A stretch of DNA of 64,000 bases, taken from NCBI RefSeq assembly GCF_015240255.1, contig NZ_CP061205.1, positions 248,001-312,000 of the forward strand, written 5' to 3'. The translations under genes were made by a program, and so were the position numbers. Under the pieces are notes generated by a model that had not been told where the DNA came from, did not search any database, and saw only the letters and a list, made by a program, of their open reading frames with translations. Below, one piece after another: positions 1-64,000 of the stretch (its first letter is position 1; the number at the start of each line of letters is the position of its first letter). The DNA comes from Kordiimonas pumila. Lineage in GTDB: Bacteria > Pseudomonadota > Alphaproteobacteria > Sphingomonadales > Kordiimonadaceae.

Positions 1-147
1 CCCCTCTTCCTTGAGCCGTTGCAGCCGCCGCCAACAAGGGGACTGCGAGAGACCCACTTTTTCCGAAAGCTCAATACTCGAGAGAGAGCAATCTTTTTGC
101 ATCTCGCCGAGTATCTTTAGGTCAAATTTTGAAAACTCTTCCTTCAT
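1..147 (-). CDS. Lrp/AsnC-family transcriptional regulator, N-terminal part
   Basis: The minus strand is open from an ATG at 147 to the window edge and gives 49 residues. They match the N-terminal winged-helix DNA-binding domain of Lrp/AsnC regulators: a helix with FDLKILGEMQKD, then SSIELSEKVGLSQSPCWRRL, where the second and recognition helices sit. Family members bind DNA as dimers or octamers and respond to amino acids through a C-terminal RAM domain, which lies outside the window. The ligand cannot be told from this part. A degraded asparaginase relic lies upstream on the same strand. Confidence 0.85.
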   Translation of the reverse strand, partial: MKEEFSKFDLKILGEMQKDCSLSSIELSEKVGLSQSPCWRRLQRLKEEG

Positions 148-386
148 AAGGAATACTATATGCAGAGTTTTATCATTTTCAACATAATAGTTTCATCCTG
201 AATAATAGCGGCCTATTTACTGCAGAACGTCATAAGCCCTGCACCTGTCTCGAGCTGTTCTGTATGTCAGTCCCCCCGGCCTGAACCGGGCCTTAATTCC
301 GGTCCGGAGTCTGTTCACAGGGGCTGGGCTACGGCAGCGCAATACTTATTTCAATTTTGCTTCAGTAGCTGACGTTTGCGCATACT

Positions 387-950
387 TCAGAGTATCGTAT
401 GTAACCCCTCAAAAATCCCGGCAACCTCATCCAGATGTATCTCCGCTTGCAGTGCGAGGATCAGAAGAATTCTAGCCTTGTACGGCGGCAATTCCCCGGC
501 AAAAACCATTCCCAATTCCATTAGCCTCCTGCCACCCCTTCATAACTATAAAGAAGCACCGTCGGGCCCTGGCTGACCCTACTGCATACGATAACGATTA
601 CATCATTATCTATGACATGCCTGATCGCGCGATACATTTCAATGCCGACATTACCCGCCCCAATGCAGAAACAATAATCCCGCGCGCGCCCCTGAGAAAC
701 TCAATCCAGATCAGGTCTCCGCCAGCTCCGGCATGAATAGGGACAATGGGAACATGGGGAAGCTTGTCCTTATTGAGCGCTATATGTATTCCCGGGCGGG
801 CATTACCATTCAAAGCAGGAACTCCCTCGTCCAAATACCCCAGGACTCCTTGTTTATCAGCATCAAAACTTGCGACGTCTACCGTATGACGTTTCTTGAC
901 ATGCTGAGCGGAGAAGATAAACCGTTCATGACAACAGCAACCCCGGTCAA
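387..950 (-). pseudogene. L-asparaginase C-terminal relic, several frameshifts
   Basis: Joining three reading frames on the minus strand rebuilds about 185 residues of the C-terminal half of an L-asparaginase. The pieces run: GVAVVMN, then after a frameshift near 925 a KRHTVDVASF segment and LPHVPIVPIHAGAGGD, then after a second shift near 690 CIGAGNVGIEMYRAIRHV and VIVIVCSRVSQGPTV, then after a third shift near 540 LMELGMVFAGELPPYKARIL, ending at a TGA at 387-389. The order and spacing match the family (VVMND, KTHTT-DAF, YxGA, GxGN, TSRxxxG, AGxLxPxKAR). The N-terminal half with the catalytic Thr is absent. At least three frame changes make it non-functional. It stands next to an Lrp/AsnC regulator and IS remnants, so it is probably gene decay. 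Confidence 0.75.
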
Positions 951-1287
951 TATTGGAGTATGCAGGAAAGATTGGCCCTCAGGATGCGAAATTGCTAGTC
1001 GTAAGTATCTTCCCTGCACTTCTGAAAACTTTGCGACAAACTTCTCCTTATCCATGTAATCTGAGATCTGCCTATCTGTAAGTGTTTTTGCATTATAAAA
1101 ATCTGGCTTATCGCAACACTCAATACAAACCTTAGCTAAGTTACTGTTCTTCAGTACCCCCTTATCTTGTGACAGGTGGAGGGCCAGTACATCTATGGCG
1201 CGTCTTTCACCAAGGTCAATTTGTATCCATGATGCCGCATTCATACACATCGACATAGCCGGCCCAGAGGCCTTATAATACCGAGAC
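951..1287 (-). pseudogene. F5/8 type C (discoidin-like) domain fragment joined to the asparaginase relic
   Basis: The minus strand encodes about 110 residues with WIQIDLGERRAIDVLALHLS at its start, a VCIECCDKPDF strand and GRYLRLAISHPEGQSFLHT towards its end. This is the usual pattern of a carbohydrate-binding F5/8 type C domain (WxQIDLG, then YxRLxL, then FLHLAEV). The frame runs without interruption into the asparaginase relic near 950, and it stays open upstream to about the IS481 end at 1288 without a convincing start. Known asparaginases do not carry this domain at this point, so the join is probably a deletion or rearrangement junction. The assignment rests on motif pattern only. Confidence 0.5.
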
Positions 1288-1804
1288 TGTAGGAATGTAG
1301 GAGCTCGTGGGACACTTCGTGTAAATTGATTTGCATGGAGGATGGATCATGAATGCAGAGGAAAAAGAAATACGCCGCAAGCTCCGTGTCATAGAACGGG
1401 CTCAAGATTTAGGTATCGCCGCAAAGGCATATCGCTATTTTGGGATACCAAAATCAACATATTATCGCTGGAGAAAGCGGTATCTGGAACAAGGGGAAAA
1501 GGCGCTGATCAACCGGAAGCCACTTCCGAACTCTCACCCCAACAAGACACCCGATGAAATCGTTGAGAAAATCCTTTATCTCCACAAAAAGTATCATCTC
1601 GGCCCCATGAGGATCATGTGGTATATGGCGCGCTATCATCAGCTAAAAGTCTCGGATGCAACCATATCTCGTGTGCTAAAGCGACACGGTGTCAATCGAT
1701 TACCGAACAATGTGGGGCACAGGAAGGTCCATACCAAACGATATCAGAAACGGGTGTCGGGCCACCACATTCAGATGGATGTTAAGTTTCTGGTATTCAA
1801 AGGG
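1288..1804 (+). mobile_element. IS481-family insertion sequence, left part only
   Basis: A likely left end starts with TGTAGGAATG at 1288 and is followed by a non-coding leader and a transposase start with an excellent Shine-Dalgarno sequence (GGAGG). The transposase frame is cut after about 152 codons, exactly where the left end of an IS3-type element begins at 1805. The right half of the IS481 element is not seen anywhere downstream in the window, so the composite lost it in later deletions. Confidence 0.65.
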
Positions 1805-1807
1805 TGA
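1349..1807 (+). pseudogene. IS481-family transposase, N-terminal fragment
   Basis: The 152-residue product starts MNAEEKEIRRKLRVIERAQD and carries the helix-turn-helix region typical of IS481 transposases (AAKAYRYFGIPKSTYYRWRK, then a second HTH with LKVSDATISRVLKRHG). The reading stops just at QMDVKFL, where the first catalytic Asp of the DDE domain sits, so the rest of the catalytic core is missing and the product cannot transpose. The stop codon TGA at 1805-1807 belongs to the inserted IS3-type end. The start at 1349 is preferred to an upstream ATG at 1331 because GGAGG lies just before it. Confidence 0.8.
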
Positions 1808-2245
1808 CCCAGCCCCGTTAAAGTGGTCCATTGTTTGAGTTTGGATTTTGACTTATTCCACCCACGAATAAGGAGAAATCGAATGGGTAAACAACGACGC
1901 TATACAGCGGAACAGATCATCAACAAGCTGCGTGAAGCCGAGGTTCTGATCAGTCAGGGCAAGACCATAGGCGAAGCAGCACGCCAGCTTGGTGTTGCAG
2001 AACAAACCTACTATCGCTGGCGTAGTGAATATGGTGGTATGAAGATGGATCAGGCCCGCCGCCTTAAAGATCTGGAGAAAGAAAATGTCCGGCTTAAGAA
2101 GGCTGTCGCGGAACTAACGCTGGACAAGCTCATTCTCAAAGAAGCCGCAGAGGGGCCTTTACGCTACGCTCCAGCCGCCACAGCAGGACGGCAAATGGAG
2201 TCAAAATCTAACTTAACGATTGGACTACCTAATGGGGGCAGGTCA
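1805..2245 (+). mobile_element. IS3-family (IS407-like) element with internal deletion
   Basis: The left end reads TGACCCAGCCCCGTTAAAGT and the right end at about 2221-2245 is its imperfect inverted copy (TGGACTACC ... GGGGGCAGGTCA). Between them lie OrfA and only the last few codons of what must have been OrfB. About 440 bp remain of a family that is usually around 1.2-1.3 kb, so nearly all of orfB is deleted. Both termini survive, so the remnant could in principle still be moved by an active relative elsewhere in the genome. Confidence 0.7.
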
Positions 2246-2257
2246 TTCGAGCCTTAA
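1883..2257 (+). pseudogene. IS3-family OrfA (transposase subunit) with aberrant tail
   Basis: The first about 88 residues are a standard IS3 OrfA: an HTH (RYTAEQIINKLREAEVLI, AARQLGVAEQTYYRWRSEYG) followed by a leucine-zipper-like coiled coil (RRLKDLEKENVRLKKAVAEL) ending TLDKLILKEAAEG. The residues after EAAEG come from the far end of the element after the internal deletion and are unrelated to OrfA. OrfB, made by programmed frameshifting in intact elements, is missing. An upstream in-frame ATG at 1823 exists but 1883 follows an AAGGAG-like site and gives the family N-terminus. Confidence 0.75.
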
Positions 2258-2338
2258 AGGTCTACCCGATTATACCCGATACACTACCAATATATCCAAT
2301 TCTCCCTGACTGCGCTTTGCAAGACACCTAGCCTCCAG

Positions 2339-2950
2339 TCAGCGTGCCCAAGGTGTGCCCATCGGCTCATCGCCGTATATATCATCCGGATACCGGTGCC
2401 AGTCGGCCTCATGTTCCATGCCCAACCATTTCTCCACCTCTGGGAAACAGATCGGGGATGGCAGGATATTTTGCACAAAAGACTTAGCAACCTTCGGTAA
2501 GGTAATGAAGGATGTATAAAGTTCCCATACCAACTTCCTATAACCCACAACAGCCTCCACATACATAAGAGACGGGAACTCATCGTCTTCTCTGCCAGAT
2601 TCGCCGTAACCCAACTCATATATCTGAAGCAATACCTCTGTAGTGTTCAGTTTTCTCACCCATATACAGTCATAGACTCCTAGGCGATCCACCTCCAAAT
2701 ACGCTTCATGTGCATCAGAAATCAATGCCTTCAAGAATAGCTCGTACCCACCAATATTGTCTGTTAGTTCCTCACTTGATTCCACTATTCTGCCTTGCGT
2801 CCCAGCAACAAACATCACTGCGTAATCGGCATCTTTCTTTTCCGCACTCAACCTTATCTCAATGTTTGTTTTTGGCACACTTCCCATATCAGGCAGCGGC
2901 ATATTGGTTGGTGGGTTGGCGTCACTGCGTATCCGCATAGGTTTATACAT
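2339..2950 (-). CDS. Hypothetical protein in the integrase operon
   Basis: The product has 203 residues with no signal peptide, no membrane segment and no domain I recognise. It is acidic in the middle (ESGREDDEFPSLMYVEAVVG) and rich in aromatic residues towards the end. Its ATG at 2950 overlaps the last codons of the integrase by 8 bp and is preceded by AGAAGG, so the two genes are very likely translated from one mRNA. As part of an integrated element it may be cargo such as an immunity or defence protein, but nothing in the sequence shows this. Confidence 0.6.
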   Translation of the reverse strand: MYKPMRIRSDANPPTNMPLPDMGSVPKTNIEIRLSAEKKDADYAVMFVAGTQGRIVESSEELTDNIGGYELFLKALISDAHEAYLEVDRLGVYDCIWVRKLNTTEVLLQIYELGYGESGREDDEFPSLMYVEAVVGYRKLVWELYTSFITLPKVAKSFVQNILPSPICFPEVEKWLGMEHEADWHRYPDDIYGDEPMGTPWAR

Positions 2951-4154
2951 AACAGCCTTCTGTTATCTGACTATCTGCCTGAAGTGGCGTTTTAAACCGG
3001 GAAGACAACAGACGCTCAAAAGCAGACCCATCCTGACGTGTCAGGTTCGGCACATAGCGTGAGTATACCCTGAACAACATCTCGGTTGTTGTATGACCCA
3101 TTTGCCGGGCGATCCACTCGGGGCTTTCCCCTGACGCCAACCATAAGGTGGCGGCAGTATGGCGGGTTTGGTAAGGGCGTCTTGGTTCTAGCTTTTGGCG
3201 CTCTAGAAGAGGGTACCAAATTCTTCTTACAAAATTACGGTTGGCAATAGGCTTGTTAGAACTTGGCGAACAGAAAACATAATCACCCCGACCACCGGTT
3301 CGTGTTTTCTGGGCCTTTAAAGCCTCATAGACCAGAGAAGCCATTTCAATATCCCGCACGGAACCGTCTGTTTTAGTAGGCACCTGCCGCCCCTGAACCC
3401 AGGCTTCCCGCACCAGTATCTGGCGGCGATCAAAATCCACATATTTCCATTTAAGGCCATCAATCTCGCTGGTGCGCATGCCCGTGAAAAATCGAGTAGT
3501 CAGGTAGGGTTTATAATCTGCCCTCACAGACCGAATAAGCTTTTTCACTTCACCAAGGGAAAACGGTTGAACCTGAGTGCGCCCTTCCTTCAAGGATTTG
3601 ATATGTTGCCATGGGCTCATAAAGCCATAGCGGTCAGCCGCCTCATTTAAAATCATCCTGAGCGGCGTCATAATATGATTGATACGAGACGGTGACATAG
3701 TCACATTACCCCCTTTGCCAGGCTGCTTACTAAGATACAGGCGAAATTCGAGAATATCCGGCTTAGCAACGTCTGTCAGAGCCTTACCCCCGAAATGGGG
3801 CAAAATATATTTATCAAGACTGATCCGCACCGTGTCACGGTAACTCACACGCCACTCAACCTGCTTCTCCATAAACCAAATCTCGGTAAAGTCGCTAAAA
3901 CACATTTGCAAAGACTGAGGGGAAAAAGCGATATTATTCGTGCTGTTAAAACGCGCCATTTGAGAGCCACCTGGAAAGCAAGTTTCATAATCAAATAAAC
4001 CAGCTAAAATATCCTTTTCAATTTTCTGAACTCTTTTTGCACACAGACTACGATTCTTGTCTGTCGCAGTCATATGAGCAGATTCACGGAATCGCTGCCC
4101 CAGGTAGCGAAAATTATACTGCAATATGCCATTTCTTTCTGTGATGCTTCCCAT
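2943..4154 (-). CDS. Tyrosine recombinase (phage-type integrase)
   Basis: The 403-residue protein has the two-domain layout of phage and island integrases: an N-terminal core-binding SAM-like domain (about residues 90-190) and a C-terminal catalytic domain. Catalytic residues visible are Arg in FTGMRTSEI (about 226), the H-x-x-R type box written here as QTRHTAATL (about 330), His in QMGHTT (about 353) and the nucleophile Tyr in RVYSRY (about 363). The start at 4154 is preferred to 4184 because AAGGAG lies 8 nt before it. The gene reads away from tRNA-Arg(CCG), about 500 bp off, the usual geometry for an element integrated at a tRNA 3' end. A small XRE regulator is divergent from it. Confidence 0.9.
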   Translation of the reverse strand: MGSITERNGILQYNFRYLGQRFRESAHMTATDKNRSLCAKRVQKIEKDILAGLFDYETCFPGGSQMARFNSTNNIAFSPQSLQMCFSDFTEIWFMEKQVEWRVSYRDTVRISLDKYILPHFGGKALTDVAKPDILEFRLYLSKQPGKGGNVTMSPSRINHIMTPLRMILNEAADRYGFMSPWQHIKSLKEGRTQVQPFSLGEVKKLIRSVRADYKPYLTTRFFTGMRTSEIDGLKWKYVDFDRRQILVREAWVQGRQVPTKTDGSVRDIEMASLVYEALKAQKTRTGGRGDYVFCSPSSNKPIANRNFVRRIWYPLLERQKLEPRRPYQTRHTAATLWLASGESPEWIARQMGHTTTEMLFRVYSRYVPNLTRQDGSAFERLLSSRFKTPLQADSQITEGCYV

Positions 4155-4241
4155 CAATAAAACTCCTTCAAGTTTTTGTATCAATCATCTTCACTTGATG
4201 GCATGTTCTACGCTGGAAAAGTAACCATGCACGGAGCAAAG

Positions 4242-4310
4242 TGATCTTCAGAAGGTCATTATTGACATATTTTGTTCAAAATCAAGTACAAAATGATCTT
4301 CTAGAGATTA
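4242..4310. promoter_or_regulatory. Divergent int/xre control region with repeated operator-like sites
   Basis: The space between the divergent integrase and xre genes holds an imperfect palindrome TGATCTTCAGAAGGTCA at 4242-4258 and a related half-site ATGATCTTC near 4293-4301; a third similar word (ATCATCTTCACTTGAT) sits near 4187. A TTGACA at 4262-4267 is a fair -35 box for xre, with a poor -10 about 17-19 nt later. The repeated word suggests a binding site for the XRE protein, as in phage Cro/CI switches. Confidence 0.4.
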
Positions 4311-4322
4311 ATTTAGTCTATT

Positions 4323-4526
4323 ATGATTAAAATTAACCTGTCCCGCTTAATGGGAGAACGAAAATTAAAGATATCTGATGTAGCTCGTGATACAGGGATT
4401 AATAGAGGCACTATCACGCGTCTCTATCATGAAACCGCTGAACGAATTGAGCTAGAGGTCATCGAAACACTATGCCGATACCTTGAGTGCACCTTATCAG
4501 ATCTACTAGAAGTCATTGATGACTAA
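4323..4526 (+). CDS. Small Cro/CI-type XRE-family regulator
   Basis: The 67-residue product is almost entirely one helix-turn-helix domain of the HTH_26 type: LMGERKLKISDVARDTGINRGTITRLYHE followed by LEVIETLCRYLECTLSDLLEV. Such mini-regulators often control the integrase or excision genes of islands and prophages. It is divergent from the integrase and shares an intergenic region with repeated operator-like words, which supports a control role there. It lacks a sensor domain. The next feature is the tRNA that probably holds the attachment site. Confidence 0.8.
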   Translation: MIKINLSRLMGERKLKISDVARDTGINRGTITRLYHETAERIELEVIETLCRYLECTLSDLLEVIDD

Positions 4527-4652
4527 GGCTTTTACTTGATTTCCTTGGAGCCTTATGGGCACAAAGTGGGCACGTTTTGGACACACACTCACAATTTAGA
4601 GCACAAATGCGGCGCAGTTCGCCAGCTACTCATTGATTTTAATGGACAAAAA

Positions 4653-4729
<77 letters not shown>

Positions 4730-5167
4730 GTACCAAAATATGTGAAAGTGATATAAAGACTGGTTCACTTTCTTTAGCGGGCGCGACCATACCCACAAAC
4801 CATTTCCCGCGCAACGATAAAGTAAGTGCGCAAGATTAATCATTATTGTTCAATGCCGATAGCTTCCACATGTAAAAGCTATGCTTACAGAACCTTCGTA
4901 TTATAAACAACACTCATACCTGAAGCGAGACCTATGTATTTTACCCCCTCCACAAGGCTATGTAAAACACTTCCCATCGTATATTTAGTGTAGAGCCTCA
5001 ATAAAGGGTTTGAAAAAACGGGCTGTTTCCGTAAAAAGACATCACGCTACTATTCTGTGGAGTTGTGGTTCATTTAATTTGTTAACAATTATATTTTTCT
5101 TCAACATTCCTGCTACAACCCCCATTGTACCGAACACTTACTAATAGCTGGTTTAAAAGAGACACCC
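4730..5167. other. Intergenic region upstream of the RND pump
   Basis: This 440-bp stretch has no coding frame that looks real. It must hold the tRNA-Arg promoter at its left end (minus strand) and the promoter of the RND operon at its right end. It is AT-rich from about 5080 to 5105. I see no clear regulator operator and no regulator gene beside the pump. Confidence 0.5.
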
Positions 5168-8100
5168 ATGCGCCTGACACGACAAAGCCTCAATAATCCT
5201 GCCGCCGTTATCATTATAACGGCTCTTGTCCTGTTGCTTGGCATCATTTCCATGATCAACATGCCAGCCCAGCTTTTACCGCCCATTCAAAAGCCGGTCA
5301 TCACAATTATAAACTCATGGCCCGGTGCATCACCCGCAGAAATGGAATCAGAAATCACCGTACGGGTGGAGGAAGTGCTGCAAGGCACCCCCGGCATGAC
5401 AGACATGATGTCTTTCAATATGGCGAATGTCAGCTACATGCCGCTTGAGTTTTCTATTGAAACCAACATGACAACCGCGCTTATTGAGGTGATCAGTAGG
5501 CTTAACCGCCTGCGGCCATTGCCCTCAAGCGCTGATAAACCGCAAATTGTTATGGGTGAATGGGGCGATGCAAACGATACACTGATTGATTATTATATTC
5601 AACTGCTCCCGGGGCATGAAGAGAGTTACGGTGAAAACCAGCGCTATCTTGAAGATATTATCTTGCCTGAACTGCAGTCGCTTTACGGCGTAGCCCGCAT
5701 TGAGTTTGACAGTAAAAATGGGAATGGCGGTGACCAGCTACAGATAATTTTTGACCCATACCGAGCTGCAGAACTGGGTATAGATATTGCCAAAGTTCCA
5801 GCGCGGGTTGGTAACTCGGCTGATATATCAAGCGGCTTTGTTGATGTGGGGCGCCGCCAATACACCGTTCGCCTTGAAGGCCGGTATGATGCTGATGAAC
5901 TGGAAGGGCTAATCCTTGAATGGCGAGACGGCACCCCGATTAAACTGGGTGATGTTGCCCGTGTAGAGGTGGGGCCGGGCCGGGCCGACGGCTTTATATA
6001 CCAAAACGGCAACCCCAGCTTTCGCATGAGTATTGCCAAATCCAACGATGCCAACGTTCTTGAGGCGCTAGACGGCGTGAAAGCCAAAATGGAAGCCCTG
6101 AATGCCGGGCCTTTTGCTCAACGCGGCCTAAAAGCACAATATTCATTTGATCCCGCCGTTTATATTAACCGCTCGATTAACCTGCTTGGCAGCAACATGG
6201 TTATCGGTATGCTGCTGGCGATCGGTGTGCTGTGGTTATTCCTGCGGCAATGGCGCGCCACCATGCTTATCGCACTTGCTATCCCCGTTTCGCTACTTGC
6301 CACCTTTGTTATCCTGTCACTTACAGGCCGGTCATTGAATGTTATTTCCCTTGCCGGCCTTGCTTTTGCAAGTGGTATGGTGCTCGATGCGGCTATTGTT
6401 GTGCTGGAAAATATTGTCCGCCTCAGGGAACGCGGTGACGACCCTATGGAATCGAGCGATAATGGTGCATCTCAGGTTTGGGGGGCGCTTCTTGCTTCCA
6501 CCGCCACAACAGTTGCCATCTTTATCCCCATTATGTTTTTAAAAGATGCCGAAGGCCAGATGTTTGCCGATCTGGCGCTCACCATTGCCATAGGCGTTTG
6601 TGTTTCTCTTGTTGTTGCCGTTACCATTTTGCCAACCACGGCTTTATATTGGATGCGTAACCTGCCTGCAGCACCGCAAGGCATTACTATATGGGAAAAA
6701 CTTGCTGATTTTCTTATGCTGCTCACCAATACAACCGTAAAGCGCCTTACATGGGTTGGGGGGCTAATTACCGTTTCGCTTTTTGTTACATGGCTTTTAT
6801 GGCCGCAAAGTAACTATTTGCCGCCGGTAAAACGCGACACAATTGACAGCTTTTTGTTTTTCCCACCCGGAAATAATATAGAAACCGCTGACACAGAAAT
6901 TGCCAAGGTTATTGATAGTCGTCTGCAGCCTTATCTGAAGGGTGAAAAAGAACCAAAAATAAGTGACTATTTTTTCTTTTCCTTCCCCGGTGCGGTTGGC
7001 GGCTGGCTTGCTATCAATAGTGCAAATGAAGCAGACCTCGACCAATTGCAAAGCATTACGCAAACAGAGATTATCTCCGGCATTCCAGATATGTTTGGGT
7101 TTACTTTCCGTCGCAGTCTGTTTGGCGGGTTTGACGACACCAACAGTGTTGAAATGCAGATTACATCGACAGACCTGAGCGCTGTAAAACAGGCAGCAAA
7201 AGCTGCGATGGGCTTAATCATGAGCAAAATTCCAGGCTCAAGCGCTAACCCGCAGCCTGACCCCTTTACAGAAGCAAGCGAACTGAGGTTTGAACCAAAT
7301 GATGTACGCTTGGCAGAAGTAGGCTGGACCCGGCAAGACCTTGCTGCTGTGGTTATGGAGCTAGGCCAAGGGGCGTGGCTTGGCGAATATTTTGACGGCC
7401 AGAAACGGCTTGATATTTACCTGAAATCTGAGCGTTTTGAAACGCCAGAACAAATGGCAGACATTCCGCTGCAAACGCCATACGGCGGGCGTGTGCCTCT
7501 CGGTGAACTGGCCACAATATCAACAACCCTAACGCCTAACATAATTGCACGGATCAACCGTGTGCGTGGCTATAGCATTTCTGTTAACCCACCGACAGAT
7601 ATGTCACTGGAAGAGCTGGTGAGCACCCTTAAGGAAACCATAGAGCCTGACCTGCGTGCCATGCTGCCAGAAGGTAGCCTGATTCATTATGCCGGCAGCG
7701 CAGAGGATTTGGCGCGGGCAATTAGCACACTGGGCATGAACTTCCTGATGGCATTTCTTTTACTTGTGCTCATTATGGCTGGCCTGTTCAAGTCATTGAA
7801 AGACTCGCTTCTTGTCGTTATTTCAATCCCGCTGGCGTCCGTGGGGGGCGTGCTTGCAATCACTATTGTTAATATGATCAAGTTTCAGCCTCTGGATCTC
7901 TTAGGCATGATTGGCTTTATCATTTTGCTTGGCCTTGTGGTGAATAATGCCATCCTGCTGGTGGCACAAACACGCAAAGCCGAAAGCCGCGGCATGAACC
8001 TTGAGGATGCAGTCAGGCAATCACTACGCTTGCGACTACGCCCCATTTTCATGAGCACACTTACAAGCCTGTTTGGTATGTTGCCGCTGCTTATTTTTCC

Positions 8101-8296
8101 CGGCGCAGGTAGTGAGATATACCGTGGTATGGCTGCTGCAATTGTCGGCGGCATGAGTGTGTCTACCATATTCACCCTAATTATGCTGCCAAGCCTGTTG
8201 CAGCTATGCGGGAGCAGTAAACCTGCAAAACCAAACAGCGCCATAACGCCCTCGTCAAATATGCACCGTGATATACCCCAAAATGCTGCTGAATAA
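5168..8296 (+). CDS. RND efflux transporter permease (HAE1/AcrB-like)
   Basis: The 1042-residue protein has the AcrB-type plan: one N-terminal transmembrane helix, a large periplasmic loop, helices 2-6, a second helix 7 and loop, and helices 8-12. It starts RQSLNNPAAVIIITALVLLLG and carries the WPGASPAEMESEIT signature. It would form an inner-membrane trimer that exports drugs or lipophilic compounds using the proton gradient. In helix 4 the usual Asp pair is D407-A408 (MVLDAAIVVLEN), and in helix 10 the position of AcrB Lys940 is Asn926 (VVNNAILLV), so the proton relay differs from AcrB. It is followed 20 bp later by its adaptor; no outer-membrane TolC-type gene is in the window. Substrate unknown. 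Confidence 0.92.
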   Translation: MRLTRQSLNNPAAVIIITALVLLLGIISMINMPAQLLPPIQKPVITIINSWPGASPAEMESEITVRVEEVLQGTPGMTDMMSFNMANVSYMPLEFSIETNMTTALIEVISRLNRLRPLPSSADKPQIVMGEWGDANDTLIDYYIQLLPGHEESYGENQRYLEDIILPELQSLYGVARIEFDSKNGNGGDQLQIIFDPYRAAELGIDIAKVPARVGNSADISSGFVDVGRRQYTVRLEGRYDADELEGLILEWRDGTPIKLGDVARVEVGPGRADGFIYQNGNPSFRMSIAKSNDANVLEALDGVKAKMEALNAGPFAQRGLKAQYSFDPAVYINRSINLLGSNMVIGMLLAIGVLWLFLRQWRATMLIALAIPVSLLATFVILSLTGRSLNVISLAGLAFASGMVLDAAIVVLENIVRLRERGDDPMESSDNGASQVWGALLASTATTVAIFIPIMFLKDAEGQMFADLALTIAIGVCVSLVVAVTILPTTALYWMRNLPAAPQGITIWEKLADFLMLLTNTTVKRLTWVGGLITVSLFVTWLLWPQSNYLPPVKRDTIDSFLFFPPGNNIETADTEIAKVIDSRLQPYLKGEKEPKISDYFFFSFPGAVGGWLAINSANEADLDQLQSITQTEIISGIPDMFGFTFRRSLFGGFDDTNSVEMQITSTDLSAVKQAAKAAMGLIMSKIPGSSANPQPDPFTEASELRFEPNDVRLAEVGWTRQDLAAVVMELGQGAWLGEYFDGQKRLDIYLKSERFETPEQMADIPLQTPYGGRVPLGELATISTTLTPNIIARINRVRGYSISVNPPTDMSLEELVSTLKETIEPDLRAMLPEGSLIHYAGSAEDLARAISTLGMNFLMAFLLLVLIMAGLFKSLKDSLLVVISIPLASVGGVLAITIVNMIKFQPLDLLGMIGFIILLGLVVNNAILLVAQTRKAESRGMNLEDAVRQSLRLRLRPIFMSTLTSLFGMLPLLIFPGAGSEIYRGMAAAIVGGMSVSTIFTLIMLPSLLQLCGSSKPAKPNSAITPSSNMHRDIPQNAAE

Positions 8297-8315
8297 GCCT
8301 GAAAGAGTATCAACC

Positions 8316-9380
8316 ATGATAGCATACCGCAAAACCAAAGCCGCCTCTGTTGTTGCCACCAGCTTTTTGCTGGCCATCTGGCACATGCCCTTATCTGCCA
8401 TGCAAGCTATGCAGCAGCCCCCTGCGCAGGTCGAAGTCGCAGTGGCAGAAAAACGTATGATGGCGGCAACAATGGTTGCCACAGGCACCGTTATCAGCCT
8501 AAACGACAGCCGGATAGCGACCGAAGTAGAAGGCCCTCTTGCGTGGATCGCCCCCGTTGGAACAACCGTTAAAAGCGGTGAGGTGATTGCCAAAATTGAT
8601 GATCGCCTGCTTTTAATCGCAGAGCGGCAAGCAAAAGCAACCTTAAATGGCTTGAAGGCCACACTTGTATACCGCGAACAAGATGTAAATCGTTATGAGA
8701 GGCTAGCCGCACAGGATAATGCCTCCAAAGCACGCCTCGAAGAGGCCACCGCTTCCCGCGATCTTTTAAAAGAAGATATCGCTAACGCCGCAGCCATGTA
8801 TGACAAAGCAGTGGGTGATTTAGAGCGTGCACAAATCAAAGCCCCATTCCCTGGTCATGTTGTAGCGCGTATCGCCAATAAAGGTGAATATCAAACTGTG
8901 GGCAGCGAACTTGTGCGGCTGGTTGATACCAGCGAGGTGGAGGTAACCATGCCAGTGCCTATTTCTGTAACACCTTATTTGAAAACGGGCGATATGGTAG
9001 CCGTTGATGACGGGCAAACCATTCGCATGTTGCCAATACGCACAGTGGTCCCTGTAAGCGATATGGTATCTCGTATGGTTGAAGTACGCCTAACCGCCGA
9101 GCCTGAAGCATGGGTCATAGGTGCTCCTGTAAAAGTGAGCCTGCCTAAAAATACACCAGTTGAAGCAGTGGCAATCCCCCGTGATGCCGTTATTCTGAAA
9201 GATGGCCAGCGCTACATATATAAAGTGTCCGATGCCATGACAGCCACCCGCGTAAATGCAACCATTCAGGCGGTTGTTGGCAACTGGGTATCTTTAGAAT
9301 CCGGGATTGTAGCAGGGGATAAAATCATTATCCGCGGCGGCGAACGGCTTATGCCCGGGCAGTCTGTAGCCATAAATTAA
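8316..9380 (+). CDS. RND efflux periplasmic adaptor (membrane fusion protein)
   Basis: The product (354 residues from the ATG at 8316) has a signal peptide (SVVATSFLLAIWHMPLSAMQA), a biotinyl-lipoyl half-motif (VEGPLAWIAPVGTTVKSGEV), an alpha-hairpin (about residues 100-150), the second lipoyl half (IKAPFPGHVVARIANKGEY) and beta-barrel strands with VEVRL and IPRDAVI. This is the HlyD/AcrA adaptor fold that bridges the RND permease to an outer-membrane channel. The start at 8316 is chosen over 8268 because it follows GAAAGAG and gives the signal peptide; the longer frame would overlap the permease. The gene order, permease before adaptor, is the reverse of acrAB. There is no lipobox cysteine. 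Confidence 0.9.
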   Translation: MIAYRKTKAASVVATSFLLAIWHMPLSAMQAMQQPPAQVEVAVAEKRMMAATMVATGTVISLNDSRIATEVEGPLAWIAPVGTTVKSGEVIAKIDDRLLLIAERQAKATLNGLKATLVYREQDVNRYERLAAQDNASKARLEEATASRDLLKEDIANAAAMYDKAVGDLERAQIKAPFPGHVVARIANKGEYQTVGSELVRLVDTSEVEVTMPVPISVTPYLKTGDMVAVDDGQTIRMLPIRTVVPVSDMVSRMVEVRLTAEPEAWVIGAPVKVSLPKNTPVEAVAIPRDAVILKDGQRYIYKVSDAMTATRVNATIQAVVGNWVSLESGIVAGDKIIIRGGERLMPGQSVAIN

Positions 9381-9482
9381 CAGTGATTTTTGCACGAAAA
9401 ATTTTCTTGATCGCATTAAAAGCTAGCGCATGTATGATTCTAAGTGGTGCTTCGCTACATCAGTTAAGATTTCATTTGGAAT

Positions 9483-9503
9483 AGCCTTTTTCCGAAGGCT
9501 TTT
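9483..9503 (+). terminator. Terminator after the RND operon
   Basis: A short stem AGCCTT/AAGGCT with a 6-nt loop is followed by TTT. It lies in the 340-bp gap (9381-9720) between the adaptor and the TonB-C gene. The rest of that gap is very AT-rich (about 9520-9610) and shows no other gene. Confidence 0.55.
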
Positions 9504-9720
9504 CTGCTGATATATAAAAATTATTATAATTTTTTCTTGATTAGAATCAGTAGCTTAATTTAATAAACCCAGATTATATAAAATTTTATATAATTGATTA
9601 CCAATGGTTAACATGAGTTGGAATATATAGTGCGCGACAGCCCAGCCAAGGGAGCTTGTGTTTTTAGTCAGGCCGGGCAGATTATTATTATTGCCTCATC
9701 AAAATGATGGATTGAAAATT

Positions 9721-10086
9721 ATGTTGAAGAAAATTAACACATTAATACTTGCTGTATCTACCTTGGTTGCTTTCGGTCTTATTTCTGCACCGGCAAATGC
9801 AATGGACATGAATGGCTGGAAACAGGCTGTAGTTAAAAAGGTTGTTGAAAACCAAACTTACCCGCGTTCTGCTCTCGCTCGTGAAATTGAAGGTAAAGCG
9901 AAGGTCCGCCTTACTGTTGCTGCAAACGGCTCGATCACAAGCCATGAAGTTGTAGAACAAACTGGCGAAGACATTCTTGATCGCGAAATCCCAAAACTGG
10001 TTGAGCGCCTGAACCCTCTGCCATCTCTGCCAGACGGGCAAACTGAACTGTCTTTTGTTCTGCCACTAAACTGGTCACTGAACTAA
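9721..10086 (+). CDS. Small secreted protein with TonB C-terminal domain
   Basis: The 121-residue product has a signal peptide (INTLILAVSTLVAFGLISAP, cleavage near ANA-MDM) and then a single TonB-C-like domain: YPRSALAREIEGKAKVRLTV and the end LPDGQTELSFVLPLNWSLN. Normal TonB proteins are anchored by an uncleaved N-terminal helix and have a Pro-rich spacer; both are absent, so this protein is probably free in the periplasm and not itself an energy transducer. Two TonB-dependent receptors lie 9-12 kb away. An upstream in-frame start at 9658 would give no signal peptide. A terminator follows at once, so the gene is a single transcription unit. Confidence 0.75.
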   Translation: MLKKINTLILAVSTLVAFGLISAPANAMDMNGWKQAVVKKVVENQTYPRSALAREIEGKAKVRLTVAANGSITSHEVVEQTGEDILDREIPKLVERLNPLPSLPDGQTELSFVLPLNWSLN

Positions 10087-10112
10087 GACTTTTCGACCCA
10101 TACGAATTCCTT

Positions 10113-10141
10113 AAGGCCCTTACATCTGTAAGGGCCTTTTT
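10113..10141 (+). terminator. Rho-independent terminator of the TonB-C gene
   Basis: A strong stem AAGGCCCTTA/TAAGGGCCTT is followed by TTTTTA. The T-run is on the plus strand only. It separates the TonB-C gene from the convergent nadB. Confidence 0.85.
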
Positions 10142-10167
10142 ATTTGGACCAAACTATTTCTAAAAAG

Positions 10168-11796
10168 CTAAGCTATCTGGTCTGAAATAGCCCGGCCGAA
10201 TGGAATAAGCGTCGTTTCCACCGGCTTATCCAGCAGGTCAGGGTAGTCCGCTGTATAATGGAGCCCGCGCGATTCTTTGCGCATCTGGGCAGACCGCACG
10301 ATCAAGTCTGCTACAGTTACAAGGTTACGAAGTTCAAGTAGATCAGCCGTCACCCTGAAGTTGCCGTAATATTCATGAATTTCATTGGCAAGCAAATCAA
10401 CCCGTCGCTTTGCCCGCGCCAACCTTTTATCAGTGCGCACAATACCCACATAATCCCACATAAACCGCCGAAGCTCTTTCCAGTTGTGGCTCACGACCAC
10501 TTCTTCATCAGAATCGGTTACCATGCTTTCGTCCCAGTGACGCACGGTTGCAGGGGACGGCATATCATCGCGATTAATAATATCATCAGCTGCCGCATTT
10601 CCCATAACCAGGCATTCAAGCAAGCTGTTAGACGCCATGCGGTTCGCACCGTGCAGGCCAGTGTGTGCACATTCCCCAATGGCATAAAGCCTGTCTAGAT
10701 CAGTTCTTGCATTCAAACCAATGTGCACACCACCGCAGGTATAGTGTGCAGCAGGCACAACCGGAATTTGATCTTTGGTAATATCAATGCCGAGCGACAA
10801 ACAGTGCCTGTATATATTTGGAAAGTGCGAAATAACAAAATCCGCATCCTTGTGGGTTATATCCAGCCACATATTTTCAGCACCAGTGCGCTTCATTTCA
10901 CTATCGATCGCACGGGCAACAATATCGCGCGGGGCAAGTTCAGCCCGCTCATCATAATCGAGCATAAACCTGTTACCATCTTTCCCGCGCAGCACAGCAC
11001 CCTCGCCGCGCATGGCCTCGGTAATCAGGAAAGTTTTTGCGTCTGGGTGATAAAGACACGTGGGGTGAAACTGGTTAAACTCCATATTGGTTACACGGCA
11101 CCCAGCGCGCCACGCCATCGCTATACCGTCACCCGTACTCGCATCAGGGTTACTGCTGTAAAGATAGACCCGCGCTGCACCGCCCGTAGCCAAAATGGTT
11201 GCCCGTGCAGAAAAAGTCTCTACCCGGTTTTTATCCATATTCAGCACATAAACACCATGCGCCTGATCATTATAGGTACCGGGCTTCTCAAGATGCCGGT
11301 TCGTGATAACATCAATCGCTACATGGTTTTCATACACATCAATATGCGGCTCGTTAAGGACGCGCTCATTCAGTGTTTTCTGTACTGCTTGCCCCGTTGC
11401 ATCTGCCGCATGGATAATCCGCCTGTGGCTGTGGCCGCCTTCACGTGTCAGGTGATAATCATAGCCATCCTCATGAGTAAGGCCAGAAGCTTTATCAAAC
11501 TCAACACCAAGATTAATAAGGCTACTAATAGCATCACGGCCACGCTCAACCACAAACCGGACAGCTTCCTCACCGCATAAACCAGCGCCTGCAACCAACG
11601 TGTCATCAATATGAGACTGAATGCTGTCTGTTGCCTCTAGAACAGCGGCAATACCGCCCTGTGCCCAGCGGGTAGACCCGCCTGACATCTCCCCTTTTGA
11701 AAGGACAGCCACACGCATATGCGGCGCAAGCTTGAGTGCAGCGGTTAACCCGGCAGCGCCACTGCCCACAATCACTACATCATATATTCGTTTCAT
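10168..11796 (-). CDS. nadB: L-aspartate oxidase
   Basis: The 542-residue flavoprotein oxidises L-aspartate to iminoaspartate, the first step of de novo NAD synthesis. It shows the N-terminal FAD-binding [11 protein letters not shown] motif (residues 11-21), [14 protein letters not shown], the substrate-site segment [17 protein letters not shown]-like (YTCGGVHIG) and a C-terminal helical domain with [14 protein letters not shown]. Length and motifs fit NadB and not succinate dehydrogenase SdhA. Its ATG overlaps the stop of an ABC transporter ATPase gene by 4 bp (ATGA), so the two are co-translated. The partner genes nadA and nadC are not in the window. Confidence 0.93.
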
Positions 11797-12731
11797 GCAG
11801 CTTTGCCTTTATTGCTGGTTAGCTGAAGGAAAATATCCTCAAGGTCGGTTTCATTGGTGGAAATGTCATTAATCGTTAGCCCGGTTTGCTGCACCGCTGC
11901 CAAAACTGCCCCAACATTGGCATCTTTTTGGTTAATTTGCACCGCGATCTGGTGTTCACCTTTTAGCACAGCATTAAAATGCATGAGCGGCGCTGGTACA
12001 GCAGAAAGCGTTTCAGTAAACTGAATAATCACTTCTTTTTCATCGATCCGTTTCAAGAGCTGTGCTGTTGGTTCGCAGCACACCACTTCACCGTGGTTGA
12101 TAATCGCTATGGTGTCGCACAGCTCTTGTGCTTCTTCAAGATAATGGGTGGTAAGCACAACCGTTGTACCTCGTGCATGCAATTCGCGCACATAATCCCA
12201 AAGTTGCTGTCTTAGTTCAATATCAACACCAGCCGTAGGCTCATCCAGCACCAGCACTGGCGGATTATGCACAAGTGCCTTTGCCAGCAGCAAACGCCGC
12301 TTCATGCCACCCGAGAGGGAACGCGAATATGCATCGGCTTTATCAAACAGGTGCACCGCTTTTAGAAGCTCTTCTGTTCTACGTTCAGCCTTTGGCACAC
12401 CATACATACCGGCCTGAACCTCAAGCATTTCACGCGGCGTGAAAAAGGCATCAAACAAAAGTTCCTGCGGTACAACGCCGATATTTACCCTTGCATTGCG
12501 CGGGTTTTCATCAACATCGAAGCCCCAGATTTTTGCACTGCCTGATGTTTTGTTAACCAGCCCCGCCAAAATATTGATGGTCGTTGATTTTCCAGCACCA
12601 TTCGGTCCAAGGAGGCCAAACATGGACCCACGTGGAATTTCAAGATCAATCCCTTTAATGGCATGTTTATCAGGGGCGCCGCCCTTGCCTTTATAGATTT
12701 TTGTCAGGCCTTTTATCTCAATAGCAGTCAC
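11793..12731 (-). CDS. ABC transporter ATP-binding protein (YadG-like exporter type)
   Basis: The 312-residue ATPase has Walker [10 protein letters not shown] (about 43-51), a Q-loop (VVPQE), the LSGGMKRRL signature, Walker [13 protein letters not shown] and a switch His in TTHYLEEA. After about residue 230 it has a C-terminal extension typical of ABC-2 type drug/antibiotic exporters (DrrA/YadG class). The matching permease is not beside it: the next gene downstream is nadB, overlapping by 4 bp. The permease must be elsewhere in the genome or lost. Substrate unknown. Confidence 0.88.
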
Positions 12732-12869
12732 GCATCTGTCCTTTTTACTAACGAACCCGCTTACTTTAATTACCTACCACATAACACTGCGGCTTGTAGG
12801 GTGTATAGCGTTTGTATTATAGAGTTATTTCCCAATAGTCCGAGATCACTTTCTGGAGATAATAATCCC

Positions 12870-13049
12870 ATGACGCCTGATGCACCAGAAACTATATTTG
12901 TTGATACACGTAAGATTGCCTGCGACGGCGATGAAGGCCCGCTTGGTCACCCACGTGTATATCTAACCATGGATGACCATGATCAGATAGAATGCCCTTA
13001 CTGTGACAAGCGCTTCATTCTGAAGGGCGGCATATCAGACAAAAGCTGA
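12870..13049 (+). CDS. Small zinc-finger domain protein
   Basis: The 59-residue product belongs to the CHCC-type zinc-finger family related to the NDUFS6 subunit of complex I: it has CDGDEGPLGHPRVYL in the first half and IECPYCDKRFIL near the end, giving the Cys-His-Cys-Cys zinc ligands. Alphaproteobacterial genomes usually carry one such gene, annotated only as zinc-finger protein. The start at 12870 is set by GGAG 12 nt upstream; the frame is open further up but that part does not resemble protein. polA begins 56 bp later on the same strand. Confidence 0.85.
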   Translation: MTPDAPETIFVDTRKIACDGDEGPLGHPRVYLTMDDHDQIECPYCDKRFILKGGISDKS

Positions 13050-13105
13050 TATGCAGGAGCAATAGCCCTTTAACCACGAAAATATAGCGCGAGAAATGAG
13101 GCACC

Positions 13106-15889
13106 ATGTCAGCAGAAAACGGCACTAATCACCTATACCTGATTGATGGTTCAGGCTATATTTTCAGGGCCTATCATGCCATGGCGTACAGCGGCAAGCC
13201 CATGACACGCGCCGACGGCACCCCTGTGGGTGCGGTTTTCGGCTTTTCAAACATGCTGATGAAACTCTTGCAGGATCTGGACGATAACGACAAGCCAACA
13301 CACCTTGCCGTTATTTTTGATACTGCGCGCAAAACTTTTCGCTCTGATATATACCCGGCCTATAAAGCCAACCGGCCACCAGCGCCAGAAGACCTAATCC
13401 CCCAATTCCCACTTATCCGGGAGGCTGTAAAGGCCTTTGGACTGCCATCCATTGAAATGCAGGGCTTTGAGGCCGACGACCTGATCGCCACCTATGCTTG
13501 CCGTGCACGCGAGAAAGGCTGGCAGGTTACGATTGTCAGTTCCGACAAAGACCTCATGCAAATTCTGGAAGATGGTATTGACTTGTTTGATACCATGAAA
13601 AACAAACGTACTTACAGTGATGGTGTTATTGAAAAATTCGGCGTTGGGCCAGAGCATGTGGTTGATGTTCAGTCCCTCGCTGGAGATAGTGTTGATAACG
13701 TGCCGGGTGTACCGGGCATTGGCATTAAAACGGCCGCACAGCTTATTAATGAATATGGTGACCTTGATACCCTGTTAGAGCGCGCGCACGAGATAAAACA
13801 AAATAAACGCCGCGAAAGCCTGATCGAATTTGCAGAACAGGCGCGGATCAGCCGCCAGCTTGTAACCCTAGACAGAAATGTTGCTGTTGAGCACCCCATT
13901 GACGACTTTGCTTTAACACCACCAGAACCAGAGCCGCTGATAGCCTTTTTTGAATCCCAGCAATTCAGGTCACTCAAGGTTAAGGTGCTGCAAAAATGGG
14001 GGCAAGACCTACCAAAAGACCCCCTTAGCGAAGCGGTTGAAACCCTTGCAAAAGAGTATAGCTGTGTAACAGACATGGCAGAATTAAAAGTCTGGATTGA
14101 CCTTGCCTATCATAGCGGCGAAATAGCGGTTGATACAGAAACAACCGGCCTTGATCCAAGCGCGGCTGATCTTGTGGGCATTTCCCTTTCCGTTACACCC
14201 GGCAAAGCCTGTTATATTCCGGTTGGTCACGGGGCAAACGGCGGTGATCTGTTATCTGAAAAGCCAAACCAGCTGGCAAAAGCAGATGTTATTGCGGCAC
14301 TCAAGCCCATGTTGGAAGACAAATCCGTTCTCAAAATTGGGCAAAACCTGAAGTATGATATGTCAATTTTTGCGCGCGAAGGCATCAATCTGGCACCTAT
14401 TGATGACACTATGCTGATGTCCTATGCGCTAGATGCTGGTCTTCACGGTCACGGCATGGACGAGCTTTCTGGCATTCATCTGGATATTACTCCTATTTCC
14501 TTCAAGGAAGTGGCGGGCACCGGCAAAAACCAAATCAATTTCAGCGAAGTTGCCCTTGATAAAGCAACCAATTATGCAGCAGAAGATGCTGACATTACCC
14601 TGCGCCTATTCAAGGTGCTCAAACCACGACTCGCTACAGAACGGGTAACAACAGTATATGAAACATTAGAGCGGCCCTTGGCACCGGTTCTTTCTGCTAT
14701 GGAGCGAGAAGGCATTAAGGTTGATGTACCCACCCTGCAGCGCCTTTCGAACGAGTTTGCCGTGGGCATTGAACGCCTTGATAAAGAAATACAAACCATG
14801 GCCGGCAGGCCGTTCAATGTGGCCTCGCCCAAGCAGTTAGGCGAAATCCTGTTTGAAGACATGGGGCTTGAAGGCGGCAAAAAATCAGCCAAAACAGGCG
14901 CATGGACCACCAATGTAGATGTACTTGAAAAACTTGCAGCTGATGGCCACGAACTTCCAGCAAAGGTTATGGAGTTCCGTCAGTTCTCGAAGCTGAAAAG
15001 CACCTATACAGATGCGCTTGTCACACAGGTGAACACTAAAACAGGCCGCGTGCACACAAGCTACCACATGGCAGCCACCACCACAGGCCGGCTGTCATCA
15101 AACGACCCGAATCTGCAGAATATTCCGATTCGTACAGAAGAAGGTCGCAAAATCAGGCGGGCTTTTGTGGCTGAAACAGGTAATATCTTACTTGCTGCTG
15201 ACTATAGCCAGATCGAGCTGCGCATCCTTGCGCACATTGCTGATATCGCGGCCTTGAAAAAAGCTTTTGCTGCAGGCACAGATATTCATGCCATGACAGC
15301 ATCCGAAGTGTTTGGTGTGCCGATTGAAGGCATGGACCCCATGATCCGCCGCCAAGCCAAGGCCATTAACTTTGGCATTATTTACGGCATTTCAGCCTTT
15401 GGGCTGGCCCGCCAGTTAGGCATTGAACGCAAAAAAGCCGCTCATTATATTGAAGCATACTTTGAGCGCTTCCCCGGCATCCGTGCCTACATGGATAAAA
15501 CGGTGGAGTTTGGCAAAGAGCACGGTTATGTTGAAACTCTGTTTGGTCGCAAATGCCATGTCACTGCCCTATCAGAGAAAAACCCCATGAAACGCGGGTT
15601 CGGCGAACGTGCCGCCATTAATGCCCCTATTCAAGGCACAGCGGCTGATATTATCCGCCGGGCAATGGTTCGTATTCCCGGCGCCCTGAAGGATGCTGGC
15701 CTGACCGATGTACGCATGCTCTTGCAAGTGCACGATGAACTGGTTTTTGAACTACCAGAAGGCCGCGATGCGGATGCTATTCCTTTGATCAAAACGGTTA
15801 TGGAAAATGCCTGCGCCCCAGCCCTTAACCTTAGTGTGCCCCTTGTGGTAGACTGTGGCACCGGCCATAACTGGCAAGAGGCCCACTAG
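13106..15889 (+). CDS. polA: DNA polymerase I
   Basis: The 927-residue protein carries all three PolA domains. The 5'-3' exonuclease occupies about residues 1-300 (LIDGSGYIFRAYHAM, SSDKDLMQ, GDSVDNVPGVPGIGIKTA). The 3'-5' proofreading domain has an intact first motif (EIAVDTETTGLD) and YAAEDADITL near its end. The polymerase domain has motif A (ADYSQIELRILAHI), the O-helix (RRQAKAINFGIIYG) and motif C (LQVHDELVFE). It fills gaps in repair and removes Okazaki primers. The start at 13106 follows a purine-rich GAGAAATGAGG site. Confidence 0.97.
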   Translation: MSAENGTNHLYLIDGSGYIFRAYHAMAYSGKPMTRADGTPVGAVFGFSNMLMKLLQDLDDNDKPTHLAVIFDTARKTFRSDIYPAYKANRPPAPEDLIPQFPLIREAVKAFGLPSIEMQGFEADDLIATYACRAREKGWQVTIVSSDKDLMQILEDGIDLFDTMKNKRTYSDGVIEKFGVGPEHVVDVQSLAGDSVDNVPGVPGIGIKTAAQLINEYGDLDTLLERAHEIKQNKRRESLIEFAEQARISRQLVTLDRNVAVEHPIDDFALTPPEPEPLIAFFESQQFRSLKVKVLQKWGQDLPKDPLSEAVETLAKEYSCVTDMAELKVWIDLAYHSGEIAVDTETTGLDPSAADLVGISLSVTPGKACYIPVGHGANGGDLLSEKPNQLAKADVIAALKPMLEDKSVLKIGQNLKYDMSIFAREGINLAPIDDTMLMSYALDAGLHGHGMDELSGIHLDITPISFKEVAGTGKNQINFSEVALDKATNYAAEDADITLRLFKVLKPRLATERVTTVYETLERPLAPVLSAMEREGIKVDVPTLQRLSNEFAVGIERLDKEIQTMAGRPFNVASPKQLGEILFEDMGLEGGKKSAKTGAWTTNVDVLEKLAADGHELPAKVMEFRQFSKLKSTYTDALVTQVNTKTGRVHTSYHMAATTTGRLSSNDPNLQNIPIRTEEGRKIRRAFVAETGNILLAADYSQIELRILAHIADIAALKKAFAAGTDIHAMTASEVFGVPIEGMDPMIRRQAKAINFGIIYGISAFGLARQLGIERKKAAHYIEAYFERFPGIRAYMDKTVEFGKEHGYVETLFGRKCHVTALSEKNPMKRGFGERAAINAPIQGTAADIIRRAMVRIPGALKDAGLTDVRMLLQVHDELVFELPEGRDADAIPLIKTVMENACAPALNLSVPLVVDCGTGHNWQEAH

Positions 15890-15948
15890 AGAGGGACCAG
15901 AGTATCCAAGGCCTTTAGGCTTTTATGATGTACGGCTTTAACTTTGCT

Positions 15949-16995
15949 TTAAGTTTTTGAAAAATGCCGCTTGGTCTTGTTGGCAAAGGCAACCAGCGAC
16001 AGCATTACGGGTACTTCTACAAGGACACCCACTACTGTCGCCAGTGCCGCACCGGAGTTCAACCCAAAGAGACTGATAGCAACCGCCACCGCCAGCTCGA
16101 AGAAGTTTGATGTGCCAATCAAAGCGGCGGGCGCGGCGGTACTAAACGGAACGCGCCACAGATAAGCCCAGCCATATGCTGCTATAAAAATCCCATAACT
16201 TTGGATAAGAAGAGGCACAGCAATGAGGGCTATGACCACCGGTTTATCGACAATTGTCTCAGCCTGAAACCCAAAAAGCAACACTACAGTAGCAAGCAGC
16301 CCTATGATAGAAAATGGCTTTATTCGGGCAGTGAAGCGGGCAATCTGTTGATGATTACCGGCTCCATCCAGCTTTTTACGGGTGAAATACCCTGCCCCGA
16401 GGGGAATTAGTACATAAAGAATAACGGATAGAAGCAACGTTTCCCAAGGGACTATAATATCAGTCACACCAAGCAGAAGCGCCGTAAGAGGCGCAAAGGC
16501 AAACACCATAATGATATCATTTACAGTGACCTGCACGAGTGTGTAATTGGCATCACCCTTCACCAGCTGCGACCATACAAACACCATGGCGGTGCACGGT
16601 GCAACACCCAACAGGATCATTCCTGCAATATATTCTTTGGCATCTTGTGCGCTAACAAGCCCTGCAAAAAAATACTCAAAGAATAAGATACCGAGCGCTG
16701 CCATCGAAAAGGGCTTGATGAACCAGTTTATAACGAGCGTAATGCAAAGCCCTTTTGGCTTTTTCCCCACATCTTTAAGCGAGGCAAAATCAACATTCAC
16801 CATCATGGGGTAAATCATAACCCAGATGAAAAGAGCAACAACCAGATTAACGCTTGCGTATTCAAGGGAGGCGATAGTCTGAAATATGCCGGGGGCCATT
16901 AGGCCAAAACCGACACCCGTGATAATACATAAACCCACCCAAAGAGAAAGGTAACGCTCAAATATACCTAGTGGCGCGGGGGCTTGATCAGTCAT
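15949..16995 (-). CDS. acr3: Arsenite efflux permease, Acr3 family
   Basis: The 348-residue protein has ten hydrophobic segments and the Acr3 signature, with the conserved transport cysteine C134 in [15 protein letters not shown] and the N-terminal [13 protein letters not shown]. It pumps arsenite (and perhaps antimonite) out of the cell driven by the membrane potential. It lies 170 bp downstream of an ArsR repressor on the same strand; the gap (16996-17167) has no gene. No arsenate reductase arsC is next to it, so arsenate resistance would need a reductase encoded elsewhere. Confidence 0.93.
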
Positions 16996-17167
16996 AACAG
17001 TTCCCTTTTTGCATAGAATATCCCGCTGGTTTGCCCCCAGTACTCACAAGAGTGAAGAGACCTAGACATAAAACAAAAATATGGTTCATTAGCTACATCA
17101 TCTCGTAATTTTCGTAAGAAACATCGTCGTTTGGCTGGTCGTTAATGTCCTAGTTTTTGCCCGTTAC

Positions 17168-17548
17168 TCATGGGGTAGATAGAACCTTGATATCCGGCGT
17201 ACAACAGACAGCCAGTTCAATGACAGAACATCCCTTTTCTGAATCTTCCCGAATGTTAGCAAATTCAGCACTGCAACAATCCTTCACGATAAAACCTATC
17301 AGGCTTTGAATAATTTCAAAGTTGGCAGAATAGATGACCGATCGCCCATCCTTGCGAGAAGATATGATACCAGCATGCGCGAGATGGTTCAGATGAAACG
17401 ACATGGTATTATGCGGTGTACTAAGAAGCTCACTGATCTTGCCAGCAGCTAGCCCCGCCTTTCCCGCTTTCACAAGTAGCCGAAAGGCTCTCAGCCGGGT
17501 TTCTTGAGAGAGCGTAGAGAATATAATGGTAGCGTCTTTAATTTCCAT
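17168..17548 (-). CDS. arsR: ArsR-family metalloregulator
   Basis: The 126-residue product has the ArsR winged helix (IFSTLSQETRLRAFRLLVKA, KISELLSTPHNTMSFHLNHL, GIISSRKDGRSVIYSAN) and a Cys-rich C-terminus with C91-C92, C107 and C115-C116, the style of ArsR proteins whose As(III) site is near the C-terminus. It should repress itself and the acr3 gene downstream until arsenite binds. The start is uncertain: the ATG at 17548 gives the normal family N-terminus but has no clear Shine-Dalgarno site; a TTG at 17599 would add 17 residues. A perfect 20-bp-arm palindrome covers the ATG and the first six codons. Confidence 0.87.
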   Translation of the reverse strand: MEIKDATIIFSTLSQETRLRAFRLLVKAGKAGLAAGKISELLSTPHNTMSFHLNHLAHAGIISSRKDGRSVIYSANFEIIQSLIGFIVKDCCSAEFANIREDSEKGCSVIELAVCCTPDIKVLSTP

Positions 17549-17578
17549 ATGTCTAGATATATGGAAATTAAAGACGCT
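17531..17578. repeat. Perfect 20-bp-arm inverted repeat over the arsR start
   Basis: The arm AGCGTCTTTAATTTCCATAT (17531-17550) is repeated exactly in inverted form at 17559-17578, with an 8-nt spacer GTCTAGAT. The arm nearer the gene is the arsR start codon and first six codons (MEIKDA), so the upstream arm is an inverted copy of coding sequence. It may be the ArsR operator, and in RNA it would fold into a stable hairpin that hides the start codon. Confidence 0.85.
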
Positions 17579-17675
17579 CGTCAATATAGCAATTTGCAAG
17601 AGATCCCGAACGCATTACGCGTGGGGTGCCACTTATAGGTAAAGTACCCTTTATGTAGTCCCTACTCTTACAGCC

Positions 17676-19136
17676 TTATCCTTCAAACGTGTGATACAGG
17701 ATATAAAAGAGGCTCGCCGACAAAAGCCCTGCGATTGGTACTGTTACAATCCATGCAGCCGCAATCGTAAACATTTCACGGCGGCGTACCAATTTACGCT
17801 TTTTAATGATTCGCGCTTCTTTAAGCGTTAATGCTTTTTTCTTGCCTTTGCTATCGCGGATACTGCCCAGATATTCGCGCAGAAAACCAACACCAAACAC
17901 ACCGCCAATTGCAATATGGGTTGAAGAAACAGGCAAACCAAGCCAGCTTGCCGCAATCACAGTAATCGCGGCAGATAGCGCCACACAAAAAGCCCGCATC
18001 TGGTTTAGCTTCGTTATTTTTTCACCCACTGTACGGATAAGCTTGGGGCCAAAAAGTATAAGGCCAATTGAAATACCAATAGCCCCAATCACCATTACCC
18101 AGATGGGAATACCCACTTTACCACCGTCAAGTGTGGTAGCATCAATAGCGCCCACAATCGCGGCAAGCGGCCCGACTGCATTCGCCACATCGTTGGCACC
18201 GTGCGCAAAGGATAACAGCGCTGCTGAACAAATAAGAGGCATGGTAAACAGTTTCGCGACAGAACGCCGCCTGTTTTCAAGTCCGAGAGAGGCTTTTGCA
18301 ACCAGCGGGCGGGTAATAACCCACGTAAGCGCAAAGCCGCCAAACGCAACCAGCCACAACATGGCGGTATCTGGCTTCCAAATATTCTTGAGGCCTTTCA
18401 TAACCAGATACATAGAAAAAGCCCCAGCCATAATACCAATAAAAACAGGTACCCATGTCCGGGATGCTTCCAGCATATCCTCTTTCCAAAGGATAGATCG
18501 TTTAATGAAATAGAGGAACAAGGCGGCAATAATACCACCCAGAAGCGGCGAAATAACCCAACTCGCTGCAATGGCTGACATTTGCGACCAATCAACACTG
18601 GAGGCTCCTGCTGCCGCTATGCCAGACCCAACAACACCGCCCACAATCGAGTGTGTCGTAGAAACCGGTGCGCCGAACCATGTGGCAAGGTTAAGCCAAA
18701 GTGCCGCCGACAAAAGTGCCGCCATCATAACCCAGATAAATACCATTTGATCCGCTATTGCCGCAGGGTCAATAATGCCTTTTCGGATAGTAGATACTAC
18801 ATCGCCGCCTGCGATCAGGGCACCCGCTGCCTCAAATGTGGCAGCAATAATAAGGGCACCGACCATTGTAAGGGCTTTCGAGCCAACAGCGGGGCCGATA
18901 TTATTTGCCACATCATTAGCACCAATATTCATGGCCATATAAGCGCCAATCATGGCCGCCCCTACAACCAGAACACCGGTTCCAGATATACCATGCATAG
19001 CCGTTGTATACAGGAGGACAGCCACCATAAACAGGAGGGCAAAACCAATGTTTGACATTGATTTACGCTGCTTTCTGGCCCCCGCCATGAAACTCTGTAC
19101 TTTTTTAAGATCAACGTCGACCTTATGCGTATCCAT
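17676..19136 (-). CDS. pit: Inorganic phosphate transporter, PiT family
   Basis: The 486-residue protein has about ten membrane segments and the two PiT repeats, each with the GANDVAN signature: NIGANDVANNIGPAVG in the first half and AHGANDVANAVGPLAAI in the second. It is a low-affinity cation- or proton-coupled phosphate symporter. A hydrophilic N-terminal stretch of about 25 residues precedes the first helix, and a basic loop with KKRKLVRRREM lies before the last helix. The start at 19136 is preferred over 19196 because AAGGGGCTAGGG precedes it. It is next to arsRB; arsenate enters cells by such transporters, but a functional link is only inference. Confidence 0.92.
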   Translation of the reverse strand: MDTHKVDVDLKKVQSFMAGARKQRKSMSNIGFALLFMVAVLLYTTAMHGISGTGVLVVGAAMIGAYMAMNIGANDVANNIGPAVGSKALTMVGALIIAATFEAAGALIAGGDVVSTIRKGIIDPAAIADQMVFIWVMMAALLSAALWLNLATWFGAPVSTTHSIVGGVVGSGIAAAGASSVDWSQMSAIAASWVISPLLGGIIAALFLYFIKRSILWKEDMLEASRTWVPVFIGIMAGAFSMYLVMKGLKNIWKPDTAMLWLVAFGGFALTWVITRPLVAKASLGLENRRRSVAKLFTMPLICSAALLSFAHGANDVANAVGPLAAIVGAIDATTLDGGKVGIPIWVMVIGAIGISIGLILFGPKLIRTVGEKITKLNQMRAFCVALSAAITVIAASWLGLPVSSTHIAIGGVFGVGFLREYLGSIRDSKGKKKALTLKEARIIKKRKLVRRREMFTIAAAWIVTVPIAGLLSASLFYILYHTFEG

Positions 19137-19258
19137 CCCTAGCCCCTTGTTTATGTAACATTTACGCGCACTGAAACTTATGGTCCTATACCGCATGTGT
19201 CATAAAACTGAAACAGTAATGACACGAATAGATTAATAACTTCTGCAAACAAGAGAGT

Positions 19259-19290
19259 AAAAAAAAGGGCAGCTAACGCCGCCCTTTTCC
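19259..19290 (-). terminator. Terminator of the first TonB receptor gene
   Basis: On the minus strand a stem AAAGGGC.../...GCCCTTT is followed by a run of seven T. It lies directly behind the stop of the 847-residue receptor. Confidence 0.75.
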
Positions 19291-19307
19291 TGATCATTAT
19301 ACAAACC

Positions 19308-21851
19308 CTAGTATTTGAACCTGAGGGTCAGGCCGTAGGTGCGCGGATCACCAACATAGGCATCTAGGCTACCACCTGGAAAGGTGGAGTTAAATGTGTC
19401 GATAACATAGAACTTATCAAACAGGTTACGGCCCCAGAACTGTAGCTGCCAACTGCCATCTTCTGCCCCAACACCGATGGAGGCATCTACAAGCGCATAA
19501 GCATCCTGAAACTGCCTTGGGTCTGCATCTGACGCCAAAGAAGCATAGCCCTGATAATAAAGCTGTCCGCGCAGGAACATTTCAAGATCATGACCGATAG
19601 GCTTCATATAGGTTGCGGTAAAGTTGCCTGAGAATTTTGGCGCTTCAGAAAGACGCGTGCCACTTAGGTCCTGCACCAGAACAATCGCTGTGCCGCCTTC
19701 CGCTTGCACAGGCGTACAATTCTCCTGTGCAACCACAGGGCATGGGCCGTTTAGGTATTCAGCGTATTCCGCCTTAAAGTTCCACAGGAACCCGGCGGTA
19801 AGTAACAGTTCTGGCGTTGCCTGAAACTTGCCGTCAAACTCAAGCCCACGAACTTTGATTTTACCCGCGTTCCCTGGAATGAAGGAACTGCCCACAAACA
19901 GGTTTTCCTGAAAATCATTGATTGTCTGATCATAAAGCGCAAAATCAAGGCTCATACGGTTATCCATAAGCCGAGCCTTTACACCTAGTTCAAAGGCATT
20001 CACCGTTTCGTTATCAAAACTGAAGCTGCCCACACGCGCTGCCGCAGAATCGAGCGCAAAACCACCGCCCTTATAACCACGGGCATAGCTTGCATAAAGA
20101 TTCAGTTTCTCGCTTACATCATAGCTAACAATCAGGTTGCCAGTAATAGCACTGTCACTGATGTCACCGTCCACATCAGGCGCTGGCGGGAAGAACTGCA
20201 GCGCACCAAGCGCCAACAGAGGATTAATATCAGGGTTTGTTGCAACTGCAGATGCCTGCGCTGTGGCCTGCGGTATTACCGTACTTATAATAACATCCTG
20301 CGGTACACCATTAGCAGCTGCTTGTGCCGCAGCTGCCTGCACAGCCTGCCCCACAAAAATTTCAACAAAATCAAGTGCAGCAAATGGGTCATCAATCGTG
20401 ATATCAGATACCATTGACTTTTTATCATGTGTGTAGCGCACACCAGCGGTGACTGTCAGGTCATCCGATACATGCCAGTCAACTTGGCCAAAAGCCGCAT
20501 ACGTTTCGTTGGTTTGGTCAAAAATACCCGCAAGCTGACCAGAGCCATTAGCAAGGAAAGTACCAGAGGGAACACCTAGACCAATTTCAAGCTGAGAAAT
20601 AGCGCTAAGCCCAACGTCAGCATCAAATGTCAGCAAATCTGCAAACGGCCGGAGGGCCGCGCCTTGAACGGTTGAATTTGTGGCCTGCAAATCCTGCTTG
20701 AAATAATAGGCACCCACCATCCACTGTACAGGCTTGTCTGTTGTCGAGGCTAACCTTATTTCCTGCGTAAAGGTGTTATAGGACTGGTTCAATATACGGT
20801 GGCTATTGAGGTTCAGGTCAGAAAAGTCGGCATCAATATTCTGATATTCGTCATAGTCGCGGTATGCGGTAATGGACGTAAGGGTAAAGCTATCAAAATC
20901 ATGATCAATCTGGCCAGAAAAGCCATATGTAGTTAGTTTTGCCCGTGCCTCACCGTTAATGAAAGTGGTGCGGCTTTTTAGGTCAACAGCCGTAATCTGG
21001 CTGCCCAGCAACGATAAAATAGGCTGTGTTTGCGGTGTTATTTCAAAAAATGGTGCCGCGCAGCATTCTTCATTCAGATTATTATAATCAGCAATGAGCC
21101 GCACCCGTGTGTTTTCTGATGGCTCATACAGAACCTGCCCGCGCATACCATAACGGTCTCGTTCATTCAGTTCGCGACCATCATAGTTGTCAATCACGCC
21201 GTCACGCTGGTTCCAGTTCATATCGAGCCGGACGGCCAGCTTGTCCTCTGTGATCGGCAGGTTAATGGCACCTTTTGCCACAAAAGCATCATAGTTGCCG
21301 TATGTCAGCTCACCCTCAACCCCGGTGTCATATGTAGGGGCTTTTGTAATGATGTTCACAACCCCTGCTGTAGTGTTTTTACCAAACAAGGTTGACTGCG
21401 GACCGCGCAGAACCTCTATCCGCTCAATACCGAGAAAGTCATTCACTGAGGCACCGTTGCGTGACCTATACACACCGTCAACAAACACCCCAACAGCAGG
21501 CTCTAGGCCAAAGTTGAAGGTTGAGGAGCTGATCCCACGAATGGAATAGGACGTGTTCGACGCAGACGCCCGCTGCGCAATCTGCAGGGAAGGTACCAAC
21601 ACTTGCAGGTCACGAATATCGCGCAGCTGTGCCAGTTCCATGGTTGAACCACCCACCGCAGATACAGCGATAGGGGTATCTTTCAGTGTTGCTTCACGCT
21701 TCTGCGCCGTTACAACAATTTCTTCAAGGGCAAAATGTTTACCTGTATCTGCTTGCGCATGGGCGGGTAATGCCGCACCCAAGGCAGCGGCACATACTGC
21801 CACTGATGCCATAAACTTTGAAGACACGTGACCATAGCTAATCTTTTTCAT
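19308..21851 (-). CDS. TonB-dependent outer-membrane receptor
   Basis: The 847-residue protein has a signal peptide (SVAVCAAALGAALPAHAQA), a TonB box-like EEIVVTAQKRE, a plug domain with GISSSTFNFG, GVFVDGVYRS and IEVLRGPQSTLFGKNTTAGVVNI, and a 22-strand barrel ending in the aromatic YGLTLRFKY. It imports an unknown ligand (iron-siderophore, sugar or other) across the outer membrane with TonB energy. An extracellular loop near residues 495-560 is unusually rich in Ala and Gln. It is a single gene with its own terminator and lies 270 bp downstream of a second receptor on the same strand. No ligand-processing enzymes are beside it. Confidence 0.92.
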   Translation of the reverse strand: MKKISYGHVSSKFMASVAVCAAALGAALPAHAQADTGKHFALEEIVVTAQKREATLKDTPIAVSAVGGSTMELAQLRDIRDLQVLVPSLQIAQRASASNTSYSIRGISSSTFNFGLEPAVGVFVDGVYRSRNGASVNDFLGIERIEVLRGPQSTLFGKNTTAGVVNIITKAPTYDTGVEGELTYGNYDAFVAKGAINLPITEDKLAVRLDMNWNQRDGVIDNYDGRELNERDRYGMRGQVLYEPSENTRVRLIADYNNLNEECCAAPFFEITPQTQPILSLLGSQITAVDLKSRTTFINGEARAKLTTYGFSGQIDHDFDSFTLTSITAYRDYDEYQNIDADFSDLNLNSHRILNQSYNTFTQEIRLASTTDKPVQWMVGAYYFKQDLQATNSTVQGAALRPFADLLTFDADVGLSAISQLEIGLGVPSGTFLANGSGQLAGIFDQTNETYAAFGQVDWHVSDDLTVTAGVRYTHDKKSMVSDITIDDPFAALDFVEIFVGQAVQAAAAQAAANGVPQDVIISTVIPQATAQASAVATNPDINPLLALGALQFFPPAPDVDGDISDSAITGNLIVSYDVSEKLNLYASYARGYKGGGFALDSAAARVGSFSFDNETVNAFELGVKARLMDNRMSLDFALYDQTINDFQENLFVGSSFIPGNAGKIKVRGLEFDGKFQATPELLLTAGFLWNFKAEYAEYLNGPCPVVAQENCTPVQAEGGTAIVLVQDLSGTRLSEAPKFSGNFTATYMKPIGHDLEMFLRGQLYYQGYASLASDADPRQFQDAYALVDASIGVGAEDGSWQLQFWGRNLFDKFYVIDTFNSTFPGGSLDAYVGDPRTYGLTLRFKY

Positions 21852-22068
21852 AGATTACTCCCCATTATGAATTCCCCATCCAGAACAGAAAATAGCGCAC
21901 CACCGTTACAACTTTACAGCGTAAAAAAAGCCTTCCCGCTTTTTTGTGCCCAGTCGCTCTGTCTGGCCTTTATGAAAAAATGATGTGCTCTGCTTTTGCA
22001 TACGTCAAGTCATTCTTGCTCAAATAGTCAGGATTTTTAAAATATAGTTTTACACTGTGCCCCAATGA

Positions 22069-22094
22069 CAAAAGGCGACCAAAGCCGCCTTTTG
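22069..22094 (-). terminator. Terminator of the second TonB receptor gene
   Basis: Arms CAAAAGGCG and CGCCTTTTG are perfectly complementary over 9 bp with an 8-nt loop; the minus-strand stem ends in TTTTG. It lies 28 bp past the receptor stop. The remaining gap to the next receptor start (21852-22068) shows no gene. Confidence 0.7.
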
Positions 22095-22121
22095 ATTGTT
22101 TAAGGATAAACCTCATATATC

Positions 22122-24305
22122 CTAGAAGCTGTATTTCGCTTCTACACCAAACACTCGACCCTTTTTAAGCGGTGAAAGAGTATGGCCAGGACCAAATGGC
22201 AACAGCGTTTCGCCGCCTGCATACACTTCATTCAGCAGGTTTTTACCAAACACGGTAAACTTAACACTATCGTCCATCACACCCAGCGTGATGCTGGCAT
22301 CCAGCATATCAACCGCATCCAAAATAGCCGTATTGGCATCGTTATAATAAGACTGGTCTCTATGATTGAAGTTTACGCCCGCAGACAGAGAGCCCCAATC
22401 AGCAACGGGTGCAGAATAGCGCAAACCAGCGCCCCATGTGACAGGTGCAAGACGCGGCAACTGCAAGGCGGTATCGCCGTCATCAACAACCCCGTCACCG
22501 CTAATGTCATAGATGGCAGAGGTATATTTATCATCCAGCACACCAATAGACCCCGTGAATGTGAGGTTTTCATGAAGCTGAGCAATAAGTTCGGCTTCAA
22601 AGCCCATCACGCGGGCATCCGCAGTATTCCTAATAATCTGAACTACACCAGCCGTAGGGTCAGGTAGGTTAACCTCCCGCTGCAGATCATAGAGCTTGTT
22701 ATAGAAAGCCGCTGCGTTCAAACGAATGGTTTTATCAGCATTATCAAGTTTCAAACCCAGTTCAAACGAGTTCTGTTTTTCCTGCCCAAACGGACCGGGA
22801 GAGGCTGTGGGTGAGGTGTTCCGCATATTATAGCCACCAGACCTGTAGCCCTGCGTAAAGAAACCATAAACTTGCATATCGTCTTTTGGTGTCCATTGCA
22901 GGCCAATTTTTGGCGACCAGCTATCCCAGCTTTCTTCATCTGCGAAATCATAGCTACAAGGGGTTGTATCAATAGCACAGCCATTGAGTGGCAAGGTTGC
23001 AATATCAGCCGCTTTTTTCTCTTTTGTATACCGCAAGCCAACGTTCAGTGTCAGTGTGTCTGACAGGTTATAGTCTACACTTGCAAAGGCTGCCTTTGTT
23101 GACTGCGATTGATCACCACCGCCAGTATAATCCGCAGCGCCAAACAGCAGAAACCGGTGTTCACGGTACACCAAGTCCTGATCAAAATAGAACAGGCCTG
23201 CAGTCAGGTCAAAGTTTTCGAATGTACCATTATAGCGTAATTCATTACTGAACTGCTCTGCTTCTGTAAGCGCATCTGAGTGAAAGAGAGCAAGCGGTGT
23301 GCCATCAATATCGCCACCACTTAAGCCCTTACTTTTACGCCAGCCCGTAATGTTGGTAATAGCCCCAGTACCTACATCTATATTTATTTCGCCGATCAAC
23401 TGGTCCCATGTGTTGTCATAGTAACCAATATTGTCATAGCCAAGATCAAAGGTGGTGCGATCATATAGACCGCGGTTCTGTGTTACAGGGCCATCACCTT
23501 CAGCATCGCCGTGTTCGTAGCGTACTGTGACCTCAACATCATCAGACGCGCGCAGTGTAAAGGCAGGGCGGAAGATCAATGTTTCCGCTTTACCCACTTT
23601 CGTGCCTGTTACAAGGTTATCAAAGTAACCACCGTCGTTATTGTAATGAACAGCAAGCTTTAGTGCGAGCTTGTCTTCAATGACCGGGCCAGTAAGCGTA
23701 CCGTTCAAAATAAAATTATCACCACTTTCATACGCCGCACGTGCGCGCACCTTTGTTTCAAAGCTTGGCTTGATGGTATTCATCAAAACCGCGCCACCCG
23801 TTACGTTACGACCAAACAGAAGACCTTGCGGACCGCGTAGAACCTCAACGCTTGCCAGATCAAACTGATCAAACACAACGCCAGAAATAAGGCCCAGATA
23901 AACACCATCCACAAACACACCCACTGTTGGGTCGATTGAAGGAATGGAGCTGTTTACACCAATACCGCGAATGGTGAAGTTCGCCACACCGCGTGAGGTG
24001 CCAATATCATCAAGAGATACGTTTGGCATTTTGAAAGACAGGCTTTCAAGATCGCGGAACTGTACGGCATCGAGTTGGCGTTCCCCAAAAGCGGTTACCG
24101 CAACAGGTACATCCTGCGCATTTTGTAGTGCCGATTTTTTGGTTGCTGTTACCAGTATTTCTTCGAGTAAAGCGTTACCTTGTTTATCTGTATCAGCGTC
24201 TTGTGCCACTACCGGTACGGCAAACGCTGTTGCAGCCGCTGAATAGAGCGCGAGCATGCTGCATGATTTCTTAAAAGAATAAGATGTCACTTCAAGTCTC
24301 CCCAT
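22122..24305 (-). CDS. TonB-dependent outer-membrane receptor
   Basis: The 727-residue protein has a signal peptide (LALYSAAATAFAVPVVAQ), a TonB box-like LEEILVTATKKS, the plug motifs FTIRGIGVNSSIPSIDPTVG, VFVDGVYLG and VEVLRGPQGLLFGRNVTGGA, and a beta-barrel with a C-terminal FGVEAKYSF. It is of the same broad class as the neighbouring 847-residue receptor but clearly different in barrel sequence, so they are not a recent tandem copy. The ligand is unknown; no siderophore, heme or glycan genes adjoin it. It has its own terminator. Confidence 0.92.
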   Translation of the reverse strand: MGRLEVTSYSFKKSCSMLALYSAAATAFAVPVVAQDADTDKQGNALLEEILVTATKKSALQNAQDVPVAVTAFGERQLDAVQFRDLESLSFKMPNVSLDDIGTSRGVANFTIRGIGVNSSIPSIDPTVGVFVDGVYLGLISGVVFDQFDLASVEVLRGPQGLLFGRNVTGGAVLMNTIKPSFETKVRARAAYESGDNFILNGTLTGPVIEDKLALKLAVHYNNDGGYFDNLVTGTKVGKAETLIFRPAFTLRASDDVEVTVRYEHGDAEGDGPVTQNRGLYDRTTFDLGYDNIGYYDNTWDQLIGEINIDVGTGAITNITGWRKSKGLSGGDIDGTPLALFHSDALTEAEQFSNELRYNGTFENFDLTAGLFYFDQDLVYREHRFLLFGAADYTGGGDQSQSTKAAFASVDYNLSDTLTLNVGLRYTKEKKAADIATLPLNGCAIDTTPCSYDFADEESWDSWSPKIGLQWTPKDDMQVYGFFTQGYRSGGYNMRNTSPTASPGPFGQEKQNSFELGLKLDNADKTIRLNAAAFYNKLYDLQREVNLPDPTAGVVQIIRNTADARVMGFEAELIAQLHENLTFTGSIGVLDDKYTSAIYDISGDGVVDDGDTALQLPRLAPVTWGAGLRYSAPVADWGSLSAGVNFNHRDQSYYNDANTAILDAVDMLDASITLGVMDDSVKFTVFGKNLLNEVYAGGETLLPFGPGHTLSPLKKGRVFGVEAKYSF

Positions 24306-24497
24306 GGTGGAGAACAGGCGCGACTTTCCCCAGTCAGCCTATCCCCAGTTGCAATTCCAACCACTGTTTAAAAAGCACAGCGGTTCCTTCCCGATATATA
24401 TTGGATAGGATGAATTAAGATTCCGTCAAGGAATTGTGGGGGAGTTAGTGTAAGGAAAAAAACAGTTGTATCTATTTTACAACAGTAATGGTATCCA

Positions 24498-24920
24498 TTA
24501 TTTAGGTTCAATGATTGCTTTTATAACAAACACTTCCACCTTTCCCTTACCTAAACGGTAGTCCAGAAAAGGGGTTAGGTACGCGCTGACCAAATCCGGG
24601 TCCACGGGGCGGTCAACACTGAATTGCTGGCGCGCCAAATCTGTTAAAGCAATGGAGATATCAGAGCGGATTCTAGGAATTTGGTTATTAATGTCTTCAT
24701 AGTCTTTACCATCATCAAGCTCTAGAACAAGTTGCAAGTTCGCCTGCCCCTCAACACGACCACGTTTAATGACAGCAAAATTGAACGGCTCAAGTGTGAT
24801 TTTGTATTTACCCTCCGTCGGAACCTCTCCACTGTTCTCCTCTTCAGACGCAGCAGCAAAAGGCATGAAAATGCTACTCAGTAAAAAAGCAAAAATTAAT
24901 AGTCCTGTCCGCACAATCAT
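24498..24920 (-). CDS. FliL-like exported protein
   Basis: The 140-residue product has a signal peptide (GLLIFAFLLSSIFMPFAAA) and then a domain that reads like the periplasmic part of FliL: YKITLEPFNFAVIKRGRVEG, LQLVLELDDGKDYEDI, IPRIRSDISIALTDL, and a hydrophobic end KVEVFVIKAII. FliL in flagella sits at the stator and is anchored by one uncleaved helix; here the hydrophobic part looks cleavable, which differs. No basal-body genes are near, but the next coding gene upstream on this strand is a large protein with flagellin/hook-like ends. The similarity to FliL is weak and rests on pattern only. Confidence 0.55.
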   Translation of the reverse strand: MIVRTGLLIFAFLLSSIFMPFAAASEEENSGEVPTEGKYKITLEPFNFAVIKRGRVEGQANLQLVLELDDGKDYEDINNQIPRIRSDISIALTDLARQQFSVDRPVDPDLVSAYLTPFLDYRLGKGKVEVFVIKAIIEPK

Positions 24921-25070
24921 TTCCTGTCTGTTTAGTAGTGTAATCTCTAGGTGTCATATTACCAGACATCATAGCGCTAGATAGTACCATAAGATATGCT
25001 AGATAATATTAACACATGTGCTCTTTTAGGCAGTCGTCCCTGTAAAGCTGACGACCCTAAATTGCTATTT

Positions 25071-25122
25071 GCAACATTGTCTTTATTTGCAATTATTTTG
25101 TTGTAAATAAAGACAATGTTGC
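25071..25122. repeat. 18-bp-arm perfect inverted repeat, AT-rich
   Basis: GCAACATTGTCTTTATTT (25071-25088) returns exactly in inverted form at 25105-25122; with one mismatch the arms extend to 22 bp, leaving an 8-nt loop. There is no T-run, so it is not a normal terminator. It may be a protein-binding site or an RNA hairpin. It lies in the 477-bp non-coding gap 24921-25397, which also has a smaller GTCGTC/GACGAC repeat near 25034-25056. Confidence 0.8.
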
Positions 25123-25196
25123 AGAGTATTTTCTCCATGCCCAACACAGTAAACCCTAAGATACTGTTATATAATAATTTTATTATTACATTTTTC

Positions 25197-25212
25197 TGGC
25201 ACGCTCTTTGTA
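25197..25212 (+). promoter_or_regulatory. Sigma-54-like promoter
   Basis: TGGCACGCTCTTTGTA matches the -24/-12 consensus TGGCACG-N4-TTGCA at all but one key base (GT in place of GC at -12). A 14-bp palindrome TTGTATATATACAA (25208-25221) overlaps the -12 element. Transcription would begin about 25222, just before the long stem of the predicted small RNA. Confidence 0.5.
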
Positions 25213-25221
25213 TATATACAA

Positions 25222-25336
25222 GTACCTCTCGAGCAGGGGTTGCGGGAATGGGTAATTTATTTACTCGACCCCCAATCGTGCACCTGTTCCCGCGCACCTG
25301 CTCGAGAGATAAAACCGCCAGCTGGCGGTTTTTTTA
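25222..25336 (+). ncRNA. Predicted structured small RNA with terminator
   Basis: From the sigma-54-like site to a strong terminator lies about 115 nt with no convincing coding frame but marked base pairing. The outer stem is CTCTCGAGCAGG (25226-25237) with CCTGCTCGAGAG (25297-25308), 12 bp without a mismatch. Inside it GCGGGAA pairs with TTCCCGC, and GGGTAA...TTAC...CCC can form a further hairpin. The RNA ends in a GC-rich stem and seven T. It does not carry the conserved SRP RNA tetraloop region or tmRNA features. Family unknown; existence is a prediction. Confidence 0.5.
25311..25336. terminator. Terminator, probably bidirectional
   Basis: Stem AACCGCC/GGCGGTT with loop AGCT is followed by seven T on the plus strand and by TTTT on the minus strand. 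It can end the predicted small RNA (plus) and the 1000-residue protein gene at 25398 (minus). Confidence 0.85.
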
Positions 25337-25397
25337 TGCGCGGCCCAGAACAAGTACGCAAACCCACGCCCTAAATTCAGCACTCTATTTTATTGAA

Positions 25398-28300
25398 TTA
25401 TACGAAAAAGTTAACGCTGGAAGAGCTACCCGACTGTAGCCTTGCCAAGCCCGATTGGAAATTGGCAATCTGGTTTTGTAGATACTGAGGCACTGTACCC
25501 TGCTTTGAGGAGTTATTAGACAAATCACGAAATGGATTATATTCCAATGACCGAAAAGCACGCTGAATTGTAGAGATCGCATCATCCAGCAAGCCCAGCA
25601 CATACTTAGCCGTAGTTTTGTCTTTAATATGCAGTTCACCGTCAAGTTTAAGGCCGTAGACACCGCCTAAACTATCAGCTTCATCATCGTCATCACTGTT
25701 TAAATCGAAAACTTCATTTTTCGGCAGCAACTTCCCTGCTTCCAGCCCCAACCGCTCAAGCAGGTCTCTGCCTCCGGTGCCGGGCAGCAGATCAATAGCA
25801 ACACCATTATCAACCGTGCTAATTTTCAGCTTGTCGCCTTCAGAGGTTGACGTGACTTCAACTTTTATTTTGCCAATGCCGGTAATTTTCAGCTTTCTTG
25901 CTATGTCATCAAAGGTATCGCCGTCTTCAAGGGTAATCTTTTTCTTGGTGCCACCATCAATGGAAATATAAAAGAAATCACCTTCACGGGCTGAGGTCTG
26001 GCTTTCAATATCCAGTGTCTGATCAGCATTGATAGCGCCCGTTGGTAGCCCCAGTGTTTCAAGAACCGAATTGCCTTTATTGGTAAAGGCAATACCAGTA
26101 ACATTAGAGCGCGACAGGCTTTCACCAAACTGCTGCACATCACCCAGTGCACCGCTACTGCCATCAACACGCGCTACAAAGCCATCGGTGGCACCACGAG
26201 CAGTTTCACCCGCCAATGTTTGTGTGGTTGAACCGGCAACATAAACAACACCGTCCTGTACCACCACATCAGCAATTTTATCTGTGCCGCTGGTTGACAA
26301 ATACGTCGTGAAGTTTGCCGCAATGTCCGTTGTGCCAGAAAGTGTCAAGCCACTTACAAAGCCTTCCTGCCCGCCAAGTGCAGTTTCATTTAGCGTTGCA
26401 GCACCGCCTGCATTCAGACTAGCGTTTGTTGTTACACCGGCAATATAAACCGCGCCGTTCGCATTATCGATTGTAATACTCTGGATCGACCCGCTTGTCC
26501 CAAGGTTACCAAGGTTCACACTGCTGGTATGGTTTGTCAGGTCAGAACCATCAACGCGGTAAACAACCGCATTGTCGCCTTCTTCAACCGCTACGACCAG
26601 ATTGTTATTTGCATCAACTGCAATACCGCGGATCACGTCATTCCCGCTGGTACCAAAAACATTGGAATCAGTCAGCTTGCCTGTGCTGCCATTCAGTTTA
26701 AGGATCAAGGCATCGCTGCCACCGGAAAAACCGGAGGAAGAACTGATAGCTGATTTTGTATAGCCACCAACATAAATGTCATCGTTTGAATCGACCGCAA
26801 CCGAATAAGCACCCGATTCAGCAAAAGTGTCCAACTGGTAGCGAAAGACCTCGTCACCGCGCTTGCTTATTTTTGTGATAAACGCATCTCCGTTTTCACT
26901 ACTCACTGCGTCTGCCGTTGAAAGCGCACTTTCCGTTTTTCCAACAATGATGACATTGTCTTCACTGTCCACCGTAATGCCATAAGCTTCCGCACTCTCC
27001 GACACGCCTAACAGCCGAGAGAAAACAAGATTGCCCTCGCTATCAAACTTGGTCAGAAAAACATCCTGCTCGCTTGCGGTGTTAATTTGGTGGCCAAAAG
27101 TACCATCAGACGTACCAACCACATAAATACCGCCGTCGCTGGTCACGGCAATACGCGAGGCAGACGTATCAGCGTTCACCTTATAGTCACTGTCTATATT
27201 GGTGATCGAGGATGTATTGTCGGTATCCTCTTCGTCATCATCGTCGTCGTCATCAGTTACAGATTCCAGTGCCTCGGCCCTAAATTTGTCACGCAGGGCA
27301 GCAATCGCCGGGTCAACATCGTCTTCTTCAATATCTTTTGTGCGTTCCTTGATATCAGTTCCCTCAAGGTCAATCGCTGCAAAAGATGTTGTATCGTCAA
27401 GTGTGAGCGTACCGCTCAGGTTATTAAATTCTGAAATGCGGCTGGTAATGGCATAATCATCGTCAAGCTGGCTCACAGATGATGTCACATAAAGCGTGGG
27501 TTCACTAACGGCCGCTGCAAAAGAAACCTCTTCCGTGATAGTGCCGTCTACCTGCAAACCGTATCTGCCAGATGTACCATCCCGGTGAATATCAAACCGG
27601 GTCTGATACTTGACATATTCTTCGCCTTCGTCGTCAAGTGCAGTGACAGATTCAATCTGCTCGTTGATATGGGCCACAATATTATTCAAGGAAAGCGCGC
27701 CTGAAAGTGTACTGAGGTCAACCGTCACCTCGTCAGACTCGCCGCCTTTTTCAAGCGTAATAGTGAACACCTCAGTGCCCGTTAGCCCTGCTATAGCCTC
27801 ATTAGGGTTATCAACCACCAGCGAACCATCAAACCCGGTACCGTTTTTACCAGTTCTAACTGCGGCTTCGGTGGTATATTTCTTTTCCCCCAAAAACAGC
27901 GATAGCTTATCCAGCTCAGCCGTAGAAATATAATCCCTAACCTGATCAAACCCCTCTTGAAACTTGGCATTCAGTCGGTCGAGGGAAGATTTGGACGTTG
28001 TATCAGCAGAAGCATACTCAGCAAGGACGCGCAGGTTTTCAAGCGCGCGGTACAATGCAAATGTAGCGGTTTTATCTGAATTTCCTTTAACAGAGTTCAA
28101 GATATCATCATTCAGGTCTATGAATTTTGTAAGTTCTCGCACTGAACGCACACGCGCTTCAAGTGACGATGTTTCTTCCGCCTGCTGCCACGGCGGCACA
28201 ACTGTATTGGCGTTCAGATCAATGCTATAGGCTGCCCGGTCTTCTGCCGACAAACTCCGCAGGGATGACTGGGTTAGTTTTGCACTTACAGAAGCTGAAA

Positions 28301-28400
28301 TCAGGGAACTGTCAAAGCCAATAATTTGGGTCCGGGAAGACTGCTGGCCCGCAACCCCAAAAAGGCTAGAAAAACTGACTGATGTCCCAAAAAAAGCCAT
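25398..28400 (-). CDS. Large protein: flagellin/hook-like ends with an inserted beta-propeller
   Basis: The 1000-residue protein has no signal peptide. Residues 1-160 are mostly helical and Ser/Ala-rich, like an axial flagellar protein N-terminus (SLRSLSAEDRAAYSIDLNAN, then long helices). Residues about 200-370 are beta-rich with FTITLEKGGESDEVTVDLS. A run of Asp/Glu lies near 377-390. Residues about 400-775 hold some seven SBBP-type beta-propeller repeats with blades of the form GIYVVGTSDGTFG and DAFITKISKRGD. Residues about 775-920 have two segments like flagellin hook IN motifs (KKITLEDGDTFDDIARKL). The end is helical, then SSSSVNFFV. Export by a flagellar or type I route is plausible. The closest gene on this strand encodes a FliL-like protein. 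Function unknown. Confidence 0.7.
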   Translation of the reverse strand: MAFFGTSVSFSSLFGVAGQQSSRTQIIGFDSSLISASVSAKLTQSSLRSLSAEDRAAYSIDLNANTVVPPWQQAEETSSLEARVRSVRELTKFIDLNDDILNSVKGNSDKTATFALYRALENLRVLAEYASADTTSKSSLDRLNAKFQEGFDQVRDYISTAELDKLSLFLGEKKYTTEAAVRTGKNGTGFDGSLVVDNPNEAIAGLTGTEVFTITLEKGGESDEVTVDLSTLSGALSLNNIVAHINEQIESVTALDDEGEEYVKYQTRFDIHRDGTSGRYGLQVDGTITEEVSFAAAVSEPTLYVTSSVSQLDDDYAITSRISEFNNLSGTLTLDDTTSFAAIDLEGTDIKERTKDIEEDDVDPAIAALRDKFRAEALESVTDDDDDDDEEDTDNTSSITNIDSDYKVNADTSASRIAVTSDGGIYVVGTSDGTFGHQINTASEQDVFLTKFDSEGNLVFSRLLGVSESAEAYGITVDSEDNVIIVGKTESALSTADAVSSENGDAFITKISKRGDEVFRYQLDTFAESGAYSVAVDSNDDIYVGGYTKSAISSSSGFSGGSDALILKLNGSTGKLTDSNVFGTSGNDVIRGIAVDANNNLVVAVEEGDNAVVYRVDGSDLTNHTSSVNLGNLGTSGSIQSITIDNANGAVYIAGVTTNASLNAGGAATLNETALGGQEGFVSGLTLSGTTDIAANFTTYLSTSGTDKIADVVVQDGVVYVAGSTTQTLAGETARGATDGFVARVDGSSGALGDVQQFGESLSRSNVTGIAFTNKGNSVLETLGLPTGAINADQTLDIESQTSAREGDFFYISIDGGTKKKITLEDGDTFDDIARKLKITGIGKIKVEVTSTSEGDKLKISTVDNGVAIDLLPGTGGRDLLERLGLEAGKLLPKNEVFDLNSDDDDEADSLGGVYGLKLDGELHIKDKTTAKYVLGLLDDAISTIQRAFRSLEYNPFRDLSNNSSKQGTVPQYLQNQIANFQSGLARLQSGSSSSVNFFV

Positions 28401-28605
28401 AACCTGTTTTCATTGCTTTCGCGTTTAAGCGGCAAATTATGCCTACTCGGCAATATTTACCAGTTTTATAGCCAATCCTAGGCCAAACGACTCGCGTACA
28501 TAGGCAACATTTGCCGTTTCCTTGAATTTAGCCACACTATTTCCTACATCAAATGCAAGTAGCATGCTAAGTAAAGGATACTTAGCTTCAGGGAGAAAGA
28601 AAGCG

Positions 28606-28896
28606 ATGGTTGCTGTTTTTTGGCTTATAAATACGGTACTTGATCTATTTAAATTCGTGCTGATTGCCTATGTGATATTAAGCTGGCTGGTGGCCTTTAA
28701 TATCCTGAATACACATCAGCAATTTGTAAGATCTATCATGAATTTTCTCAGCAGCCTTGTAGAGCCTGCGGTGCGGCCCATCAGGCGCATTATTCCCCCT
28801 ATAAACGGTGTTGATTTGTCTGTTCTAGCATTGTTTTTGCTCATCGCGTTTGTGCAGATTTTAATTAACACATCAATCGCGCCTCTGTTTTTCTAG
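28606..28896 (+). CDS. yggT: YggT family membrane protein
   Basis: The 96-residue product has two membrane helices (LFKFVLIAYVILSWLVAF and VDLSVLALFLLIAFVQIL) separated by the YggT signature SLVEPAVRPIRRIIPP. The family is linked to cell division and shape or to osmotic shock tolerance; the exact role is not settled. The ATG at 28606 follows GGGAGAAAG and gives the family length; an upstream ATG at 28522 does not. A DUF167 gene follows 17 bp later, the common yggT-yggU pairing. Confidence 0.9.
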   Translation: MVAVFWLINTVLDLFKFVLIAYVILSWLVAFNILNTHQQFVRSIMNFLSSLVEPAVRPIRRIIPPINGVDLSVLALFLLIAFVQILINTSIAPLFF

Positions 28897-28913
28897 GCAG
28901 GGCTAAGGCCGCC

Positions 28914-29237
28914 GTGCTGAAATCGCATGAAAATGGGGTTATTCTTTCTATTAAGTTAACCCCAAAGGCCTCTAAAAACGCCCTTGTTAGAATTGGCCTT
29001 GATCAAGACAATCACAAGGTGCTCTATGCATCCGTTACTGCTGTGCCTGAAAAAGGCAAAGCAAATACAGCCCTCATAAAGCTGCTGTCAAAAGAGCTGG
29101 GGCAACCCAAATCAGCTTTCCAGCTTATAAGCGGCGAACTATCACGGCGTAAAACAGTGCTCATCTTGGGTGAAAGCGACGCCCTTACAGCATCGCTGCG
29201 GGCCTCTATTACCGCGCTTCAGTTGCCAGAAAAATAA
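28914..29237 (+). CDS. DUF167 (YggU) family protein
   Basis: The 107-residue protein starts at a GTG and fits DUF167: GVILSIKLTPKASKNALVRI near the start, VTAVPEKGKANTALIKLLSK in the middle and SGELSRRKTVLILG. It is a small soluble alpha/beta protein of unknown biochemical role. It follows yggT by 17 bp and was probably one operon with it; folD comes two genes later on the same strand. Confidence 0.9.
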   Translation: MLKSHENGVILSIKLTPKASKNALVRIGLDQDNHKVLYASVTAVPEKGKANTALIKLLSKELGQPKSAFQLISGELSRRKTVLILGESDALTASLRASITALQLPEK

Positions 29238-29302
29238 CCCCGCTTGATAGCGCCCCACATTGCGCTACATTTTTGTCATAACTTTGATAAGGGGGTGATA
29301 CC

Positions 29303-29719
29303 ATGCCAGATAAACTGATTTTTATACCTGTTCTCGTGCAGGTTATGCTCACGCTTTATATTTACATCAGGATCAGTATAGCCAAAACAGCCGCGTACAA
29401 AGCCGGGCTGGTCAACCCTAGCCGACGCGCTCTTTATGATGATGCCTGGCCTGAGAATGTTATCCAGCTTAATAACAACCTTAGAAACCAGTTTGAACTA
29501 CCGGTTTTGTTTTATCTGCTGGTACTAGTGTTATGGCTTTTGAATGCAATTGATATTTTCGCCCACATTACAGCATGGCTTTTTGTAACAAGCCGGTTTG
29601 TGCATGCATATGTGCACACTGGCACAAACTATGTGCCACTCCGGCGCAAAGTTTTTATTTATGGCACTTTAATGGTTATGGTCCTTGTGGTTTTAACCTT
29701 AAAGGCCATAGTCTTATAA
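29303..29719 (+). CDS. MAPEG family membrane protein
   Basis: The 138-residue protein has four predicted membrane helices and the MAPEG look: a first helix PVLVQVMLTLYIYIRI, RNQFELPVLFYLLVLVL in helix 2, and SRFVHAYVHTGTNYVPLRR before the last helix. Eukaryotic relatives are glutathione-dependent membrane enzymes; bacterial members are mostly uncharacterised. GGGGG precedes the ATG. It lies between DUF167 and folD on the same strand. A separate soluble GST lies 1.7 kb on, on the opposite strand. Confidence 0.85.
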   Translation: MPDKLIFIPVLVQVMLTLYIYIRISIAKTAAYKAGLVNPSRRALYDDAWPENVIQLNNNLRNQFELPVLFYLLVLVLWLLNAIDIFAHITAWLFVTSRFVHAYVHTGTNYVPLRRKVFIYGTLMVMVLVVLTLKAIVL

Positions 29720-29819
29720 ACGGCCTTATTTTACCTGATACCGACCAGAAACCGGGTTGCCGCCAGTAGTTTTTCATCCTATAGCGGGGGCTAGGATTGA
29801 GCATGAAACAGGATATCCC

Positions 29820-30707
29820 ATGACCGCACGCATTATTGATGGAAAAGCCTTTGCAGAAAAGGTTCGCGCCCATGTCGCTGAAGATGTGCTAGCCGTTAAA
29901 TCAAAATACGGCATAACACCCGGTCTTGCCGTTGTCATTGTAGGGGAAGACCCTGCAAGCCAAGTATATGTCCGCAGTAAAGTGAAGCAAACAGCCGAAG
30001 CTGGCATGAACAGTTTTCACTTTGAAATGCCCTCTGACACCCCTGAGGCTGCTCTTATCGCGAAGGTACAGGAACTAAACGCTGACCCCCGCGTGAACGG
30101 TATCCTCGTACAGTTACCATTACCAAAACACATGAACGAAGCGACCGTCATTGAAACCATTGTGCCTGAAAAAGATGTGGATGGCTTTCATGTCATCAAC
30201 ACAGGGCTGCTGGCAATTGGTGACAAAAAAGCCATGGTGCCCTGCACGCCGCTTGGTTGCCTGATGATGCTACAGGAAACACTCGGCGATCTTTCCGGCA
30301 AAAAGGCCGTGGTTGTTGGCCGGTCAAACATTGTTGGCAAGCCCATGGCGCAACTTCTGCTTAATGCGAATTGCACAGTGACCATCGCCCACAGCCGCAC
30401 AGCAGACCTCAAGGCAGAAGTTATGGCTGCTGATATTGTGGTTGCCGCCGTTGGCAGGCCAGAGATGGTCCCCGGTAGCTGGCTAAAAAAAGGCGCAACT
30501 GTGATTGATGTGGGCATTAACCGCATCCCGGCCCCTGAACTGGGCGAGGGTAAAAACCGGCTGGTCGGGGATGTTGATTTTGCAAGCGCGGCAGAGGTTG
30601 CAGGCGCCATCACACCAGTGCCCGGCGGCGTTGGCCCCATGACAATTGCCTGCCTTCTAAGAAACACAGTAACCGCAACATGCCGGCAAAACCGTATAGA
30701 CCTTTAA
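29820..30707 (+). CDS. folD: Bifunctional methylenetetrahydrofolate dehydrogenase/cyclohydrolase
   Basis: The 295-residue enzyme interconverts 5,10-methylene-THF and 10-formyl-THF. It shows the catalytic region [13 protein letters not shown] (Tyr and Lys of the cyclohydrolase site), [12 protein letters not shown], the PCTPLG motif, the NADP-binding [18 protein letters not shown] and the C-terminal [19 protein letters not shown]. The ATG at 29820 follows CAGGAT; a longer frame from 29757 is not supported by the family. Located in a plus-strand run with DUF167, MAPEG and MarC. Confidence 0.96.
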
Positions 30708-30758
30708 AATTCTTGTGTTAGGCTGCCCCCAATCGACATGTAACAGGATAGCCTTTTT

Positions 30759-31385
30759 ATGTATGAAGCTTACGTAACCGCCTTTATTGCGCTTTTTGTA
30801 ATCATTGATCCCGTGGGGATGGCCCCTATTTTTGCCGGGCTTACACAAGGCGCACCTGTTTCCTATCAACGTAAAATGGCGATTAAGGGCACCATTGTTG
30901 CCACCATCATTCTGGCGTTCTTTGCCCTTGTAGGTAAGGGCTTTCTTGAAACATTGGGCATTTCCATGAGCGCCCTTCGGGTTGCAGGCGGCCTTATGCT
31001 GTTTGTGATTGCCCTTGAAATGGTGTTCGACAAACGCACCCCGCGCAAGGAAGAAGCCGCCCACAAGCTTGACGAAATTTTTGATGATATTTCTGTCTTC
31101 CCACTGGCTATGCCCATGCTTGCAGGGCCGGGTGCTATTGCCACCACCATGCTGCTGATGAGCCGCCAAACAGGCCATATCGAAATGCAGGGCGCGATCC
31201 TCGCCGCACTGCTAACCGTGATGATTATTACACTGGTCGTGTTTTTTCTGGCGGGCGGCATTATGCGTATTGTTGGCCCCACGGTGAATGCCGTTATCAC
31301 CCGCGTTCTTGGTGTCATTCTGGCGGCACTTGCCGCACAGTATGTGCTAGACGGGCTGAAAGTAGCGTTTCTAGGCCACGTTTAA
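30759..31385 (+). CDS. MarC family integral membrane protein
   Basis: The 208-residue protein has six hydrophobic helices and MarC features: IALFVIIDPVGMAPIFAG at the N-terminus, RVAGGLMLFVIALEMVF in the middle and PLAMPMLAGPGAIATTMLL. MarC was once linked to multiple antibiotic resistance but that link was not upheld; the real function is unknown. It follows folD by about 50 bp on the same strand and converges with a GST gene 13 bp past its end. Confidence 0.9.
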   Translation: MYEAYVTAFIALFVIIDPVGMAPIFAGLTQGAPVSYQRKMAIKGTIVATIILAFFALVGKGFLETLGISMSALRVAGGLMLFVIALEMVFDKRTPRKEEAAHKLDEIFDDISVFPLAMPMLAGPGAIATTMLLMSRQTGHIEMQGAILAALLTVMIITLVVFFLAGGIMRIVGPTVNAVITRVLGVILAALAAQYVLDGLKVAFLGHV

Positions 31386-31398
31386 CATACTCTCAGTA

Positions 31399-31995
31399 TT
31401 AGCCTTTTCTGGGGTCAGTTTCTACCATCGCTGGCTTTTGGCATACTGTTTCATACCATGTAGCAAGTTTTGGCGCAGCTTGCTGCCAGTTAATATCTGG
31501 TTGGCGGAAGCATACATAATCAAGCGCGCAGGCAAGGCCAATGGTGCCAAACTGCCAGCTATCAAGGTCCTCCATAAAGGTTGCCTCTGTATAGGCCGCG
31601 CTGCGCAATATTGCAGTTTCCCAGCGCCCCATCCAGAAGTCTGATGGTGCCCCGTCCGGGCGGCGTGTTTCCATTGTTTTAGCAACAGCCGCATCCATAA
31701 GGCCGTCTGCCACAGCCTCAATCTGGCGCTGGCGGAAATAAGCGGGGCCAGACTGCTCTGCACCCGCAAGCCCCAGAAAATATTCCACAATCACCGGGCT
31801 ATCAAAAATAACTTGCCCGTTATCCAGTTGCAGCGCTGGCACTTTAGCAAGCGGGTTAATGGTATGGAGCGTGCTGCCCGCCTCGAGAGAGCTACCAAGC
31901 ACCAGCGTAATCTGGTCGCCGTAACCAAGGCTTTTTGCGGTTAACAGCACTTTGCGGGAATAAGGCGATGTAATGGAATAATAAAGCTTCATCAT
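31399..31995 (-). CDS. Glutathione S-transferase family protein
   Basis: The 198-residue protein has the thioredoxin-like N-terminal domain (KLYYSITSPYSRKVLLTAK, with the catalytic Ser in SPYS, then NPLAKVPALQLDNG and the glutathione-binding FDSPVIVEYF) and a helical C-terminal domain (residues about 85-198). The cis-Pro is in VPAL. It probably conjugates or reduces small electrophiles; substrate unknown. It is 12 bp downstream of an AEC transporter on the same strand, so the two may be one operon. Confidence 0.9.
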   Translation of the reverse strand: MMKLYYSITSPYSRKVLLTAKSLGYGDQITLVLGSSLEAGSTLHTINPLAKVPALQLDNGQVIFDSPVIVEYFLGLAGAEQSGPAYFRQRQIEAVADGLMDAAVAKTMETRRPDGAPSDFWMGRWETAILRSAAYTEATFMEDLDSWQFGTIGLACALDYVCFRQPDINWQQAAPKLATWYETVCQKPAMVETDPRKG

Positions 31996-32007
31996 ATCTC
32001 TCGTTTA

Positions 32008-32961
32008 TTAAGCACCGGCATTTGGCAAAAGCGCGTGCAATGCCAAAAGAACTAGCGCAATTGTCAGCACCGAAAAGCAGGTGGAAACCAGCACAGTTGT
32101 GGCAGCGCGGCGGGCGCCCACCCCGTAACGGTTAGCAAAACTATAGGCGATCATCCCGGTTGGCAAACACGCAAACAGCGTAGCAACCGCCACCCACAAG
32201 TCGGGCAAGTGCATAGCATAGCGGGTGAATACAAACACAATAAACGGCAAAAACACCAGCTTGAGGGTAACCGCCACCATTGAATGGGTATGGTTGCCCG
32301 CAATCTCAACATTTGCGAGCGTCAGGCCCACAGCAAACAGCCCAACAGGTGATGCCGCCATGGCAGGCAGTGCCAAAACCTTGTCGAGCCAATCGGGGAA
32401 TGGCAGCGCAAGCGCCGACCAGAGAAGCGCTGTGAAAAGCGCCAGCAATATAGGGTTTTGCCGAATACTGGCAAAAGTACGGCTCCACATGCCGGGGCCG
32501 TCCTCGGTTTTTGAGGCCCCTTCAACAATCATGGTGGTAATGGGAATAAGGGTTAGGCTGTGAAAGCCAAGCAGCATCAGCAGCAAGCGCACACCTTCAT
32601 GACCATACGCCCCTTCAACAAGCGGGATACCAAGAAAGGCACCGTTCGCAAAACAGGTGGCAATAGAGAACACAGCACCTTCCGCAACCGTAAAACCAAA
32701 CAGCCACCGGCCAGAGAAATAGGCAATCGCATAGACAATATAAAGGCTGAAATAATAGCCTGCCACAAACAGCATTTCGCTCGCATGTGGCAGTTCTTTG
32801 GAGGCCATAGCCCGGAACATAAGCGCCGGAATAGCCACATTCCACACAAAGGCAACAAGCGTGTCTGACGCATTTTCAGGAAACAGCTTGGTTTTACCAA
32901 GGCCAAACCCCAAAAGCATGATCAGGAAAACAGGGGCTATGATTGTGAATATCTCTGCCAC
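32008..32961 (-). CDS. AEC family transporter (auxin efflux carrier-like permease)
   Basis: The 317-residue membrane protein has about ten helices and an internal repeat, as in the bacterial AEC/PIN-like family (for example MdcF or malonate permeases). Seen are FLIMLLGFGLGKTKLFPENA at the start, FANGAFLGIPLVEGAYG in helix 4, and FACLPTGMIAYSFANRYGVG near the end. The substrate is likely a small carboxylate or other anion. It is followed by a GST gene 12 bp on. Confidence 0.87.
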   Translation of the reverse strand: MAEIFTIIAPVFLIMLLGFGLGKTKLFPENASDTLVAFVWNVAIPALMFRAMASKELPHASEMLFVAGYYFSLYIVYAIAYFSGRWLFGFTVAEGAVFSIATCFANGAFLGIPLVEGAYGHEGVRLLLMLLGFHSLTLIPITTMIVEGASKTEDGPGMWSRTFASIRQNPILLALFTALLWSALALPFPDWLDKVLALPAMAASPVGLFAVGLTLANVEIAGNHTHSMVAVTLKLVFLPFIVFVFTRYAMHLPDLWVAVATLFACLPTGMIAYSFANRYGVGARRAATTVLVSTCFSVLTIALVLLALHALLPNAGA

Positions 32962-33033
32962 GCTGTCTCCCGAAGGCCTTTTGGGGATCCTAGCCCCGGT
33001 TGCTTACCATTTTATGCATGCGCCCTGCGTTTC

Positions 33034-34248
33034 CTAGTGCTGGCCGCGGCGTTTCAGAAGCTTCAAGCGCAGCGCATTCAGCTTAATAAAGCCTGCTGCA
33101 TCTTTCTGGTCGTAAACGCTGTCTTCCTCGAAGGTTACATGTTCCATCGAATAAAGGCTATAGGGGCTTTTGCGGCCCACAACATTGGCGCTGCCCTTGT
33201 AAAGCATCAGGCGCACAGTACCCGCGACAAATTCCTGGCTCTTGTCAATCAGCGCCTGCATCATTTCACGCTCTGGCGAGAACCAAAAGCCATTATACAG
33301 CACTTCGGCATACTTCGGCATAATCTCGTCCTTGAGATGCATCGCGCCCTTATCAAGCGTGATCTGCTCAATACCCCGGTGGGCTGCTAGCAAAATGGTG
33401 CCGCCCGGCGTTTCATATATCCCGCGCGATTTCATGCCAACAAAACGGTTTTCCAGAAGGTCAAGCCGACCAATACCGTGTTTTTTGCCAAGCTCGTTCA
33501 GTTTGGTAAGCAGCATGGCAGGCGACAGGCTAACGCCGTTAATCGCAACAGCATCACCCTTTTCAAATTCAACCTCAATATACTCAGGCTCGTTTGGTGC
33601 CTGTGTTACCGGGTCGTCTGTGCGGGCGTAAACATATTCTTCCGCCGCCACCCATGGGTCCTCAAGCGCTTTACCTTCGCTTGATGTGTGCAGCAGGTTT
33701 GCATCCACAGAAAACGGCGATTCGCCGCGCTTGTCTTTTGGTACTGGTATCTGGTGCTGCTCGGCAAAGTTAATCAGGTCTGTTCTGGAATGCAGGTCCC
33801 ATTCGCGCCACGGGGCAATAACCTTAATGCCGGGGTTCAGTGCATAATAGCCAAGCTCGAACCGTACCTGATCGTTGCCCTTGCCGGTCGCGCCGTGGCA
33901 CACAGCATCAGCGCCAGTTTCCGCCGCAATTTCGATCTGGCGTTTGGCGATCAATGGCCGCGCGATAGAAGTGCCTAAAAGATACTGGCCTTCATAGACG
34001 GTGTTGGCCCGGAACATAGGGAACACATAGTCTTTCACAAATTCTTCGCGTAGGTCTTCAATGAAGATATCCTTGATGCCCAGCATCTCGGCTTTTTTAC
34101 GCGCTGGTTCAAGTTCCTCGCCTTGGCCAAGGTCTGCCGTGAAGGTTACCACCTCACAGTTATACGTAACCTGCAACCACTTGAGGATAATGGATGTATC
34201 AAGCCCGCCCGAATAGGCCAGCACTACTTTTTTGATTTTATCTGACAT
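33034..34248 (-). CDS. argG: Argininosuccinate synthase
   Basis: The 404-residue enzyme joins citrulline and aspartate using ATP, the penultimate step of arginine synthesis. Motifs seen are the ATP PP-loop AYSGGLDTS near the start, the second signature [15 protein letters not shown] and [16 protein letters not shown]. The ATG at 34248 follows GGAGCAAGTG; an in-frame start five codons upstream (34263) is less likely. argH is not adjacent. The 165-bp space upstream of it shows no other gene, only the terminator of the next gene on that strand. Confidence 0.96.
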
Positions 34249-34402
34249 CACTTGCTCCAGCACAAAAATTCCTGTGTGCGGAAGTAGCGGAAGTTTGCGC
34301 CCACGTCAAATAGTGGGTGCAGAATAAGAGGATAAATTTACGTCTTTTGCTGGATAGATGTTCTTAAAAGAGCATAAACTACCATAATGCTGTCTACTTC
34401 AA

Positions 34403-34440
34403 ACAAAGGGCGTAACGCCCACCCTGACTTTAGGGCGTTA
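34403..34440 (-). terminator. Terminator behind the lipoprotein gene
   Basis: On the minus strand TAACGCCC at the gene's stop codon pairs with GGGCGTTA further on, and the sequence then reads CGCCCTTTG. The stem overlaps the last codons of the lipoprotein gene. The T-run is short, so strength is doubtful. Confidence 0.45.
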
Positions 34441-34855
34441 CCGTTATACCTGTTTTATCCAATGTCAGGCTTGATAGTTTGCCGCCCTCAACCGCTATAA
34501 TTTTCTGAATATTAGGGGACTGAGCCACGATAAAAAAGCGTTGGTTTTTGCCTACACCTTCCGGCCATTCGGCCTTGGAAACTATATAGGCTGGTGGTAT
34601 TTGAAAGGACGCAAGTTTCAGGCTATCTGGGTAAGTAACCTGAAACACAGCTTTTTTAGCAAACCATGCAGCACTGCCTGCGGCAATAATTTCGTCTACA
34701 ATCTCAGGGTTGCCTGTCACGACGACCAAGTCTAAAGCTATTGAAGTATCAAGATCAGCGCTGCTAATAATGGTAAAAGAAGATTGCTTGGTGCCACAGG
34801 CAACCAGCACCAACGGTAGCAACAGTATAAAAATACACTGCCGCAATCGGACCAT
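34430..34855 (-). CDS. Putative lipoprotein, unknown function
   Basis: The 141-residue product has a lipoprotein signal (FILLLPLVLVACGT, lipid-bearing Cys at about residue 20) and a mature part of about 120 residues with no domain I recognise. The mature part is mixed alpha/beta, with AAWFAKKAVFQVTYPDSLKL and a repeated beta pattern at the end. Its ATG overlaps the rlmN stop in TAATG, so translation is coupled to rlmN, although a functional tie between an rRNA methylase and a lipoprotein is not obvious. Confidence 0.75.
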   Translation of the reverse strand: MVRLRQCIFILLLPLVLVACGTKQSSFTIISSADLDTSIALDLVVVTGNPEIVDEIIAAGSAAWFAKKAVFQVTYPDSLKLASFQIPPAYIVSKAEWPEGVGKNQRFFIVAQSPNIQKIIAVEGGKLSSLTLDKTGITVTP

Positions 34856-36090
34856 TAGGTTAGCCCTGTAGAGCTATGATGCACTATATTCTGTGCAGCG
34901 GCCACATTAGCCTCTGCTGCCTGTTCGCGTAGGATATCCGCTTTTGATTTTTTCTCAGAGGCGGATTTTAACTGCCCGCACGCGGCCATAATATCGCGGC
35001 CACGCGGCGTGCGCACTGGGGCAGAAATGCCCTCTTTAAAAATGATATCTGAAAAACGTGCAATACGGTCGGGGTCGCTGCATTCATATTCCACACCCGG
35101 CCACGGGTTAAACGGAATAAGGTTTACCTTTGCCGGCAGCTTGTATTTACGGATCAGGCGCACCAGTTCGCGCGCGTCAGCGTCGCTGTCGTTCACGCCC
35201 TTGAGCATGGCATATTCAAAGGTAATGCGCCGCGCGTTATTAGACCCCGGATAATCGCGGCAGGCCTGCAACACAGAATCAAGGTTATATTTTTTATTAA
35301 TTGGCATAATGTCTGTGCGTACATCATCGCGCACAGCATGCAGCGATACGGCGAGGTTCACACCGATCTCGCGGCCAGCGCGTTCCATATGCGGCACCAC
35401 GCCAGAGGTGGACAGCGTGATACGCCTGCGGGAAAGCTGAATGCCTTCCTCGTCCATAATAATCTCAAGCGCCTTTTTAACGTTATCAAAATTATAAAGG
35501 GGTTCGCCCATGCCCATCATGACAATGTTGGTCACTTGCCGGCCCTTTACGGGGCTTTGCCATTCGTCCAGATCATCGCGGGCGATCATCATCTGCGCCA
35601 CGATCTCTGCCGCTGTTAGGTTACGTACCAGTTTCATGGTGCCGGTGTGGCAAAACTTGCAGTTAAGCGTGCAACCCACCTGCGATGACACACAAAGAGT
35701 GCCGCGGTCATCCTCAGGAATATAAACGGTTTCAGCCTCGTTGCCGTCTGCAAAGCGAATAAGATATTTACGGGTGCCATCTTCGCTATACTGGGCTTCT
35801 ACCACCTCTGGCCGGGTGATGGTGAAATGGTCCACCAGCTTGGCGCGCAGGTCTTTGCTGATCGTGGTCATCACGTCGAAGTCGGCAGCGCCTTTATGGT
35901 ATATCCAGTGCCATAACTGCGTGGTGCGCATCCTGAGCTGCTTTTCGGGGATACCGTAATCTGCAAGCGCTTCCTTCAGCTCGTCGCGGCTCAGGCCCAG
36001 CAGGTTTACCTTGCCGTCCACTAGATCAGGGTTTGCACGCGGGCTTATAATCGGCTCGTGGCCGCTTGGGGTAATTTGCATCTTTTTCAT
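34855..36090 (-). CDS. rlmN: Dual-specificity 23S rRNA/tRNA adenine C2-methyltransferase
   Basis: The 411-residue radical-SAM enzyme methylates A2503 of 23S rRNA and A37 of some tRNAs. It carries the Cx3Cx2C cluster motif in [33 protein letters not shown], and the mechanistic Cys in [12 protein letters not shown] towards the C-terminus. An N-terminal helical domain with [15 protein letters not shown] precedes the barrel. A Lys/Ala-rich tail of about 40 residues is longer than usual. The lipoprotein gene overlaps its stop codon. Confidence 0.95.
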
Positions 36091-36326
36091 CCTGCCTTTT
36101 GTAGGGGTGCCTACGCCAGGTCCTTTCGGGCTTACGGGCGTTCCACCCCCAAGCGGTTACTTTAATGTCTATGGTATATGCCACTTAATATGCGCGGCTT
36201 ATACGCCCGTTGCCTGCGGCTGTAAAGCGCAACCCACAAAAGCGTGATAAGGAAATGATTTACGCCTTGCGGCGAATGCTATAATTTCGAAATAATTTCA
36301 ATGAAATGAAGCGCTATGAGGACCCT

Positions 36327-36893
36327 ATGGCACAAGATACCAAAGCAAAGTTTAGCCACATCACGATCAGCCTGCACTGGATTGTGGGGTTAACCATTAT
36401 AACGCTGTTGGCTGTTGGCCTTTATATGGCGGAAAACGAGGTATATTCCTTATACACCCTGCATAAATCTGTTGGGGTTATAGTGTTTGCTTTTGTTGCC
36501 GTACGGGTGTTGTGGCGCATCAAAAATGGCTGGCCTGTGCCTGCAAGTGATTATAAGCGCCATGAGCAAATTCTGGCAAAAATTGTACACTGGGTGCTGA
36601 TCATTGGCACCGTTTTAATGCCGGTTTCAGGCATGCTTATGTCGGGTGCAGGCGGGCACGGCTTTGGCATTTTTGGGTTTGAGATTATGGCCCCAAACCC
36701 TGACCCTGCCAACCCTGGCGAAGCCCTGCCGCTGAATGCCTTTACGGCGGGCATTGGCCATGAAATGCACGAAATTCTGGGCTTTGTTATGATGGCCGCC
36801 ATCGCGCTTCATATTGCTGGCGCGCTAAAACACCATCTTATCGACAAAGACGAGACCCTTAAGCGCATGCTGGGTAAAACGATCGACGTATAA
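36327..36893 (+). CDS. Cytochrome b561 family protein
   Basis: The 188-residue membrane protein has four helices and the heme-ligand histidines of bacterial cytochrome b561 (CybB type): ISLHWIVGLTIIT, LHKSVGVIVFAFVAVRVLWR, KIVHWVLIIGTVLMPVSGML and AIALHIAGALKHHL. It moves electrons between a quinone pool and periplasmic acceptors or oxygen species. The ATG at 36327 follows TGAGGA; an upstream ATG at 36306 is less likely. It ends directly against the convergent IalB gene. The 236-bp space before it (36091-36326) is its probable promoter region and has no gene. Confidence 0.9.
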   Translation: MAQDTKAKFSHITISLHWIVGLTIITLLAVGLYMAENEVYSLYTLHKSVGVIVFAFVAVRVLWRIKNGWPVPASDYKRHEQILAKIVHWVLIIGTVLMPVSGMLMSGAGGHGFGIFGFEIMAPNPDPANPGEALPLNAFTAGIGHEMHEILGFVMMAAIALHIAGALKHHLIDKDETLKRMLGKTIDV

Positions 36894-37427
36894 TTATTTG
36901 CATGCTTTCGTAATGGCGTTAAAGGCGGCGGTGAAACCAGACAAGCTATATTTATCTGTCGTTCTGGTACCACGCTGGCTGGCCGCCGTTACCACAAGAC
37001 CAGAGCCTGCCTTCATCGCGGCCACTACTGCCACATCATCCTTGGGGTCGTAAGCCCACGCACCGTCGCCCTCGGTGAAGAAATCAAACCGCTTGCGGCC
37101 ATCAACCTGCAAGGTGGCTTCACTGCCCGGCCTGACCGGATAGCCCATAACAATGCTTACCTCGCCTGTTACTTTATACTCAGGACGGTGTGATACCATC
37201 AGGTATATTTCGCCCCGGCTAACCCCTTCTTTGCTGGCAGACCATGTTTTAGGCACGCTCACCATATGGCATGTTCGGGTGGCACCTGTGCCATACACAA
37301 AAGCGTCCCAATCATTATACGAGCCCAAATGGCGGCGCGTTTCAGCCGATGCGCCGCTCGCAAGACCCATAATCAGGCTGCCAGCCAGCAATGCCGCACC
37401 CAGTGCCTTTTTCCCAAACTTTATCAT
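36894..37427 (-). CDS. Invasion associated locus B (IalB) family protein
   Basis: The 177-residue exported protein has a signal peptide (GAALLAGSLIMGLASGASA) and the IalB pattern: WDAFVYGTGATRTCHMVS, RGEIYLMVSHRP, EVSIVMGYPV, FTEGDGAWAYDPKDD and AMKAGSGLVVTAASQRGT. The family is periplasmic and widespread in alphaproteobacteria; in Bartonella it is linked to erythrocyte invasion, while in free-living species the role is unknown. It shares its operon direction with the TrmH-like methyltransferase upstream. Confidence 0.9.
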   Translation of the reverse strand: MIKFGKKALGAALLAGSLIMGLASGASAETRRHLGSYNDWDAFVYGTGATRTCHMVSVPKTWSASKEGVSRGEIYLMVSHRPEYKVTGEVSIVMGYPVRPGSEATLQVDGRKRFDFFTEGDGAWAYDPKDDVAVVAAMKAGSGLVVTAASQRGTRTTDKYSLSGFTAAFNAITKACK

Positions 37428-37478
37428 GCCCTCATTCTCCGCTTTCTATCCTGTTGCCTGATGGCCTGATGGCCGATC

Positions 37479-38069
37479 TTATTTGTCTGCGCCAGTTGCC
37501 GCGAGCTTTGCTTCCCGCAGCAACCGTTTTTCCCGGCGGCTTTTACTGGCACCGTGCACATGCGGTGCCTTTTCAACAGGCGGTTCCCCTGTCATAAGCG
37601 GGCGCTCTGGATACCCACCTAAAATCCTGTGTCTGTCATACATGACAATTGCGCCAGCCGTTGCTACATTAAGACTGAATTTTGTCGGGATTTTGATCAC
37701 ATGGTCACACCGGGCATACATTTCTGGTGAAAGCGATGTTCTTTCCCCCCCGAGCACATAAACTGCACGCAGCGGGTGCTTGAAACTGGGCAGGTCAATC
37801 GCATCGTCTGATATCTCAATTCCCACCAGATGACAGCCCTGCGGCATGTCAATATCATCCACACTATCATAATTGAAAAACGGGATATTTTGCTGGGTTT
37901 TGCTGGTGTCAGTGAATTTTTTGGTCACCGTTTCGCCGCTGTGCACATAAATTTTTGGTTTAACGGCAAAGGCAAAACTGGCACCAAAGGCGTGCGCTGT
38001 TCTAATAAGGTTACCCATATTGCCGGTTTTTGACGCCCCGTCGATCCCTATACCAAAATACCCCCGCAT
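37479..38069 (-). CDS. SPOUT-class RNA methyltransferase (TrmH family)
   Basis: The 196-residue protein has the SpoU/TrmH motifs: GNMGNLIRTAHAFGA (motif 1), VYVLGGERTSLSPEM (motif 2) and IKIPTKFSLNVATAGAIVMYD (motif 3). It would transfer a methyl group from SAM to a ribose 2'-OH of tRNA or rRNA; the site is unknown. A basic C-terminal tail (KSRREKRLLREAK) probably helps RNA binding. Its ATG lies 1 bp past the stop of an MFS gene, so the two are co-transcribed. Confidence 0.9.
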   Translation of the reverse strand: MRGYFGIGIDGASKTGNMGNLIRTAHAFGASFAFAVKPKIYVHSGETVTKKFTDTSKTQQNIPFFNYDSVDDIDMPQGCHLVGIEISDDAIDLPSFKHPLRAVYVLGGERTSLSPEMYARCDHVIKIPTKFSLNVATAGAIVMYDRHRILGGYPERPLMTGEPPVEKAPHVHGASKSRREKRLLREAKLAATGADK

Positions 38070-38070
38070 C

Positions 38071-39399
38071 CTACACTTTACCCTCTGTCATAGCTGTTAT
38101 GTTTCCGTCTTCTGCTCGCACAAAAATAGCATCCTTATGGCACGCTGCTACCATACAGAACACAACCAATATGCCTGATACAATAAGGAGTGATGCCTCA
38201 AGGTTCCATTCAAACGCAACACCCAAAATAACGCTGGCAATAGGGATTAGCCCCACCGACATAAAGGTGAGAATACTCATAACGCGGCCAATCTTTTTTT
38301 CCGGGACCTGTTTTTGCACCCATGTAGTGAAATTAACCCATACAAAACTATCACCCGTACCGCATACAAAAAACACCAACATCGCCCACCAGTAGGGTTC
38401 GTAAAGCACCATTAACCCAAAGGATGCACCAGACCCCATAAATACCAAAAACATGACACGAATGAGGTATTTATCAGGGATAGCCCGCACGCTGCCCCCC
38501 ACAAATGACCCAATAAGAGCACCAGAGCCGTAAGCTGTTATAATAAGGCCGTACACATAAACCGGCTCTAGAAACCGGGCTTTAGCAAGCGCCGGCAGCC
38601 CCACAAATATAGGTGTCTGAAAGAAAAACTCGAGCGCGGCAATACCGATAAAGCCAAGCCGCATGCTTGGCTGTGACCATACCCAGCGCACCACCTCCAT
38701 CACCTCACCGCCTATAGAAGCCTTGAGAGAAGAATCAGGCACCGAATCGTTAACGTTTGATTCACCTTTTCGCGTTCGAACAAAAATAAGGGTTATAAAT
38801 GACGCGGCGAATGTTAGACCATCAACAAAAAAGGCACGCGCAAAGCCTGACCTGTTACTGGCATAGGTTGCGGCTTCAAGGTTGGCATCATGGCCCATAG
38901 TGGTAATTTCACCGGCAATAATCAACCCCGCCAGAGCAGGCCCCACGATAACACCCACCCACATAGACCCCTGCACCAAGGCATTACCCGCCTGTAATTT
39001 ATCTTTGCTTAACAAAGAAGGTACAATTGCCGTGCTGGCCGGATAGAAAAACGCATCCGCCACACCGAAAGCAAAAGCCAACCCAAACACAATCTGCAAG
39101 GAAGCCTGATCCACATTGATGAGCCACGCCACGACCATAACAAGCCCAAAGCGCAAAACACTGGTAACCATCATAACAGCCCGCGCACCGACCCGGTCAA
39201 CCACCGCGCCGCCGACAAGCATAAGGATTGCACGAGGAATACCCTGTACTGCAAATACCAAACCAGTCATGCTAACACTTTCTGTCATTTGCAAAACCAG
39301 CAATGGAAACGCTATAATGCTAATATGATCGCCGATAACAGACACAAATTGTCCGATCCAGTAATTAAGAAAGTTGCGATCTTTGAAAAGCTGCATCAT
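38071..39399 (-). CDS. MFS transporter
   Basis: The 442-residue protein has twelve predicted helices, the start FLNYWIGQFVSVIGDHISII and MLVGGAVVDRVGARAVMM (the MFS loop 2-3 motif). It is of the enterobactin-exporter/macrolide-efflux-like MFS_3 class. It probably exports a small lipophilic compound. It is directly followed (1 bp) by a TrmH-like RNA methyltransferase; a link between the two, for example in resistance to a ribosome-targeting drug, is possible but unproven. Confidence 0.88.
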   Translation of the reverse strand: MMQLFKDRNFLNYWIGQFVSVIGDHISIIAFPLLVLQMTESVSMTGLVFAVQGIPRAILMLVGGAVVDRVGARAVMMVTSVLRFGLVMVVAWLINVDQASLQIVFGLAFAFGVADAFFYPASTAIVPSLLSKDKLQAGNALVQGSMWVGVIVGPALAGLIIAGEITTMGHDANLEAATYASNRSGFARAFFVDGLTFAASFITLIFVRTRKGESNVNDSVPDSSLKASIGGEVMEVVRWVWSQPSMRLGFIGIAALEFFFQTPIFVGLPALAKARFLEPVYVYGLIITAYGSGALIGSFVGGSVRAIPDKYLIRVMFLVFMGSGASFGLMVLYEPYWWAMLVFFVCGTGDSFVWVNFTTWVQKQVPEKKIGRVMSILTFMSVGLIPIASVILGVAFEWNLEASLLIVSGILVVFCMVAACHKDAIFVRAEDGNITAMTEGKV

Positions 39400-39501
39400 A
39401 AAAGGAAATCCTGCGCGTTAAGGCCTTATCTAGCCCTGATATAACAAGACAGGCAAGACCATCTGTGCGTAAAGTGTATAAAATAGAAAGTCGACAGCAC
39501 C

Positions 39502-40080
39502 ATGACTGATACAGAATCCACCCCAAAACCAGCTGGCTGGCCTAAACTCCTTATTGATTTCGGGCCCCTTGTGGTTTTTTTCGCGAGCTTTAAATTGGGC
39601 GATATCTGGCTGGCAACAGCGACTTTCATGGCCGCCTCTGTTGCTGCAATGATAGCTTCAAAAATTCTTTTCAAAACCATTTCGCCGCTTTTGAAAATTA
39701 CTTTCGTCATTGTAATGGTTATGGGAGGCCTAACCCTATACCTGCAGGATGAAACCTTCGTTAAAATGAAACTAACCATCATTAACAGCCTGTTTGCCGC
39801 AGTTTTGTTATTTGGCCTGCTACGCGGCAAGCTTTATATCAAAATGGTTATGGAACTGGCTTTTGAGATGGATGATGCAGCGTGGCGCATCCTGACCCGA
39901 AATTATGTGATTTTCCTGATTGTGATGGCTGTGGTGAACGAAGTGATATGGCGTACCCAAACAACAGACTTTTGGGTAAACTTTAAAACCTTCGGCTATA
40001 CAATCGCCACCATCGCTTTTATGGCCACCCAAATGCCTATGCTGATGAAATACATGCCTGATGACGACAAAAAAAGCTAA
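39502..40080 (+). CDS. yciB: Inner membrane-spanning protein YciB (septation protein A)
   Basis: The 192-residue protein has five or so membrane helices and the IspZ/YciB pattern: LLIDFGPLVVFFASFKLGDI at the N-terminus, MGGLTLYLQDETFVKMKLTI in the middle, and RNYVIFLIVMAVVNEVIWRT. It is involved in envelope integrity and cell division (partner of ZipA and others in E. coli). It ends in a 4-bp convergent overlap with the methyltransferase gene. Confidence 0.93.
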   Translation: MTDTESTPKPAGWPKLLIDFGPLVVFFASFKLGDIWLATATFMAASVAAMIASKILFKTISPLLKITFVIVMVMGGLTLYLQDETFVKMKLTIINSLFAAVLLFGLLRGKLYIKMVMELAFEMDDAAWRILTRNYVIFLIVMAVVNEVIWRTQTTDFWVNFKTFGYTIATIAFMATQMPMLMKYMPDDDKKS

Positions 40081-40859
40081 CGCCCCAAAAGCCTTTTAAA
40101 GAGGCTTTTCTTTTTAGGCACCTTCTTTTTTCCTGTCGGCTTTTTAGTAAGGCTTTCCCGGTAAAGTCTTACTCTCTCTTCAAAAGGCATAAAGACTTTA
40201 CCATCACCTAGGTATTGGGGCTGGTCAGGCATTTTTCTGCGTTGATTATAAGCTTGTTTCCACCAATTATCACCGTCCACCGGCACCTTTGGGGCCGACG
40301 TACGGCGAAAGATAGCTGTCAGACGCGCCATCTCGACAAATTCCCACATGGCGTCTTCCTGAATGATATCAGCCATGCGGCCAATAGAGGCAATTTGCAC
40401 ATCATCAATAACCAGCAAACCACCTTCTTTTACATGTGGGTAAAAATAATAATATTCCAGATCCGGAAAAGGGTAGCCGTGGGGGCCATCTATCAAGACA
40501 CAATCATATAAACCCTGATGCTCGAATGTGGGCATGGTTATTTGTGTCGGGCCGTACACCCGCTCAACATTCTCGGCCTGAAAAAGCGGTGACTTCTCAA
40601 AATATACAACGCTGGAACGGTCTCCCTGATTGCGATCATCAAGGCAAAAGACAGTATGACTTTTTGCAATATTCGAGAAAAAAATTGTCGAACACCCACA
40701 GCCTGTTTCGGCGGTTTTGGTCGCGTTAGGTGGCATCAAGGCTTCAATTCTTGCCAACACATCAACCGACAAACGCCCTGCATAATGGGCTTCTCTGCCC
40801 TTTTCTGACAGCATTAATTTTGAAGCAACAGGTGCCTTAAGTGCATCATGCACAGCCAT
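40077..40859 (-). CDS. Class I SAM-dependent methyltransferase-like protein
   Basis: The 260-residue protein has a methyltransferase_24-like fold: ETGCGCSTIFFSNIA (SAM-binding Gly loop, with Cys residues in place of the usual Gly), HTVFCLDDRN, YDCVLIDGPHGYPFPDLEYY and LLVIDDVQIASI. This looks like the O-methyltransferase class found in glycan and surface-polymer loci. It ends with a basic tail (TKKPTGKKKVPKKK). The start at 40859 is set by GGGGGAG eight nt upstream; the frame is open to 40904. Substrate unknown. Confidence 0.75.
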   Translation of the reverse strand: MAVHDALKAPVASKLMLSEKGREAHYAGRLSVDVLARIEALMPPNATKTAETGCGCSTIFFSNIAKSHTVFCLDDRNQGDRSSVVYFEKSPLFQAENVERVYGPTQITMPTFEHQGLYDCVLIDGPHGYPFPDLEYYYFYPHVKEGGLLVIDDVQIASIGRMADIIQEDAMWEFVEMARLTAIFRRTSAPKVPVDGDNWWKQAYNQRRKMPDQPQYLGDGKVFMPFEERVRLYRESLTKKPTGKKKVPKKKSLFKRLLGR

Positions 40860-40924
40860 ACTCAAACTCCCCCAATATGTGAGGGAACTGTATAGATTGC
40901 CCAAGGTTCACGCAATATGAAAAG

Positions 40925-41458
40925 CTAAGCCTGTTCCCACCCTTCAGGGTTGCTGAACGGGGCAAAACCCTGTTTGCCTTCAACTGCCTGAAAATGATGA
41001 AGTGCCCAGTGCACACTGGGAAAAGCAAGGTCAGCCCACGGGATGTCAGCCCAGTCAAAGAGCACTACCTCAAGGCTTTCGGGGCCGGGTTCAAATACAG
41101 GCTCAGGAAGGTAAGCACGGTACATCATCTGCACCTGACTTATGCGCTTCACAGTATAAATTGCCAACAGATCCCGAATTGTAATTTTGGCACGGGCCTC
41201 TTCCCATGCTTCACGTGCGGCCCCTTCCGCTGGGGTCTCGCCCATTTCCAAGAAGCCCGCAGGGATAGTCCATTTGCCTTTTTGCGGGTGGATAGCGCGC
41301 CGGCACAACAGCACTTTATCGCCGCACATGACAACAGACCCAGCAATTATCTTTGGATTTTCATAAGCAATAAAACCACAGTCAGCGCAAACCATGCGCT
41401 TGTGATCATCCCCTTCAGGGATCTGGTGTATAAAATTATCGGTGTAAACTGTTGTCAT
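40925..41458 (-). CDS. Nudix hydrolase
   Basis: The 177-residue protein has an N-terminal half zinc ribbon (MVCADCGFIAYENPKIIAGS) and a Nudix box GFLEMGETPAEGAAREAWEE. The box follows G-x5-E-x7-R-E-U-x-E-E, but the late Gly of the consensus is Arg here (EEARA). Proteins of this build are close to NudC-like or ADP-ribose pyrophosphatase groups and hydrolyse nucleoside diphosphate derivatives. It stands alone on the minus strand, 65 bp upstream of the methyltransferase gene. Confidence 0.9.
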   Translation of the reverse strand: MTTVYTDNFIHQIPEGDDHKRMVCADCGFIAYENPKIIAGSVVMCGDKVLLCRRAIHPQKGKWTIPAGFLEMGETPAEGAAREAWEEARAKITIRDLLAIYTVKRISQVQMMYRAYLPEPVFEPGPESLEVVLFDWADIPWADLAFPSVHWALHHFQAVEGKQGFAPFSNPEGWEQA

Positions 41459-41502
41459 GCCCTGTAATCTGGGGCCGATATCAAAATTCGTCCAGTAGAA
41501 AG

Positions 41503-41865
41503 TTAGACAAGGATATCAATAATCTGACCAAGCGGCTGGTTTCGCAGTTCATTCTGCCGGGTAGAGGTACGACCAGCAGGTGCTTCCCGTAGATTACTGG
41601 CAAGCTCACTCACCCGCTCACCCGCTGCTTCAATCTCCTGATGTGTAGAAAGGCTGCTGCCCCGGCTTGAACGTAATGCTGGTAGCCTTTTATTGGCGCT
41701 CTCTTCATCTCCCCGAGCTTTAGTGCGTTCTTCGGCAGATGGCTGAACGCGTGCAGTTACATCGCCTGCATTTTGCGCGGCAACTCTGTTCCTGCTACGA
41801 TTTGCCTCAAGCTGTGCCTGTATCTGCGACTGCAGACCCGGCGCATTTGGGTTAAAATCGACCAT
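41503..41865 (-). CDS. Hypothetical small hydrophilic protein
   Basis: The 120-residue product has no signal peptide and no membrane segment; it is rich in Arg, Glu, Gln and Ser and probably largely disordered. It starts MVDFNPNAPGLQSQIQAQLE and ends PLGQIIDILV. I recognise no domain. It lies between a Nudix gene and the ccm operon on the same strand. Coding is likely from codon pattern but unproven. Confidence 0.55.
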   Translation of the reverse strand: MVDFNPNAPGLQSQIQAQLEANRSRNRVAAQNAGDVTARVQPSAEERTKARGDEESANKRLPALRSSRGSSLSTHQEIEAAGERVSELASNLREAPAGRTSTRQNELRNQPLGQIIDILV

Positions 41866-41992
41866 GGCCCCATGACCCTAATCAAATAAACAAGCCTGTT
41901 TCGTGCTACTAAATGGGCGGGGCGATTTCTTCGTGCCCGGTTTTGGCCCTAAGGCCACACGGTCAAAGTATCAAAAAACCATGACCAGATGG

Positions 41993-43108
41993 TTAAGGAT
42001 TCCCGTTTTCAGCAAGATTGTCAAGAAATGCCTTAATATCTGCTGTGCGTTCTGCGGGCAAAATCCGCAAAGCTTGCTGCAGGGTTGCCGTGGCGGCCGC
42101 CTTATCACCTGTTGCCGCTTGCGACCGCGCAAGCATTAACCAGCCTGCCGGGTCATTTGGGGTTTCCTCAAGCCGGGCTTTTAAGCGGTCCATCATCGAT
42201 TCGATAAAAGCCGCCCTTTCTTCAGGGCTCATATCATTCACAGCCGCCACTTGGTCACCGCTCAGCTTTGGCGGGTTAATCCCGAGTTCAGCAAGACGGC
42301 TATTCAAAGTGGGCATCCACGGCGCATCCGGGCTAGAGCGGTCTGCAAGTGCTGTCCATATAGCCTTTGCACCTTCTTTGTCGCCGTCTTCAAGGCGCAC
42401 TAAACCTAAATAATACTGCCCTGCCGGATGGTCAGGCGCGTGGTGCAGCAGGTCGTCTAATACCAGTTTGGTGGCAGGCATAAAACTGCCGCCGCCCGCT
42501 GCCAAATATGTTTCCAGTGTTTCAATACGCCAGCGTGTTTCCTCGGGCTGCAAACCCGTAAGGGCATGAAGGGCATCCACAGTTTCCTTAAAGTCACCTA
42601 CTGAGCGCGATAGCGTAACTAGAAAACCCAGCCCTTCAATACTATCCGGTTCTATTTGCAGGCGCTGCTGTATTTTTTCAATCGCTTCACCAAAGGTTGG
42701 ACCACCTTCCTGAATTTCAGCTTCACGCAAGCTGATACGTTCACCTGGCGCTGCCTCCACACCAGGGCTACCAAGATAGGCGTATATACCAAACGCTGCC
42801 GCAACCACCCCGCATGCAATACCCAAAAATACGGTTTTGCTATTTTCAGCCACCAAAGCCGGGTCATGCTCCTTGGCCGCAACCCGCAAAATACGCCTTT
42901 CAATTTCCAATCGCGCCGACCGTGCAGACTCAGGCGTAATGATTCCCCGCGATTCGTCTTGCTCCAGGTCCTGTAGCTGTTTTTTGAAATGTTCGATTGG
43001 ATCAGCCGCTATATTTTGAGCCGTACGATTATGCGCCCTGAAACTAATCAGCCAGAAAGCAAAGACCGCGAGCAGTGCTATTAAGCACCATAATACAATC
43101 GGGTTCAT
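41993..43108 (-). CDS. ccmI: Cytochrome c maturation protein CcmI
   Basis: The 371-residue protein has two N-terminal membrane helices (LWCLIALLAVFAFWLISF and a second at about 93-112) joined by a cytoplasmic loop with EHFKKQLQDLEQDE, and a periplasmic TPR domain (about residues 140-370, with the repeats EGLGFLVTLSRSVGDFKE and AGWLMLARSQAATGDKAAA). CcmI chaperones apocytochrome c to the heme ligation complex CcmF/H. Its start overlaps ccmH by 4 bp. It is the last gene of the ccm operon. Confidence 0.93.
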   Translation of the reverse strand: MNPIVLWCLIALLAVFAFWLISFRAHNRTAQNIAADPIEHFKKQLQDLEQDESRGIITPESARSARLEIERRILRVAAKEHDPALVAENSKTVFLGIACGVVAAAFGIYAYLGSPGVEAAPGERISLREAEIQEGGPTFGEAIEKIQQRLQIEPDSIEGLGFLVTLSRSVGDFKETVDALHALTGLQPEETRWRIETLETYLAAGGGSFMPATKLVLDDLLHHAPDHPAGQYYLGLVRLEDGDKEGAKAIWTALADRSSPDAPWMPTLNSRLAELGINPPKLSGDQVAAVNDMSPEERAAFIESMMDRLKARLEETPNDPAGWLMLARSQAATGDKAAATATLQQALRILPAERTADIKAFLDNLAENGNP

Positions 43109-43572
43109 TTGCGGCTCTCCTTACTATCGAGCAAGGCATTAAGTTTTACCTGTTCGTCTGTGCTAAGGGGTGCAGGTGGCACAGTGTGCCTGCGCCGTGC
43201 CAAAAGAATGCCTATACCAATAGCCAGCAAAAACAGAAACGGCGACAACCAGAGAAAATAGGTGGATTTTTTAAAAGGCGGCTCCAGCAAAACCCAGTCA
43301 CCGTACCGGTCAACCAGATAGGCCCGTACATTCTTAGGGCTATCGCCTATTGCTACCCGTTCCCGTACCACTTGCCGCAAATCTTTTGCTAAATCAGCAT
43401 TTGAATCTTCAATCGACTGGTTTTGGCACACCAGACAACGGATTTCTTTCATCAAGCTTCTGGCAACAGCTTCTTGACGTGGGTCTGCAAGCGGTTTTTC
43501 ATCAACAGCCACAGCCAACAGCGGCAAGGCAACACTTACAACCAGTATCAGTGCAGAGAAAAGCCGTCTCAT
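43105..43572 (-). CDS. ccmH: Cytochrome c maturation thioredoxin-like protein CcmH
   Basis: The 155-residue protein has a signal sequence (LFSALILVVSVALPLLAVAV), the RCLVCQNQSIEDSNADLAKD motif with the redox Cys pair LVCQ, GDSPKNVRAYLVDRYGDWVLL, and a C-terminal membrane helix. It reduces apocytochrome c or the apocytochrome-CcmG disulfide in the periplasm before heme attachment. It overlaps ccmG by 4 bp and ccmI by 4 bp. Confidence 0.95.
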   Translation of the reverse strand: MRRLFSALILVVSVALPLLAVAVDEKPLADPRQEAVARSLMKEIRCLVCQNQSIEDSNADLAKDLRQVVRERVAIGDSPKNVRAYLVDRYGDWVLLEPPFKKSTYFLWLSPFLFLLAIGIGILLARRRHTVPPAPLSTDEQVKLNALLDSKESRK

Positions 43573-44105
43573 CCGCTGATCTCCTGCAATCTTGGCAGTA
43601 AACGCTTCTCCAGACTATCACCAATAATAGGGCCCCAGTGCCGGTAATGAATAATCCCCTTACTATCAATCAGGAAGGTTTCCGGCACGCCCGTTACGCC
43701 CCAATCAATTGCGGCACGGCCATCTTGGTCCATCAATACAAGGCTGTAAGGGTTTCCCAGCTCATTCAAAAATACCTGTGCCTTTTCTGGTGTATCCTTA
43801 TAGGCAATGCCCACAATCGAAACGCCGTAAGAAGCCCCTATTTTCATTAAATTTTCATGCTCTGCGCGGCACGGTGCGCACCAACTGGCAAAAAAATTCA
43901 CCAGTACGGGTTTACCCGTAATAAGCACTGCCTCAGTTATGGTTTTATCCATACCAAGCATGGGCAAACTAAATGACGGCACCGGCTTGTCGATCAGAAC
44001 ACTTTTGATTTCCTGCGGGTTTCTATCGCCGCCCATCATGGTGAAAAACAGCACGATCATGGCAATAACAACAGCCACAGGAATAAAACGGCTTATCCCG
44101 GTCAC
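43569..44105 (-). CDS. ccmG: Thiol:disulfide interchange protein CcmG/DsbE
   Basis: The 178-residue protein has an N-terminal anchor (FIPVAVVIAMIVLFFTM) and a thioredoxin fold with active site SWCAPC and the cis-Pro region GVTGVPETFLID. It passes reducing power to CcmH and apocytochrome c. I chose the GTG at 44105, which overlaps the ccmF stop in GTGA; a longer in-frame ATG at 44207 would lie inside ccmF and add an atypical N-terminus. Confidence 0.92.
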   Translation of the reverse strand: MTGISRFIPVAVVIAMIVLFFTMMGGDRNPQEIKSVLIDKPVPSFSLPMLGMDKTITEAVLITGKPVLVNFFASWCAPCRAEHENLMKIGASYGVSIVGIAYKDTPEKAQVFLNELGNPYSLVLMDQDGRAAIDWGVTGVPETFLIDSKGIIHYRHWGPIIGDSLEKRLLPRLQEISG

Positions 44106-46069
44106 GGTAAAGCCTCCTGCTGTTTTACCTGCGGAACACCAATACGCTGGCGCCGGTCTGAAAGCGAGATCAGCCCCCCCAGCATCATCATGCCAGCACC
44201 AAGCCATAAAAACGAAATCATCGGTTTAAAATACAGCCGAACTGACCATTTTTTCCCGCCTGCTGATTCGCCAATAACAGCATAAAGATCACCAAGTGGC
44301 AGTGGATATATGGCAGCCTCAGTGGTGTTCATTTTCGGGCTGGTATAAACCCTGTCCTCAGGGTCCAGCACCGTAATCTCCCGGCCTGTTTTTGTTACAC
44401 GGAACAGCGCGCGCACCGCCGTGAAGTTTGGCCCCATAACAGGGCGTACATCCTGCATCTCAAACGTATAGCCTGCAACAGTTTCCGTGTCACCCGGCTG
44501 CATCAGTACCAGTTTTTCCTCGGTCCATGTTTCGCTTACTGTCACGCCCATTATAATGAGAGCAAGGCCCATATGCGCAGCGCTCATGCCCCACTGGGCG
44601 CGCGGCAGCGCCCGCATGCGCCGAAACGCCGTTTTAGGTGCCTTAAAAAGCTGGGTCCGCTCTGCTATCTCAAGTAAAACAGATGTCATCAGCCATGCAG
44701 CAAGCCCAAGCCCAAACGCAGACATCACATACCCGCCAGCCTGCTGCCATAGTACAAAACACCCCACAAATAGGGCCACAATAAACGCTGGAAGCAAAAG
44801 CTGGGCTGTCCGGCCAATACGGCCCCGTTTCCAGGCAAGCAGCGGGCCAAAACCAAGTGCAACCACAAGCGGGCTCATCAGCACAGTTGCCGCATATTCA
44901 AAGAACGGCGGCCCAACACTAATTTGCGTACTACCCATTGCTTCCACAACAAGCGGGTAAAGTGTGCCCACCAGCACCACAGCCGCAAAGGTAGATAACA
45001 AAATATTATTGAGGATAAGGCCACTTTCCCGGCTGACCATACCAAACAGGCCGCTCGGCGCAAGCTTTGGCGCACGCCACGCATAAAGCGTAAGCGAGCC
45101 GCCTATTACAAGCGCCAGAAAGGCAAGAATAAATACACCCCGTGCTGGATCAACTGCAAAAGCATGCACCGATGTTAACACACCCGACCGCACCAGAAAG
45201 GTACCGAGCAAACTGAAAGAAAAGGCCACAATTGCAAGCAGAATTGTCCAGCTTTTCAAGGCATCGCGTTTTTCAACCACAATCGACGAATGCAGAAGCG
45301 CCGCCGCCGCAAGCCACGGCATAAAGCTGGCATTCTCGACCGGGTCCCAAAACCACCAGCCCCCCCAGCCAAGCTCGTAGTATGCCCACCATGAGCCAAG
45401 CGCGATGCCCCCTGTTAGGAACATCCATGCCGTTAGTGTCCACGGGCGGACCCAGCGTGCCCAAAGCGGTGTTACTTCCCCTTCAATAAGCGCTGCCACC
45501 GCAAATGAAAACGCCACACTCAGCCCTACATAGCCCAAATATAACATAGGGGGGTGAAAGGCGAGGCCAGGGTCCTGCAGCAAGGGATTAAGGCCGTTGC
45601 CTTCAAGCGGCGCTGGGTCAAGCCGCAAGAACGGGTTACTTGTTAAAAGAATGAACAACAAAAACCCAACCACAAGGGCGCTTTGAACCGCTAGTACCCG
45701 CGACCGGAATCGAAGCGGTAATGCCCTGCCGCGCCGCGCCACAGCCGCCGCAAAAAGCGTGAGCATAAGCACCCACAGCAGCAAACTACCCTCATGGTTA
45801 CCCCAAACACCTGAAATTTTATACAAAAGCGGCTTTTGGGTGTGTGAATTTGTGGCCACATTCACCACAGAAAAATCAGATGTGATATAGGCATAACCAA
45901 GCGCTAAAAACGCCAGAACCACTAAAAAGAATTGGCCGTACGCAAGCCTGTCGGCCAGCGCCATAAGGGGCGCGCTGTTTTTATGGTTGCCAATATGCGG
46001 CACCGTAGCGGCCACAAGCGCTAGCATAAGCGCCAGAATAAGCGCAAAATGGCCAAGTTCTGGGATCAC
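44102..46069 (-). CDS. ccmF: Heme lyase CcmF
   Basis: The 655-residue membrane protein has about fifteen helices and the tryptophan-rich WWD heme-handling domain GWGGWWFWDPVENASFMPWL, flanked by conserved His residues (ALILALMLALVAATVPH, ALLHSSIVV). It ligates heme from holo-CcmE to apocytochrome c with CcmH and CcmI. It overlaps ccmE by 4 bp at its start and ccmG at its end. Confidence 0.96.
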   Translation of the reverse strand: MIPELGHFALILALMLALVAATVPHIGNHKNSAPLMALADRLAYGQFFLVVLAFLALGYAYITSDFSVVNVATNSHTQKPLLYKISGVWGNHEGSLLLWVLMLTLFAAAVARRGRALPLRFRSRVLAVQSALVVGFLLFILLTSNPFLRLDPAPLEGNGLNPLLQDPGLAFHPPMLYLGYVGLSVAFSFAVAALIEGEVTPLWARWVRPWTLTAWMFLTGGIALGSWWAYYELGWGGWWFWDPVENASFMPWLAAAALLHSSIVVEKRDALKSWTILLAIVAFSFSLLGTFLVRSGVLTSVHAFAVDPARGVFILAFLALVIGGSLTLYAWRAPKLAPSGLFGMVSRESGLILNNILLSTFAAVVLVGTLYPLVVEAMGSTQISVGPPFFEYAATVLMSPLVVALGFGPLLAWKRGRIGRTAQLLLPAFIVALFVGCFVLWQQAGGYVMSAFGLGLAAWLMTSVLLEIAERTQLFKAPKTAFRRMRALPRAQWGMSAAHMGLALIIMGVTVSETWTEEKLVLMQPGDTETVAGYTFEMQDVRPVMGPNFTAVRALFRVTKTGREITVLDPEDRVYTSPKMNTTEAAIYPLPLGDLYAVIGESAGGKKWSVRLYFKPMISFLWLGAGMMMLGGLISLSDRRQRIGVPQVKQQEALP

Positions 46070-46545
46070 TGGTAACCTGCCTTATCGTACCCGCCATCAG
46101 GGTGTTCACACGCCGCTTCGTTTTTAGGCGCACTGCCTGGCGGCATATAGTTTTCATCATGCTTTGCAAGAACCGTATCTGCTTTAAAAAGGCCTTCGGC
46201 AGCAAGCGCGCCCTCCGTTACAACACCTTGGCCCTCACGAAACAGGTCGGGCAGGATACCGTGATATTCAACGTGCAAATCTGTTACACAGTCCGTAACC
46301 ACAAAGCTGTATGTAAGCCCATCTTCAAGGCGCTTAAAACTACCGGTCTGCACCAAGCCACCCAGCCTGAAACGTTTGCCCTCTGGCAAGTTTTTAGCAA
46401 CCGCCTCTGTTGGCTGCATATAATGGCTAAGGCTATCGCCGCCAAACGCCTTTAAGATCAAAAGCACCGCTGCTGTTAAAACAACAAGCGCTGTTGTCAG
46501 AATAATAAACCGCTGCTTTTTGCGAGACCGCATACCCCGGGCCAT
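46066..46545 (-). CDS. ccmE: Heme chaperone CcmE
   Basis: The 159-residue protein has a membrane anchor (FIILTTALVVLTAAVLLILK) and an OB-fold with the heme-binding HDENY motif: H129 covalently binds heme and Y133 is the axial ligand. It picks up heme from CcmC and hands it to CcmF. The C-terminal tail after MPP is somewhat acidic. It overlaps ccmD by 1 bp and ccmF by 4 bp. Confidence 0.96.
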   Translation of the reverse strand: MARGMRSRKKQRFIILTTALVVLTAAVLLILKAFGGDSLSHYMQPTEAVAKNLPEGKRFRLGGLVQTGSFKRLEDGLTYSFVVTDCVTDLHVEYHGILPDLFREGQGVVTEGALAAEGLFKADTVLAKHDENYMPPGSAPKNEAACEHPDGGYDKAGYQ

Positions 46546-46700
46546 TAGCTTTCCCCTTTGCTGCGCCGAGCGCGCTTCAGGGTTTGTGCTTCAAGGTCAG
46601 TTTTTTTCATGTCCATAAAGCTTTTAGCCCCAAGCCACACAAGGCCAAGAGCAGAAAGCCCATATGAAATACCAATGAACAAGCTGTAATCAGATGCCAT
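46545..46700 (-). CDS. ccmD: Cytochrome c maturation small protein CcmD
   Basis: The 51-residue product has one membrane helix (YSLFIGISYGLSALGLVWLG) and a basic cytoplasmic tail (KRARRSKG), as in CcmD, which releases holo-CcmE from CcmC. The ATG at 46700 is 1 bp past the ccmC stop; an earlier in-frame start at 46742 overlaps ccmC and gives a non-family N-terminus. Confidence 0.88.
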   Translation of the reverse strand: MASDYSLFIGISYGLSALGLVWLGAKSFMDMKKTDLEAQTLKRARRSKGES

Positions 46701-46701
46701 A

Positions 46702-47427
46702 TCAGCTTTCCTGCCCGGCCACATTACGGCGCATAATATCAATTTTACGGCGGTTCATTTCCAGCTTCATGCGCCATAACACAACAACAATGAAATAGAG
46801 TTTATAAGCCGCCCCCATAATAAGCAGGGGTATCAGCATATCTATGTGGATTGTTGGCCCCCCCATGCGTATAACACTGGCGGGCTGGTGCAGGGTATTC
46901 CACCATTCGACCGAAAATTTAATAATCGGCAAGTTAACAACACCCACAAGCGCCAAAATAGAAGCTGCCCGCCCGGCTTTTTCGTCGTCATCAAGCGCTT
47001 CCCACAAGGCCATATAACCCAGATACAGGAAAAATAGAATAAGCACGGATGTCATCCGGCCATCCCATGACCAGTATGTGCCCCACATTGGCTTGCCCCA
47101 CAGAGACCCGGTAATAAGCGCTAGCGCTGTAAAGGTTGCGCCTATGGGGGCCGCCGCACGGCCCGCAATTAAAGCAAGCGGGTGACGCCACACAAGGGCG
47201 GTAAAGCTGGCAACTGCAATGAAAGCATAAACCGCCATAGACATCCAGGCCGCGGGCACATGGACATACATGATGCGCACACTTTCGCCCTGCTGGTAGT
47301 CAACAGGGCTATCGAAAAAAGCATAATAAAGCCCTGTCGCAAATGTAAAAATTCCAAGCAGAATTGCCCAGGGAAGAATCCTGTCTGCGAGGCGGTTAAA
47401 CGCGACTGGGTTAGCGAATCTATGCAT
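46702..47427 (-). CDS. ccmC: Heme exporter/chaperone-loading protein CcmC
   Basis: The 241-residue membrane protein has six helices and the WWD-type motif GTYWSWDGRMTSVLI, with flanking heme-ligand His residues (VHVPAAWMSM and WWNTLHQPASV). With CcmAB it loads heme on CcmE in the periplasm. Its start lies 64 bp past the ccmB stop. Confidence 0.96.
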   Translation of the reverse strand: MHRFANPVAFNRLADRILPWAILLGIFTFATGLYYAFFDSPVDYQQGESVRIMYVHVPAAWMSMAVYAFIAVASFTALVWRHPLALIAGRAAAPIGATFTALALITGSLWGKPMWGTYWSWDGRMTSVLILFFLYLGYMALWEALDDDEKAGRAASILALVGVVNLPIIKFSVEWWNTLHQPASVIRMGGPTIHIDMLIPLLIMGAAYKLYFIVVVLWRMKLEMNRRKIDIMRRNVAGQES

Positions 47428-47491
47428 GCCTTTTCCTACCGGTTTAAATGGCTATCAGCAAGTGCGACTTGGTGTCTCATGCCCATGTTCC

Positions 47492-48187
47492 TTATTCCAG
47501 TGAAAGCCTGAGGGCTGCGGCGGCGGCAATTGGTGCTATCACCACAGCAATAAGGCTAACCGCAAGCAGAAGCGCCAAGTGCGGCAACGGGTCACCGCTA
47601 AAAATAGCTGCATCAACCGCGCCCACACCAAAAATAAGGGTCGGAATGTAAAGCGGCAAAACCAGCAAGCCCATTAAAACACCGCCGCGACGAACAGAAA
47701 CGGTAAGGGCCGCACCAACACTTCCCAAAAAGCTTAGCGCCGGCGTACCCAGCAGCAGCGATATAATCATAACGCCATAACCTTCGGGTGGCAGGTGCAG
47801 CACAAGCCCCAAAACGGGCGATGCAATGACAAGCGGTAAAACTGCCGAAACCCAGTGTGCCACTGTTTTTGCCATAACAATTGTACCAAACGATGTTGGT
47901 GCCGTTACCAGATCATCAAGGCTACCATCTTCATAATCCGCCTGAAACAACCGGTCGAGGCTAAGCAGGCAGGCCAGCAAAGCCATAACCCACAAAATAC
48001 CGGGGGCGATACGGGCAAGAATTTGCGGCTCCGGCCCAACACCAAAAGGGAAAAGGCACACGGCAATCAGGAAGAAGGACAGCACCATGGTGCCTGTGCC
48101 GCCTTGCGACCATGCAAGTCTGATATCGCGTGCCATCACTGTTGTGAGCACCTTGAACATGCTGGGTGTTAGAACTGGTTGGTTCAT
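47492..48187 (-). CDS. ccmB: Heme ABC transporter permease CcmB
   Basis: The 231-residue protein has six membrane helices and the CcmB pattern: RDIRLAWSQGGTGTMVLSFF near the start, LLSLDRLFQADYEDGSLDDL, and GVLMGLLVLPLYIPTLIFG. It pairs with CcmA; the CcmAB complex uses ATP hydrolysis to release holo-CcmE from CcmC. It overlaps ccmA by 4 bp. Confidence 0.95.
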   Translation of the reverse strand: MNQPVLTPSMFKVLTTVMARDIRLAWSQGGTGTMVLSFFLIAVCLFPFGVGPEPQILARIAPGILWVMALLACLLSLDRLFQADYEDGSLDDLVTAPTSFGTIVMAKTVAHWVSAVLPLVIASPVLGLVLHLPPEGYGVMIISLLLGTPALSFLGSVGAALTVSVRRGGVLMGLLVLPLYIPTLIFGVGAVDAAIFSGDPLPHLALLLAVSLIAVVIAPIAAAAALRLSLE

Positions 48188-48867
48188 GACCAGTATCCTT
48201 CGGCAGGGTGGGCCGGCTCAAAACGCGTCATATCAAGCTCGATTGAGGGCAGCCCAAGGGGATCATGAGAAGCCGCGATGATACAGCCACCACCGGCCAG
48301 ATGCTGCTGCATCATGGATTTCAATTGGTCGCGGTTAGCCTTATCAAGCCCAACTGTTGGCTCGTCCATTAACCAGATAGGGCGGTCAACCAGCATAAAC
48401 CGCATAAGGCTGGCACGGTGTGCCTGTCCGCTTGAGAAAAACTTTACCGGCTGGTCTATTAACAGGCTCAGGTTAAAATGGTCAGCGGCCTTATAAAGGC
48501 GCTCTTCATCGAGCGTTTCACCTGTCATCAGCTTATAAAATAGGGCACAGTTATCCCTAAGGGTGAGGATTTTTTTTAACCCATTCTGGTGGCCTGCGTG
48601 CAAAAAAGCCGCTGTCATGGGAATATCCTGTGCACGAAGCGGCACGGCATCAACCGCTATTGAGCCTGCCTGAAAAGGTAACAGCCCGGCAAGAACGCGC
48701 AGCAATGTGGTTTTGCCGCTACCGTTTGGGCCCACAAGATGCACCAAATCACCGGCCCGTGCCTCACACGAGACGCCAGAAAAAACCGTACGGCCACCGC
48801 GCCTGCATTGCAGGCCGTTTACAGCTAAATATATAGCCGCCGTTCTTGCTGTCTTCTGTGTTTTCAT
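48184..48867 (-). CDS. ccmA: Heme ABC transporter ATP-binding protein CcmA
   Basis: The 227-residue ATPase has Walker A GPNGSGKTTLLRVLAGL, the signature FFSSGQAHRASLMRF (FSSGQ in place of LSGGQ, as usual for CcmA), Walker B IWLMDEPTVGLD and the switch His in AASHDPLGL. It is the first gene of the minus-strand ccmABCDEFGHI operon, in which nearly all junctions are overlaps. The 130 bp between it and the divergent cls gene should hold the operon promoter. Confidence 0.95.
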   Translation of the reverse strand: MKTQKTARTAAIYLAVNGLQCRRGGRTVFSGVSCEARAGDLVHLVGPNGSGKTTLLRVLAGLLPFQAGSIAVDAVPLRAQDIPMTAAFLHAGHQNGLKKILTLRDNCALFYKLMTGETLDEERLYKAADHFNLSLLIDQPVKFFSSGQAHRASLMRFMLVDRPIWLMDEPTVGLDKANRDQLKSMMQQHLAGGGCIIAASHDPLGLPSIELDMTRFEPAHPAEGYWS

Positions 48868-49000
48868 GCCTGCACGCTAGCGAAAGGGAAAGATTCAAAC
48901 AAGATAAGAAATATCCACGTATACGAGAACCGTGACAAACAGCATTACAAATGCCAATATTCCAGTCTTATTAAGTAACAAGAAAAACATATAGGTACGT

Positions 49001-50458
49001 ATGAATACGGTTTCATGGTCATGGCATGGCAGCATTTTACTTGCCGGGTTTATTTTCCTGATCCAGATCGCAGCAAGCACCCATATCCTGCGCAGCAAAG
49101 ATGATGTCAGGTCTGCTATTTCGTGGATTGGCCTTGTTTGGCTGGCCCCGATCTTTGGGCTTTTAGCGTATCTGCTTTTTGGTATCAGCCGTATTCAGCG
49201 CCGAGCAAGGCTATCCCGACAAAAACGCGGACTAGCGCCCCGTACAGGTACGGCACAGGAACCAAAAGGCCCCACCTTGGCACACAGTGTGCCTGATTCC
49301 AGCGAAGGCCTTCGGGCACATGCACGGCTTGCGGGCAAGGTTAGCGGGTCTCCGCTTACCGAAGGCAATAGCATAAGTCCCATGCAAGGCGGACGCGATG
49401 CATATGACGCAATGATCGCTGCCATTGACGCCGCCACCAAAACCATTGCCCTGACATCATATATCTTTCAGGCCGATCAAGCCGGACGCAGATTTGTAGC
49501 CGCCCTGACCCGTGCCCATGAGCGCGGGGTGGAAATACGGGTACTGGTTGATGCAGTAGGCAACCTCTATGATATGAAGCCGGTGTCGCACTTGCTGCGC
49601 CGACTTGGCATTCCGTTTGCGCTTTTTAACCCTGCACGCTTTTCATGGCGGCTGGCCTTTTTCAACCTTCGCACGCATAGAAAAATACTGATTGTTGACG
49701 GAAAAACCGGCTTTACCGGTGGCATGAATATCAGACGACAACACCTAGAAGGAACAGACGGCAAGCCCAGTGTGCGCGACACACACTTTGGCCTAAAAGG
49801 GCCAATTGTAACCCGCATGGCAGAAGCGTTTGCTGATGACTGGCTTTTTGCTATGGGCGAAGAATTACCCGAAAAACTATGGCTGCCTAAAGTGCCGCCC
49901 GCTGAAACAGGTATTACTGCTCGTGCGGTCGCTGACGGACCTGATGAACCAAACAGAAAAATATCGACCATGATGGAAAGTGCATTGGCTTCTGCCCGCA
50001 GCCATGTGCGTATTGTATCGCCCTATTTTTTACCCGGTGAATCGCTTCTTGCAGCCTTAAAAATGGCCGCCCTGCGGGGGGTGAAAATAGATATATTAAT
50101 ACCGGGAACCAGCAATATACGGCTGTTTAATATTGTCATTCTTACCAATATTTATCCACTCGTTAAAGCTGGGTGTAATCTATATCTTTCCAACCCGCCC
50201 TTTGACCATACCAAGCTAATGACAGTGGATGGTTGTTGGGCACTTTTTGGATCATCAAATTGGGATGCCCGCTCGCTGAAGCTGAACTTTGAATTCAACA
50301 TTGAAGCCTATGATGTTGCATTTGCGAAAAAGATGGAAAAATGGGCCGATAAAAAACTGGAAGATAGCAGGCAAATAATGCTCGATGACCTTAAAGCGAT
50401 ACCGCTTTACAAACGCATAGTAGGCAGGATCTTATGGCTAGCCAGCCCCTATCTGTAA
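49001..50458 (+). CDS. cls: Cardiolipin synthase (phospholipase D family)
   Basis: The 485-residue protein has two N-terminal membrane helices (ILLAGFIFLIQIAAS and WIGLVWLAPIFGLLAYLLFG) and two PLD catalytic motifs: THRKILIVDGKTGFTGGMN and DHTKLMTVDGCWALFGSSN, each with HxK-x4-D. It condenses two phosphatidylglycerols to cardiolipin. It stands alone on the plus strand. An Arg-rich linker of about 60 residues follows the helices. Confidence 0.92.
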   Translation: MNTVSWSWHGSILLAGFIFLIQIAASTHILRSKDDVRSAISWIGLVWLAPIFGLLAYLLFGISRIQRRARLSRQKRGLAPRTGTAQEPKGPTLAHSVPDSSEGLRAHARLAGKVSGSPLTEGNSISPMQGGRDAYDAMIAAIDAATKTIALTSYIFQADQAGRRFVAALTRAHERGVEIRVLVDAVGNLYDMKPVSHLLRRLGIPFALFNPARFSWRLAFFNLRTHRKILIVDGKTGFTGGMNIRRQHLEGTDGKPSVRDTHFGLKGPIVTRMAEAFADDWLFAMGEELPEKLWLPKVPPAETGITARAVADGPDEPNRKISTMMESALASARSHVRIVSPYFLPGESLLAALKMAALRGVKIDILIPGTSNIRLFNIVILTNIYPLVKAGCNLYLSNPPFDHTKLMTVDGCWALFGSSNWDARSLKLNFEFNIEAYDVAFAKKMEKWADKKLEDSRQIMLDDLKAIPLYKRIVGRILWLASPYL

Positions 50459-50540
50459 AATATACTTGTTTCTGCCGGGCCTTGTCTTCCCCCAAAATAC
50501 GCTAAATCATGGTTCAGTGCTCCCGCCAGAAAGATAAAAA

Positions 50541-51404
50541 ATGACCTATTCAACACTTCAAATAGACCAAAAAGACCAGACAATGATTGTGCGCCTCAAC
50601 CGCCCAGAGGCCATGAATGCTTTTACGGTAGCCATGTCTGAAGAGCTTCTAGGTGTTCTCGATGATGCTGATGACAATGATGATGTTCGGGCAGTAATTT
50701 TTACTGGAAACGGTCGTGCATTCTGTGCCGGGATGGACCTGTCGACAGAAGGAAATGTTTTTGGACTCGACGAATCCATTTCTGTCGATTCGCCTGATAT
50801 GGAAAGAAACCGCGATACCGGCGGGAAAGTTATGCTGCGCATGTTCCGCATGAAAAAGCCCTTGATAGCAGCTGTTAACGGTGCCTCTGTGGGTGTCGGC
50901 TCAACCATGCAGCTGCCTATGGATGTGCGTATCGCATCGCCCTTCGCAAAATTTGGGTTTGTTTTTTCCCAGCGCGGGATAACACTTGAAAGCTGTGCAA
51001 GCTGGTTCTTGCCGCGCCTTGTGGGCGTACCAAAAGCGCTTGAATGGTCTTTTAAAGGAAATGTCTTTGGCGCGGAGGAAGCACTGCAAGCGGGCCTGAT
51101 CAGCGAAATCGTTGAACCAGACAGCTTGCTGGACAGAGCACTTGAGATTGCAAAAGGCTTTACGGAAACAACAAGCCCCATGTCGATAGCCCTTAATAGA
51201 CAACTATTGTGGCGCATGATGGGGGCAAGCCATCCCATGGACGCGCACAAACTGGAAAGTCGCACCATGCTGCATACCAGCACCCGTGACGGCAAGGAAG
51301 GTGTCCTGAGCTTTCTGGAAAAGCGCCCGCCAGCGTTTGCAGATAAAATTAGCGCTGGCACACCAGACTGCCTGAATTGGGATGCAGAACCACCTTTTGA
51401 ATAA
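50541..51404 (+). CDS. Enoyl-CoA hydratase/isomerase family protein
   Basis: The 287-residue crotonase-fold protein has VRLNRPEAMNAFTVAMSEEL, the first oxyanion-hole region FTGNGRAFCAGMDLS and the second GASVGVGSTMQLPMDVRIAS, then FGFVFSQRGITLESCASWFL and AKGFTETTSPMSIALNRQLL. The catalytic Glu in RGITLE is present, the Glu of the second turn is less clear. It acts on an acyl-CoA, probably in fatty-acid or branched-chain breakdown. It follows cls by 82 bp and precedes a DUF502 protein. Confidence 0.9.
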   Translation: MTYSTLQIDQKDQTMIVRLNRPEAMNAFTVAMSEELLGVLDDADDNDDVRAVIFTGNGRAFCAGMDLSTEGNVFGLDESISVDSPDMERNRDTGGKVMLRMFRMKKPLIAAVNGASVGVGSTMQLPMDVRIASPFAKFGFVFSQRGITLESCASWFLPRLVGVPKALEWSFKGNVFGAEEALQAGLISEIVEPDSLLDRALEIAKGFTETTSPMSIALNRQLLWRMMGASHPMDAHKLESRTMLHTSTRDGKEGVLSFLEKRPPAFADKISAGTPDCLNWDAEPPFE

Positions 51405-51485
51405 AAACCACGCTATCGATGCTTGCTTGCCCACCAACACTAGGGCATTGTGGCGACAATTCAGCCACCCTTTGGAGCAATTGGT

Positions 51486-52187
51486 ATGAACGGTACGGAC
51501 AATAAGCCTACAACAATGCAGACAACGCAGAAATATATTCTGCTTGGCATTTTCACCCTTATTCCGCTCTGGCTTACATTTGCCCTGATTGATCTTTTGC
51601 TGTCCTTCATTTTGGGCCTTGCACAGCCTTTTCTGGTGTGGATAACAGCGGGCATCCACCCAGCAGATTCGCTTTGGTATCCGATTGTGAAAAACACATG
51701 GCTACAAACTGCTATGGCGCTCATTTTGGTATTTTTAGTGCTATACGGTGTTGGCTGGCTCGCCTCTGTATATCTTGGCCGCAAAGTACTGGGCTATGTT
51801 GACAAGGTTATGAACCGTATCCCTTTTGTAAAATCTATTTACAAAGCCATTAAGGGCCTGACAGATGCCGTACAAACCAAGCCAAGCGAGGCAGAACGTG
51901 TCGTGATGATTGAGTTTCCATCACCCGACATGAAAACAATCGGCCTTGTAACCCGCACGTTTAAAGATAGTAATACAGGCCGCGAACTCGCCGCCGTTTA
52001 TGTACCAACAACGCCAAACCCAACCTCTGGCTATCTTGAAATTGTACCGGTTGATAAACTTGTTCCCACCAATTGGAAAATGGATGAAGCCATGTCTTTC
52101 ATTATTTCCGGTGGCACCGATATTCCGCCAAATTTTGTCTATGACAGGCCGCCTATCAAAAAGCCTGAACCACCTGAAACCCTTTAG
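51486..52187 (+). CDS. DUF502 family membrane protein
   Basis: The 233-residue protein has two N-terminal membrane helices (KYILLGIFTLIPLWLTFALI and TAMALILVFLVLYGVGWLAS) and the DUF502 signature NRIPFVKSIYKAIKGLTDAV, then a soluble beta domain with VPTTPNPTSGYLEIVP. Function is unknown in bacteria; distant plant relatives are COV-like proteins. The ATG at 51486 follows GGAG; a longer start at 51450 is less likely. Confidence 0.9.
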   Translation: MNGTDNKPTTMQTTQKYILLGIFTLIPLWLTFALIDLLLSFILGLAQPFLVWITAGIHPADSLWYPIVKNTWLQTAMALILVFLVLYGVGWLASVYLGRKVLGYVDKVMNRIPFVKSIYKAIKGLTDAVQTKPSEAERVVMIEFPSPDMKTIGLVTRTFKDSNTGRELAAVYVPTTPNPTSGYLEIVPVDKLVPTNWKMDEAMSFIISGGTDIPPNFVYDRPPIKKPEPPETL

Positions 52188-52212
52188 ACTTCATAAACCT
52201 TACTCCATAACA

Positions 52213-52247
52213 AAATAACCACCCTCAAAAATGAGGATGGTTATTTA
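52213..52247. terminator. Bidirectional terminator
   Basis: AATAACCACCCTC pairs with GAGGATGGTTATT around a 6-nt loop, with one bulge. It separates the convergent DUF502 and lipoprotein genes and is T-rich on both sides. Confidence 0.85.
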
Positions 52248-52276
52248 TGCCGGGGAGGCAGGGGGAAGGAAATATA

Positions 52277-52807
52277 TTAAGTGTTGATACGTGCCCGAAT
52301 GGTTTTGGCAAGGGTGGCAGCATCATAAAAATCACCACCACTTGGCCTTGCGCCTTCACCCATAATGATTTCCATAAAGGTAACCGTTGACTGGGGATCA
52401 GGGCGACGCATTGAATCTACATACGCTTCATCAACATAAACCGGGCGTGTTACTGTACGACAGGTCAGAACCCCACATTCACGGTATGTGGCCGCAGCAA
52501 CCCGCATATTCGCCACAGCATAGCTATGACTATCTCTCTCTTCTGTATTCGTGTTCCGGTCAACAATCTGGAACCAGTCATAGCCTTTCTCCAGTGTCAG
52601 CTCTGCTGAACGCAGTAGCGCGTAATCTCTGGAGGTTTCAAGGTTCTGCCCCCGGGCCTTATAAGCTACCCGGTACCTGTTTTTCTCAAGCACGCTTTCA
52701 TAATAACCGTAATCACCAGCATCATCGGCTGCCATATATTTAGGGCCAGACGAGGCACACGCTGTCATCATAAGGGCCACGGGAAGTGTGAGAATTAATT
52801 TATTCAT
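52277..52807 (-). CDS. CC0125/CC1285 family lipoprotein
   Basis: The 176-residue protein has a lipoprotein signal (LILTLPVALMMTACASS, Cys at about 17) and the family segment KNRYRVAYKARGQNLETSRD, where a short repeated domain is followed by ALLRSAELTLEKGYDWFQIV. The family is common in alphaproteobacteria and lacks an assigned role. It is a single gene with terminators downstream and a 279-bp gap upstream (52808-53086) in which I see no other gene. Confidence 0.85.
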   Translation of the reverse strand: MNKLILTLPVALMMTACASSGPKYMAADDAGDYGYYESVLEKNRYRVAYKARGQNLETSRDYALLRSAELTLEKGYDWFQIVDRNTNTEERDSHSYAVANMRVAAATYRECGVLTCRTVTRPVYVDEAYVDSMRRPDPQSTVTFMEIIMGEGARPSGGDFYDAATLAKTIRARINT

Positions 52808-53086
52808 TTGTTCCTCCTACAGGATCTGTATCGCTGTTTTCACGTTCTCACCGTATGAGGGCTGATGTGAATTCTCGATACGTCTTTGACCAGAAGGATA
52901 TAAAGACCTTATAAAAACAGCGGCATTCTTTGCTGCAAATAACACAGCATTTCGAAAATGTCCTAGTTCACGCCTACGCCAATATTTATGCCTTCTTTAT
53001 AAAACCAGCCCAGACTTCATCTGAACTTCTGAACACAAATTGCTTAGGCTGCAAACAGATGCCAGCAACATGTTCGGAAACACACA

Positions 53087-54478
53087 ATGACAGACCAACC
53101 CATCACTGCAGCAGACTATATAAACACTGCTAAAGACCAGGCGGAAGCTATGGCAGTTCATATGCTTGACCGCCTAACGCACACGGATACCTATTTTTAT
53201 CTGGCAGTGCTGGTCATAATCATTACCTGCAGCCTTATCGCGCAAATCTTTATCCACAACCGTTTTGTGAAACGCCTTAAATCTAACAGAAAAATACTAA
53301 AATCTTTCCGGCAGCTTATGCCCAAAATTGTGAGTTTAACCGCCCCCGTTGCCACGCTGGTGCTCCTCATACCCGCCACTGCTTTATCAGCAGCACTTTA
53401 TGGCAGTACGGAGGTAATGGCCGCCGCTGCACGGCTCGCTACGATCTGGCTTATATGGGCGGCACTATGGGCCCTTGTGGATAGCGCCCTTCTTAAAATA
53501 CTCAGTATATGGGTTTTATTACCTGCAACATTCCTGCATATTTTTAACGAGCTTGATACAGCCATAGCCATTTTGGAAACGGTTAGCTTTAACCTCGGTA
53601 AAGTAGAAATCACCGCTTACACAATTGTAAAAGCGGTGGTGTTCTTCAGTATTGTTATGTGGGCAGGCCAGTTAATGAGCAATCTGGGCACAGACTATAT
53701 TAGACGCACAAGATCCCTGACCATTTCCACAAAAGAGCTGCTGATCAAGCTGTTTGATATTGGCCTATACATACTGCTGTTTATTGTGGCGCTAGACCTT
53801 ATTGGGATTGACCTCACAGCCCTCACTGTTTTTAGCGGTGCCTTGGGTGTTGGGCTTGGTTTTGGCCTACAAAAAATTGCCTCCAACTTTATCAGTGGCA
53901 TTATTTTGCTAACAGAAAAATCTGTTACCATTGGCAACCTTGTGGAAATGGATAATGGCACGTTTGGCTATATGCGCAAATTAGGCGCCCGCGCCAGTGT
54001 TATTGAAACTTTTGATGGCAAGGAAGTAATGGTCCCCAACGAAGATTTCATCACATCACGCGTTGCAAACCTTACCCATTCATCAAATGTCGGGCGTATT
54101 GAAGTCCCGGTCGGTGTTGCTTACGGATCTGATCTCGAGGCGGCCCAAAAGCTGATTTTACGTGCCGCAGAAACCTATACCCGCACCTCAAAAAATGAAA
54201 ATTACAAGCCCGATTGCTTCCTGCGTTGCTTTAATGATAGCTCCATAGATTTCCTGCTGGTTTTCTGGATAGATGATGTACGCGAAGGCCGTTGGAAAGC
54301 GCAAAGTGACGTTATGCTCACTGTATGGAGCAATCTCCGCGACGGCGGCATTGAAATTCCGTTCCCGCAGCGCGATTTGCACATAAAAAGCGGGGTACCG
54401 GAGCTTACAGAGCACAAGGAAGAAAAGCCTGCGCGTAAAACAGAAAACAAAAGCGACCCCGAAACCGAGGCCGCTTGA
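53087..54478 (+). CDS. Mechanosensitive ion channel (MscS family)
   Basis: The 463-residue protein has about five or six helices before the pore-lining helix GALGVGLGFGLQKIASNFISG, followed by the MscS beta domain (TIGNLVEMDNGTFGYMRKLG, IETFDGKEVMVPNEDFITSR) and the alpha/beta cage. The tail (EHKEEKPARKTENK) is charged. It opens on membrane tension to release solutes in hypo-osmotic shock. It is the left edge of a stress-related gene group that continues to the window end. Confidence 0.93.
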   Translation: MTDQPITAADYINTAKDQAEAMAVHMLDRLTHTDTYFYLAVLVIIITCSLIAQIFIHNRFVKRLKSNRKILKSFRQLMPKIVSLTAPVATLVLLIPATALSAALYGSTEVMAAAARLATIWLIWAALWALVDSALLKILSIWVLLPATFLHIFNELDTAIAILETVSFNLGKVEITAYTIVKAVVFFSIVMWAGQLMSNLGTDYIRRTRSLTISTKELLIKLFDIGLYILLFIVALDLIGIDLTALTVFSGALGVGLGFGLQKIASNFISGIILLTEKSVTIGNLVEMDNGTFGYMRKLGARASVIETFDGKEVMVPNEDFITSRVANLTHSSNVGRIEVPVGVAYGSDLEAAQKLILRAAETYTRTSKNENYKPDCFLRCFNDSSIDFLLVFWIDDVREGRWKAQSDVMLTVWSNLRDGGIEIPFPQRDLHIKSGVPELTEHKEEKPARKTENKSDPETEAA

Positions 54479-54491
54479 TGGTTACTGTATA

Positions 54492-54517
54492 TTTCGGGGG
54501 TATCGTCTCCCCCGAAA
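54492..54517. terminator. Terminator between convergent mscS and kdpE-like genes
   Basis: TTTCGGGGG and CCCCCGAAA form a perfect 9-bp stem with an 8-nt loop in the 42-bp gap between two convergent genes. Each side has only short T-runs. Confidence 0.65.
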
Positions 54518-54520
54518 CAC

Positions 54521-55222
54521 CTATACTGGCTCAACCACTTCCATGCGGTAGCCAATACCCGGTTCCGTGATAATGTAATCGGGCTTATTCGGGTCTGGCT
54601 CCATTTTCTCACGCACTTGGCTAACATAAACCCGTAGGTATTGCATGTCATCGCCGTGTGCTGGCCCCCACACTTCATGCAAAATCTGCCTGTGGGTTAA
54701 CATTTTGCCGCGGTGCACCAGAAAATAGCGCAGTAAATCATATTCTTTGGGCGTGAAATCAACCTTCACACCGTCCACCTTCACTTCATGGCGAACAAGG
54801 TCCATTTTCACGCGGCCGTTCACCAGCTCTGGCTCACCGGCTTCCGCCGTTGCTGCTTTACGAAGGTTTGCCGTGATACGCGCCAACAAAACATCCGGGT
54901 TAAACGGCTTGGTAACATAATCATCCGCACCCAAAGCAAAGGCTTTCAGCATTTCCTGATCTGCATCACGTACGGAGCATATAATGATCGGCACCTGCGA
55001 CCATTCCCGAATTTCGGATATTACATCCTTGCCGTCCATATCAGGCAGGCCCAAATCCAGAAGAACCAAATCCGGCTTTAAGGAAGCTACCAACCGCAAG
55101 GCTTCGCGGCCTTTTTCTGCGGTTTCAGGCTTTAAGCCATTTGCCTCTAGCGAAATTTTAAGCAACTTGCGAATTTGCGGTTCATCATCAACAATAAGGA
55201 TGGTGCTTTTTTTCTGCTTCAT
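54521..55222 (-). CDS. KdpE-like response regulator (OmpR/PhoB type)
   Basis: The 233-residue protein has a receiver domain (acidic pair D12-D13, phospho-acceptor D56 in LVLLDLGLPDMDG, Lys in VTKPF) and an OmpR-type winged helix (FTPKEYDLLRYFLVHRGKM, THRQILHEVWG, YLRVYVSQVREKMEPDP). The linker and DNA-binding part closely resemble KdpE, which activates the kdpFABC potassium pump under osmotic stress. No kdpFABC genes are in the window. The likely partner is the KdpD-like kinase at 60837-62846, 6 kb away, or an unlinked one. Confidence 0.9.
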   Translation of the reverse strand: MKQKKSTILIVDDEPQIRKLLKISLEANGLKPETAEKGREALRLVASLKPDLVLLDLGLPDMDGKDVISEIREWSQVPIIICSVRDADQEMLKAFALGADDYVTKPFNPDVLLARITANLRKAATAEAGEPELVNGRVKMDLVRHEVKVDGVKVDFTPKEYDLLRYFLVHRGKMLTHRQILHEVWGPAHGDDMQYLRVYVSQVREKMEPDPNKPDYIITEPGIGYRMEVVEPV

Positions 55223-55319
55223 GGAACAGGGTCCCCCTACTAATAACCCGCCCCCAAGGGACAGGTGCTTACTACATGGCTACTATCAGATAACACGTCA
55301 AGAAGTCGGGGAGCAAACG

Positions 55320-56099
55320 TTATGCACCTCGATGCGCATTTGTCAGCACACCTTTCATTACAGGGGCGCCTTGCGTATCCGGTACACGGCATCCTGTCGA
55401 ACTCGCGCGGACAAATGTTTTAAAAATTTTGCGCTGCGGGGAAGAGTATAGCATAAATTCAGGATGCCACTGTACGCCAAGGACAAAATGATCCGGGGTG
55501 ACGTCTTCAATCGCCTGAACAATACCCTGATCATCAGCCGCCACTTTTCTTAAGCCCTTACCCAGCGTATCCATAGCCTGATGATGCAAGCTATTCACCC
55601 ATAGTTCCGGGTTATTTTCCAAAATGTTGATTAGCCTGCTGTTTTTATCGATGAAAACTTTACGGCGGGCAAATATTTTTGCAAAGGTGCTCTGCGTTGG
55701 TAAAAAACCGTCAAAAATTGAAGGCGCATCCTGATGCAGAGTGCCTCCTAAAACAATGTTAATCATTTGCGCACCTCGACAAACACCAAGAATGGGCAAC
55801 TGTTCCAGATAGGCCATTTCAACACATTCTCGCTCCAACCTGTCACGGTGTGGGTCAATGTCATGGCTCGCCGTATTCGGATGGCCGTAAAGCGCCGGGT
55901 TAATATCGTTACCGCCAGAAACCACAAGGCCGTTTAGCTCGCGCACCATATCTACATTATGAGAAGGGCTTATTCTAATAGGCCGACCACCAGCCATTGT
56001 AATACTCCACCGCAGGGACCAAAGCGCCACGCTGTTTAAGACGTTGCCGGTGGTAATACCGATAAGAGGCCGTTTTGTCCTTGGTGTTAGCCTAGGCAT
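55320..56099 (-). CDS. Class I glutamine amidotransferase-like (gamma-glutamyl hydrolase, peptidase C26)
   Basis: The 259-residue protein is of the PuuD/peptidase C26 type. Catalytic residues visible are the nucleophile C107 in GVCRGAQMINI and the H212-E214 dyad in GVQWHPEFM, with the early GLVVSGGNDINPALYG motif. Such enzymes cleave gamma-glutamyl amide bonds, for example gamma-glutamyl-GABA. Its ATG overlaps the end of an amidoligase gene by 8 bp, and GGAGGAAAT precedes it, so they form one operon. Amidoligases join and C26 peptidases split similar bonds, so the pair probably handles a gamma-glutamyl compound or peptide modification. Confidence 0.9.
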   Translation of the reverse strand: MPRLTPRTKRPLIGITTGNVLNSVALWSLRWSITMAGGRPIRISPSHNVDMVRELNGLVVSGGNDINPALYGHPNTASHDIDPHRDRLERECVEMAYLEQLPILGVCRGAQMINIVLGGTLHQDAPSIFDGFLPTQSTFAKIFARRKVFIDKNSRLINILENNPELWVNSLHHQAMDTLGKGLRKVAADDQGIVQAIEDVTPDHFVLGVQWHPEFMLYSSPQRKIFKTFVRASSTGCRVPDTQGAPVMKGVLTNAHRGA

Positions 56100-57108
56100 A
56101 TTTCCTCCTCATAATTTTATTGATCAACTGGCTCCAAGATGCATCTTCCTCCATCAGTTCAGTAAACCAGTTTGGGTCTGTCTCTCTCCAGGCCTGCTGT
56201 AGCTTATTAAGCTGGTCTTCATTGGACGCCAATTGTTCAACAGCCAGCCAGCGCCCCCATTCAACCATTAAAGACCAGTCACCGCGTGATATTTCAGAAT
56301 TTGGCAACCGGTAATGGTAGGTTGGGCGCGCATGTATTTTTTCCTCGGAACCATAAAGGCTGCGCACCAGCTTTTCTTTCAGGAAAGCAAACAAAGGCAG
56401 TAGATCCAGCGCTTTGTTTCGTGATGTATTATAGTGGTGATAATCGCGAATAAGCTCTTCTAGGTCAGGCTGATACTCTTCTGCCAAAATACACTTCATA
56501 TATTCTTGCGAATAGGGTGCAATAAACGGTGTTAAACGACGCGTTATATCTACATTATGGGCTTCTTTCAGCCACGGATAAAGCAAGGCAAACGCCTGTA
56601 TATGGCGCAAGATGCTAGCCGCATCAAAAGCAATCGCATCAGGGTTGATATGCAAACCAAAAGCATGGTGAAGAGAAGATTGTGTATCTTCCGCGTTTTC
56701 ATAAAACAGGGCCGCACGCAGCTTATCCAGCTCGGGAATTTCATCAATTAACACGGGCGGCGCTATTATTTCCATCGGGGCAATTTTAGAGCCAAGAAAC
56801 GTAACAGCATCTTCTGCGCTGTTCGCTGTTTTATGAAATAATTGATTTAATACACCGTCATCAAGCGTGTCGTTTTCATGAATACCCGCTATAATTCTCT
56901 TGATAGGAGCTGCGTCTATTTCCAATCTGAAGGTGCCTAGAAGCGTTTCTTCCACAGACCATTCAGCCTTTGTATGCTCAATAATATCACCGCCGTAGAG
57001 CGCCTGAATTATTTTAGCCGTACGCCACAGAGGCACACCCGCATATTCGATTTCAAAACCGACATAGCGTGACTTTCCACCTCTGGTTTTTGTTTGAGCC
57101 GTTAACAT
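56092..57108 (-). CDS. Amidoligase family protein
   Basis: The 338-residue protein matches the amidoligase_2 family of COOH-NH2 ligases: the N-terminal YVGFEIEYAG carries the GxExE metal-binding motif (E19, E21), a second acidic strand is RLEIDAAP, and FGLHINPDA holds the later conserved His. These enzymes share the glutamine-synthetase/gamma-GCS fold and form amide bonds with ATP. The ATG at 57108 follows AAGGA; the frame is open further upstream to 57507 but that part looks non-coding. It is co-transcribed with a C26 hydrolase. The product of the pair is unknown. Confidence 0.82.
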   Translation of the reverse strand: MLTAQTKTRGGKSRYVGFEIEYAGVPLWRTAKIIQALYGGDIIEHTKAEWSVEETLLGTFRLEIDAAPIKRIIAGIHENDTLDDGVLNQLFHKTANSAEDAVTFLGSKIAPMEIIAPPVLIDEIPELDKLRAALFYENAEDTQSSLHHAFGLHINPDAIAFDAASILRHIQAFALLYPWLKEAHNVDITRRLTPFIAPYSQEYMKCILAEEYQPDLEELIRDYHHYNTSRNKALDLLPLFAFLKEKLVRSLYGSEEKIHARPTYHYRLPNSEISRGDWSLMVEWGRWLAVEQLASNEDQLNKLQQAWRETDPNWFTELMEEDASWSQLINKIMRRKYA

Positions 57109-57358
57109 TACACAATCCTTCATTACCTGACGTAACAATAAGAAAATGTATCTAAAATTGAGATACCGACTTCCAACAGATAATATAAAGGTGGCATAAA
57201 GGCAGTTTACTGCAGAATATCCAATCCAACCCAAATACGGTATTTTTATACAAACTTTATAAGCACGCTGCTCTTCCCGATTAAAGCCTGACACCCCCTG
57301 TGAAATGATAAAACTACAATAGTTCGCAGAAACACTGACCAACAGAGGCTTACTCATC

Positions 57359-58057
57359 ATGAAAAAAAGCATACTCCTCACGTTTGCCTTGGCCCTTACA
57401 GCGATAGCCATTTGGTTTGGACAAAAGGGCTGGCTGGAAATTTCTTTTTTGCAATCGAATTTGGAAAACCTGACGGCACGGTTTGACCAGTCCCCTACGG
57501 CCTTCATTTTGATGTATGCTTTTGTTTATACAGTGATGGTCGCGTTTTTTTTACCTGGCCTATTTATTATGAATCTGGTTGCAGGGGCAATTTTTGGGCC
57601 TTTTATCGGTACGTCCACTGCCGTTCTGGCTGCAACCGCCGGATCCATTGTAGCCTTTCTATTATCGCGCTACGTTTTTCAAGAATGGGCTTTCGCGCGC
57701 TTCCCCAAACAGGCAGACAGTGTCGATCAGGCGTTTCGCGATATGGGCGGTTATTATGTTTTTTTACTAAGGTTGGTGCCGGGCTTGCCTATTGGCCTTA
57801 CAAATATTCTCTTAGGCGTAACCAGTATTCACCTTATCACTTTTGGTTTTGCAACACTGCTTGGCACAATCCCCTGGACAGCCTTTTATGTGATAGCCGG
57901 TGTAGAGATAGCCTCTATTAAGTCTGTAGATGATATAATAAGCACCGAAACTACCATGCTGGCACTATGCCTGATTGTGTTTTTAGCGGGTGGCCAAATG
58001 CTTACAAGAAAATATGTTGCACGCCGTACCATGCAAAAGCAGCGTACTTGCCTTTAA
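57359..58057 (+). CDS. TVP38/TMEM64 (DedA-like) family membrane protein
   Basis: The 232-residue protein has about six helices and the SNARE-associated/VTT domain pattern: FLPGLFIMNLVAGAIFGPFI, LAATAGSIVAFLLSRYVFQ, FLLRLVPGLPIGLTNILLG and FGFATLLGTIPWTAFYVIAG. Relatives are linked to lipid scrambling, membrane homeostasis and pH or drug tolerance. It is divergent from the amidoligase gene across a 250-bp region without a gene (57109-57358), which should contain both promoters. Confidence 0.9.
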   Translation: MKKSILLTFALALTAIAIWFGQKGWLEISFLQSNLENLTARFDQSPTAFILMYAFVYTVMVAFFLPGLFIMNLVAGAIFGPFIGTSTAVLAATAGSIVAFLLSRYVFQEWAFARFPKQADSVDQAFRDMGGYYVFLLRLVPGLPIGLTNILLGVTSIHLITFGFATLLGTIPWTAFYVIAGVEIASIKSVDDIISTETTMLALCLIVFLAGGQMLTRKYVARRTMQKQRTCL

Positions 58058-58113
58058 ATAGGCAGATACCGGCATCCACCACCTAAGCGCTTTACACAAC
58101 AAACTTAGCACCA

Positions 58114-58143
58114 ACCAAAAAAAAGGAGCCGAAACCGGCTCCT
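58114..58143 (-). terminator. Terminator of the yfdX-like gene
   Basis: On the minus strand AGGAGCCG and CGGCTCCT form an 8-bp stem with a 4-nt loop, followed by a run of eight T. Confidence 0.9.
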
Positions 58144-58165
58144 AGTTGAAGGATGTGACCCACTT

Positions 58166-59029
58166 TTAACCGAGCTTTTCCCACCAGCTTTCCAGCTTAT
58201 GGTCAATCTGCTCAAAAAGCGTTGGGTCACGTCGGGAGATCATTTCATCAAGCTCGTCAGCTTGAACTCGAATTTTATCAACTTCCGCTGTGTTATGACC
58301 AGCAGCGTCTGCGTTAAGGCGAATTGCCACCAGCGCTGTCTCTGCCACATCAAGGGCTTTACGGGCACCTTCATACTCTGCGACTTTCAGCATGTAGCGC
58401 GTGAGGGTTACATGATCCTTTGCCACCTCTTCAGGCTTTTGTGCCGACGATGCTTCGTAAATCATAGATTTTTGGGCATCAATAATTTGATCTCGTGTAC
58501 CGCCAAAATCATCATCTGTAAGCTCTTCACGCGCCTCATTCAGATCATGAATTAATTTAGATTCAATAACCCTAAGGCGTACATAATGTATCTCAGCGCC
58601 TTCAACATCACCCCTATCAATCCCTTTAAGGGTCAGGGCTTTTGATAAAGTCGACATATCCAGATCATCATCGCCAATCGGCACATAAACAACTTTCGGC
58701 ATGAGAGAGCTACCAAATTTCAATTCTACAACCCTCGAAACCTGCGTTTTGGTAAAGTCTTCTGAAGATGCGCCCGCTTTAACAGCCATTTCGAGCTTCT
58801 CGAATGCTTTATTAATATGCCGTTCCGTCTCTTCCTTAGCGCCGCGCTGAACACTCATTTGCGCCTGAAATAAAAGATTCAGTAAATCCTGCTTTTCTTC
58901 TAGGAAGGTATCTTCACTATACACTGGCGTATTAGCGACAGGCTTTTCACCCACTGCTGCTATCGCAACTGGGGGCACTGCAATCGAAGCTGAAAGTGCT
59001 GCGATTAAGGCAAAAGTTGATGGTCTCAT
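58166..59029 (-). CDS. YfdX family protein
   Basis: The 287-residue protein has a signal peptide (TFALIAALSASIAVPPVAIA) and a mature, all-helical YfdX domain: AQMSVQRGAKEETERHINKAFEKLEMA, then ALTLKGIDRGDVEGAEIHYV, and RVQADELDEMISRRDPTLF. YfdX in enteric bacteria is a periplasmic protein in acid and multidrug stress loci and may act as a chaperone. It is followed by a strong terminator. It neighbours entericidin and YqjD/YqjE genes, which supports a stress role. Confidence 0.9.
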   Translation of the reverse strand: MRPSTFALIAALSASIAVPPVAIAAVGEKPVANTPVYSEDTFLEEKQDLLNLLFQAQMSVQRGAKEETERHINKAFEKLEMAVKAGASSEDFTKTQVSRVVELKFGSSLMPKVVYVPIGDDDLDMSTLSKALTLKGIDRGDVEGAEIHYVRLRVIESKLIHDLNEAREELTDDDFGGTRDQIIDAQKSMIYEASSAQKPEEVAKDHVTLTRYMLKVAEYEGARKALDVAETALVAIRLNADAAGHNTAEVDKIRVQADELDEMISRRDPTLFEQIDHKLESWWEKLG

Positions 59030-59078
59030 CTTATACTCCTTAAGGGAAATATAGTTGCCGCCCAGAGGCGGCGACTAT

Positions 59079-59210
59079 TTAGTCTTTAGCCTCATCCGCT
59101 ACTGTATCACCGACAGATTCAACATCTCGGCCAATACCGTGGATAGTATTACAAGCACCGAGCATTAAAAGCGCGGTAAGCAAAATAGAAATCTTGGTTA
59201 GTTTAGGCAT
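59079..59210 (-). CDS. Entericidin-type small lipoprotein
   Basis: The 43-residue product is MPKLTKISILL and a lipobox LMLGACNT, then GIGRDVESVGDTVADEAKD. This is the entericidin EcnA/EcnB family pattern: very short lipoprotein with an amphipathic C-terminal helix. In E. coli EcnB is stationary-phase and stress induced. The ATG at 59210 follows GGAGGTAATT; the frame is open further upstream but that part is not protein-like. The 200 bp before it (59211-59417) show no other gene. Confidence 0.87.
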   Translation of the reverse strand: MPKLTKISILLTALLMLGACNTIHGIGRDVESVGDTVADEAKD

Positions 59211-59417
59211 AATTACCTCCATAAACACTGTTATATCCATACAATAAAAATACAGTAGGCTTCTCTGTGTCAGGGGTCGATTAGGGGTGTGGGACAGGAA
59301 AATAAAGGGATGATAAAGACAGCGTATATTTATAGAAACATACCAATACAGTTTGGCGCCCTCACCCTTTAAGGAGAGAACGCCAAACGACCATATCTGC
59401 ATATCTATATTCTTTAT

Positions 59418-59963
59418 TTAGTGTGGTTTATAGCGACCAGGTCCTTCATATTCTTCCACAGAAGGATAGGGATCAAGAGCATCTTGCTCCTCACCGTTCA
59501 CATGGCTGGTCTTGCGTTTGGTATCAGCGGCTTGTGGCCTTTCACTATGGTCCAGCTTTTCCGTTAAACCATCAAAAAAGCCAGCCGCCGCACCTTGAGC
59601 CATCTGCATGAGTAACCCCGTCAAGTCGCCTTGTGGTACTTGTGAACGTCTTTCCTGCTCAAGGGCCGCACGTTCCTGTGCGAGAATTTCTTTTTGCAGT
59701 AACATATTGCAAAAAACCCAAACACCTGCTGCGACCAAAATAAGGGCCGCACCAACGGTTAAAAGCGCGCCCGCATTACCGGTGCCGACCGATAGCAACC
59801 AGAAATATAAAGCCCCACCCAAAACGACCATAGCAACAGCAGTTATCAATCCCGCTGCCAAAGCGCCAAGGAGCCCATATTTCATGTGGGCAATGGGCCG
59901 CTCGAGAGCAGGTCTCTGATTAAAGACCTGCTCTGTAAGCATTTTTATGATCATTTCCAACAT
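59418..59963 (-). CDS. YqjE/phage-holin-like family membrane protein
   Basis: The 181-residue protein has two close membrane helices (LLGALAAGLITAVAMVVLGG and LLTVGAALILVAAGVWVFCN) after an amphipathic start, then a long hydrophilic tail (LDHSERPQAADTKRKTSHVN, acidic end EEYEGPGRYK). This is the pattern of the DUF1469/YqjE and phage-holin-3 group. It directly follows a DUF883 gene, the same order as yqjD-yqjE in enteric bacteria, where YqjD is an inner-membrane ribosome-binding protein of stationary phase. I chose the ATG at 59963; a TTG precedes it. Confidence 0.8.
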   Translation of the reverse strand: MLEMIIKMLTEQVFNQRPALERPIAHMKYGLLGALAAGLITAVAMVVLGGALYFWLLSVGTGNAGALLTVGAALILVAAGVWVFCNMLLQKEILAQERAALEQERRSQVPQGDLTGLLMQMAQGAAAGFFDGLTEKLDHSERPQAADTKRKTSHVNGEEQDALDPYPSVEEYEGPGRYKPH

Positions 59964-59976
59964 CAAAAATACTCTG

Positions 59977-60288
59977 TTATTTGCGACTTAAAAGCGCTGC
60001 AATAAGGGCACCACCTGCAAAGGCCGCAACCGTTGTTGTAAACGGGCGCTTCTGGATCGTTGCCTCAGCTTTATCGCGGGCAACAATAACCTGGTCCTGT
60101 TTGTCGTGAAGATACTTGCGGGCTGCAACACCTGCACGTCGCGCCTGATCTTTTACTTCATCAACATCAAAAAATTTCGATTTGCTGGCGCCATTTGACA
60201 CAACATTTTCGGCATGGTCAGCCAAGATATCTTTAATCTGTGCCAGATCTTTTTTAAGGCTTTTAATTTCCTGCTGAGCGGTCGTCAT
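59977..60288 (-). CDS. DUF883 (YqjD/ElaB-like) family protein
   Basis: The 103-residue product has a helical coiled N-terminal part (EIKSLKKDLAQIKDILADHA), a long amphipathic helix (VAARKYLHDKQDQVIVARDK) and a C-terminal membrane helix with a GGAL turn (FTTTVAAFAGGALIAALLSRK). This is the YqjD/ElaB pattern: tail-anchored inner-membrane proteins that bind inactive ribosomes in stationary phase. It precedes a YqjE-like gene by 13 bp. The gap upstream (60289-60462) has no gene. Confidence 0.88.
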   Translation of the reverse strand: MTTAQQEIKSLKKDLAQIKDILADHAENVVSNGASKSKFFDVDEVKDQARRAGVAARKYLHDKQDQVIVARDKAEATIQKRPFTTTVAAFAGGALIAALLSRK

Positions 60289-60462
60289 AATATATCTCCT
60301 TTACTTCATCTGTTAACGCGCACCCATTTGGTTTTGTTGTGCGCTGATGAACTAAAGATGGACGTTTCCAACTTAAGGAACAATGTGAGCTCGCTATGGG
60401 AAACATAAAAAAGCGATAAAGATGAGCCTGAAGTTATCCTGTAAGGGTGGGATTATGCGATA

Positions 60463-60837
60463 TTATAAAGCCTGCTCTATAGTATCAACCAGATCTTCCA
60501 TTACAAACGGCTTGGTGACATAGGCATCAGCGCCTCTGGCAAATGCCAGATCCCGTACTCTGCGATCATTACGCACTGTCAAAACAATAATGACTGGCGA
60601 TGTCTTGCTTATGCCTGCTTTTAGTTCAGGCAAAAGATCAAGGCCATCTCTGTCAGGCAACCCTAAGTCCAGCATTACAACATGGGGATTCTTTTGCTGG
60701 CACAAAGCTGCACCTTCCGCCGCCGTTGCTGCCTCGTAAAAGTCAACACCCTTGTCCATTAATGAAATGCGCAGAAAGGTACGAATTGCCTTGGTATCAT
60801 CAATCGCCAGTATCTTTTTGTTCTCCAGAATACTCAC
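60463..60837 (-). CDS. Receiver-only response regulator
   Basis: The 124-residue product is a single receiver domain: acidic pair D13-D14 in AIDDTKAIRTFL, phospho-acceptor D57 in VVMLDLGLPDRDG, and Lys in VTKPF near residue 109. There is no output domain, so it would act by binding a partner or as a phosphate sink. It starts at a GTG that overlaps the stop of the KdpD-like kinase gene by 1 bp (TAGTG), so it is very likely that kinase's substrate. Confidence 0.9.
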   Translation of the reverse strand: MSILENKKILAIDDTKAIRTFLRISLMDKGVDFYEAATAAEGAALCQQKNPHVVMLDLGLPDRDGLDLLPELKAGISKTSPVIIVLTVRNDRRVRDLAFARGADAYVTKPFVMEDLVDTIEQAL

Positions 60838-62846
60838 TATACTACTCCCGTCTCCTTTGATTCAACAATGGGATAACTCAGGATAAACTGGGCTCCACCT
60901 TCGGCGTGATTTGAAACCGCAACTGTACCGCCCTGAGCAGACATAACAGCCTTGGTAATAGCCAGCCCAAGGCCTGTCCCTGCAATTTGACTGTCCGATT
61001 TGTTAAGCCTTTCATACTTGTCAAAAACACGCTCTAGCATGTGTTCAGGAATGCCAGGACCACGGTCCCGGATTTTGTAATGAAAGTAATCGTCAGTGCA
61101 TTCCAAAAGCACATCTATATCTGTGCCATCTGGAGAATATTTTATCGCATTATCTATAATATTTTGTAAAACCTGCACGGTCATCATGGCATCCATCATA
61201 ATTTCCATACCTTGCACCGTATTTTCAATATTAAGAGAGCGTTCTTTGAGTTTGGGTTTAAGGGTTTTCAAGACCCGGCCAAGCGGCTCCATCGGGTCAT
61301 GAAATGCCGTATCAAACTCAATGTCGCCACTTTCAATTTTAGTCATCGACAATATGTTCGTAATAAAGCTATCCAAACGCTGGGCTTCATCGAGCGCCGT
61401 TTCTGTGAGCGTATCAACATGCTCCTCTGTTACCCTGCCGCTTGCCTTCAAGCTACGCAGCACGCTCATGCTGCCGATAATAGAAGCCAGCGGGGTTTTA
61501 AGATCATGCGAAACACTGGAAAGCAGCAGCGACCTAAGCTTTTCTCTTTCTTCTCTAAACCGGCTTTCCGTCATATCTCTTGTCAGCTCGATGCGCTCAA
61601 GGGTTGTTGCAATTTGGTCAGCAAGCGCTGATAGAAGCTGGCTAAAGGACGCATCAATCCGCATTTTGAACGGAATTTTCACCGCAAATACACCGTACTT
61701 GCCACTTTGCGTGCATATAATTTCAAACCGCCAGGATGACCCTATACCCAGCATAGTACCAAAACCTGCCGAGCGTTCTTCGTTCCAGCACTTATGGAGA
61801 GCGGCCCAATCTTTATCGGCCAACTCTGTCTCCTGCGGATACGGTTTAAAGTTTGCTTTATCAAGCTTGCGTTTGAGGCGCGTATTCTCAAGCACATTGC
61901 TGGAAGGGTTAAAAAAAGCCACTTCCATTTTAAAGAGCCGGTGTAATTCGCGGTCAAGAATTTCAAGCACCTGATGCGAGCTTTCGGCATCGGCTGTTAG
62001 CTCATGAATTTCATAAAGCGCCTTGTGGCGTTGCTCTCGTTGCACTGTGCGTTCAATACTGGCTCTGGTATGGCTGCCCAGAAGCGCAACAATAAAAGAG
62101 GCGGCTAGATATATACAGACATTAATAACATCCGTTAGCGTTCCCATATGAAACTGCCCAATGGGAATAACATAAAAATAGTTAATAACCAGAAAACTGC
62201 CAATTGAAGCAATAAGCGCAGAAATCAGGCCGTACCGTAGCGCAACAATTGTGGAGGCCAAAAGAAAAATAAGCGCAATATTATGTGTATTAATACGGTG
62301 CATAATATTGGGCAGGACAGCAAGAAGAGCTTCTGATACCAAAAAAGCACATGTTACAGCCGTGAGAGGGGCTATAAGCTGAACCCAGCTGAGCGTGGTA
62401 CCTTGAAACCTGTCCCAAAGAGTTGGTTTGGCAAAATGGCCTTCTAGTGGAATTACCCGTATTTCAGAATATTTCCCAAAACGCTTGGCCACCCTTTCGG
62501 CAAGGCTGGCCTTAAAGGAAGATAAAAAGCCTTTTTCGGCTTTTTGGCCAATGAAAATATAGCCAATTTGTTTACCTTCTTCAAAACAAGACTGGATATA
62601 ATGTTCAATTTCGCGCGAACTGCGCTCATGCTCGAGCCGCACAATATCTGCGCCCATCTCTTCAGCGCGTTTCAAAAGGCGCATTGTTTGTTCGCGCCGA
62701 ACACTAACACCTAGCGTGTCGTCAGGCGTTGCTAAATACAGCACACGCCATTTACCACCCACCTTTGGCACTTCCCGAAGCGCCGCTTCAACAATATGAT
62801 AACTCCGTGGGTGGCCATCAATACAAACCAGAACATCAACCGACAT
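60837..62846 (-). CDS. KdpD-like sensor histidine kinase without the KdpD N-terminal domain
   Basis: The 669-residue kinase begins with a Usp-type alpha/beta domain (DVLVCIDGHPRSYHIVEAAL, residues 1-135), then the DUF4118 four-helix membrane part (about 150-265), a GAF-like domain (about 285-430) and HisKA/HATPase: phospho-His H447 in SSVSHDLKTPLASI, N-box NIIDNAIKYSP and G-boxes DRGPGIPEHM and GTGLGLAIT. E. coli KdpD carries an additional N-terminal domain of about 230 residues with a Walker A site; it is missing here. The gene is followed by a receiver-only regulator and lies in a stress cluster without kdpFABC. The signal is probably ionic or osmotic stress. Confidence 0.9.
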   Translation of the reverse strand: MSVDVLVCIDGHPRSYHIVEAALREVPKVGGKWRVLYLATPDDTLGVSVRREQTMRLLKRAEEMGADIVRLEHERSSREIEHYIQSCFEEGKQIGYIFIGQKAEKGFLSSFKASLAERVAKRFGKYSEIRVIPLEGHFAKPTLWDRFQGTTLSWVQLIAPLTAVTCAFLVSEALLAVLPNIMHRINTHNIALIFLLASTIVALRYGLISALIASIGSFLVINYFYVIPIGQFHMGTLTDVINVCIYLAASFIVALLGSHTRASIERTVQREQRHKALYEIHELTADAESSHQVLEILDRELHRLFKMEVAFFNPSSNVLENTRLKRKLDKANFKPYPQETELADKDWAALHKCWNEERSAGFGTMLGIGSSWRFEIICTQSGKYGVFAVKIPFKMRIDASFSQLLSALADQIATTLERIELTRDMTESRFREEREKLRSLLLSSVSHDLKTPLASIIGSMSVLRSLKASGRVTEEHVDTLTETALDEAQRLDSFITNILSMTKIESGDIEFDTAFHDPMEPLGRVLKTLKPKLKERSLNIENTVQGMEIMMDAMMTVQVLQNIIDNAIKYSPDGTDIDVLLECTDDYFHYKIRDRGPGIPEHMLERVFDKYERLNKSDSQIAGTGLGLAITKAVMSAQGGTVAVSNHAEGGAQFILSYPIVESKETGVV

Positions 62847-62924
62847 ACACGCCTCGTTACATTAGCCCACACCCACCTTACGAGGCCTGATATAAATTTT
62901 CCATTATGATTAGGCAAAAATAGC

Positions 62925-62945
62925 AAAAAGCGGGCTTTCGCCCGC
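62925..62945 (-). terminator. Terminator behind the 48-residue membrane protein
   Basis: On the minus strand GCGGGC and GCCCGC form a 6-bp GC stem with a GAAA tetraloop, followed by TTTTTG. Confidence 0.85.
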
Positions 62946-62973
62946 CTCTTCACCACTTTATACATATCGTATT

Positions 62974-63120
62974 TTAATCAGTAGCGTCTTCAATTTCACG
63001 GCCAGCATCATTTGCCGCTTCTTCTACCTGACTACCCAGATCATCACCGCGGTCTACCACCATCACAACAATCAGGGCTGCTACGATTGCGACCAGAAAT
63101 ATTTTTAAATAGTTATTCAT
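62974..63120 (-). CDS. Small single-pass membrane protein
   Basis: A 48-residue product with an N-terminal membrane helix (YLKIFLVAIVAALIVVMVVD) and an acidic tail with QVEEAANDAGREIEDATD. Its tail resembles the acidic helix of entericidins but there is no lipobox. A strong terminator follows its stop, and dps lies 41 bp upstream on the same strand, so it is probably in the dps operon. Function unknown. Confidence 0.6.
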   Translation of the reverse strand: MNNYLKIFLVAIVAALIVVMVVDRGDDLGSQVEEAANDAGREIEDATD

Positions 63121-63161
63121 CTGCTTATCCACTTCATGCTTTGTATCAGATTCAGGTTATC

Positions 63162-63659
63162 TTAAAGAGATGCACTCAGCATCCAGATCGACTCGTCATG
63201 GAATCGCATACGGTCCACCATCATATCGGCCGTCACTTCGTCACCAGCTTCTTCAGCCACCTCAAGAACACGGCGGGCTTCACCGGCACACAGCTCATGG
63301 GCTTCTTTCAAATTCAGAAGCATACCTTTGGCGTCTTTTGGCAGCTTTTCATCATCTTTGACTACAGACAGAGCCGCGAAAGATTCTAGTGTACCTGGTG
63401 TAAAATGGCCAAGGGCACGGATACGTTCTGCTAGCTCGTCCCCTGCTTCGTGCAGGTTCTGATAATGATCTTCAAAAAGCACATGCAGGCCGTGAAACTG
63501 TGGTCCGGTCACATTCCAGTGATAAAATAGCGACTTTACATACAGGGTATAGGTTGATGCCAGCATGGCACCAAGCGCCTGTGCTACATTGCTGCGGCTT
63601 TCTTTTTTAATGCCAACGTCAATTTTCTGGCCGTCGTCTTTTGGGGCTACAAGTTTCAT
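63162..63659 (-). CDS. dps: Dps-family DNA-protection/ferritin-like protein
   Basis: The 165-residue product is a four-helix Dps: FYHWNVTGPQFHGLHVLFED and HYQNLHEAGDELAERIRALG carry the intersubunit ferroxidase ligands (His, Asp, Glu). It stores iron and shields DNA under starvation and oxidative stress. The ATG at 63659 follows GGAGAAG at the right distance. The frame is, however, open without a stop through to the window edge, with a coding-looking segment upstream, so a longer fused form is possible. Stress genes for YqjD, YfdX and a small membrane protein adjoin it. Confidence 0.92.
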   Translation of the reverse strand: MKLVAPKDDGQKIDVGIKKESRSNVAQALGAMLASTYTLYVKSLFYHWNVTGPQFHGLHVLFEDHYQNLHEAGDELAERIRALGHFTPGTLESFAALSVVKDDEKLPKDAKGMLLNLKEAHELCAGEARRVLEVAEEAGDEVTADMMVDRMRFHDESIWMLSASL

Positions 63660-63998
63660 TTGAACTTCTCCTATAGTGGGGGCTTGCGTTAGAGGGATAA
63701 CTGCCTTGATCAACTGATCAAGCGCATTTGATACATCGCGGTAAGCGACGGCATATCTATCTTGCTGGCGATCCTCGCTTTTATTAGCGCCAGGGAACTC
63801 GGCAGAAGCGCGCTGTTGCTCTTCAAAAGCCAGAAAGATCCGATCTTTCAGATTCGACAGGTTCTCCGGGCCATACTCTTCAAGAGCCTCTAAAGCACCA
63901 ACGGACCCGGCATAAACAGCATCAGTCCATTTGACGATTGCTTTAAAGTCACAGGCGATGCCTTCATCTTCAAAAGCGTGCGCATGGCGCTTTAAACA
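63660..63998 (-). CDS. Partial reading frame continuous with dps
   Basis: The 113 codons from the window edge to the Dps ATG are free of stops and in frame with Dps; the other two frames on this strand have early stops. The translation is helical and acidic (LEALEEYGPENLSNLKDRIF, then DRYAVAYRDVSNALDQLIK) and reads like real protein. I do not recognise a domain. Either a separate gene that reads into dps without a stop, or the N-terminal part of a fused protein. Confidence 0.5.
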
Positions 63999-64000
63999 TC

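Follow-up and report, generated by a model that had tools for sequence, protein, structure and literature searches.

A probable FlaEY-type protein of Kordiimonas pumila with a beta-propeller between flagellar ends and a possible role in place of the FliD filament cap

The Kordiimonas locus and the propeller protein

The window analyzed here is a stretch of 64,000 nucleotides of the Kordiimonas pumila contig NZ_CP061205.1, and its features of interest are collected in Table 1. The neighbors of the propeller gene in the window are a FliL-like gene and genes for TonB-dependent receptors, YggT and FolD. The gene does not lie beside flagellar structural genes, the flagellins are encoded elsewhere in the genome, and no type I secretion genes were found near it in the window. 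The complete 4.04-Mb genome holds one full-length copy, and homologs are present in 53 of 60 related genomes, so the protein is neither a product of chance nor a local peculiarity; most genomes encode one copy. Upstream sigma-54 sites of the -24/-12 type were found at 4 of 51 loci (0.09 expected), with none in the window, and are given no weight here.

Table 1. Features of the propeller gene and its companion (window positions; residues of the encoded protein)
Feature	Residues	Position	Strand	Basis or remark
Propeller-headed flagellar axial protein, very probably of FlaEY type	1-1000	25398..28400	-	ATG start, 1000 aa and stop
N-terminal helices	31-165 (AlphaFold2 helices 31-160)	27906..28310	-	AlphaFold2 and profile comparison
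First hook-IN-like beta domain	186-300 (AlphaFold2 beta domain 166-296)	27501..27845	-	Fold, hhalign
Seven-bladed SBBP beta-propeller	about 300-777 (AlphaFold2 about 299-777)	26070..27503	-	PF06739, AlphaFold2, CylK alignment
Helical acidic insert inside the propeller	about 341-405	27186..27380	-	AlphaFold2 secondary structure and pLDDT
Second hook-IN-like domain	about 788-900 (AlphaFold2 beta domain 788-890)	25701..26039	-	hmmsearch and hhalign to FliD
C-terminal helices	928-950 and 972-990	25431..25619	-	AlphaFold2; conserved in alignments
Companion, 140 aa, signal-peptide-like N-terminus, distant FliL relative		24498..24920	-	Next gene downstream, same strand

In about 39 related loci (Kordiimonadales and relatives), a homolog of the companion is likewise next to the propeller gene. 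Members of its family match Pfam FliL (E = 3e-6, above the cut-off, at locus L163; 1.9e-4 at L101), and an Erythrobacter member is annotated as belonging to the FliL family; the companion in the window reaches only E = 0.058 against an NCBIfam FliL model. Two adjoining TonB-dependent receptor genes (19308-24305, reverse strand) lie downstream of the companion gene.

The initial annotation of the propeller protein as 1000 residues of SBBP repeats, helical ends and hook-IN-like segments was borne out by Pfam, an AlphaFold2 model and family profiles. PF06739 (SBBP) matches in three stretches, above the Pfam cut-off (E = 2.9e-11), and the AlphaFold2 model of the whole protein (44-row alignment, mean pLDDT 83.6, pTM 0.78) shows residues 1 to 30 disordered and the center closed into seven blades, making this an SBBP propeller by both profile and fold. 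The protein's only sequence relatives in the PDB are CylK propellers (E of about 1e-29), and CylK is also the best structural match of the modeled propeller, at Z = 42.8 (rmsd 2.1, 344 residues). The acidic insert differs in length between homologs. The likeness to SBBP proteins such as CylK and the LipL53-type lipoproteins lies in the propeller itself; CylK, in contrast, is an alkylating enzyme, and propeller-only proteins, which split profiles place in many phyla, lack the N- and C-terminal domains. The same profiles found N-terminal, propeller and C-terminal regions together only in alphaproteobacterial proteins.

Flagellar relatives of both ends

The hook-IN-like segments of the ends are detectable only by family profiles and fold comparison. 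Single-sequence scans with Pfam and NCBIfam found neither such segments nor any other flagellar match in the ends. Weak FlxA and RecN rows in the single-sequence scans of the ends were disregarded. In profile-profile comparison (hhalign), the N domain matched flagellin (E = 1.4e-5), FlgL (1.6e-4) and FliD (6.6e-4), and the C domain matched FliD (3.4e-6). FlgK reached only 0.07 and 0.043 against the ends, and the best E value of the controls (FlgI, FlgG, FlgH, FolD, ArgG, TonB receptors and others) was 0.15. The two domains also matched each other (E = 7e-4), and at the level of sequence profiles this is consistent with the N- and C-terminal beta domains being two copies of one domain type. Among PDB sequences (hmmsearch), the C-domain profile A3 matched FliD 9gsx (E = 4e-5), and the N-region profile A4 matched residues 87-142 of flagellin 9hpz (E = 0.0037). 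Residues from about 108 to 165 align to the conserved N-terminal D1 helical segment of flagellin, and the N-terminal helical end is homologous to those of flagellin and the HAPs. Unlike the propeller protein, flagellin and FlgL lack the central domains and the propeller.

The list from a fold search with the whole model was taken up by propellers and was uninformative on the ends, and residues 1 to 300 were therefore folded alone. The isolated model has a low pTM (0.43), and its two parts are free to move. In VIA-align, residues 186-300 matched domains D2-D3 of FliD (5h5t) with Z = 8.5 (rmsd 2.8, 95 aligned), a value not far above what unrelated models may attain, and the consistency of the list weighs more than the score: for the N-terminal beta domain, all of the top 20 rows were FliD, FlgK or flagellin, with FliD rows leading at Z of about 8. 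The list and the profile matches speak against the concern raised at the outset that the ends might fold unlike flagellar proteins. Foldseek searches with the isolated model gave no row below E = 0.001 (best FlgK, 1.7e-3), and no clean flagellin match by fold was found for the helical part. At the other end, helices are predicted by AlphaFold2, and the profile matches in the C region are confined to its hook-IN part. Besides FliD, FlgK and FlgE, weak matches of the C profile in other genomes included an autotransporter and an RTX protein; a weak hook-IN match alone is therefore unspecific.

As an indirect indication, the composition of the protein resembles that of exported axial proteins, in which cysteine is usually nearly absent. 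The Kordiimonas protein has no cysteine, and its family has four in 42,128 residues (0.09 per 1000), compared to 0 to 0.7 per 1000 in FliD, FlgK, FlgL and flagellin and 7.6 in the other open reading frames of the window. Like FliD (HAP2), the propeller protein combines hook-IN-type head domains with N- and C-terminal helices, freedom from cysteine and a late filament context. It differs from FliD in that its N-terminal helices are closer to those of flagellin and FlgL, in that its hook-IN domains are separated by a propeller, and in that it occurs in different genomes. The Pfam models FliD_N and FliD_C match neither this protein nor anything else in the Kordiimonas genome, and Pfam flagellin does not match the protein. 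Taken together, the PDB-profile, profile-profile and fold evidence shows that both ends are flagellar, the C end by its hook-IN part.

Genomic linkage and distribution against FliD

In other genomes the propeller gene is linked to flagellar genes. On an Erythrobacter plasmid, in Sphingobium and in a third genome (L172) it is flanked by fliG and flgB, and it adjoins flgJ-flgI-flgH-flgA-flgG-flgF in further genomes. In Caulobacteraceae-like genomes, which we place in Caulobacterales because the set contains a contig of Oceanicaulis HLUCCA04, it comes immediately after two or three flagellin genes and encodes about 890 to 980 residues. The initial annotation offered a secreted adhesin as its second possibility; if exported by a type I system or another one, such a protein would owe its flagellar likeness to chance. 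The Kordiimonas gene does lie away from flagellar clusters, and propeller repeats occur in secreted proteins. However, the protein contains no GGxGxD repeats, no type I secretion genes adjoin it, and its homologs, rather than being found only beside such genes, are flagellum-linked in several lineages and co-occur with flagellin. Together with the flagellar homology of both ends, this makes the adhesin reading very improbable. The claim that axial flagellar ends surround a propeller is supported by profile, fold, synteny and distribution. The adhesive or enzymatic head that was proposed for the filament found neither support nor contradiction, and overall the interpretation of the initial annotation is partly supported.

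Several variants of the family were encountered. A long form of about 1475 to 1500 aa in Caulobacterales family f162 (L215:5945-10369 and L221:5537-10024) has about 600 additional residues that separate the N domain from the propeller. Some Emcibacteraceae-type genomes have two diverged paralogs (L037/L038 in G047; L070/L088 in one genome), and in the fragmented assembly G246 a member is split into several frames (L282:4863-8221). A phage search for the propeller family found nothing. No SBBP match was found in the control genome of Caulobacter vibrioides, which is not evidence of absence, since a Caulobacteraceae-type member also lacks a Pfam SBBP match.

Distributions were compared in 387 alphaproteobacterial genomes drawn evenly, with a C-domain match below E = 1e-20 defining a carrier. 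By this threshold 31 genomes are carriers, and 30 of these encode flagellin compared to 237 of all 387 (P = 2.6e-6), the exception having a fragment only. Within one genus, genome G258 has both flagellin and the propeller protein and G061 has neither. The linkage to flagellar genes and this co-occurrence are as expected for a flagellar axial protein. FliD_C scored above the cut-off in 85 of the 387 genomes, none of them a carrier, and FliD_N is likewise missing from the carriers. Among flagellated genomes the comparison is 0 of 30 carriers with 84 of 207 others (Fisher P = 7.6e-7), although the sampled genomes are not independent of one another. By taxonomic family, the 14 with carriers and the 50 with FliD do not overlap (P of about 6e-5; a hand count gave about 107 flagellated families). 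Of 40 carriers tested, 39 encode FlgK and all have an FlgL-type match. Two Caulobacter-like genomes that were not part of this draw, G493 and G473, encode the propeller protein plus FliD. They carry second sets of FlgK, FlgL and FliD (G493:C1:3738326-3745061 and G473:C1:1811613-1817941), and as their FliD lies within a few kilobases of the second flgK and flgL, it is probably part of a second flagellar apparatus.

The Erythrobacter aureus plasmid NZ_CP031358 (L130, L131, L276 and L277) offers a test case, with a broad flagellar set that includes a propeller member and runs across the start of the record. The plasmid encodes FlgE, FlgK, an FlgL-like protein, flagellin, export genes and MotAB, as well as FlbT, FlaF and two FliL-family proteins. 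No FliD is annotated in the flagellar stretches read, and the sole match of the FliD profile in them is the C end of the propeller member (E = 2.2e-5).

The exclusion has limits as an argument. Neither FliD nor the propeller protein was found in 123 flagellated genomes of the sample, and Rhizobiaceae have been reported to lack FliD (PMC6913195). In Pseudomonas, loss of FliD is reported to abolish filaments (PMC5072837). In the Caulobacter vibrioides control, flagellin and FlgK were found and FliD was not. The 123 genomes and the Rhizobiaceae indicate that filaments can grow without either protein and that absence of FliD alone does not require a substitute. The exclusion between FliD and the propeller protein may partly be a lineage effect.

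Relation to FlaEY and a possible cap role

The propeller family is very probably FlaEY, an assignment based on taxonomic order, gene position and size. The position directly behind flagellin genes and the length of the Caulobacterales members agree with this identity; in Caulobacter, flaE and flaY lie in the flagellin cluster. The gene family itself is thus probably known already; its architecture and the exclusion with FliD appear to be undescribed. In the literature searched, mostly non-subscription journals, we found no description of propeller or FliD-like domains in FlaEY. Both the probable FlaEY identity and the mutual exclusion with FliD were overlooked in the initial annotation.

What sets FlaEY apart from the protein described here is its label, as it has been described as a regulator ("regulatory protein FlaEY" in Caulobacter; FlaQ in Sphingomonas S2M10). 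PMC8921679 reports FlaEY in flagellar regulation in Sphingomonas and Caulobacter and, citing other work, says that FlaE and FlaY modulate the flagellin and chemotaxis genes of Caulobacter. It also relates, again from other work, that a mutant of Sphingomonas S2M10 in FlaQ, a FlaEY homolog, showed increased fliC and decreased flgI expression. One explanation is therefore an exported regulator, whose secretion or retention would signal hook completion and control flagellin expression. The reported expression effects of FlaE/FlaY and FlaQ (PMC8921679) and the place of the gene beside flagellin genes in Caulobacteraceae-like genomes speak for it. In contrast, an architecture of 1000 residues resembling FliD and flagellin suits a structural role, a Pfam scan of the protein found no DNA- or RNA-binding domain, and failed filament assembly would itself change expression, so we regard the regulator as distinctly unlikely. 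The altered flagellin expression in FlaEY and FlaQ mutants, which PMC8921679 reports from others, would suit a regulator as much as a cap.

That the propeller protein is a flagellar axial protein is well supported, and its place within the filament is a more tentative matter. It could be a component other than the cap, at the hook-filament junction or decorating the filament, with the propeller as a head for display or binding (an adhesin or glycan binder). Such a role would fit N-terminal helices closer to flagellin and FlgL than to FliD, the commonness of SBBP propellers elsewhere, and a head as variable as that of the long form. On the other hand, carriers already have FlgK and FlgL, most genomes hold one copy of the gene, and such a role would leave the mutual exclusion with FliD unexplained, making this placement rather unlikely. 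The exclusion points instead to a cap, which we rank above other axial roles because FliD is absent from the same flagella. We give an even chance to the propeller protein being an axial protein that does the job of FliD at the filament tip.

In this reading, the propeller protein would be exported through the flagellar apparatus and its helical ends would take a place in the lattice of the filament, in the manner of flagellin, FlgL and FliD, while the two FliD-like hook-IN domains hold the seven-bladed propeller as a head. A ring of such subunits at the growing tip could then hold and fold the emerging flagellin, an activity that would stand in for the missing FliD. The "regulator" label would in that case be indirect, with failed filament assembly feeding back on flagellin expression. 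The FliL-like companion is not accounted for by a cap role of the propeller protein.

FliD is treated as the bacterial filament cap, yet many alphaproteobacteria make filaments without it. It is conceivable, at somewhat less than even chances, that a second class of cap, propeller-headed and for the greater part of its length unlike FliD, has taken the place of FliD in 14 or more alphaproteobacterial families, that of Caulobacter probably among them, and has for decades been filed as a regulator. If so, this would explain capping in one FliD-less group of alphaproteobacteria and provide FlaEY with a mechanism. It would also mean that the head of a cap can be rebuilt around a propeller.
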